In this document: positions 1-34,660 of the stretch, piece by piece
How the letters are laid out: each line of letters starts with the position of its first letter
Position numbering within the stretch: the first letter of the stretch is position 1
Position numbers and translations under genes: made by a program
The notes under the pieces: model-generated
The model's database searches: none
What the model was told of the DNA's origin: nothing
The model's input: only the letters and a program-made list of their open reading frames with translations
DNA from: Bacteroidota bacterium
GTDB lineage: Bacteria; Bacteroidota; Bacteroidia; Bacteroidales; Prolixibacteraceae
Assembly: GCA_023251435.1 (NCBI GenBank)
Contig: JAHEYU010000063.1
Location: forward strand, 1-34,660
Reading direction: 5' to 3'
Length of the DNA: 34,660 nt

Positions 1-1936
1 CAGCTTTTGGATAATTGGTGTAACAATACACCGGAACATTTTGTCCGATACGCTCTGGCCAGTTCCAATGTGGAAGGAGGTGTAAAACTGGCGTATCGCT
101 CCATTTGCTCTGATAGAGAAAGAACCGGTCTTTTTTCAGTCCGGCCAGATCAACAATTCCGAAATAAGAACTTCGGGCGGGAGTACCTTCGTTGTAAGGA
201 GTTGGTTCGCCCAGATAATCGAATCCGGTCCACACGAACTCACCAAAAATGAATTCGCAGTCGTCCTGCATTTCAAACTCGGTATCGGGCGTGGAAGCCC
301 AGTTCGGGTATTCATAGTCGTAGCTCGAAACATGGTAATCCTGGTGCCATGCCCCTTTATTTTCCTTCGCCGGAACTTTGTACTCTCCGCGCGAACTGAC
401 TGTTGAGGCCGTTTCGCTTCCGTAAAGCACATAGTTTGGCTTTTCGGCATGTTTACTTTTGTAGTCAAATGGTTTGTAATTGAATCCGACCAGATCGACC
501 ACATCGCTCAATCCGTTTTTAATGGCGGCAGTATGTTGGTTAAATCCGGCAGTAACCGGACGGGTGGGATCTAATTTCCGGCAAATGTCGGCCAAAAACT
601 TTGCGGTTTCCTTGCCGGTAGCCATGCCCTGTTCCCTGATTTCGTTGCCAATGCTCCACATAACTACTGACGGATGATTGCGGTCGCGACGAATCATGTT
701 GGTAATGTCCTTTTCAGCCCATTGCTCAAAATAACTGGCGTATCCGTTTTTATTTTTACCATTCTTCCATTCATCAAAAGCTTCAACCTGAACAAGCAGT
801 CCGATACTGTCGCATATGTTGAGCAATTCAGGAGAAGGCGGATTATGAGAGGTGCGTATGGCATTAACTCCCATTTCCTTCATTATCTGCATTTGACGTT
901 CGGTAGCGCGATAGTTCACTGCGGAACCAATCGGCCCCAAATCGTGGTGCATGCACACTCCCTGCATTTTCACCGGTTTCCCGTTCAGGAAAAAGCCTTG
1001 GTCCTTGTCGAACTGCAAACTCCGGAAGCCGAAAACCGTTTTTTGCTGATCTTTTAGTTCATTTCCGATATACAGGCTCGAAACTGCTTTGTACCTGACA
1101 GGATTTTCCAGACTCCATAAACGTGGTTCTTTGACTTTCAGCTTTTGATCGAACGGCATTTTGTCGCCACCTTTTTTGGTAGATGTTACAGATCCGACTT
1201 TAATTCCCTGATCGCTGAAAATATCGGTGACCAGTTTCATTTCAGCTTTTGCATCTGCATCTCCGTCAATTTCAGTTTTAATGGACACTTCGGCACTTTT
1301 GGCTGTAATTACCGGAGTGGTGATAAAGGTTCCCCATTGCGCAATTCGTATCGGTGAAGTTTTGACCAGCCGCACATTGCGGTACAAACCGGCACCCGGA
1401 TACCAGCGCGACGATTCAGATTTATTTTCGAGACGTACCGCCAGCACATTGTCCTGCCCAAATTTGACCTGTTTGGTTAGTTCGAATGAAAAAGACGAGT
1501 ATCCATAAGGCCATTCGCCTACGAATTCACCATTGAGGTAAATCTTTGAAAGGCTCATGGCTCCGTCGAACTCGATAAAAATTCGTTTTCCCTGATCGGA
1601 AGCTGAAACAGGCAGAATTTTCCGATACCATCCTACGCCGAAACAGGGTAATGCCCCGGTGCGTCCGGTTCTTAGCCTGGCTTTATTTTCTCCGTCTTCA
1701 ACTACCTGAACCCACTGCATATCGATATTCATGTCGAAGTTTCCGGTGATCGCCCAATCGTGAGGTACGCGCACTTTCTCCCATTCACTGTCGTTTAATT
1801 TGACTGACTCGCCGTTGGCAACATCTTTTTGAATGAATGCCCAGCCTTTATCGAGCAGAGTGACTTCACTTTCCGAAGAAAAGACATTCCAAACAGTTAG
1901 AATCAATATCGCGCAGAGTGAAAATATCCTGATCAT
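1..1936 (-). CDS. Glycoside hydrolase family 2 beta-galactosidase-like enzyme (3' end cut by window edge)
   Basis: The frame is open from the ATG at 1936 to the left edge (645 codons), with an in-frame TAG two codons upstream of the ATG. The product starts with a signal peptide (MIRIFSLCAILILTVWNVFS), so it is exported, probably to the periplasm. It has the GH2 layout: N-terminal jelly-roll sugar-binding domain (about residues 30-210, with VPHDWAITGNF and GVGWYRK), an immunoglobulin-like domain, then a TIM barrel starting near GKPVKMQGVCMHHDLG. The likely acid/base is Glu432 in WSIGNE. The likely nucleophile is Glu508 in YGSETAS, by analogy with BgaA-type galactosidases, and GEFVWTGFDYLGEP is also conserved. 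The family hydrolyses beta-galactosides or related beta-glycosides; the exact sugar cannot be read from sequence. It is the last visible gene of the PUL, 91 bp after the lipoprotein gene, and is probably the enzyme that trims the imported oligosaccharide. The C-terminal domains lie outside the window. Confidence 0.9.
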   Translation of the reverse strand, partial: MIRIFSLCAILILTVWNVFSSESEVTLLDKGWAFIQKDVANGESVKLNDSEWEKVRVPHDWAITGNFDMNIDMQWVQVVEDGENKARLRTGRTGALPCFGVGWYRKILPVSASDQGKRIFIEFDGAMSLSKIYLNGEFVGEWPYGYSSFSFELTKQVKFGQDNVLAVRLENKSESSRWYPGAGLYRNVRLVKTSPIRIAQWGTFITTPVITAKSAEVSIKTEIDGDADAKAEMKLVTDIFSDQGIKVGSVTSTKKGGDKMPFDQKLKVKEPRLWSLENPVRYKAVSSLYIGNELKDQQKTVFGFRSLQFDKDQGFFLNGKPVKMQGVCMHHDLGPIGSAVNYRATERQMQIMKEMGVNAIRTSHNPPSPELLNICDSIGLLVQVEAFDEWKNGKNKNGYASYFEQWAEKDITNMIRRDRNHPSVVMWSIGNEIREQGMATGKETAKFLADICRKLDPTRPVTAGFNQHTAAIKNGLSDVVDLVGFNYKPFDYKSKHAEKPNYVLYGSETASTVSSRGEYKVPAKENKGAWHQDYHVSSYDYEYPNWASTPDTEFEMQDDCEFIFGEFVWTGFDYLGEPTPYNEGTPARSSYFGIVDLAGLKKDRFFLYQSKWSDTPVLHLLPHWNWPERIGQNVPVYCYTNYPKA

Positions 1937-2027
1937 TCTCTATAATTTAAGTGGTTAAAGTTGTGCCCAATTTACATCAAATCTCTTAAGGGAAAGGCAT
2001 GTCGGATTAAAAATTGTCGCAGCTTTA

Positions 2028-4517
2028 TTACTCGTACTTTAACCAAGCCGTTGCGGAACAATCCTTATCGGCAACAATCCGTATCCAGCGCGACTGGAAA
2101 CTTTCGGGGAAACTGTATTCGAAAGTTTCTCCTGATTTTACCGACACGGTTTGATAGCTCATCCACGGACCATGACCAATCGGTTCAACTTCGATGGTGA
2201 AAGTAACCGCTTCTTTCGAATCGTGTGAAAGTTTCAGGCTGCGTTTGTCGTAAAATCCAATCAGATAAGGATCAGAAGCAACACCGGCTTTAACTGCGGA
2301 GTTTTTCCATGGTCCGCCTTCACCAACAGGTTTGCCCATTTGCCACAAATCATCGATGGTTCCCGCCCAAACTGCTGCTTTGCCATCTTCTGACGTAATA
2401 ACATGCGAATTACCTTTTGCTGTTTTAGCGTCAATGCCAGTCATAATCAGCATTCCGCGATACGAAGCGTAATCGTAAATCCTGAATTTGTGCGAGGCAA
2501 CCGGACGTATTTTGGCAAAACCATCGGCATTTTCAGCCGGAAGTTCATAGAAAGTTCCCGCACAATTGAGCAAATCGCGCTCGGTAGCTACTTCGCGACA
2601 AATGCGTACTACTGAATTGTTGGTCAAATCGGTATATTTTGGGTTTCCTTTCGGCAACCTCCAGCGACGACCCAAATCATCAGTAACCAATACCGAAGCC
2701 TCATCAATAGTAACTACCTGTTGCGGAATGGCAAACTTTTCGCGAATGAACGACGCTGTTTCTACATCTTCTTTTTTTACTAAATTCATTAGTGAATCGA
2801 GTTCGTAGTAACCATTTTCAGTAAAAGCATTGTCCGAGGCAGTTCCGGCTAAAACTCCCAATTTACGGCGATTGTTGCCCAATCCCCAAAGCAATCCGGC
2901 ACTGGTTTCTGTTTCTGAAACATTGGCCAAACCTGCAAACATGGCATCGGGAGTGGCACTGCGGTTATCTTTTTGGGCATACGAAAAATGAACGGTGGCT
3001 TTGCTTGCCTGATCCGCTTTTACCCGAATCCATTCTCCTTTTTCAGTAGTTTCGAAAGAAACATTGGCAGATTCGCCTGCTTTAACAGTAATTGATTTCA
3101 GAGTTTTCCAATTGTTATTTCCGGCCTCGTCCACTTCAAAAGTAAACGAAACGCTCTGTTTTCCTTCATTTTTAATCCATGCAGAACGAACGTCCCAGCC
3201 TGCAAACAGGAAAGGTTCAGAAACGGCTCCGGCTTTAATTTCTTCGGAAATCCAAACCGCGCCTTCTGCTGTGTTTGGTCCCAACTGATCGGGTTTCTCA
3301 ATAGAAGTAAACCACAGGTTGGAATTGGATTGTCCCGGGCCTTCGATGCTGCCTTTCACTTTTCGTTTATTCAGGAATTCCTTTTGTGCTGAATCATCGC
3401 ACCCAAAAACCAGTTGGTTATTCCAACGTGTATAATCGCCAATCACTTTCAGATAGGCTGAACGTGGACGAATTCCGGCAGCGTTGGTCGCGGTAAATGT
3501 TTCGGGGAAACGCCAGAACATACCATGCATGGTCATCAGATAATCCGATTTTTCGGCAGTACCAATGTCGCGAATGCGTGGCCATTCGGTATTCCAGCCG
3601 TGTGCGCCATCGTAGCTATGACTGGCTTTGGGCAGTCGGTAAAAACTCCAGCCGGTTTCAGCATTCCGGACTCCAAGAAGCACCGATTTATGATCCCAAC
3701 CAGTGGCCCAAATCGGATCGGTTGTGGGATTTGCATTGCCGTAAATTCCACCCGGACCAGTCACTTCCACAAATTGGTTACGACGAACCACTTTCCAGTC
3801 TTTGCCGTTCCATTCGGCCAAAACTCCGGCTTCGATATCGAATTGTTTCAATGCAGCCTCCTTGGCTTCACCATTGTTCGAGAAAACCAGCACTCCTTGT
3901 CCTGAATACAGGCCTTTTCCGTGAGCTCCCGGTAATAATTCTGCATGTTGAGCCATTTCTCCGGGTTTGCGATTCATGTTTCCATCCTGATACAATACGG
4001 TTGGTTGAAGTGTTTTTGCATCAACTTCGTAAAAACCTTCTTCCATAGTACCATAATAAATTTTTCCGGTGGGATCGGTCAAATGTCGGGCGTTTCCGGT
4101 ATGACGCCCAGGCATAGATGTGTAAGGAATTGTTTTTACATTACCCGTTGAATCGATGACATACGGACCAATAAATAGTTGCTTACTTTCCTTGTGAATC
4201 ATCCGGTTGGCAGGAGTTCCGCCAATACTTCCGGGATAGGTTGACTGCTGGAGATCTGCCGTAATTTCGTACAACTTGTCGGACGAACCCAACGGAAGAT
4301 GTGGTCCGTAGGTAATCACATAAAGCTTGTCGTTCCATGGAACTACTGCTCCTGTTCCACACTCGCCTTCGTTGTTGTAATAGGCCAGATGCGGATAGAT
4401 GCCGCTGAAAGATTTTAATGCTTCGGGATGTTTTTCCTGAACGGCACAAGCTGCAAAAAATAATATTGCAAGAACGATTACTAAAATGTATTTACTCATT
4501 CGATTTAGATTCTTCAT
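2028..4517 (-). CDS. Large PUL-associated lipoprotein with duplicated C-terminal module, function unknown
   Basis: An 829-residue protein with a lipoprotein signal: a hydrophobic stretch at residues 10-23 ends in FAAC, with Cys24 as lipidation site. A start at Met7 is also possible and gives a more typical signal. Residues 35-350 hold recurring short segments of the type LYVITYG, GKIYYGTMEEGFYEV and GVLVFSNNG, suggesting a beta-propeller. Residues about 418-513 and 716-828 are two copies of one module. Shared positions include VWISEEIKAGAVSEPFLFAG against VWAGTIDDLW...VKAGVASDPYLIG, then F(T/E)VE, Ser-Val-Lys-x-Gly-Glu, and WIR(V/I)xAD. I do not recognise a named family. Its place between the DUF5107 gene and a GH2 enzyme suggests surface or periplasmic glycan binding or processing. 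A terminator-like hairpin lies just upstream, so it may be expressed at a lower level than susCD. Confidence 0.8.
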   Translation of the reverse strand: MKNLNRMSKYILVIVLAILFFAACAVQEKHPEALKSFSGIYPHLAYYNNEGECGTGAVVPWNDKLYVITYGPHLPLGSSDKLYEITADLQQSTYPGSIGGTPANRMIHKESKQLFIGPYVIDSTGNVKTIPYTSMPGRHTGNARHLTDPTGKIYYGTMEEGFYEVDAKTLQPTVLYQDGNMNRKPGEMAQHAELLPGAHGKGLYSGQGVLVFSNNGEAKEAALKQFDIEAGVLAEWNGKDWKVVRRNQFVEVTGPGGIYGNANPTTDPIWATGWDHKSVLLGVRNAETGWSFYRLPKASHSYDGAHGWNTEWPRIRDIGTAEKSDYLMTMHGMFWRFPETFTATNAAGIRPRSAYLKVIGDYTRWNNQLVFGCDDSAQKEFLNKRKVKGSIEGPGQSNSNLWFTSIEKPDQLGPNTAEGAVWISEEIKAGAVSEPFLFAGWDVRSAWIKNEGKQSVSFTFEVDEAGNNNWKTLKSITVKAGESANVSFETTEKGEWIRVKADQASKATVHFSYAQKDNRSATPDAMFAGLANVSETETSAGLLWGLGNNRRKLGVLAGTASDNAFTENGYYELDSLMNLVKKEDVETASFIREKFAIPQQVVTIDEASVLVTDDLGRRWRLPKGNPKYTDLTNNSVVRICREVATERDLLNCAGTFYELPAENADGFAKIRPVASHKFRIYDYASYRGMLIMTGIDAKTAKGNSHVITSEDGKAAVWAGTIDDLWQMGKPVGEGGPWKNSAVKAGVASDPYLIGFYDKRSLKLSHDSKEAVTFTIEVEPIGHGPWMSYQTVSVKSGETFEYSFPESFQSRWIRIVADKDCSATAWLKYE

Positions 4518-4544
4518 GGTTTATTAAATATTGGGTTGGTTAAT

Positions 4545-4570
4545 AAAAAAGGTGACCGGAAGCCACCTTT
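4545..4570 (-). terminator. Intrinsic terminator after the DUF5107 gene, inside the PUL
   Basis: On the minus strand AAAGGTG (4570-4564) pairs with CACCTTT (4554-4548), with a loop of about 9 nt. The transcript then continues with a T-run (TTTTTTATT) to 4545. It lies between the DUF5107 stop and the lipoprotein start, so it can limit readthrough into the last two PUL genes. The stem is only 7 bp, so termination is probably partial. Confidence 0.6.
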
Positions 4571-4654
4571 CAAATTTAATCAGTATTTTTTATTGATTGA
4601 TTTATTAGGTGATTAAGAATTTATGAAGTAAAACAAGTAATGTTATTGAAAAGA

Positions 4655-7600
4655 CTAGAGTTGACCCAACTCGATTTTGGCACTTAAAAAATCGGGGGAA
4701 ATTTGCAGGGCCGCTTTAAACTGTTCCTTCGCCCGGATTTTATCTCCGAGACCCAAATATCCCAACCCGGAGAGGTAATGCGGGAAAGCTCTTTCATCAA
4801 GGGAAGGAAGTTTTTTCGCACTAATGAATTGATAGTCCTTATCGCCTGAATCTTTGGCAACCATATTTTTATCTCTATCCGAAAGTTCACTAAATATTGT
4901 TTTTACATCTGCTTTTGGATTGATCTTTTGGCGAGCCATTGCAGCGAAATAACGCTGAGCTTGCCTGTTTCCAATTCCACGTATCCTCCAGGGAAAATTC
5001 TTCAAAGTATCTGAGGCTATAACTTCTTTCCACGATTGAACAGCATTTTCCTTTTGGCCCAAAGCATCAAAAGCACAGCCCATCCAGTATTTAATTTGGA
5101 TTAAGCGGGAATTTGAATCTTCGGCACGTAAATTTTCCGGCGGAGTTAGTGCTGTCTGGAAGTCAACTAATGCTTTCTGATACTGTTTCTTTTTAAGGAA
5201 ATTCAGACCTCTGATCAAATGCGCATCTGCCCAGGCCTGACCAGTGTTGAATGCACTTCCACCTTCCCAAAGACTGAAAGTACGGCTTTTCAGGAGCGAA
5301 ATAGACTCTTCAGTTTTACCGGCAAATATTTTGAGATTGATCATTGAGCCAAGGGCATCGTCTTTTTTCATAACAACCTTTTCGTTCTTTTCGAGCAATG
5401 CCAAACGTTTCTCTACCGAAGTACCTTCTGATTTATAGAGTTGGTCGAGCTCCGCAAAATGTGTCGGGTAAGGGTTAGGAACACTAATTGCATTTTCCAT
5501 ACAGGCAATTGCTTTGTTTTTAGATCCTTCAGCAGGCTGGTGTGAATAGGCAATGGCCAGATTTCTCCAGGTAATATTGGCATTGGGGTCTAATACAGAA
5601 GATTTTTCCCACAGCGCAACGGCTTCTTCGGGTTGCCAGTCGTAAAGCAGATTTCCCAGATAATATGGAGCACGTGCATCCAATTGGTTTGCATTGATTG
5701 CACTGCGAAGCACGTCAATAACTTCCTGCTGAAATGGGAAAACATAGTCCAGCGGTTGCAGGCTGGCCTGTTTGCTGTATTCCATAGCTTTTTGTGAGTC
5801 ACCCTGTTTTTCGGCAAAATACCCAAGATAGTAGTACACCAGCGGCGAAATTTTTGTTTTATCCTCTGAATGGGTAATTAATTCTGATAAAACGGTGATA
5901 CCATCATTCCAAAGTCCGCTGTTGAGATATCCTGCGGCAATTTCCTCGGCATTAATTGGATGGTGAATTAAGGTTGAAAAAAGAGTTTTTGCGGCATTGG
6001 CATCTTTGGAAGCAAGCCATTGTTCTGACATCAGTTGTGCATCGAGCGGATCGCATTTCTCTTTGGCAAAAGCAACCAGTTTTTGAGCCTCCTCATTCCG
6101 GTTGAAATGACGCAGCAAAGCAGATTTCAGCACATAAGCCCGAACATTGTAGGTATTGGCATCAAGCGCATGGTTAACATGATCGAGTGCGGTTGAATAT
6201 TTGCCCTGCAAGGAGGCAATTTCGGCCAAAGCGTAATAAGCCGGTGCTTTCCATTCCTGTTTCCAGGTTGCTTTGTAAAAAGCGGTATATGCTTCGTCAA
6301 AACGTCCTTGTGCTTTAAGCGCAACTCCCAGGTAATAGATTGGTTCAACATTTTTTGAAGTTGTATATTGAGCAGTAAGCCGTTCAATAGCCTTGTTAAA
6401 ATACTTTTCAGCAAGAACATATTTGGCATTTCTCAAACATAAACGGCCCATCCCGGTGTTTGCATCAACATTTCCCGAATCGCGACGAAGTGCTTCTTCC
6501 CAATACGGATCGGCATCAAGTGTCGGGTTATGAAACTGGTCGATTCGTTGGCCAGCCAGGAAAAGTTCCTCGTCATTTTTTATCTGCTCCGGTTTTTTAG
6601 GTTCAGTATAACCTACGGGTTTTGGAACTGGCTGAAGGACAATCGGGGAATAAGCAACCAATTCACGTCCTCCGGTAGAAATCGAGGCGCGGAGTTCATG
6701 TTCATCCTGACTTGCAGGTAGGGCAATTTGCCTGAAATATGGTTTTCCGGGATTGATCGATATGCGCTCTTCAGAAAGTATTTTATTTCCTGCCTTGAGC
6801 GTTACCGTTGCATCGGTATAAGCTTTTGTGGTATAAAATCCATAGTTGACTTTTCCATCCTTCACATCAAAGTTAACTGCGGCATCCAAATTGGCATTCT
6901 TCACACCATCGATTCCCCGGAATGGGAAAAGTGACATAGTGAACGAACGTTCTTCGTTAGGCTGTAACCACGAATAATCGGGCTGGTTGTCGGAATAGGC
7001 ACCTACCATGATTTCAAGATAAGGACCGTCATCGTCAGTAAGGATTTTATCCCACATATTTCCGACACCCCAGGTAAAGAATTTCTTGCCTGCAACAATG
7101 TTGTGATCTGCAATATTCATGATTCCTGCGTTTTTACCATGATCGTATCCAGCAACAAAATCATCTTCATAATTCACGGCAAACCATGAATTTGGGGTTT
7201 TGTTGTTCTTGTACCAACTCACATCAACACCGTCAACCATAGGCCAGGGCTGAAAATCACGTTTGCTGTGTCCCGTTGACCATTGTGTACTTGGTGGAAA
7301 AATTACCTGATAATCGTTATTGATAGAAACAGCAATATTGGCAAAACAAAGCATGGTGTTTTCTACCGGCGTACGGTTGATGATTTTAACGTTGCATTCA
7401 ACAATTGAGCTACCTGGCCGGAGCGTATAACCAACAGCCCAACGCATGCGGTGGCGTATTTCAAGTTCACCTACCCAAATGGTTTTGCTGCCATCGGCGC
7501 CTTCTTCAATGCTATATTGAACCGGAATAAATGTACTTGCCCTGTGATGATGAGGTATATTCCACTCAACACCACCAGAAATCCACGCTCCGGTCAATCC

Positions 7601-7981
7601 GATAAGCGCAGGTTTGATGACGTGCTGCGGATATATGAAATGGTAATTGTTTGTCTTATCGACAGCCGAAAACAATCGGCCACCCAATTCGGGCAATACA
7701 CTTATTTTGACATATTCGTTTTCAAGATAAATCAAATGATAGCTTTTGTCCGCTTTCCTGTTTGTGAGATTATCATAGAGTGGATAAGGATAGATTCTTT
7801 GTTCAGCACCCTGTGTTCCTCTTCCAAAGAAAAACATTGGATTAGGCTCAGGTGGCCCGGATAAATAAGTCGGGATATTTTCATCAACTTCGCTCACAGT
7901 AACGGGCGCTTGTGCAAAAGTAGTTAGTGCAGCGAGCAGCAACACTATACTGATGAAACTGGTAATTTGTTTGGTTTTCAT
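4655..7981 (-). CDS. DUF5107 domain and TPR-repeat secreted protein
   Basis: An 1108-residue protein with a cleavable signal peptide (residues 1-25, ending TTFAQA). Residues about 55-360 resemble the DUF5107 domain: EYVKISVLPELGGRLFSAVD, GGVEWNIPHHH, and W(S/F)xGxxK blocks. This beta-sandwich resembles aldose-epimerase/GH C-terminal folds and is common in Bacteroidota PULs. From about residue 480 to the end there are many tetratricopeptide repeats (for example GMGRLCLRNAKYVLAEKYFNKAI and YLGLGDKIRAKEQFKAALQI), which usually act as protein-protein scaffolds. The reaction, if any, is unknown. Location is probably periplasmic. It follows susD after a strong terminator-like hairpin and is followed by a second, weaker one. 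Family call is by recognition of motifs, not by a database search. Confidence 0.82.
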   Translation of the reverse strand: MKTKQITSFISIVLLLAALTTFAQAPVTVSEVDENIPTYLSGPPEPNPMFFFGRGTQGAEQRIYPYPLYDNLTNRKADKSYHLIYLENEYVKISVLPELGGRLFSAVDKTNNYHFIYPQHVIKPALIGLTGAWISGGVEWNIPHHHRASTFIPVQYSIEEGADGSKTIWVGELEIRHRMRWAVGYTLRPGSSIVECNVKIINRTPVENTMLCFANIAVSINNDYQVIFPPSTQWSTGHSKRDFQPWPMVDGVDVSWYKNNKTPNSWFAVNYEDDFVAGYDHGKNAGIMNIADHNIVAGKKFFTWGVGNMWDKILTDDDGPYLEIMVGAYSDNQPDYSWLQPNEERSFTMSLFPFRGIDGVKNANLDAAVNFDVKDGKVNYGFYTTKAYTDATVTLKAGNKILSEERISINPGKPYFRQIALPASQDEHELRASISTGGRELVAYSPIVLQPVPKPVGYTEPKKPEQIKNDEELFLAGQRIDQFHNPTLDADPYWEEALRRDSGNVDANTGMGRLCLRNAKYVLAEKYFNKAIERLTAQYTTSKNVEPIYYLGVALKAQGRFDEAYTAFYKATWKQEWKAPAYYALAEIASLQGKYSTALDHVNHALDANTYNVRAYVLKSALLRHFNRNEEAQKLVAFAKEKCDPLDAQLMSEQWLASKDANAAKTLFSTLIHHPINAEEIAAGYLNSGLWNDGITVLSELITHSEDKTKISPLVYYYLGYFAEKQGDSQKAMEYSKQASLQPLDYVFPFQQEVIDVLRSAINANQLDARAPYYLGNLLYDWQPEEAVALWEKSSVLDPNANITWRNLAIAYSHQPAEGSKNKAIACMENAISVPNPYPTHFAELDQLYKSEGTSVEKRLALLEKNEKVVMKKDDALGSMINLKIFAGKTEESISLLKSRTFSLWEGGSAFNTGQAWADAHLIRGLNFLKKKQYQKALVDFQTALTPPENLRAEDSNSRLIQIKYWMGCAFDALGQKENAVQSWKEVIASDTLKNFPWRIRGIGNRQAQRYFAAMARQKINPKADVKTIFSELSDRDKNMVAKDSGDKDYQFISAKKLPSLDERAFPHYLSGLGYLGLGDKIRAKEQFKAALQISPDFLSAKIELGQL

Positions 7982-8007
7982 TTTAGGTTATTTAATCAGT
8001 TTAGAGT

Positions 8008-8052
8008 AAAAAAAAATTAGGCTGATTAAATATCTTGTTCTTAATCAGCCTA
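8008..8052 (-). terminator. Strong intrinsic terminator after susD
   Basis: TAGGCTGATTAA (minus strand, 8052-8041) pairs perfectly over 12 bp with TTAATCAGCCTA (8029-8018) around an 11-nt loop. The T-tract starts at 8017-8016 and contains nine T (8016-8008). It lies 18 nt after the susD stop and 27 nt before the DUF5107 start, so most transcripts probably end after susCD. Confidence 0.85.
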
Positions 8053-8069
8053 TTTGAGTATGTGTTGAA

Positions 8070-9635
8070 TTACAGATTAGGATTCAATACTCTATCTCCC
8101 TGTGGAATAGGGGCGAAATACCGATCCTTGGTGGGTTGGTTGGCCAATGGAACTTCAGCTGCATTTCTCTTTGCTGTAGCGCTTTCAACAGTTTCAGTTC
8201 GAACCATATCAAACCAACGGGCACAAGGTTCCAACCCGGCAAATTCCCATTTGCGTTCTTCTATTACTTTATCACGGAAGGCAGTTCCATTTAGACCTGC
8301 AGGAATATTTTCAAGTCCGGCGCGGGTTCTGACCCTGTTAATGCAGGTATAGGCTAATGCGTCTGGTCCACCCGACATTGCTTTTGCTTCGGCATAAACC
8401 AGTAATACTTCAGCATATCTGATCACCTGAACGGTACGGCTGCTCCACCAATCGAGCCATGCCCCCATGTTTTTCGGATCATAACCAGGGAAACTAGTAT
8501 ATTTATTGTAATAAGGATGTTTATAGGCAAAATCCTGCCATGCGACTACCGGACTAGTAGGTGTTTTTTGTCCGCTGGTAATAAACGTAGCATCCTTTCT
8601 TGGACCGGCAGGGAATTCGTTAAAGAAAGTCAGTTCAGCAAATGCATCCGACCAGCCTCCAAAATTTTCAGGAAAGAATGACAATGGAGCATTCATGTTA
8701 CCATTGGCCCATGTTCCGCCATTGCTCCAATCGCCAGCAGTATGATTAAAATAACATGCAAAAACATCTTCGGCGTTACCTTTATCTTTCCAACCATTTT
8801 CCCACTTCCAAAGATCTGCATAGTTATCTAAAAGTTTATAACCATACGAAGCCTCGTTGTCAATCACTTCTTTGGCTTTTTGTGCAGCTAGGGCATAATT
8901 TGATTCTTGTTTTAAAGGATAACCAGCCATGTTTAAATATACTGAAGCCAAAAGCGCTTTAACAGTACCTGTATTGGCACGAGCATGGGCTGAACTCTTT
9001 TCGAGTGCTGAAGCATCAGGAGCATTGGAATAATTGGCCGGCACCAATGATTCAGCTTTGGTTAAATCAGAAACTATCAGTGCATAGACATCTTTGAACG
9101 AAGATTTCGAAATCGTATAATCGACTGTTACTTCTGTTGCAAGCGGTACTTCTCCAAATATACGAACCAGGTTAAAGTATGCCAGGGCCCTCATAAAATA
9201 GGCTTGACCCAAAGCTCGGTTTTTCTGATTTTGTAACAGCGCTGGTTGATCCTTGGGTTCAACAAAATTATCGATATTCGAAATAATCACATTTGCTTGT
9301 TTAATGGTACCGTAGGCTCCCGTCCAAGACGATCTTAAACGGTCATTATTATCCTGAGCGCTGAAAACATCGAACTGTAAATACCCGGATTTATTACCAC
9401 CAGCCTGGGTTGTTACATCATCGCCACCCATACATGCAGCCATCGTTCCACTTTCATTATACATTAAGTTTTTGCTGCTGTAAAGGGCATTTACACATTT
9501 TTCAAGATCACTAACAGTCGTAAAATAATTGTCAGGTCGAATCAATCCATAAGTCTTTTCATCAAGAAAATCTTTGCTGCATGAGAATAATATTCCTGCC
9601 AGCAAAAAAAGCGACATATATTTTTTCATTTTCAT
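8070..9635 (-). CDS. SusD/RagB-family starch-binding-like outer-membrane lipoprotein
   Basis: A 521-residue protein with a lipoprotein signal (LLAGILFSC, Cys19), followed by SKDFLDEKTYG, a typical SusD N-terminus. The TPR-like helical region contains AYFMRALAYFNLVRIFGEVPL. The C-terminal part has YAEVLLVYAEAKAMSGG...INRVRTRAGL and the closing motif EERKWEFAGLEPCARWFDMVR, all hallmarks of SusD_RagB. It sits on the cell surface and forms the glycan-capturing lid on the SusC pore. It lies 26 bp downstream of susC, so the two are co-transcribed. The length is usual for the family. The glycan bound cannot be deduced; the GH2 gene suggests a galactose-containing or related substrate. Confidence 0.96.
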   Translation of the reverse strand: MKMKKYMSLFLLAGILFSCSKDFLDEKTYGLIRPDNYFTTVSDLEKCVNALYSSKNLMYNESGTMAACMGGDDVTTQAGGNKSGYLQFDVFSAQDNNDRLRSSWTGAYGTIKQANVIISNIDNFVEPKDQPALLQNQKNRALGQAYFMRALAYFNLVRIFGEVPLATEVTVDYTISKSSFKDVYALIVSDLTKAESLVPANYSNAPDASALEKSSAHARANTGTVKALLASVYLNMAGYPLKQESNYALAAQKAKEVIDNEASYGYKLLDNYADLWKWENGWKDKGNAEDVFACYFNHTAGDWSNGGTWANGNMNAPLSFFPENFGGWSDAFAELTFFNEFPAGPRKDATFITSGQKTPTSPVVAWQDFAYKHPYYNKYTSFPGYDPKNMGAWLDWWSSRTVQVIRYAEVLLVYAEAKAMSGGPDALAYTCINRVRTRAGLENIPAGLNGTAFRDKVIEERKWEFAGLEPCARWFDMVRTETVESATAKRNAAEVPLANQPTKDRYFAPIPQGDRVLNPNL

Positions 9636-9661
9636 TATTTTTTAAAATTCATGATTTGGGT

Positions 9662-12600
9662 TTAGAAATTTGCTTGTACGCTAAATGTTATTGTACGGGC
9701 ATTTGGGTATGAACCAACGTCGATTGCTCCATCAATGTCATTCCCAGAAGTTGATGTTTCAGGGTCGTATCCTTTATACTTGGTAAAAGTCAACATATTC
9801 TGTCCGCTGATTGTCAGTTTCAAATCAGCAATTCTACTTGCTGCTTTGCTAAGATTATATGACAATGCAATATTTTTGACTTTCACAAAACTTCCATCCT
9901 GCAAAAATTGTGTTGACTCGATTAGGTTTTTACCAGTACTGGTAGTTGGATTTGCAAATCGGGCATTGTCATTACTGGCACTCCAATAATCTTTACCATC
10001 GACATGCGAAATTGCTGTTGCATCAGATATGATTGTAGTGGCACAAGCATAAACTGTGTTTAAAATTTCCCTTCCAACAACAGCCTGAACCAACACGTTT
10101 AAATCAAAATTTTTGTACGAAAATGAGTTGTCAAATCCCCATACAAATTTTGGTAAAGCATTGCCAATTATGTGTTTATCCTTACTGTCCAATTTTCCGT
10201 CTTTGTTATAGTCAAGATATTTGTTATCTCCGGGTTTAAATCCATATTTAGCTGCTTCAGTAGCTTCCGAGCTTTTATATATACCCATCCATTCATATCC
10301 CCAGAAGGAACCCATTGATTCACCAACTTTAATAGCAAACGGCGATTCAAAAGTTAAACCAGCTGCATAATTGCCGCCCAACATAAAGGTATCTTTGCCT
10401 AAACTAAGCAGCTTATTCTTGTAAGCCGAAATATTGAAACTGGAATTCCATGTGAAATCATCTGTAGAAACTGGAGTAGCTGAAATTGCGAATTCAAATC
10501 CTTTGTTCTCCATTTCGCCAATATTTTTATTTACGCCTCCACCACCGTTGTACATTGGTATTGCAGCATAATGAAGCAGGTCAGACGTATTTTTAATATA
10601 ATAGTCGGCAGACAGGTTAATTTTTCCTTTTAATAATGCAACATCTATTCCGACATTGGTTTGCTTGGTAGTCTCCCATTTCAAATCGGGATTATCGGCA
10701 CCGACAACAATCGATCCCGGAACCATACTGGCCAAACCGAAGGAGTTTGACATTGCGCCAATCTTGGCAATTGTAGCATAGGCGTTAATTCCTTGATTTC
10801 CGGTAACACCCCAGCTACCCCTAAGTTTAAGATTGCTTATTACATCCTGACTTTTCATGAATGATTCTTCAGTAACCCGCCATGCTACAGCAGCTGCAGG
10901 AAAGTAACCCCATTTGTTATTTCCCTGGAATTTTGAAGTTCCATCTGCACGATATGTTGCAGTAAGTAGGTACTTATTCATGAAAGAATAAGATAACCTG
11001 CCAAAATATGACTGAAGACTATATTGGGACCGATCTGAACTGATGTTCTTCGTATTAGCAATTCCTAAATTATCGTATCCAACAGAAATTGGATTGATAT
11101 CTGTTCCGCTTGCAGCAAATCCACTGTAAACGAATTTCGATTGCTCATTTGCTGCCATAATTGTAAAATCATGGACATCGTTAATTTTTGCCTGATAAGT
11201 TAGGATATTACTGTTCTGCCATGTAAACGATTTGCGATCGGTCAACGATGCAGCAGTAGTCGTTGGATTCATGGCCTTATTGGTGATTGAACCGCTAAGT
11301 CCGGTATTGTTGTCAACTCCGAAAACCACGTCCAGTTTCAGATTATTCAGGATATTATAAACGAGTCGTGAATTAATCGCAATGGAGTTTGATGTGTAAT
11401 CACTATAGCGTTCTTTGAGTACCATTACAGGATTCATTAGTCCAGGTCCTGAAAGATTATCGGTACGATTCCATACACTAGTACTTTTGTAAATTGGGAA
11501 AGTTGGCGGAAATAGAGGGGTATTCCATAACGGTGCTCCTTTTGAACCATTATCTCCAGTGTTTTCTGATGTTTGGCGGGTGGCGAAAAGATTAAAATCA
11601 AACCGTATTTTCGATCCCAAATTAGTAGAGACATTAGAACGAACTAAATATTTAGCCGCTTTTGAGCCTAAAACAATCCCAGTTTGATCAATATAATTAC
11701 CTGACAAATAGTAATTTGATGTGGCAGACCCACCATTCAAGCTTAGCTGATAATCCTGTGATATTCCTCTTTGGAAAACCTCATCTTGCCAGTCAACGCC
11801 CCCATTTACTTTATAATCAGCAATCTGTGTTGAAGTAAAGTAATTGGGTTTATATACATTGGCCAACTCGGCAAAAGAACCTGCATCAAGTAAATCATAT
11901 TTTCTGGACAATTGACTAACTCCAGTATTTACAGTTAATTGCACTTTTGTTGCTTCATTCTTACCCTTTTTGGTTGTAATCATGATTACACCATTTGCCC
12001 CTCTTGAACCATAAACTGCGGTAGAAGAAGCATCTTTAAGCACTTCAATCGACTCAATATCATTAACATTCAAATCGCTGATGCCAATATTCAGTGCAAC
12101 ACCATCAACTACGTAAAGCGGTTCGTTACTTCCCTGCATGGAGTTGGCTCCACGAATACGAATTTTAAGACTTGCTCCCGGAGCACCTGAATTGCTGCTT
12201 ACTACAACACCTGAAGCTTTTCCCTGAATAGCCTGGCCTAAGGTTGTTACAGGCTGTTTCCTTATATCATTTGATGAAACAGAAGTTACAGAACCTGTAA
12301 GGTCACTCCTTTTAACAGTACCATATCCAATAGCAACTACCTCGTCTATACCAATTGCATCTTCTTCCATGCTTACATTCAACGTTGTTTTTCCGGCCAC
12401 TGCCATTTCCTGCCCTTTCATCCCTACAAACGAAAATTGCAGAATTGCATTTTCAGGAACATTTGAAAGAGAATAATTGCCGTTTCCATTGGTAATGGTT
12501 CCGTTGGTTGTTCCTTTAACTACCACAGAAACTCCTGGCAATGAACCACCCGATGAATCGGTAACTTTACCGGAAACAGCTTTTTGCTGCTGGGCAGCAT

Positions 12601-12973
12601 TATTCTGAAGTTCCGATGGTTTTATAATGATATTCTTGCCAGCAAACTCGTAGGTAAGTAACAATTCCGACAACATACTTTTTAAAATATCGTCGATGGT
12701 TTTATTCCTGAAATCAACGCTAACAGTGCGATTTTCATCAATCTGACTTTTATTGTAAAAGAAATACACTTCAGATTGACGTTCGATTTCATCGAAAATC
12801 TGAGAGATAGTTGCATTGTTCATTTTCAGATCCAGCCGTGTATTTTGTGCCGAAACACTGGCTGTTACCTGTAAAACTGTAAAAAGAATTAGGAAAAAGT
12901 TAAGTTTCATAATTAACCAGATTTTTTTGAATGAGGAAAAACCTTCCCCACTCGATTGCCGAATAATTTTCAT
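9662..12973 (-). CDS. SusC/RagA-family TonB-linked outer-membrane transporter with STN signalling domain
   Basis: An 1103-residue TonB-dependent transporter that imports oligosaccharides. A long signal region comes first; Met22 (MKLNFFLILF) is an alternative start, but the KKIWLIMKLxFF extension is common in this family. Domains in order: STN domain (about 60-118, ISQIFDEIERQSEVYFFY), carboxypeptidase-regulatory-like domain (132-204, VSGKVTDSSGGSLPGVSVVVKGT), the DEVVAIGYGT segment (210-219), the plug (224-336, ending YGSRGANGVIMITTKKG), and a beta-barrel ending TFSVQANF. The STN domain contacts a FecR anti-sigma partner, and one is encoded directly upstream. This predicts substrate-induced trans-envelope signalling that switches the locus on. 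A 425-bp spacer with a hairpin separates it from fecR, so it may have its own promoter recognised by the adjacent ECF sigma factor. Confidence 0.96.
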   Translation of the reverse strand: MKIIRQSSGEGFSSFKKIWLIMKLNFFLILFTVLQVTASVSAQNTRLDLKMNNATISQIFDEIERQSEVYFFYNKSQIDENRTVSVDFRNKTIDDILKSMLSELLLTYEFAGKNIIIKPSELQNNAAQQQKAVSGKVTDSSGGSLPGVSVVVKGTTNGTITNGNGNYSLSNVPENAILQFSFVGMKGQEMAVAGKTTLNVSMEEDAIGIDEVVAIGYGTVKRSDLTGSVTSVSSNDIRKQPVTTLGQAIQGKASGVVVSSNSGAPGASLKIRIRGANSMQGSNEPLYVVDGVALNIGISDLNVNDIESIEVLKDASSTAVYGSRGANGVIMITTKKGKNEATKVQLTVNTGVSQLSRKYDLLDAGSFAELANVYKPNYFTSTQIADYKVNGGVDWQDEVFQRGISQDYQLSLNGGSATSNYYLSGNYIDQTGIVLGSKAAKYLVRSNVSTNLGSKIRFDFNLFATRQTSENTGDNGSKGAPLWNTPLFPPTFPIYKSTSVWNRTDNLSGPGLMNPVMVLKERYSDYTSNSIAINSRLVYNILNNLKLDVVFGVDNNTGLSGSITNKAMNPTTTAASLTDRKSFTWQNSNILTYQAKINDVHDFTIMAANEQSKFVYSGFAASGTDINPISVGYDNLGIANTKNISSDRSQYSLQSYFGRLSYSFMNKYLLTATYRADGTSKFQGNNKWGYFPAAAVAWRVTEESFMKSQDVISNLKLRGSWGVTGNQGINAYATIAKIGAMSNSFGLASMVPGSIVVGADNPDLKWETTKQTNVGIDVALLKGKINLSADYYIKNTSDLLHYAAIPMYNGGGGVNKNIGEMENKGFEFAISATPVSTDDFTWNSSFNISAYKNKLLSLGKDTFMLGGNYAAGLTFESPFAIKVGESMGSFWGYEWMGIYKSSEATEAAKYGFKPGDNKYLDYNKDGKLDSKDKHIIGNALPKFVWGFDNSFSYKNFDLNVLVQAVVGREILNTVYACATTIISDATAISHVDGKDYWSASNDNARFANPTTSTGKNLIESTQFLQDGSFVKVKNIALSYNLSKAASRIADLKLTISGQNMLTFTKYKGYDPETSTSGNDIDGAIDVGSYPNARTITFSVQANF

Positions 12974-13035
12974 AAATTTGGTTGTTTTTAAATTAAAAAA
13001 ATGATTTTCGTTTTTTTCGCATTCTGCGTTTTTTA

Positions 13036-13063
13036 AACAGGAACAGTTGCCGCTGTTCCTGTT
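13036..13063 (-). promoter_or_regulatory. Hairpin in the susC leader
   Basis: AACAGGAACAG pairs perfectly over 11 bp with CTGTTCCTGTT around a 6-nt loop. The hairpin ends 62 nt before the susC start. Downstream on the minus strand there is only TTTAAAAAA, so it is a poor terminator in that direction. The better T-run (six T) is on the plus side. It may stabilise or regulate the susC mRNA 5' end, or mark the 3' end of an antisense transcript. Confidence 0.5.
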
Positions 13064-13174
13064 TTTTATTCCTGAAATTTTGGAGCCGCAGAGATAAAAG
13101 ACAGAGCTGTTATTTCATCATAAGCATTTCAATTTTTTGGTTAATATTTTAGTTAGACATTCAATCCACTATTA

Positions 13175-13390
13175 AGGTTATCTCCATTCTGTCCGAAAAA
13201 ATGCCACCGCTTTAATCATTTTCGTTTCGCGGACGGATTTTAATCCTTCATTTTGCCCCGGGGTTGCATTCGTGCCTCATTTACCCCGGGTTATTGATAT
13301 GTCACCCCTTCAGGGTGAAAAAAAATTTAATCAGCACTAATCCCGCGCGCACAACTTGGAACTTGAAACCTGAAACCTGAAACCCGCACC
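13175..13390. repeat. Intergenic repeat block with REP-like palindromes
   Basis: Visible parts are TCCATTCTGTCCGAAAAA (13183-13200), an 8-bp palindrome CCCCGGGG (13256-13263), ACCCCGGGT (13283-13291), the hairpin TCACCC/GGGTGA (13302-13318), and a tail CTTGGAACTTGAAACCTG repeated as GAAACCT units (13354-13384). The first and last parts recur at 29469-29486 and 29638-29662, in the spacer after ilvB. In both places the GAAAC tail lies close to the stop codon of a minus-strand gene. Confidence 0.55.
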
Positions 13391-13398
13391 CCGCAACT

Positions 13399-14394
13399 CT
13401 ATTCCAACCAAATATCTCGTCCGTTCATCCGGTAACTCATGTTGGTCGTCCGTTCGAGTGCTTCAAGGGCGCTGAAAATATTTTGTTCGTATTCAAACAT
13501 TCCCCTGAATCGTAAATGCTGTAGTGAGTCATTATCAAGGTGAATCCGGACATCGTACAATCGCTCTAATTCTGTAATAATTTTACTCAAATCAGCATCC
13601 TTGAACACAAATTTGCCATCTTTCCAAGCCGTGTGCAGGTATGTTTCAACCATGCCCAGCGTAATTTTCTTTTCCTGAATGTTATAAACCAACTGCTCTC
13701 CGGCTTTTAAAACAACTGATTTTGTTTCACTTCCATTCAGGCTAAACGCTACACTACCCTCTTCCAGCGTAGTTTCAATATTGCTTTCACCCGAATAGGC
13801 TTTCAGATTAAAAACGGTGCCCAAAACTTTTATCTGCGCATGTTTGGTCGTTACCACGAAAGGTTTGTGTTTATTTTTGGAAACCCTAAAATAAGCTTCC
13901 CCATCAAGTTGTATTTCACGGGTATTGCCTGTAAATGAAGGATTGTATTTAACGGTTGTACCCGCATTGAGCCACACTTCGGTCCCATCAGCCAATATAC
14001 ATTTCGAAATCTGTCCTTTGGGAGCTGTAACCTCGCACATCTGAGTTTCAGTTCCTTTTTCAGAAGATCCCAAATACCAGCCTATGCCCAACATGATTGG
14101 CAACGCCAGAATTGCCGCAACGCGGTAAATCCATGTTGACAGAATCACCGTTTTGGTAGGTTTTGAAAGTTGCTGAATAATCTGGTCTTTGATTTTTTCG
14201 CGGTCGGAACTGATATCAGAAGCAGCAAAATAGGTTTGGCTCTTTGCCCAAATACGCTGGCTCTCTTCAAAAATACGTTTGTTTGCAGGCGATTCACCAA
14301 TCCAACTGATCAATTCGTCTTTTTCAGACTGACTGGCTTCGCCACTCAGATAGTTGGCAATTAAGAGGTCAATAGGATTGTATTCGTTTTGCAT
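13399..14394 (-). CDS. FecR-family anti-sigma factor
   Basis: A 331-residue single-pass inner-membrane protein. The N-terminal cytoplasmic part (1-80) has the anti-sigma motif region LIANYLSGEASQSEKDELISWI. One membrane helix lies at about 85-108 (WIYRVAAILALPIMLGIGWYL). The periplasmic FecR domain (about 118-215) includes EVTAPKGQISKCILADGTEVWLNAGTTV and LDGEAYFRVSKNKHKPFVVTT. The C-terminal DUF4974-type domain (about 258-330) contains FVFKDADLSKIITELERLYDV. It would hold the adjacent ECF sigma factor and release it when the STN domain of SusC signals substrate. The gene lies 45 bp after the sigma gene and is presumably co-transcribed with it. Confidence in the family is high. Confidence 0.95.
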   Translation of the reverse strand: MQNEYNPIDLLIANYLSGEASQSEKDELISWIGESPANKRIFEESQRIWAKSQTYFAASDISSDREKIKDQIIQQLSKPTKTVILSTWIYRVAAILALPIMLGIGWYLGSSEKGTETQMCEVTAPKGQISKCILADGTEVWLNAGTTVKYNPSFTGNTREIQLDGEAYFRVSKNKHKPFVVTTKHAQIKVLGTVFNLKAYSGESNIETTLEEGSVAFSLNGSETKSVVLKAGEQLVYNIQEKKITLGMVETYLHTAWKDGKFVFKDADLSKIITELERLYDVRIHLDNDSLQHLRFRGMFEYEQNIFSALEALERTTNMSYRMNGRDIWLE

Positions 14395-14439
14395 TCGTCG
14401 ATTGGGAATTTTGTTTTATACCCCTTTGACGATTTGCTT

Positions 14440-15033
14440 TTAATTTACCCTGTATGGATGCTGAAGTTTTTTTCGAGAAAATAGGACAAGAAGTTGTATC
14501 ATCTGATAATCAGACAATTCTTTACGAAGTTTTTTTAATGCTATACCCATTTGCATTTCAACAGTTTTCACTGAAATATTGAGCCGGGCGGCTATTTCGG
14601 CGTATTTGAGTTCTTCGAAACGGCATAATAGAAGTATTTCGCGGCATTTCTCCGGAAGATTTTGAATGGCTTTGTTGATCCTGTCGGCCAATTCAGCTTC
14701 TTCAATGAAGTCGTTAACCTGGCTCGATTCTTCTTTTTCAAGCGTCGAAAGATATTTCAATTCCGCTTTTTTGTGCTTCAACACATCGAGTGAAGCATTT
14801 CGAACCGATTGATATAAATATGATTGCAGGGAGACTATTTGAAGTCTGTCGCGTTTGATCCATAAATCGACAAACACTTGCTGAACAACTGACCGCGAGA
14901 GGTCGAAATCGTGAAGCACTTTATCGGCAAAGAAACACAGGCACGAATAGTACAAATCAAATGCCTTGTTGAAAGCTTCTTCATTGCAAATCTTAATTTC
15001 CTTAAAAAGAATATGTTCCTTCTCCTGCGTCAT
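14440..15033 (-). CDS. ECF sigma factor of the PUL (FecI-like, Bacteroidetes type)
   Basis: A 197-residue RNA polymerase sigma-70 factor of the extracytoplasmic function group. Region 2 is about residues 22-90 (FNKAFDLYYSCLCFFADKVL ... QQVFVDLWIKR). Region 4 is about 120-180 (NLPEKCREILLLCRFEELKYAEIA, then ARLNISVKTVEMQMGIALKKL). The neighbour fecR encodes its probable anti-sigma factor, and the SusC STN domain supplies the signal input. It is the first gene of the PUL and diverges from the DUF6249 gene, with 170 bp between the two starts. The start ATG at 15033 gives the usual family length. Its target promoter is most likely that of susC. Confidence 0.95.
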   Translation of the reverse strand: MTQEKEHILFKEIKICNEEAFNKAFDLYYSCLCFFADKVLHDFDLSRSVVQQVFVDLWIKRDRLQIVSLQSYLYQSVRNASLDVLKHKKAELKYLSTLEKEESSQVNDFIEEAELADRINKAIQNLPEKCREILLLCRFEELKYAEIAARLNISVKTVEMQMGIALKKLRKELSDYQMIQLLVLFSRKKLQHPYRVN

Positions 15034-15203
15034 GGCCGTAAAAGTAATAACATTTTCGAGGAAGGAGAATACTCGTTTCCGAAAGCATTTCTTTTGAAAA
15101 TGGACCCGAAGTATATTTCAGAATATTTTTATGTTTTCGAGGAATATTTGTAACCTTTACTAAAAATAAGGATCAAAACTGCAAAACTTAAAATAACATT
15201 ATC

Positions 15204-15557
15204 ATGGAAGAATTTTCTTATGCTTTAATCTGGTTAGGCTTTTTTGCCAGTATAGTATTGGGACTGTATTTTTACCTTAGTGCCCGCCATAAAGAACGAA
15301 TGGCTTTGATCGAAAAAAATGCCGATGTATCGGAGATCTTCAAAGTGCGCGATTTCCAATTCCCTTGGCTAAAATTGGGAATGATTATCGCCGGAATTGG
15401 GATTGGACTTTGTCTGTCGATATTCATAAACCTTGCACTCGCAACTCAAAGTTGGAGTCCGGGAACACAAAGCATGATGATTTTTGGATTCATGTTACTT
15501 TTTGGTGGACTTGGAGCTATTGTAGCTTATTACATCGAGAGACACAAGAAACTTTAA
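15204..15557 (+). CDS. DUF6249-like small inner-membrane protein
   Basis: A 117-residue protein with three hydrophobic segments: about 6-27 (ALIWLGFFASIVLGLYFYL), 56-80 (LGMIIAGIGIGLCLSIFINLAL) and 91-110 (MMIFGFMLLFGGLGAIVAYYI). The block RHKERMALIEKNADVSEIF after the first helix, and a third helix followed by IERHKK, match what I know of DUF6249 proteins. These are usually encoded in front of an ECF sigma gene in Bacteroidota. Here the sigma gene starts 8 nt after this stop codon, so the two are co-transcribed. Function is unknown; it may sense membrane state or accompany the sigma/anti-sigma unit. Confidence 0.8.
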   Translation: MEEFSYALIWLGFFASIVLGLYFYLSARHKERMALIEKNADVSEIFKVRDFQFPWLKLGMIIAGIGIGLCLSIFINLALATQSWSPGTQSMMIFGFMLLFGGLGAIVAYYIERHKKL

Positions 15558-15565
15558 ATAAGCGA

Positions 15566-16126
15566 ATGGATTCGGCATACATCAAAAAAGTCATAGACGG
15601 CAGCACCGAAGATTTCAGGTATTTTATACGGAAGTATAAAGACCTGGCATTTTCAGTTGCTGTTTCTGTGGTTAAAAATGAATTTGATGCCGAAGATGTA
15701 GTTCAGGAAGCGTTTATCAAAGCATTTAAAAACCTGAAATCGTTTCGCGAAAAGTCGGAGTTTAAAACATGGTTTTACCGGATTTTGATTAACGAAGCTT
15801 TCAAACGGATTCAGAAAACAAAAAATGAAATTATATTGCCATTTGGACAGAATTTGCCTGAAGTCGAAGATTTTACAGATACATTCAGAGGAATGAATGC
15901 AGAAGAACAACGGGTTTTGGTTACCGAATCGTTAAAAAAAATACCTCCGAGAGAAAGTTTGTCGCTGCAATTGTTTTATCTGGAAGGAAATAGCATTGAC
16001 GAAATAACAAACATCACCGGATGGTCGGAAGCGAATGTAAAAGTGATTTTGCACCGAGCCCGCAAGCACCTTTTGCAGGTAGTAAACGCCATGATTGAAG
16101 AAGAATTTAAAATTGAAATAAGATGA
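15566..16126 (+). CDS. ECF sigma factor (second module)
   Basis: A 186-residue ECF sigma factor starting at ATG 15566. The frame is open further upstream, but that stretch overlaps the DUF6249 gene in another frame and is not protein-like, so the later start is preferred. Region 2: YFIRKYKDLAFSVAVSVVKN, then DAEDVVQEAFIKAFKNL. It is followed by FREKSEFKTWFYRILINEAF. Region 4: LKKIPPRESLSLQLFYLEG and TGWSEANVKVILHRARKHL. Its stop overlaps the start of the next gene by 4 nt (ATGA), which indicates translational coupling, as is typical of sigma/anti-sigma pairs. The regulon is unknown. Confidence 0.93.
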   Translation: MDSAYIKKVIDGSTEDFRYFIRKYKDLAFSVAVSVVKNEFDAEDVVQEAFIKAFKNLKSFREKSEFKTWFYRILINEAFKRIQKTKNEIILPFGQNLPEVEDFTDTFRGMNAEEQRVLVTESLKKIPPRESLSLQLFYLEGNSIDEITNITGWSEANVKVILHRARKHLLQVVNAMIEEEFKIEIR

Positions 16127-16479
16127 ACGCTGAAAAAGAAGAAAAACTAGTTCGCGAAATAATGGGAAAATCGGAAATAGAAATGCCCTTCTTGGATTTT
16201 GAAAGCAAACTGATGGAGCAAATCCACAAAGAAGCAAATACCTCCCGTTCATTTCTAAGGGATGTCAAATTATCCTGGTTTTTCTTCATTGTAGGTACCT
16301 TTTTCGGTTTACTTTTAAGTATAGTAGCCGGACAAATAAATGAAACAATATATGGATTTCCTGCCCAACGAATGGTTCTTATTGTTCAGGTTGTATTTGC
16401 CATACTTCTGTTAAGCCAATTTGACAAACTAATTCAATTAACCAGAAAAAGAAATAAAGACTTCCATTTAAATCTATGA
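16123..16479 (+). CDS. Small two-helix membrane protein, candidate anti-sigma factor
   Basis: A 118-residue protein with a charged N-terminal half (residues 1-46, containing LVREIMGKSEIEMPFLDFES), then two membrane helices at about 50-70 (WFFFIVGTFFGLLLSIVAG) and 83-101 (RMVLIVQVVFAILLLSQF), and a basic tail. There is no zinc-binding HxxxCxxC motif. The 4-nt overlap with the preceding sigma gene and the membrane topology suggest it restrains that sigma factor, which is an inference from context. Its stop codon ends at 16479 and the stop codon of the convergent mscS gene begins at 16480, so there is no spacer between them. Confidence 0.7.
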   Translation: MNAEKEEKLVREIMGKSEIEMPFLDFESKLMEQIHKEANTSRSFLRDVKLSWFFFIVGTFFGLLLSIVAGQINETIYGFPAQRMVLIVQVVFAILLLSQFDKLIQLTRKRNKDFHLNL

Positions 16480-17322
16480 TTATTTTATTTTTTCTTCATT
16501 CAGAGGATTTACAGAAATAGTTTTACCGGCATCACCGGAAAACAAACTTACGTGCGGGTAAGGAATTTCAATTCCTTCGCGGTCGAAAGCTTCTTTAATT
16601 TCCATAAATACACTGTTTTTCACCGCTGTATAATTTGCTTTTTCGAACCACACGCCAAAAGTCAGATCAACACTGCTGGCGCCAAAATTTTTAAAAATAA
16701 TAATTGGTTCAGGTTCTTCGAGGCAAAGCGGATTGTTTCGGGCCACATTTTCCAACACAGCTTTTACCTTCCTAAGATCCTCCTTATAAGCCACTCCAAT
16801 TAAAAAATCGAGTCGTCTGACAGGAAATCTGGTCACATTTATCAATTCAGTTGAAATTACTGTTTGATTGGGGATTCGGATCAGCAAATTATCGAAGGTT
16901 TTTATTTTTATCGAAAGTAAGTCGATTGAATAAACGGTTCCGGTTTTATCGCCAATGCGCACAACATCACCCAATTCGAATGACTTTTCAGACACAAGGA
17001 ACAGCCCGCTAATGATATTGCCAATACTGGTTTGAGATGCTACCCCAATTACAATACCCACTACCCCAGCCGCGCCAAACAAGGCGGTAAGGTCATAGTT
17101 CATCTCGCGGATAACAATAAAAACGATGCCAATATAACCGGTATAAACGATGGTTCGCGAAATAAGCATCATTCTTTGTCGCGACAGTTGCTTCCGAAGC
17201 GATCGTTTTACCATGAACGAAATGACATGAATGGAACTTATTCCAACTGTCAGGATAAACACAATCCGGATAAATTTATCGATGGTTTCGCTGCTAAAAA
17301 TATTTGAGAGTCCTAAATCCAT
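16480..17322 (-). CDS. Small-conductance mechanosensitive channel, MscS family
   Basis: A 280-residue inner-membrane channel that opens on osmotic downshock to release solutes. Helices are at about 15-37 and 54-76. The pore helix and family signature follow: LTALFGAAGVVGIVIGVASQ, then NIISGLFLVSEKSFELGDVVRIGD. The cytoplasmic beta domain comes next (GTVYSIDLLSIKIKTFDNLLIRIPN), then the alpha/beta domain ending GIEIPYPH. The length and the missing extra helices make it a minimal MscS. It starts 2 nt after the stop of the DUF432 gene, so the two form an operon. It ends against the convergent gene with no spacer. Confidence 0.95.
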   Translation of the reverse strand: MDLGLSNIFSSETIDKFIRIVFILTVGISSIHVISFMVKRSLRKQLSRQRMMLISRTIVYTGYIGIVFIVIREMNYDLTALFGAAGVVGIVIGVASQTSIGNIISGLFLVSEKSFELGDVVRIGDKTGTVYSIDLLSIKIKTFDNLLIRIPNQTVISTELINVTRFPVRRLDFLIGVAYKEDLRKVKAVLENVARNNPLCLEEPEPIIIFKNFGASSVDLTFGVWFEKANYTAVKNSVFMEIKEAFDREGIEIPYPHVSLFSGDAGKTISVNPLNEEKIK

Positions 17323-17324
17323 AC

Positions 17325-18113
17325 CTAATTTTGATAAATGTTTTTGATAAAATAGAAACTCTTTCGCAACAGGTTTCGGGTTCCCAGGTTACGTGGCCGG
17401 GCAAGTATAAGCGGTTTCTGTCCGTGCAATTCTTTACGCTCCGACAGGTTCACACTTCCATCATGATCGGCACCCGTAAATTCAATGGCGACATGGTTCG
17501 ATAAAAGTTTATTGTTTTTCAGAAACAACGAAAATTCTTCAACCCGCAGAATCAAGCGTTCAAGATCAAAAACGCCGGTAGTTTTGTTGATTATTTCGAC
17601 CGAAGTAATAGCTTCCCACGGCAAAACCGCTATTTCAGAAAAATCGATATCGTAATTGCTGCCAATCGAAAAAGCAGGTTCGCCGTTGTCAGGCTCTCCA
17701 AACCAGGTATCAGACAATCGCTGCAATGGAATTTCGAGCAAGCGGTTTTCATCTTTCACCTCCTGAAAGTATAACTGCATGGTAAGCGGAATCCTGAAAA
17801 ACAAATTGGCCGATTCGCCAGCGCTTATTTTTATGTTTTTATTATTCCTGAAAACAACCGACTTATTAGGCATGGCAGGAATCACATGCAGTACCGGTGA
17901 TTTTCCTGTTCTGAAATGAAATACATCCGCGTCATTATCAAAACTGTTGACTTCTTCAACCTGAAGTTCCGAATCCGGATGATCAGGAATCCGGCTTTTA
18001 ATCAGCCAGCCATTTGAAATACGTTTTACGAATACCTCAACAAATCCACCCTTAAAAAGAAGCGTTTGATTTTCAGTAAATTCGTATTTCTTCCAGAAAT
18101 TCTGAGGAGTCAT
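17325..18113 (-). CDS. DUF432-like protein, operon partner of MscS
   Basis: A 262-residue soluble protein without signal peptide or membrane segment. Features consistent with DUF432 as I remember it are the central FFRIPLTMQLYFQE, the segment DTWFGEPDNGEPAFSIGSNY, and WEAITSVEIINKTTGVFDLERL. The repeated short beta strands suggest an all-beta protein. DUF432 genes are often found next to small mechanosensitive channels, and here the mscS start lies 2 nt after the stop. A role in modulating or coupling to the channel is inferred only from this neighbourhood. The family name should be checked. Confidence 0.7.
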   Translation of the reverse strand: MTPQNFWKKYEFTENQTLLFKGGFVEVFVKRISNGWLIKSRIPDHPDSELQVEEVNSFDNDADVFHFRTGKSPVLHVIPAMPNKSVVFRNNKNIKISAGESANLFFRIPLTMQLYFQEVKDENRLLEIPLQRLSDTWFGEPDNGEPAFSIGSNYDIDFSEIAVLPWEAITSVEIINKTTGVFDLERLILRVEEFSLFLKNNKLLSNHVAIEFTGADHDGSVNLSERKELHGQKPLILARPRNLGTRNLLRKSFYFIKNIYQN

Positions 18114-18219
18114 AATATTGAGTCTTATTTAGAAACTAAAAGTAAGACAAATTTTGAAAGGACGAATAAATTAAAAAACACCCGCCAACATCTTTCTAAA
18201 TAGGAAATAGGGATTACTT

Positions 18220-18561
18220 AATTTTCTTGTTGGGAGAAAAAGATGATCGATTTGTATTCAAGCTTTTTGTCCTCAAGCCAGACGGGCTCTTCCTTTTCCA
18301 AACGATGAAAAGGAAGCAAAAATCTTGTCAAAACGAACCCTCCGCCGGGCGTTTTGACGGCCCACGCACTCGCTTCGAATAAGGCAAACGCAAACTGACT
18401 GGACAAACCACCGCACCGCAATGCCTTGAACCGCCTAGAGCCCCTTCCCCGAAGAGAACGGGAGTTTGTATTGCTGGTTATCGATAGCATTTCTTATAGG
18501 ATGCCATTCAGAAGCTGCAACGCCAAAAGCCCCCTCTTTGGGAGTGGGTCTGGGGGAGGTT
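18220..18561. repeat. Structured intergenic repeat-like region, no gene
   Basis: The 448-bp spacer 18114-18561 has no credible gene. It holds a perfect 10-bp hairpin (CTTCCTTTTC 18289-18298 with GAAAAGGAAG 18307-18316) and a perfect 9-bp hairpin (GTCAAAACG 18327-18335 with CGTTTTGAC 18350-18358). A C5/G5 stem (18530-18534 with 18552-18556) ends close to the DUF4252 stop. A 90-codon open frame on the minus strand (18218-18490) is produced by this sequence. Similar translated fragments recur as spurious proteins in Bacteroidota genomes, as far as I recall, so I treat it as a dispersed repeat. A weak terminator for the DUF4252 gene may be part of it. Confidence 0.55.
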
Positions 18562-19062
18562 TTACTTCGTCTTAACATCAAGGTTTAGCGAACCGGTAAT
18601 TTTTCCGATATCATTTGGATCGATTACCCCGCGGATACTAATCAATGTATTGTCGTTTCCGCCCACCACGAGCAACAGTTCCGACAACTTGCCTTTCTCG
18701 CCGTTTCGTCCGTAAAACCTCACAATCTCATCCTTGCCAGTCACTTCCATCAACACCTCGTAGTTGTTATTTTTGAAAAATCCGTCAGCTTCCAGTTCAG
18801 TGTAAAAATTCAGTCCTTTGTTCAGGACTTTGTCTTCGACCGACAGAATTCGGATACCGCTTATTTTCTCCATCATCGAAGCTTCCTTGCTCTCCGATTC
18901 GTCCAGTTTACTTGCCAGTCCGAGCAATTTACCACTGATATTTACAGTTGTAAATCCGTCTTTATTGGCATACTTGTTAAAAAGCTTGTCGATTGGGCTG
19001 TTGCTCTGTGCCATTCCAAGCAGTGGAATTATCAACACCAGTGCGATTAAAATTCGTTTCAT
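18562..19062 (-). CDS. DUF4252 secreted protein
   Basis: A 166-residue protein with a signal peptide (MKRILIALVLIIPLLGMAQS). The mature part, beginning SPIDKLFNKYANKDGFTTVNISGKLLGL, has the layout of DUF4252: an N-terminal helical stretch, a central block FYTELEADGFFKNNNYEVLMEV, and a C-terminal block SELLLVVGGNDNTLISIRGVID. The family is small and Bacteroidota-specific, usually encoded behind an ECF sigma/anti-sigma pair, as here. It starts 2 nt after the stop of the anti-sigma-like gene and is in the same operon. Function is unknown. The predicted location is periplasmic or outer membrane. Confidence 0.88.
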   Translation of the reverse strand: MKRILIALVLIIPLLGMAQSNSPIDKLFNKYANKDGFTTVNISGKLLGLASKLDESESKEASMMEKISGIRILSVEDKVLNKGLNFYTELEADGFFKNNNYEVLMEVTGKDEIVRFYGRNGEKGKLSELLLVVGGNDNTLISIRGVIDPNDIGKITGSLNLDVKTK

Positions 19063-19064
19063 GG

Positions 19065-19610
19065 CTATTCTTTTTTAAGTTTACTTTTTAAATTTTCTAC
19101 ATCTTCAAGTTTTTCAAATCCTTTTTCCAGTATTTTCATTCCTGAATAAAAGGGAATTGTGGCCTCCTCCATTTTTCCGATCGGTTTCAACTGCGCCATT
19201 CCCTGATTGTATTTGCCGGAAACAAATTCAAGGGTTTTGGTGGCCTCGCTGTAAGCCAGTTCCGGATCGGTAAAAGTGTCGTTCCATTGATTTTTTGTGC
19301 TGAAGAAATTAACCGCCATCATTACTAAAATCACAGAGGCGGCTACTCCGGTTACCATTTGCCACATCCAGCGGTATTTCAATTTTTCCTTGTGCTCCGA
19401 TTCAAGAATAAAGTTCATTAAATCGTCGCCCAAATTGATATTCTCATCAGCCGAAAGTTCCTTCATTCCTGAAAACATGGGAATATATGCTTTCAGTTCT
19501 TCATCAACTTCTCCGGAAGTAAAATAAGTGATCAGTTCATTTTCTTCGTCGAGGCTGGTTTCGGCATCAAAATACTTTTGCAGCAAACTGTTTATTTTCT
19601 GTGATTCCAT
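19065..19610 (-). CDS. Anti-sigma-like single-pass membrane protein
   Basis: A 181-residue protein with a cytoplasmic N-terminus (INSLLQKYFDAETSLDEENEL, like the anti-sigma domains of FecR-type proteins) and one membrane helix at about 105-122 (MVTGVAASVILVMMAVNFF). The C-terminal part (123-181) is outside the cytoplasm and has no recognised domain. It overlaps the end of the sigma gene by 44 bp in a different frame and is followed 2 nt later by the DUF4252 gene. Gene order and topology strongly suggest it is the anti-sigma factor for that sigma protein. The start at 19610 is preferred because MESQKINSLLQKYF is a typical N-terminus. Confidence 0.85.
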   Translation of the reverse strand: MESQKINSLLQKYFDAETSLDEENELITYFTSGEVDEELKAYIPMFSGMKELSADENINLGDDLMNFILESEHKEKLKYRWMWQMVTGVAASVILVMMAVNFFSTKNQWNDTFTDPELAYSEATKTLEFVSGKYNQGMAQLKPIGKMEEATIPFYSGMKILEKGFEKLEDVENLKSKLKKE

Positions 19611-20109
19611 AGTTTTGAATTTTTAAGATTTCGTCCCTCACTTTTTTCCGGGCACGCGATAAATTTACCCTGATCGCATTTACATTAATCCCTGTCGCCT
19701 CTTCTATTTCCTCATATTCAAGCTGTTCAATGTCGCGTAAATGGATGATGGTACGCTGTAAATCGGGCAATTCTGCAATTATTCGTTTAATCAATCCAAC
19801 TGAATCTGCATTTTCGAGATAGTCTGTTTCTAAACTTTCTTCATCGGGCAGATGGTGCTTTTTAACCAATTCAACCGAAACAGTTCGCCGTGCCTTAATT
19901 ACATCCAGACAGCGGTTTCGTGTCATTCGCATGGCAAAAGCTTCAATATTATCAACTTTGCCAAGTTCATCGCGTTTTTGCCATAGTTTCAGAAATATAT
20001 CCTGAAGTACATCTTTCGCCTCCTCCTCATTCTGAAGAATCTGAAAGGCAAACCGCAACAACTTATTGCTGATTGGAAGTACATCGGTTTTAAAATCTCT
20101 GGCTAACAT
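19567..20109 (-). CDS. ECF sigma factor (third module)
   Basis: A 180-residue ECF sigma factor. Region 2 is KLLRFAFQILQNEEEAKDV followed by LQDIFLKLWQKRDEL. Then comes FAMRMTRNRCLDVIKARR. Region 4 is LPDLQRTIIHLRDIEQLEYEEI and TGINVNAIRVNLSRARKKVR. I start it at ATG 20109 (MLARDFKTDVLPISNK). The frame stays open to 20256, but the extra 49 codons run into a REP-like repeat (20185-20330), so the upstream Met codons at 20256 and 20163 are probably accidental. It is translationally coupled to the anti-sigma-like gene by a 44-bp overlap. The likely operon is sigma/anti-sigma/DUF4252. The inducing signal is unknown. Confidence 0.92.
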   Translation of the reverse strand: MLARDFKTDVLPISNKLLRFAFQILQNEEEAKDVLQDIFLKLWQKRDELGKVDNIEAFAMRMTRNRCLDVIKARRTVSVELVKKHHLPDEESLETDYLENADSVGLIKRIIAELPDLQRTIIHLRDIEQLEYEEIEEATGINVNAIRVNLSRARKKVRDEILKIQNYGITENKQFAAKVF

Positions 20110-20184
20110 TCGAACTTGTTTCTGCTTATTTTCAAAGGTAAGACGAAGCGGGCAGGAATTCATTACATGAAGGAGTAAAAAATG

Positions 20185-20330
20185 ATCAAATCCGTCGGCT
20201 GAAGCCAGACGGCAAAGAATATTGATTTGAATATGCAAAATTCTAAATAGGAGCAACTATCCGTTGCCGTCACATTCATGTGACGGTTAGGAAATTCATC
20301 TCATTGGTTGGGCTTTAGCCCATATAATAA
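20185..20330 (+). repeat. REP-like unit A, upstream of the RAYT gene
   Basis: Contains three hairpins: a CCGTC/GACGG stem with GGCT/AGCC inside (20192-20212), CCGTCACA/TGTGACGG (20267-20286), and TGGGCTTTAGCCCA (20309-20322). Positions 20185-20293 align without gaps to 21029-21137 with only four mismatches by eye (105 of 109). It lies in the upstream region of the third ECF sigma gene. Confidence 0.85.
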
Positions 20331-20397
20331 AAAATAAAGGATCAATTTAGTGGATTACATTCCCTAAATTAGTGTATTAACCAAATAAATCAGAATC

Positions 20398-20832
20398 ATG
20401 TCTTATGTCAAAATCTGGCTCCATTGCGTTTGGAGTACAAAAAACAGAGAATGTATAATTTCCAAGTCTTTTCGTCCTGTCCTGCTAAAACATTTCAGGG
20501 AAAACGCCATCGAAAAAAACATTATTTTGGATTACATTAATGCTCAAGAGGACCATGTTCATACCCTTATCAATTTAGGCAAGCAACAAAATTTGTCAAC
20601 AGTGCTGCAATATTTGAAAGGTGAAAGTTCATACTGGATTAACAACCAGAAAATCCTTCCTTATCATTTCGCTTGACAAGATGATTATTTTGCGGTTTCT
20701 GTCAGTCATTCTCATGTTGATCGAGTAAGGGAATACATAAAAAATCAAGATGAGCATCATAAGAAAATCAGTTGGGAAGAAGAGGTCGAGCTTTTCCTTA
20801 AAAGATATGGTTTTGAACGAATTAAGGATTAA
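20398..20832 (+). pseudogene. REP-associated tyrosine transposase (IS200-like, Y1/HUH), broken by one in-frame TGA
   Basis: A 145-codon frame, including the terminal TAA, that is intact except for TGA at 20674-20676. Before it lies MSYVKIWLHCVWSTKNRECI ... NAQEDHVHTLINL, with the HUH metal-binding His pair in DHVHTLI, and ESSYWINNQKILPYHFA. After it lies QDDYFAVSVSHSHVDRV and REYIKNQDEHHKKISWEEEV. The family normally has Trp before QxxY, so one base change (TGG to TGA) explains the stop. The downstream part holds the catalytic Tyr candidate in EYIKNQDEHH, so the 92-residue product should be inactive. RAYTs nick and move REP palindromes as single strands, and REP-like units flank this gene on both sides. 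It could also be a sequencing error. Confidence 0.92.
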
Positions 20833-20856
20833 AACCCAATATTATATTTCCATTCC

Positions 20857-21014
20857 AGTCCGTCAGCTAAAGCCAGACGGCAAAGGATACATTGCTTCGA
20901 TTAACAAATTTACTTGTTCAAGGCACTATCCTTTGCCGTCACATTTATGTGACGGATATGAAAATCATCTCATTGGTTGGGCTTTAGCCCATATAATATT
21001 AGGGCTAAAGCCCA
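20857..21014 (+). repeat. REP-like unit B, downstream of the RAYT gene
   Basis: Same order of hairpins as unit A: a CCGTC/GACGG stem (20860-20880), the palindrome CCGTCACATTTATGTGACGG (20936-20955) and TGGGCTTTAGCCCA (20978-20991). An inverted copy AGGGCTAAAGCCCA follows at 21001-21014. The segment between the first two hairpins differs from that in units A and C. Confidence 0.82.
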
Positions 21015-21028
21015 ATAATTCTATGTCA

Positions 21029-21166
21029 ATCAAATCCGTCGGCTGAAGCCAGACGGCAAAGAATATTGATTTGAATATGCAAAATTCTAAATCGGAGCAA
21101 CTATCCTTTGCCGTCACATTCATCTGACGGATAGGAAGATACTCTGTCAAATTTGGGCTTTAGCCC
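21029..21166 (+). repeat. REP-like unit C
   Basis: Near-copy of unit A at an offset of 844 bp. Hairpins lie at 21036-21056, 21111-21130 and 21154-21166. It ends 14 bp before the stop codon of the minus-strand DUF4268 gene. The array 20833-21180 is otherwise gene-free. Confidence 0.85.
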
Positions 21167-21180
21167 CTAATAATTCACAA

Positions 21181-21657
21181 TTAGTACAGCTCTGCCTCCA
21201 GCGCATCCTTAATTTCCATGAAGTTGTTTTCGAGGATGAGCATGTTATCTATAAAGAAGTTGAAAATATCGGGCCATTGATTTTGACGGTGGAAATCGAC
21301 GTTGGGGAACGATTTATAGATGCGGCAAACTTCCTGGCCGCTTTCCCTGATCACACAAAAATCCCAGATAAGCGGCTCTTCAAAACCATCTTCGAGCAAC
21401 AAACGATATTTCTGAAGGGTTTCAAAAGCTTCGAGTCGTCTGCCCTCTTCTTTAATGTTTATTTCAATCATCACCATCGCTTCCTGACGGGTAACTTCAA
21501 ATTTCAGGTCAATACCACTCAAGCCAGTATCGTACAGTACCCATTTCTTCTTTCTGTACCGCAATTCAGGAACAATCTCACATCGTCGTGCAAATACAAT
21601 CCAGAATTCTTTCCGCAAAAGCTTGGCTTCGTCTTTACTGTACATTTTCCATATCAA
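21181..21657 (-). CDS. DUF4268 domain protein
   Basis: A 158-residue soluble protein made almost entirely of one domain. Characteristic parts are MYSKDEAKLLRKEFWIVFA at the start, KKWVLYDTGLSGIDLKFEV, MIEINIKEEGRRLEAFETL, and the C-terminal half ending MEIKDALEAELY. It matches the short stand-alone DUF4268 proteins of Bacteroidota as I know them. Met5 (21645) is an equally good or better start. In other bacteria DUF4268 is sometimes fused to nuclease-like domains, but here no catalytic residues can be pointed out and function is unknown. The gene is flanked by repeats on its 3' side and by the eno terminator upstream, so it is probably monocistronic. Confidence 0.8.
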   Translation of the reverse strand: MIWKMYSKDEAKLLRKEFWIVFARRCEIVPELRYRKKKWVLYDTGLSGIDLKFEVTRQEAMVMIEINIKEEGRRLEAFETLQKYRLLLEDGFEEPLIWDFCVIRESGQEVCRIYKSFPNVDFHRQNQWPDIFNFFIDNMLILENNFMEIKDALEAELY

Positions 21658-21667
21658 TTATCCTGAA

Positions 21668-21700
21668 ATTCCGGGCGCGACTTTGAGTCGCACTCGGAAT
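21668..21700. repeat. Short inverted repeat upstream of the DUF4268 gene
   Basis: Outer stem ATTCCG/CGGAAT (21668-21673, 21695-21700) and inner stem GCGACT/AGTCGC (21677-21682, 21686-21691) around TTG. It resembles a small REP-type palindrome. It is not followed by a long T-run, so it is unlikely to be a terminator. Confidence 0.5.
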
Positions 21701-21709
21701 AAACATATT

Positions 21710-21741
21710 AAAAAAGGCCGGTTTCCTTTCGGAACCGGCCT
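21710..21741 (-). terminator. Intrinsic terminator of eno
   Basis: On the minus strand AGGCCGGTT pairs with AACCGGCCT, extended by GG/CC across one bulged base. The stem is followed by a run of six U (21715-21710). It lies about 20 nt after the eno stop codon. Confidence 0.9.
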
Positions 21742-21761
21742 CGAATTTTTAGCTTTTCAGC

Positions 21762-23099
<1,338 letters not shown>

Positions 23100-23142
23100 T
23101 TAGTATCTAGTATATTGATTTGAAACTTCTTTCAAACCGTGA

Positions 23143-23150
23143 CAAAGATA
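23143..23150 (-). promoter_or_regulatory. Candidate eno promoter (-7 box)
   Basis: TATCTTTG on the minus strand fits the Bacteroidota -7 consensus TAnnTTTG. It would give a leader of roughly 70 nt. No perfect TTTG -33 box is seen at the expected distance, so confidence is moderate. Confidence 0.45.
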
Positions 23151-23276
23151 ACAAAAGCTTCTTACAATTGGTTCACCCTTTGGCAGGCATAACCTTAATT
23201 TAAACATTCTTATTTGCAGGTACATTCTTATTTGATTCGACAAAACTGAGTATCTTTCCATCTCAAAATTAATTAT

Positions 23277-24728
23277 ATGTTTTTCTCCGGAAAATTTTTA
23301 AATATCATCTTTTTCCTGATGCTTTTTGTTTGTACAACTACAGGCAAATCACAAAACCAGGATGGAACAATCAGCAATATTGCAGATAATTGGCTCCGTT
23401 CAAAGGAATTGGCAAATGCAGGAATAGGCATTTCGGTGATCGACAATTCAAATGGTGCAACTCTTATAAAATCGGAACCTCAAATCAGTCTGGTACCCGC
23501 ATCGATTATGAAAGTGGTGACCACAGCAACCGCCATGGAAGTATTAGGTCCCGATTTCCGTTTCATAACTTCACTCTCCTACACCGGAATTATCAGAAAC
23601 GACACATTATTTGGCGACCTTCAAATCATAGGCGGTGGCGACCCAACTTTAGGCTCCTCTTATTTTCCTGAAACCATTAATTTTCAGCAGGAATGGATCA
23701 AAGTCCTTCAGCAAAGCAATATAAAATTCATTACCGGCAATTTGATAATAGATGCCGGCATTTACGAATCACAGATGATTCCCGGAAGCTGGGTATGGGA
23801 AGATCTGGGCAATTATTACGGAGCCGGGGCTTCAGGAATTTCTGTTTACGACAACCTTTACGAAATACATTTAAAGTCACCTGAAATTGCAGATCAACCA
23901 ACACAAATAGTAAAAATTGTTCCTGAAATTCCGAACCTTGAACTGCACAACGAAGTGCGCTCGTCGGACATCAATAGCGATCAGGCTTACGTTTTTGGCA
24001 GCCCGGAAGACAGTCGCCGTGTAATTCGCGGCACCATTCCAAAAGGGAAAGCCGATTTTGTAGTGAAGGCATCTATGCCAGATCCTTCGGCACTTCTGGC
24101 CGGCGAGTTCAGAAAAAAACTTTTGGCTAACGGAATCTCAATTTCAGGAAAAACAAGTTATGAAAAAGCAAAAAACAAGGGTTCTGTTCTGGCCGAAACT
24201 CTTTCGCCACCACTACGCGAAATTATCCGACTGACCAATTTCGAAAGTATAAACCTTTTTGCCGAACATTTGCTTAAACACCTGGCCTGGCAAGAAAACG
24301 GATTAGGAACCACAAAAGAAGGTTGTAAATTCCTCATCCGGTTTTGGAAAGACAAAGGCCTGGATATGAGTGGATTTTTTGCCAACGACGGAAGCGGCCT
24401 TTCCAGGTTTAATGCAATGACTGCCAGCCACCTAACATGGATATTAAATTACATGGCTACAAAAAGCCAACACTCCGATGTTTTCTATGAAACACTACCC
24501 ACTTCAGGCGAAGGAACCATGACTGTTTTTAGCACCGAAAGCTTCCCAAGAGGAAGCCTTCGGGCAAAAAGTGGCTCAATGACGAGGGTGCGATGTTACG
24601 CAGGTTACCTTAAAACCACTTCAGGCAAAAGTCTGTCGTTCACGGTCATGCTAAATAATTTCTCGTGTTCACAGGCTGATGCTGTCAGAAAAATTCAGGA
24701 ATTGCTGATGGTTTTTATAGCTATTTAA
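23277..24728 (+). CDS. dacB: D-alanyl-D-alanine carboxypeptidase/endopeptidase, PBP4 type (peptidase S13)
   Basis: A 483-residue low-molecular-weight penicillin-binding protein that trims or cleaves peptidoglycan cross-links in the periplasm. A signal peptide spans about 1-25 (IIFFLMLFVCTTTGKS). The three active-site motifs are present: SIMK (Ser76-Lys79), SIN (324-326, in FESINLFAEHLLKHLAW) and KSG (431-433, in LRAKSGSMTRV). IIGGGDPTLGS and FANDGSGLSRFN are also typical of S13. The start ATG at 23277 gives a good signal peptide. It is transcribed away from eno and ends 10 bp from the convergent cupredoxin gene, with no hairpin between them. Confidence 0.95.
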   Translation: MFFSGKFLNIIFFLMLFVCTTTGKSQNQDGTISNIADNWLRSKELANAGIGISVIDNSNGATLIKSEPQISLVPASIMKVVTTATAMEVLGPDFRFITSLSYTGIIRNDTLFGDLQIIGGGDPTLGSSYFPETINFQQEWIKVLQQSNIKFITGNLIIDAGIYESQMIPGSWVWEDLGNYYGAGASGISVYDNLYEIHLKSPEIADQPTQIVKIVPEIPNLELHNEVRSSDINSDQAYVFGSPEDSRRVIRGTIPKGKADFVVKASMPDPSALLAGEFRKKLLANGISISGKTSYEKAKNKGSVLAETLSPPLREIIRLTNFESINLFAEHLLKHLAWQENGLGTTKEGCKFLIRFWKDKGLDMSGFFANDGSGLSRFNAMTASHLTWILNYMATKSQHSDVFYETLPTSGEGTMTVFSTESFPRGSLRAKSGSMTRVRCYAGYLKTTSGKSLSFTVMLNNFSCSQADAVRKIQELLMVFIAI

Positions 24729-24738
24729 AACTTCGTAT

Positions 24739-26025
24739 TTATTCAGTCTTTACAAACCTCATAACTTCCTTACCTCCCGCGTGATTTATCTCGAAGAAAT
24801 ATACCCCATTTCTAAATCGGCTGACATTGAAACGCATAGCTTCTAAATTCTGCGACGCCAATTGTTCATCGATCAAAGTTCCAGCAATTGAATAAATTCT
24901 AACACTTTTTACTGAAAGTTCTTTTGGCACTTCAAGCAAAGTATATTTCGCTGATGGATTGGGAAATAATTTAAGCAACTCAACTTTTTTACTGATGATT
25001 GGAACAGTAGTGACGCTGAAAATATCGGTAAACGTAGTATTGTGTACAAAGCTGATGATGGAATCACTCTTCATATTATTCAGCATAATTCGCCACGCAT
25101 GATCGGCTGGAGGAGCATTGTAAGAGCCATTTTTATTGTGATCAGCATAAAAATCAATGTGATACGAATTACCTTGCACAACTTTCCAGGAATTAACCGT
25201 AAATGCAGCCCCGGCAATTTGAGCAACAATAATAGTATCAACATACACTCCGGAAGTTGCATTCTTCAGATACATACTCAATTTTTGACCCACATGAGGA
25301 GTCATGGAAGTGAAATTAACTGTGAGCTTATTTTTCCAGGCAACATTGGTAAAGGTGGTGTTGTGAGCAAAATTTAGCGTAGTATTGCCAGCCACATTAT
25401 TGGCCTGAAGCCTCCATGCATGATCGGTTGGCGGGGCATTGTACCCACCGCTTTTGTTATGATCGGCATAAAAATCGACGAAATAGGATTTCCCGGCTTC
25501 AATTCCGCTAACTTCAGCAGTAAAAGCCACCGTTACCGATTTTTTCACCCGGCCTATTTCTTTTTTTGTTGCCTGATCGATAACTGCCAGCCAAAGTGTT
25601 TGACCAACATGAGGGGTCATTCCGGTAAAGTTCACCGTAAGAACAAACGGACCAGTTGACGCTTTGGGATTGACAATCACTTTTCCGGTCATACCCATTG
25701 CAACGTGCGGATCGCATTGGTAATTGTAGGTACCAGTCGTATTAAAAACATACTTATAAGTCCAGCCAGACGACGAAACATTGTTTCCAAACGACTCCGG
25801 ATTAGATGGATAAGTTCCCTTCGTTCCATTAACATTGTGGAATCCTCCGGTATTTTTCCAGATCACTGTATCACCAGCAGAAATAGTTATTTCTTTTGGC
25901 GAATATTGATTGCTCGATACCGAAACATTGTGCGATGTTTGCCCAAATAAATTCAGGGTTAACAACACCAAAACAGGAATAAAAGCATAGTACCTGCTTG
26001 CGCGAAAGGTAAAATTTGTCTTCAT
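24739..26025 (-). CDS. T9SS-secreted cupredoxin with two tandem unknown modules
   Basis: A 428-residue secreted protein. A signal peptide spans about 1-29 (ending LNLFGQ). Residues 32-120 form a plastocyanin/pseudoazurin-like type-1 copper domain: His63 (GFHNV), Cys104, His107 and Met112 in YQCDPHVAMGM are the expected Cu ligands. Two copies of a module of about 100 residues follow (about 127-227 and 232-335). Each begins LTVNFTxMTPHVGQ, contains FYADHNKxGxYNAPPxDHAWR, and ends HNTTFT(N/D). Residues about 348-428 form a type IX secretion C-terminal sorting domain (LLKLFPNPSAKYTLLEV, SIAGTLIDEQ, FRNGVYFFEI). This predicts export through the outer membrane and release or anchoring on the surface. 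The function of the repeated module and the redox partner are unknown. Confidence 0.88.
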   Translation of the reverse strand: MKTNFTFRASRYYAFIPVLVLLTLNLFGQTSHNVSVSSNQYSPKEITISAGDTVIWKNTGGFHNVNGTKGTYPSNPESFGNNVSSSGWTYKYVFNTTGTYNYQCDPHVAMGMTGKVIVNPKASTGPFVLTVNFTGMTPHVGQTLWLAVIDQATKKEIGRVKKSVTVAFTAEVSGIEAGKSYFVDFYADHNKSGGYNAPPTDHAWRLQANNVAGNTTLNFAHNTTFTNVAWKNKLTVNFTSMTPHVGQKLSMYLKNATSGVYVDTIIVAQIAGAAFTVNSWKVVQGNSYHIDFYADHNKNGSYNAPPADHAWRIMLNNMKSDSIISFVHNTTFTDIFSVTTVPIISKKVELLKLFPNPSAKYTLLEVPKELSVKSVRIYSIAGTLIDEQLASQNLEAMRFNVSRFRNGVYFFEINHAGGKEVMRFVKTE

Positions 26026-26133
26026 AGGCTAAAAATTAAATATTAAATAAAATCATTTTTAATAGCCAAAACACTCTAAATATCAGATTGTTTAAATTTA
26101 AAGATAATTTTGTCTTTTATTATTTTGCCCATT

Positions 26134-26161
26134 AAAAAAAGCCCCGTTTTTCAACGAGGCT
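26134..26161 (-). terminator. Intrinsic terminator at the end of the ilv operon
   Basis: AGCCTCGTT pairs with AACGGGGCT (one T-G wobble) around a GAAA tetraloop on the minus strand. A run of seven T follows (26140-26134). It lies about 25 nt after the ilvC stop codon. Confidence 0.9.
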
Positions 26162-26186
26162 TTCGATTCTGTATAATTTTTTTCTT

Positions 26187-27662
26187 CTAGATAATCGCTT
26201 CCATTGCTTCCATGGCTTCGCGCAATTCTTCACCAATCAATTCAACTTCGTGGTAACGTATTTGTTCGTTAATTTTAACCAGTTCGATATTATCAACATG
26301 ATTGTCGATTCCTTCATTGAAATTCTTGCCAATCACTTTGATGTCGATCTTTTTCATGAAATCGGCCAATAGCGGTTTACAGGCGTGATCGAATAAATAA
26401 CAGCCATATTCAGCCGTGTCAGAAATTACACGGTTCATTTCGAACAGTTTTTTGCGTGCAATTGTGTTGGCAATCAGTGGAGTTTCGTGCAACGATTCGT
26501 AGTAAGCAGATTCTGCTTTTATGCCAGTTTCAGTCATTACTTCAAAAGCCAATTCAACACCAGCTTTTACGAAAGCCACCATCAAGGTACCATTGTCAAA
26601 ATATTCCTGTTCGCTGATTTTCATATCTCCGGCCGGAGTTTTCTCGAAAGCAGTTTCGCCAGTTGCAGCTCTCCAGGCAAGCAGGTTTTTGTCACCGGCT
26701 TTCCAGTCTTCCATCATAGTTGACGAGAATACACCCGACATGATGTTGTCCATGTGTTTTTCGAACAATGGACGCATAATTACTTTCAATTCACCAGCCA
26801 ATTTGAAAGCTTCGATTTTGGCAGGGTTCGACAGACGATCCATCATGTTGGTAATACCGCCCAATTTCAAGGCTTCGGTAGTTACTTCCCAACCGTACTG
26901 AATAAATTTAGAAGCGTAGGCAGGATCAATTCCCTTTTCAACCATTTTATTGAACATCAGAATGGAAGCCGACTGCAGCACACCACAAAGAATGGTTTGC
27001 TCGCCCATCAAGTCTGATTTTACTTCAGCAACAAACGATGAATGCAATACACCAGCTTTGTGACCACCTGTTCCGGCGCAATATGCTTTGGCTATTTCGA
27101 GACCATCGCCATTGGGATCGTTTTCGCGGTGAACAGCAATTAGGGTTGGAACGCCAAATCCACGGAGAAATTCAGCACGAACTTCAGAAGCAGGAGATTT
27201 TGGAGCAACCATAATCACAGTTAAGTCCGGACGAATCTGAATACCTTCTTCAACAATATTGAAACCATGTGAATACGACAGACAAGCACCTTTTTTCATT
27301 AAAGGCATAGCTGCATTCACCACTGGTGTATGGTATTTATCCGGAGTAAGGTTTAAAACCAAGTCAGCCGTTGGAATCATTTCTTCGAAAGTACCTACTT
27401 TAAATCCGTTGTCGGTTGCATTTACATACGAAACGTGTTTTTCAGAAATTTCAACTGCACGTAATGCATACGAAATATCTAATCCACTGTCGCGCATGTT
27501 CAACCCTTGAGCCAGGCCCTGAGCACCACAGCCCAATACAACAATTTTTTTACCGGTTAATTTATTTACACCGTCAGAAAATTCTGACTGATCCATAAAG
27601 TCACATTTGCCCAATTGTTCTAACTGAACACGCAGTGGGATTGAATTAAAATAATTTGCCAT
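26187..27662 (-). CDS. ilvC: Ketol-acid reductoisomerase, long (class II, E. coli-like) form
   Basis: A 491-residue cytosolic enzyme that isomerises and reduces acetolactate or acetohydroxybutyrate with NADPH and Mg2+, the second common step of Val, Ile and Leu synthesis. It closely follows the E. coli-type sequence: [20 protein letters not shown], the Rossmann motif [18 protein letters not shown] (44-61), SYALR for cofactor choice, LTPDKYH, and duplicated knotted C-terminal domains. The length of 491, against about 330-350 for class I, fixes the class. It is the last gene of the ilv cluster, 200 bp after an inserted araC-type gene, and is followed by a strong terminator. No clear separate promoter was found in that spacer. 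Confidence 0.98.
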
Positions 27663-27862
27663 TTTTTATGAGTTTATTGAGTTAAAATTTCGTGTCGATT
27701 ATTTATAATACAAAGCAATAAAATATTCGGCAAGTAGCCGGGCAATAAAACAGGTATTTTAGGTATTTTTCATGGTTTTTATTTTTCTAACCATTACTAT
27801 TTCTGAAAACAACATTCAGGACCAAATGTTTACAATTAATTGAATCAAGGTAATTTTAATCG

Positions 27863-28768
27863 CTACCCCGAAGACAGAGAACGATACTGAAGCGGAGATA
27901 ATTTTGTTTCGCGCCTGAAGAACTTCGAAAAATACGATTGATCGTCGAAATGCAGCAGAGCTGCAATTTCATTAATATTCAGGTTGGTATGTACCAATAG
28001 CCTCTTAATTTCAAGTATTTGCTTCATTTTAATTACCTGAATAGATGTTTTTCCGGTGAATTGTTTCACTGTTTGTGTGAGGTGGTTGGGCGTTACAAGC
28101 AGCAATGCGGCATAATCGGCCAACGACAGGTTTTTTAGGTAATTTTCTTCGACCAATTGATAAAACCGTTTCACCAGAATCTGTCCCTTGCCTTTGCTGA
28201 CGCTGCTTTCAATGGTTTTATAGCGTGAAGAGCAGGTAGTTAAAATCAAATCCAGAATGGAGCGCAGCATTTCCAGGGTAAAATCTCCGGTTTGGCGGGT
28301 TTCGGCAATACTTTGCCTGAACAAGCTTTCCAGAAAACGAATATCATTTTCATTTTCGAGTGGTAATGGCGGATTATCCTGATGAATGGTGTAAAAGAAT
28401 GGAAATTCAATCAGACTGTTCTGATTACTTCTGTTGAGCAGGTAAAAATCGGCAGTGAAGATGAAAATGTAACCTTCGATGTCGTTCGAAAGTTCCAGTT
28501 TGTGCGCCTGTCCGGGCGACATAAAGAAAACGCAGGGCGGTTTTATTTCGTATTTATTGCTGTCAATAACATGGTAACCAGAGCCTTTCAGCAAATAAAG
28601 AACTTCAAAAAAATCGTGCCGGTGTGGATACTTCACGCTGAAATGCCGGTTAGCATCAAATACTTCCACCTGAAATTGCTGACTTTTCCGTTCAGGAGAA
28701 CTGAAATTATGCAGGCTGTAAACCGGAATTTGTTCTGAAGGCTGTTTCATCAACGAATTATTTACCAT
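27863..28768 (-). CDS. AraC-family transcriptional regulator inside the ilv cluster
   Basis: A 301-residue DNA-binding protein. The N-terminal cupin-type ligand domain (about 40-130) includes YPHRHDFFEVLYLLKGSGYHVIDS and PCVFFMSPGQAHKLEL. The C-terminal double helix-turn-helix (about 205-298) includes NLSLADYAALLLVTPNHLTQTVK and LNINEIAALLHFDDQSYFSKFFRRETKLSPLQYR. Met7 (28750) may be the true start, because the first six codons lie in a repeat-like AT-rich stretch. It sits between ilvN and ilvC on the same strand, 82 bp after ilvN. Whether it senses a pathway metabolite or is an unrelated insertion cannot be told from sequence; in Bacteroides an acyl-ACP thioesterase gene often occupies this position, as I recall. 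Confidence 0.92.
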   Translation of the reverse strand: MVNNSLMKQPSEQIPVYSLHNFSSPERKSQQFQVEVFDANRHFSVKYPHRHDFFEVLYLLKGSGYHVIDSNKYEIKPPCVFFMSPGQAHKLELSNDIEGYIFIFTADFYLLNRSNQNSLIEFPFFYTIHQDNPPLPLENENDIRFLESLFRQSIAETRQTGDFTLEMLRSILDLILTTCSSRYKTIESSVSKGKGQILVKRFYQLVEENYLKNLSLADYAALLLVTPNHLTQTVKQFTGKTSIQVIKMKQILEIKRLLVHTNLNINEIAALLHFDDQSYFSKFFRRETKLSPLQYRSLSSG

Positions 28769-28850
28769 TTTACAATTTACTATTTACCATTTGTTCAGCG
28801 CATTGACTGAAGAAATAGTAAATAGTAAATAATCAAATCGTCAATCTTTT

Positions 28851-29393
28851 CTAATCTACCTGTTCGAGCAAAGCATCCCGCTCTTTCAGGAATTCAGATA
28901 ATTTCTCGATCGAACTTCGGGTAATGGCCACCCTTCCTGAACGGTTGAACTGGGTTACTCCAAATTCATTCAACTCATCAAAAAGCTGTTGAGTTTCGTT
29001 GGTATGTCCGGTTTTTTCGATCACCACGTATTCACGGGTAATTTCCAAAATACGGGCACCCGACTTGCGGACTATTTGTTCAACTTTATCCGATTCGAAA
29101 AGCTCTTCGATTGGTACTTTGTACAAAGCAATTTCCTGGCAAATCATCTCTTCGTTGGTATTGAAATATGCCTTCATAACATCGACAACCTTTTCGAGCT
29201 GACCAACCACCTTTTGAACACGGTCAAGTGTTTCCTTAATCACAATCGTAAACTTGAAGATTCCGGGAATCGCTGATGCCGATACAGTTAAGCTATCGAT
29301 ATTGATTTTTCTCCGGGTAAAAATAATGGTGATTCTGCTAAGCAATCCAATGTGATCTTCAGAAAAAACGGTGATAATATATTCTTGTTTCAT
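28851..29393 (-). CDS. ilvN: Acetolactate synthase small (regulatory) subunit
   Basis: A 180-residue ACT-domain protein that binds and activates the large subunit and usually confers feedback inhibition by valine. The ACT domain lies at about 3-75 (EYIITVFSEDHIGLLSRITI, NIDSLTVSASAIPGIFKFTI). A C-terminal ALS_ss_C-type region follows (about 80-175, with QEIALYKVP and ARILEITREYVVIEKTG). The length is slightly more than the E. coli IlvH type. It lies downstream of ilvB after a 269-bp spacer that carries repeat sequence, which is unusual because ilvB and ilvN are normally close together. Confidence 0.96.
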   Translation of the reverse strand: MKQEYIITVFSEDHIGLLSRITIIFTRRKINIDSLTVSASAIPGIFKFTIVIKETLDRVQKVVGQLEKVVDVMKAYFNTNEEMICQEIALYKVPIEELFESDKVEQIVRKSGARILEITREYVVIEKTGHTNETQQLFDELNEFGVTQFNRSGRVAITRSSIEKLSEFLKERDALLEQVD

Positions 29394-29662
29394 ATTTTAA
29401 AATTTTTAAATTAAATGTTGACATCCTCGATAGTTAGCATTTATTAACTCCCCTTTTTACAGGTGACTTCCATTCCGTCCGAAAAATCAGTCAGGTTTTG
29501 CTCTGCCTTACTGCACGTCCGGTGTGGTCGGTGTTTATTTATTGCTACAAATATTTCGCTCCTCTGGAGCTATAAAATACAAAAGGTTCATTTGTCATCA
29601 AGTGAAAGAAATTCAAAATCAGAATTCAGATGCCAGACTTGGAACCTGAAACTTGAAACTCC
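29394..29662. repeat. Repeat-bearing spacer between ilvB and ilvN
   Basis: A 269-bp spacer without a gene. It holds TCCATTCCGTCCGAAAAA (29469-29486, one mismatch to 13183-13200), ATTTCGCTCCTCTGGAGCTA with a GCTCC/GGAGC stem near 29547-29571, and a CTTGGAACCTGAAACTTG tail (29638-29662) that touches the ilvB stop. The same two end parts occur after fecR. No terminator with a U-run on the minus strand was found, so ilvB-ilvN readthrough is plausible. Confidence 0.5.
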
Positions 29663-31360
29663 TTACGGTTCCAATAAAATATCGGATACTGATGCGCCGG
29701 TTGGTACCATCGGGAAAACATTGTCTTCCTTTTCGACTACTACCTCGAGAACGAATGGGCCTTTGTGATCGAGCATTGCCTGAACAGCATCTTCCAACTG
29801 ATCGCGCGAGGTTACCTTCTGAGAGGCCAGCCCGTAAGCTTTTGCAATTCCCACAAAATCAGGATTCTTCATTTCGGTGAACGAATACCTTTTTTCAAAG
29901 AACAACTGTTGCCATTGGCGCACCATTCCGAGAAAATTATTATTCAGCACAATTATCTTAATATCAAGACCATATTGCGCGATAGTTCCTAATTCCTGAA
30001 TGGTCATCTGGAAACCGCCATCACCAGCAACTGCGAATACTACGCGATCGGGCTGGCCGATTTTAGCTCCCATCGAAGCCGGAAGTGCATATCCCATTGT
30101 TCCCAAACCGCCTGAAGTTACATTGCTACGCGTCCGGCTAAATTTAAAGTAGCGGGATGCAATCATTTGGTGCTGACCAACATCCGTAACAAGAACCGCC
30201 TCATTATTTGTTTTTTCAGAAGCAATGCGAATTACTTCGCCCATGGTTAGGCCCACTTTATTGGGATGAATATCGTGAGAAATTACCTTCTCATATTCAA
30301 TTTTATCGCAATCGCGGAATTCCTGAAGCCATGCGTCATGAGAGTTTTGGTTGACATTGCCAATCAACATCCGAAGCGATTTCTTGGCACTTCCCAAAAC
30401 AGGAACATCTGCTTTAATGATTTTATTGATTTCTGCAGGGTCGATTTCCAAATGAATGACTTTTGCCTGACGTGCGTACGCAGCTACTTTTCCGGTCACG
30501 CGGTCGTCAAAACGCATTCCGACAGCAATTATTACATCGGCTTCGTTGGTTTTGATGTTAGGACCATAATTTCCGTGCATTCCCAGCATTCCCACATTCA
30601 GCCGATGGTCTGACGGAAGAGCAGAAAGTCCCAGCAATGTCCAGGCTGCAGGAATGCCTGTTTTTTCGATAAATTCTTTTAACTCCTCTTCTGCATGGCC
30701 CAAAATAACGCCGTGTCCAATTAGAATCAAAGGTTTTTTGGCCTCGTTGATAATATCGGCGGCAGCTTTTACCTGAAACGGATCGACAGGATATTCAGGT
30801 AAATAACTTCTTATTTTGGTGCATTTTTTATATTCAAAATCAAAAAGGCCGAATTGGGCATCTTTTGAAATATCAAGCAAAACAGGCCCCGGACGACCGC
30901 TGGTGGCAATATGAAAAGCCTTCGCAATGGCTTCCGGAATTTCTTCGGCACTGGTTACCTGATAGTTCCATTTAGTCACCGGTAGAGTGATACTAATCAC
31001 ATCAGATTCCTGAAAAGCATCGGTACCTAGCAGCGGAGAAGCCACCTGACCGGTAATACAAACCAATGGAATAGAATCAATCTGCGCATCGGCCAAACCA
31101 GTGATCAGGTTGGTTGCCCCCGGACCTGAAGTAGCAAAACAAACTCCGGCCTTTCCGGTAACATTTGCATAACCCTCAGCTGCATGAATTGCACCCTGTT
31201 CGTGCCGTGTAAGGTAATGCGTGACCTGTTGGTCGAAATCGTACAATGCATCGTAAATGGGCATAATTGCCCCTCCCGGATACCCGAAAATGGTATCAAC
31301 CCCTTCTTCCAGAAGTGATAAGATTACAGCCTGTGAGCCGCTTACTCTTTTTGTTGCCAT
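29663..31360 (-). CDS. ilvB: Acetolactate synthase large (catalytic) subunit
   Basis: A 565-residue thiamine-diphosphate enzyme that condenses pyruvate with pyruvate or 2-ketobutyrate. The N-terminal Pyr domain has IFGYPGGAIMPIYDALYDF and the catalytic Glu54 (HEQGAIHAAEGYA), followed by SGPGATNLITGLADAQIDS. The central domain has WTLLGLSALPSDHRLNVGML. The C-terminal ThDP-binding motif is GDGGFQMTIQELGTIAQYGL ... LNNNFLGMVRQWQ. It matches the biosynthetic AHAS type, since ilvN is adjacent. It lies 218 bp after ilvD, with an AT-rich direct-repeat spacer between. Confidence 0.98.
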   Translation of the reverse strand: MATKRVSGSQAVILSLLEEGVDTIFGYPGGAIMPIYDALYDFDQQVTHYLTRHEQGAIHAAEGYANVTGKAGVCFATSGPGATNLITGLADAQIDSIPLVCITGQVASPLLGTDAFQESDVISITLPVTKWNYQVTSAEEIPEAIAKAFHIATSGRPGPVLLDISKDAQFGLFDFEYKKCTKIRSYLPEYPVDPFQVKAAADIINEAKKPLILIGHGVILGHAEEELKEFIEKTGIPAAWTLLGLSALPSDHRLNVGMLGMHGNYGPNIKTNEADVIIAVGMRFDDRVTGKVAAYARQAKVIHLEIDPAEINKIIKADVPVLGSAKKSLRMLIGNVNQNSHDAWLQEFRDCDKIEYEKVISHDIHPNKVGLTMGEVIRIASEKTNNEAVLVTDVGQHQMIASRYFKFSRTRSNVTSGGLGTMGYALPASMGAKIGQPDRVVFAVAGDGGFQMTIQELGTIAQYGLDIKIIVLNNNFLGMVRQWQQLFFEKRYSFTEMKNPDFVGIAKAYGLASQKVTSRDQLEDAVQAMLDHKGPFVLEVVVEKEDNVFPMVPTGASVSDILLEP

Positions 31361-31411
31361 ATTATTTTTGAGTTTAATTATTTTATTTCAACAATTATAT
31401 TTTTTGAGACC

Positions 31412-31579
31412 TATAATGATTTACTATTTGACGATTTACTATTTACTATTAAAATCGAACGATCATCGTCAATCGTAAATGAATAAATCGTAAATATTCC
31501 CTGTTTGAATTTACGATTAGACGATTTACGCTGAAACGAGCGAATAAAATGGTCAATCGTAAATGAATAAATAGTAAAT
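31412..31579. repeat. AT-rich direct repeats between ilvD and ilvB
   Basis: A 28-bp sequence starting GTCAATCGTAAATGAATAAA occurs at 31468-31495 and again at 31552-31579 with one mismatch. Shorter related words (ATTTACTATTTAC, GACGATTTACTATTTACTAT, TTTACGATTAGACGATTTAC) lie around them, some inverted. The same word family recurs at 28770-28850 between ilvN and the araC gene. The remaining part of the 218-bp spacer has no other recognisable feature. Confidence 0.75.
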
Positions 31580-33408
31580 TATTCTATAATCCTTATTGCA
31601 CCGCGATCGGCTGAAGAAACCATGCTTGCATAGGCTTTCAGGGCTTTGCTCACCATCCGGTTGCGTGGCGCTGGCATGAAAGCGTCTTTTCCTTTGCTGA
31701 TTTCCTTTTCCCGGCGTGCTGCCAATTCTTCGTCGCTTAAGAGCACTTCTATTTTACGCGAAACAATGTCAATTTCAATCAAATCGCCATCCTTAATCAA
31801 TCCGATTTCGCCACCTGCAGCAGCTTCCGGAGACACATGGCCGATGGATAAACCTGAAGTTCCGCCAGAAAAACGTCCATCGGTAATTAACGCACAAGCT
31901 TTGCCAAGTCCCATCGATTTAATGTAAGAAGTTGGGTACAACATTTCCTGCATTCCAGGTCCACCTTTCGGCCCTTCATAAATTATCACAACCACATCGC
32001 CTGCCTGTACTTTGTCGCCAAGAATTCCATTGCATGCATCGTCCTGCGATTGGAATACCCTGGCAGTTCCTTTAAAATGATAGACTGAAGGATCGACTCC
32101 GGCAGTTTTTACGATGCAGCCATTCCGTGCAATATTGCCGTAAAGAACAGCCAGACCACCATCTTTGCTGTAAGCATGTTCATAGTTGCGAATACAACCA
32201 TTTTCACGATCGGTATCCAACTCCTTGTAATAATTTTCCTGTGAGCCCATTACCAAATTGCGGCCTCCACCCGGTGCCGATTTATATCTCCGAATAGCAT
32301 CTTCTGTAACAGTCGGCGCCACCACATCGTATTCGGCAAGGGCTTCAGCCAAGGTGCGCCCGTCGGCACGTGGAACAGTAATATCGAGCATTTTTGCACG
32401 ATCGAGCTCTGCCAAAATTCCCAAAATTCCACCGGCACGATTCACATCTTCCATGTGATAACTGCCGCTTGGTGCTACTTTGCAAAGGTTTGGAGTTACC
32501 CGCGATAATTCGTCAATATCTTTCATGGTAAAATCAACTTCACCTTCAGAAGCAATGGCCAAAATATGCAATACCGTGTTTGTTGAACCACCCATTGCAA
32601 TATCCAGTTTCATCGCATTTTCGAAAGCAGCTTTGGTGGCAATATTTCTGGGTAAAACCTTTTCATTGCCATTTTTATAATGGTCATAAGTCATTTCAAC
32701 AATGCGGGCAGCAGCTTCGTCGAACAGGCGCTTGCGGTTGGCGTGCGTTGCGAGAATAGAGCCATTTCCCGGAAGTGCGAGACCAAGCGCTTCGGCCAGG
32801 CAGTTCATCGAGTTGGCAGTAAACATTCCGGAGCATGAACCGCAGGTCGGGCAGGCATCACGTTCCACTTTCGACATTTGTTCATCGGAAACCGAGCTGT
32901 CGGCAGCCATGACCATCGCGTCAACCAAATCGTACATTTTACCATCAATCTTGCCGGCTTCCATCGGGCCGCCCGAGACGAATATGACAGGAATATTAAG
33001 GCGCATGGCGGCCATCATCATTCCGGGAGTAATTTTATCGCAGTTCGAAATGCAAACCATCGCATCAGCACGATGTGCATTGATCATGTATTCCACGCTA
33101 TCGGCAATCACATCGCGCGAAGGCAGCGAATACAGCATACCATCGTGACCCATTGCAATACCATCGTCAACGGCTATGGTGTTGAACTCGGCGGCAAAAC
33201 AGCCTTGTTTCTCGATTATACCTTTTATATACTGGCCAATATCGTGCAAATGAACATGGCCGGGCACAAACTGTGTGAACGAATTTACAATGGCAATTAC
33301 CGGCCTTCCAAAATGTTCTTCCTTCATGCCGTTAGCTCTCCAAAGGCTTCTTGCCCCAGCCATTCGCCGTCCTTCTGTTGTAGTTGCTGATCTTAATCGT
33401 TTTTGCAT
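31579..33408 (-). CDS. ilvD: Dihydroxy-acid dehydratase
   Basis: A 609-residue iron-sulfur enzyme that dehydrates dihydroxy acids to the 2-keto acids of Val and Ile, the third common step. It follows the IlvD/Edd family closely: [20 protein letters not shown], the Fe-S cysteines in [13 protein letters not shown] and [60 protein letters not shown], and [20 protein letters not shown]. Length is typical. It is the first structural gene of the operon. Its ATG lies 30 nt after the U-run of the attenuator terminator, so its transcription depends on antitermination. Confidence 0.98.
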
Positions 33409-33437
33409 ATCGCTTTTTCTTAAATTAATTTACATCT

Positions 33438-33475
33438 AAAAAAAAGCCTTTCTCATCTGATTGAGAAAGGCTTTT
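33438..33475 (-). terminator. Attenuator terminator before ilvD
   Basis: AAAAGCCTTTCTC (minus strand, 33475-33463) pairs perfectly over 13 bp with GAGAAAGGCTTTT (33454-33442), around an 8-nt loop (33462-33455). The transcript then has a T-run of eight (33445-33438, partly in the stem). It sits between the leader peptide and ilvD. It is the off-state structure of the attenuator. Confidence 0.95.
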
Positions 33476-33511
33476 AAGTCTTATAGCTTACATTATACCA
33501 TTCTCAATCAG
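33457..33511 (-). promoter_or_regulatory. Antiterminator pairing of the ilv attenuator
   Basis: CTGATTGAGAA (minus strand, 33511-33501), which overlaps the leader stop codon, is the exact reverse complement of TTCTCAATCAG (33467-33457). The second segment covers the end of the 5' arm and most of the loop of the terminator. The 11-bp pairing therefore excludes the terminator stem. When a ribosome completes the leader it covers 33511-33501 and the terminator forms; when it stalls upstream the antiterminator can form. Confidence 0.88.
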
Positions 33512-33569
33512 CACGAAGGAGGACCACCACGCTAATAATGACTAGAGATATAATGCTGATATTTTTCAT
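33504..33569 (-). CDS. ilv leader peptide (attenuator)
   Basis: A 21-residue peptide with ATG at 33569 and TGA at 33506-33504: MKNISIISLVIISVVVLL, then Arg-Ala-Asp. Twelve of 21 residues are Ile, Leu or Val, including a run of five consecutive Val/Leu codons (GTG GTG GTC CTC CTT). It lies between a promoter-like sequence and the antiterminator/terminator pair in front of ilvD. Known ilv attenuators work by ribosome stalling on such codons when the cognate charged tRNAs are scarce. The gene is too short for ordinary gene finders. I found it because the stop codon sits inside the antiterminator arm. Confidence 0.93.
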   Translation of the reverse strand: MKNISIISLVIISVVVLLRAD

Positions 33570-33591
33570 TTTGTGCTTCTGTTTATGGCGA

Positions 33592-33621
33592 CAAATGTAG
33601 AAATTAATTTGAACTTCCAAA
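33592..33621 (-). promoter_or_regulatory. Promoter of the ilv leader
   Basis: A TACATTTG box (33599-33592) matches the Bacteroidota -7 consensus TAnnTTTG. A TTTG (-33 box, 33621-33618) lies 18 nt upstream, against the usual 19-21. Transcription would start near 33585, giving a leader of about 15-20 nt before the leader-peptide ATG. Confidence 0.7.
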
Positions 33622-33720
33622 ATAAAATTGAAAGTAAAATACTTGTTTATCTGAATAATTATAAGAAAACCATTCTATTTTAAACAATTAAAACATTAAA
33701 TCGGTATTATTTATTTCGAT

Positions 33721-34660
33721 TTACTTTGGTAATCCAAAATAAAATACCGAGCCTTTCCCTACTTCACTCTCCACTTTTACCCAACCATTATGAGCTTCTA
33801 TTATCTTTTTAACAATGGCCAAACCGAGTCCGGTTGATTTTTCGCTTGCAGTAGCCTTCACCGAGGTGGTTTGAAAAGGATTAAATAATTTCTGTAGTTC
33901 TTCTGCCGGAATTCCCTGTCCATGGTCAATTATTTTGGTAACGATTTGTTCGTCATTATCCGAAATATCAATCACTATTTTTGTATTGGGGAACGAATAT
34001 TTAATGGCATTGCTCAACAGATTATTTAACACCTGCTGGATTTTATTCCGATCGAAACTGGCCATGATGCTGCTACTATCGGTTTTAATAATTATCTCCT
34101 GCGATTTATTTCTTGCCAGTATTTCTTCGTGAACAATACTTTTTTTAACAAAAGAAAGGTATTCCAACTCACTGACATTCAACTCAAATATGCCTGCCTC
34201 AATTTTTGAGGTATCTAAAAAATCGCGGATAAGGTTCAATGAAAAATCACAACTGGCGTTGATGTGCCCCAAATATTCAAGTTGCGTCTCTTTGGGTATC
34301 GTATCGAAATCATCAATTAAAATTTCAGAAAAAGAACCTGCCACGCCGATTGGATTTCTCAAATCGTGCGCGACCATTCCTATGTACCTGTTTTTCTCTA
34401 TATTCAGCTCCGAAAGCCGGGAGTTCGCTTTTTCAATTTCAGCGGTACGGGCTTTCACTTTCGCCTCCAGATTTTGATTGGCTTCCTGCAGGCTGGCCAT
34501 CAATTTCCGGTTATTAGTAATCAACTCGTATTTTTCAAAAGCCTCGCGGATAATGGTTTCCAATTCATCCGGATTCCAGGGTTTTTTAACATACCTGAAA
34601 ACCTGTCCTTCGTTTATAGCCCCAATAACAGCTTCAATATCGCTGTATCCGGTCAGGATA
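33721..34660 (-). CDS. Hybrid response-regulator/histidine kinase (5' end cut by window edge)
   Basis: The frame is open to the right edge, so the N-terminus is missing (312 residues seen). The first residues, ILTGYSDIEAVIGAINEG and QVFRYVKKPWNPDEL, are the end of a receiver (REC) domain, with the switch Thr/Ser region and the conserved Lys-Pro-Trp. A coiled coil follows (LQEANQNLEAKVKARTAEIE), then a HisKA dimerisation domain with His in MVAHDLRNPIGV. The HATPase_c domain has N box NKIQQVLNNLLSNAIKYS, G1 DHGQGIP and G2 GLGLAIVKKI. It autophosphorylates on His and passes phosphate on; the REC domain at its N-terminus suggests it is itself controlled by another kinase. A TTG at 34563 is not the real start. 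It ends about 100 bp upstream of the ilv promoter on the same strand. Confidence 0.93.
   Translation of the reverse strand, partial: ILTGYSDIEAVIGAINEGQVFRYVKKPWNPDELETIIREAFEKYELITNNRKLMASLQEANQNLEAKVKARTAEIEKANSRLSELNIEKNRYIGMVAHDLRNPIGVAGSFSEILIDDFDTIPKETQLEYLGHINASCDFSLNLIRDFLDTSKIEAGIFELNVSELEYLSFVKKSIVHEEILARNKSQEIIIKTDSSSIMASFDRNKIQQVLNNLLSNAIKYSFPNTKIVIDISDNDEQIVTKIIDHGQGIPAEELQKLFNPFQTTSVKATASEKSTGLGLAIVKKIIEAHNGWVKVESEVGKGSVFYFGLPK

Follow-up and report, generated by a model that had tools for sequence, protein, structure and literature searches.

The window, a 34,660-nucleotide stretch of contig JAHEYU010000063.1 (assembly GCA_023251435.1) from a member of the Prolixibacteraceae, carries on its minus strand the genes for dihydroxy-acid dehydratase (ilvD, 31579–33408), the large and small subunits of acetolactate synthase (ilvB, 29663–31360; ilvN, 28851–29393), an AraC-family regulator (27863–28768) and ketol-acid reductoisomerase (ilvC, 26187–27662), in that order. 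Because these genes are separated by ~80 to 270 nt, their co-transcription is only assumed. The AraC-family gene between ilvN and ilvC represents a possible second control layer for the ilv genes. Upstream of ilvD and on the same strand lies an ORF (33721–34563) that appears histidine-kinase-like by eye, and the region between the two contains a promoter match, a short leader ORF and an intrinsic terminator, from which a first-pass annotation had proposed a complete transcription attenuator.

Leader, pairing arms and terminator upstream of ilvD

The promoter match consists of TTTG at 33618–33621 (−33 element), 18 nt from TACATTTG at 33592–33599 (−7 element, TAnnTTTG), an arrangement that fits the Bacteroidota promoter consensus. 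A sigma-70 scan of the ilvD strand in the window returned no promoter match. Among the loci collected from relatives, 79 of 87 first units have TAnnTTTG in the 90 nt that precede the leader, compared with 7.7 expected from shuffled sequences and 10 on the opposite strand.

The leader ORF, MKNISIISLVIISVVVLLRAD, occupies 33504–33569 on the minus strand and is unannotated and conserved in relatives. Its ATG (33569) lies 22 nt past TACATTTG, and its 21 codons, of which 12 specify branched-chain residues (five Ile, three Leu and four Val), are followed by a TGA at 33506–33504. Codons 14–18 (GTG GTG GTC CTC CTT; 33516–33530) are the last control codons and encode Val-Val-Val-Leu-Leu, the final five residues ahead of the switch point. 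The peptide has no match in Pfam; its only NCBIfam match is to NF007744, the ilv operon leader peptide, at 16.3 bits (E = 0.0049) and below the curated cut-off of 59 bits, and is a resemblance in sequence, not membership.

Three further segments complete the locus. Arm 1, AUUAGCGUGG (33527–33536), can pair in the minimum free energy (MFE) fold with 33516–33507, including part of arm 2. Arm 2, CTGATTGAGAA (33501–33511), holds the TGA of the leader, and its target in arm 3 is TTCTCAATCAG (33457–33467), of which 6 nt fall within the 5' arm of the terminator and 5 nt within its loop. The terminator itself (33442–33475) has a 14-bp stem and a 6-nt loop, and its U-run of eight T (33438–33445) overlaps the 3' end of the stem, leaving a gap of 29 nt to the ilvD ATG at 33408. 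A terminator scan identified one terminator-like site, against 0.1 expected from shuffles. The promoter, the leader with its 12 Ile/Leu/Val codons and the stop-codon arm all lie at the minus-strand positions given to them by the first-pass annotation, and 33511–33501 is, as it claimed, the exact complement of 33467–33457. Two of its details require amendment: the terminator and its U-run are present with a stem one pair longer than the 13 bp described, and the antiterminator arm is exact over 11 nt, as described, within a duplex (−21.2 kcal/mol) that runs on across one mismatch to 14 pairs.

Folding of the minus-strand leader, which the same annotation had suggested, gave −43.2 kcal/mol for the 150-nt RNA, far better than shuffled versions (−26.3 ± 3.4 kcal/mol; z = −5.05; 0 of 200 as good). 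The MFE fold of the complete leader RNA combines the 1:2 hairpin with the 3:4 terminator.

Conservation and covariation among relatives

Upstream regions of ilvD were scanned for an Ile/Leu/Val-rich ORF ending at most 110 nt from an intrinsic-terminator-like hairpin. IlvD was found at E 1e-150 in 49 of 61 genomes of relatives, and 48 loci were taken, with G058 left out; from the named contigs, L033 and L034 were dropped as duplicates of L020 and L016, and only known duplicates were removed. All 21 testable genus loci, that of the window among them, have a leader followed by a terminator (a 22nd lacked the length needed by the scanner), as do 13 of 14 loci in the rest of the family and 14 of 16 in the other families, or 27 of 30 in the order outside the genus. 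The first-pass annotation had staked its reading on conservation in close relatives, and extensive conservation is what these loci display. Among named contigs, where phylum labels are those of record titles, 34 of 55 Bacteroidota loci have the pair, and it is absent from all 22 scannable loci whose titles name other phyla (a 23rd was not long enough), in a set drawn from the best 80 of at least 595 loci. When the same scanner was run on 3,180 dinucleotide-shuffled versions of these upstream regions, it returned no leader and terminator.

When arm-2 pairing near the stop codon is added as a filter, 18 loci remain in the genus, 13 in the rest of the family, 14 in other families, 33 among the named Bacteroidota and none in other phyla. 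The three genus loci failing the filter are L015, L016 and L020. The leader stop codon usually overlaps arm 2 in relatives, as it does in the window. Of the 21 named Bacteroidota loci without a scanner match, seven are titled Prevotella or Prevotellaceae, and four (L046, L049, L072 and L083) have a visible leader-like ORF and no terminator that passed; the same is true of L122 and L123, two of the three misses among the 30 loci from the rest of the order.

Sampling beyond the order was wider and shallower. A phylum-wide IlvD search at E 1e-120 matched 1 of 198 genomes, that of the window, since the IlvD of other orders is distant. A class-wide search at E 1e-30 matched 39 of 149 genomes; of the 38 besides that of the window, 34 supplied loci, and G331, G343, G101 and G281, which gave weak matches only, were left out. 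Of the 31 loci from other orders of the class, seven satisfy the loose scan and two the arm-2 filter. Three of those seven (L191, L192 and L196) share a longer conserved small ORF and were not regarded as attenuators; these three and L084, which has odd terminators, were dropped from the permutation, codon and stall analyses and kept in the distribution counts. The arrangement that the first-pass annotation read as ilv attenuation in Bacteroidota is no isolated oddity: it is widespread in the order, and peptide attenuation in the phylum had been mentioned earlier.

The coding content of the leaders appears to be constrained as well. Across 19 genus leaders of the same length, window included, each change in an Ile/Leu/Val codon stays within Ile/Leu/Val. 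Valine is encoded by GTC in 50% of 308 cases in 73 leaders versus 9% of 483 cases in 13 genes of the window; for leucine, CTA accounts for 20% in leaders versus 4% in these genes, and CTC for 21% versus 8%. No such preference for rare codons is seen for isoleucine (ATA, 8% in leaders versus 13% in genes). As the leaders were collected from many genomes and the genes all belong to a single one, the comparison is indicative only. Control codons seldom used in genes would heighten the sensitivity of stalling.

The Ile/Leu/Val codons of the leader are thus kept in relatives and the terminator stems covary, two features that the first-pass annotation had asked to be looked for upstream of ilvD in related genomes. 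The alignment used for the stems covers the segment from leader end to U-run in 46 of 71 candidate segments, hand-picked for spread, and within this segment only the arms are well conserved. Eleven of the 12 terminator pairs have changed on both sides, with 45 doubly changed cells compared with 11.2 in shuffles (0 of 500), and terminator pairing, 92.7% in register, drops to at most 66.4% once the partner is slid by 1 to 3 columns. Arm 3 deviates from its common 8-mer in 30 cases; pairing with arm 2 is retained in 28 of these, pairing with arm 4 in 26 and both pairings in 24, counts that lean upward because arm 2 was picked as the best match. Arm 2 is also specific for its own arm 3: the mean duplex energy is −14.6 kcal/mol for arms of the same unit versus −10.7 ± 0.31 kcal/mol when permuted among units (0 of 5,000 permutations). 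This permutation used 74 of 97 units, dropping most of the genus of the window and the four doubtful loci. A unit's own arm 3 is the best partner in 10 of 74 units and within the top tenth in 41 of 74, and many arms are alike.

Predicted response to ribosome position

The fold of the window RNA was predicted from the leading edge of a ribosome, assumed to lie 12 nt beyond the first base of the A-site codon, to the position immediately preceding arm 4. The 2:3 pairing has a probability of 0.89–0.99 whichever Ile/Leu/Val codon occupies the A site. Stalls at codons 14–18 give 0.94–0.99 for the portion of arm 2 left uncovered; at codons 17 and 18 the ribosome already hides some of arm 2, and the predicted fold is weaker. 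In the folding model, a ribosome between codon 20 and the stop fully masks arm 2 and leaves arm 3 free for the terminator. In ribosome-free RNA before the synthesis of arm 4, 2:3 is favoured (P 0.96), and the complete RNA instead adopts 1:2 and the terminator; therefore, a protector hairpin for the untranslated state is not clear. Across relatives, 91 of 92 units have a mean 2:3 probability above 0.5 over Ile/Leu/Val stalls, and in 87 of 92 the probability is less than 0.1 once the ribosome has reached the stop, a result that is partly circular because arm 2 was chosen as the best complement. As modelled, these fold changes are the logic of classical ribosome-mediated attenuation.

The computed parts, their order, conservation and covariation, the preference of arm 2 for the arm 3 of its own unit and the predicted shift in fold with ribosome position support the attenuator reading of the first-pass annotation. 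The locus is very probably a ribosome-mediated transcription attenuator for ilvD, and probably also for ilvB, ilvN, the araC-like gene and ilvC. We infer that RNA polymerase starts a few bases past 33592 and that a ribosome translates the 21-codon leader close behind it. A scarcity of charged Ile-, Val- or Leu-tRNA would stall this ribosome within codons 4–18, freeing arm 2 to pair with the emerging arm 3, blocking the terminator and allowing transcription of the ilv genes. With plentiful amino acids, the ribosome would reach the UGA inside arm 2 and cover that arm, so that arm 3 would pair with arm 4 and transcription would end near 33438.

Several other readings of the locus can be weighed against this evidence. 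The hairpin might be a mere terminator of the upstream gene at 33721–34563, with the leader a chance hydrophobic frame. That ORF does end ~245 nt ahead of the hairpin, but the promoter match and the conserved leader intervene, and the leader composition, the placement of the stop within arm 2 and the specificity of the arm2:arm3 pairing recur across families, with no leader and terminator arising in any of the 3,180 shuffles; such an origin is very unlikely. It is still harder to credit that the ORF is there for its product, a functional small membrane peptide, with the RNA structures secondary. The hydrophobicity of the leader and its conservation within the genus would fit such a peptide; across families, however, sequence and length drift while Ile/Leu/Val richness stays, the leaders favour GTC, CTA and CTC, and counterparts at leu and his operons carry Leu and His runs. 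The peptide also lacks a Pfam match, and its sole, sub-threshold NCBIfam match is to a leader peptide of an ilv operon.

Control of the same terminator by another RNA sensor, such as a T-box or one with a metabolite or protein ligand, has some precedent, as T-boxes or riboswitches and leader peptides are described in a passage of Naville and Gautheret (2010) as swapping at the same genes in other groups. Yet neither the window nor the loci of 18 relatives yield an Rfam match at gathering score, the 17 weak Rfam matches at E up to 10 include no T-box, and conservation between leader end and U-run is concentrated in the arms that the attenuator would use. There is accordingly only a slight chance that a sensor of this kind operates here. 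Ribosome-mediated attenuation remains the preferred reading, and its recurrence suggests, at the level of sequence, that related bacteria regulate their ilv genes by ribosome stalling much like E. coli.

Tandem units, other operons and known systems

The window itself contains one attenuator unit. Two leader and terminator units in series are present at seven of 89 scanner-positive ilv loci (L024, L025, L026, L069, L074, L077 and L115), and in five of the seven the units are spaced ~20 nt apart. Four tandem loci have a complete TTG-TAnnTTTG promoter match ahead of unit 1, and none has one ahead of unit 2. TAnnTTTG on its own occurs in L077, 82 nt upstream of unit 1, and in L026, 71 nt upstream of unit 2. 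Comparison of the genus with the tandem loci of its family reveals that the genus leader and arm 2 (of the GAGAATGG type) resemble those of unit 1 and that the genus terminator (CCTTTCTC) resembles that of unit 2. All 19 scored units of the leader type found in the window have an internal mismatch in the 2:3 duplex, and the tandem members G005 and G036 adjoin the 21-row genus clade in the IlvD tree, where the fork is drawn open. The genus switch might therefore be hypothesized to be a fusion of two tandem units. Against such a fusion, the duplexes of L025 unit 1 and of L028 are also interrupted, some genus loops resemble the unit 1 loop of G005 and others its unit 2 loop, and G016, inside the clade, has a unit-2-like leader only, at a point where its contig ends. 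Fusion is kept as a hypothesis because the loop sequences give mixed signals.

Leaders are also found at other amino-acid operons of the same genome. The leuA gene is preceded by the leader MTGFNNISLLGLIIGILLIWMHD, a TTGAGAATGG arm and a matching terminator. The leuA loci L148–L157 (L150 among them) carry a Leu/Ile-rich leader and a terminator, apart from the tenth locus, L153, at which no leader passes; arm-2 pairing is strong in six of the nine units scored and weak in L148, L156 and L157. The TTGAGAATGG arm resembles the ilvD arm, and so the leu and ilv switches may share an origin. Upstream of hisG lie MNNSITHYGHHHVFLSAGRQ and a terminator, and His-rich leaders occur at eight of nine hisG loci (L139–L147, L143 among them), with moderate arm-2 pairing (z −1.6 to −2.9). 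In their predicted peptides, the leuA and hisG leaders of this genome carry control residues that match their operons.

At trpE, two Trp-rich leaders (MIQNTNTIWLPWWG... and ...NIWWWH...), each with a terminator, are arranged in series in this genome (L214, 973–1247). The pair is seen in four genomes of the genus, that of the window included (G000, G001, G003 and G006; loci L213, L215 and L217 besides L214), and in G000 and G003 the unit 1 terminator passes the scan. Pairing of unit 1 with its own arm is predicted at the two loci scored (z −2.8 and −4.0), and no arm 2 was found for unit 2 at five genus loci (z −0.5 to 0.2). Of eight trpE loci in all, one is cut by a contig end and one is without a leader. 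A candidate thrA attenuator was rejected, as the terminator upstream of thrA and the Thr-rich frame of one relative (L234) seem, on visual inspection, to be the end of the gene before it, which is recA-like. Beyond the site in the window, a pattern search of the genome for similar terminators returned only palindromes of the CCCTTCTCC...GGAG(A)AGGGG type, four of them on contig C125 (L135–L138) and others on C2, C17 and C100 (L131, L132 and L134).

A broader proposal, on balance slightly more doubtful than not, is that Bacteroidales regulate several amino-acid pathways by stalling attenuators, some of them in series behind one promoter (ilv in seven relatives and trpE in four genus genomes), and that the switch in the window is a chimaera of a collapsed tandem pair, in which unit 1 supplied the leader and arm 2 and unit 2 the terminator. 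Tandem units could reveal the origin and collapse of serial attenuators. The conservation of the attenuators is itself indirect evidence for transcription-translation coupling, since a ribosome must follow RNA polymerase closely for the mechanism to work. This hint concerns a group, the Bacteroidia, whose ribosomes are reported in a passage of PMC9976891 not to recognise Shine-Dalgarno sequences; if the broader proposal is true, the phylum would need tight coupling despite that report. The leaders also point to small genes that annotation may miss.

According to Naville and Gautheret (2010), no leader peptides had then been demonstrated beyond the Proteobacteria and Actinobacteria. A passage on Bacteroides thetaiotaomicron 5' UTRs mentions short ORFs that recall leader peptides, and an excerpt of PMC4833913 counts short leader genes near structural genes in Bacteroidetes, with attenuator anatomy not part of that account. 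Among the matches listed from open-access full-text literature, no Bacteroidales ilv attenuator is described. Work by Vitreschak from 2004 reportedly mentions Bacteroidetes/Chlorobi. The widespread Bacteroidales set adds a phylum with clear attenuator anatomy and short, testable switches.

The closest known counterpart is the E. coli ilvXGMEDA (ilvGMEDA) operon with its leader peptide IlvL, in which an Ile/Leu/Val-rich leader, a G+C-rich hairpin and a T-run likewise precede the ilv genes; unlike E. coli, the window has ilvD first, a shorter leader and a promoter of the Bacteroidota type. The segment ISLVVISVVVII of IlvL and ISLVIISVVVLL of the window leader share 9 of 12 residues and 14 identical nucleotides (window 33551–33516 versus L238 844–879). 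Of 20,000 shuffled leaders, 15 reach 9 of 12 against IlvL, and the collected leaders score from 4 to 9. This likeness is probably convergence, preferred over a transfer of the leader from enterobacteria because the window DNA has no match in E. coli genomes and the relatives carry graded sequences.

Branched-chain attenuation outside Proteobacteria has been described, as excerpted, for Corynebacterium glutamicum ilvBNC, Staphylococcus aureus and Listeria, all in other phyla and likened here by description. Within the same phylum, a 2021 paper on Flavobacterium psychrophilum (PMC9723704) reports strong clues of leader-peptide attenuation upstream of amino-acid operons; this organism belongs to the Flavobacteriales, however, and the passage concerned names no ilv operon or anatomy. 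The tandem ilv units of the seven relatives recall Salmonella mgtCBR, whose leader is said in a passage of PMC3641672 to contain two attenuators, each controlled by an ORF. The mgtCBR attenuators sense ATP and proline, whereas both tandem ilv leaders are rich in Ile/Leu/Val. Taken together, the sequence comparisons strongly support the presence of the classical mechanism in a less-described phylum, extended in relatives by tandem, perhaps fused, variants.
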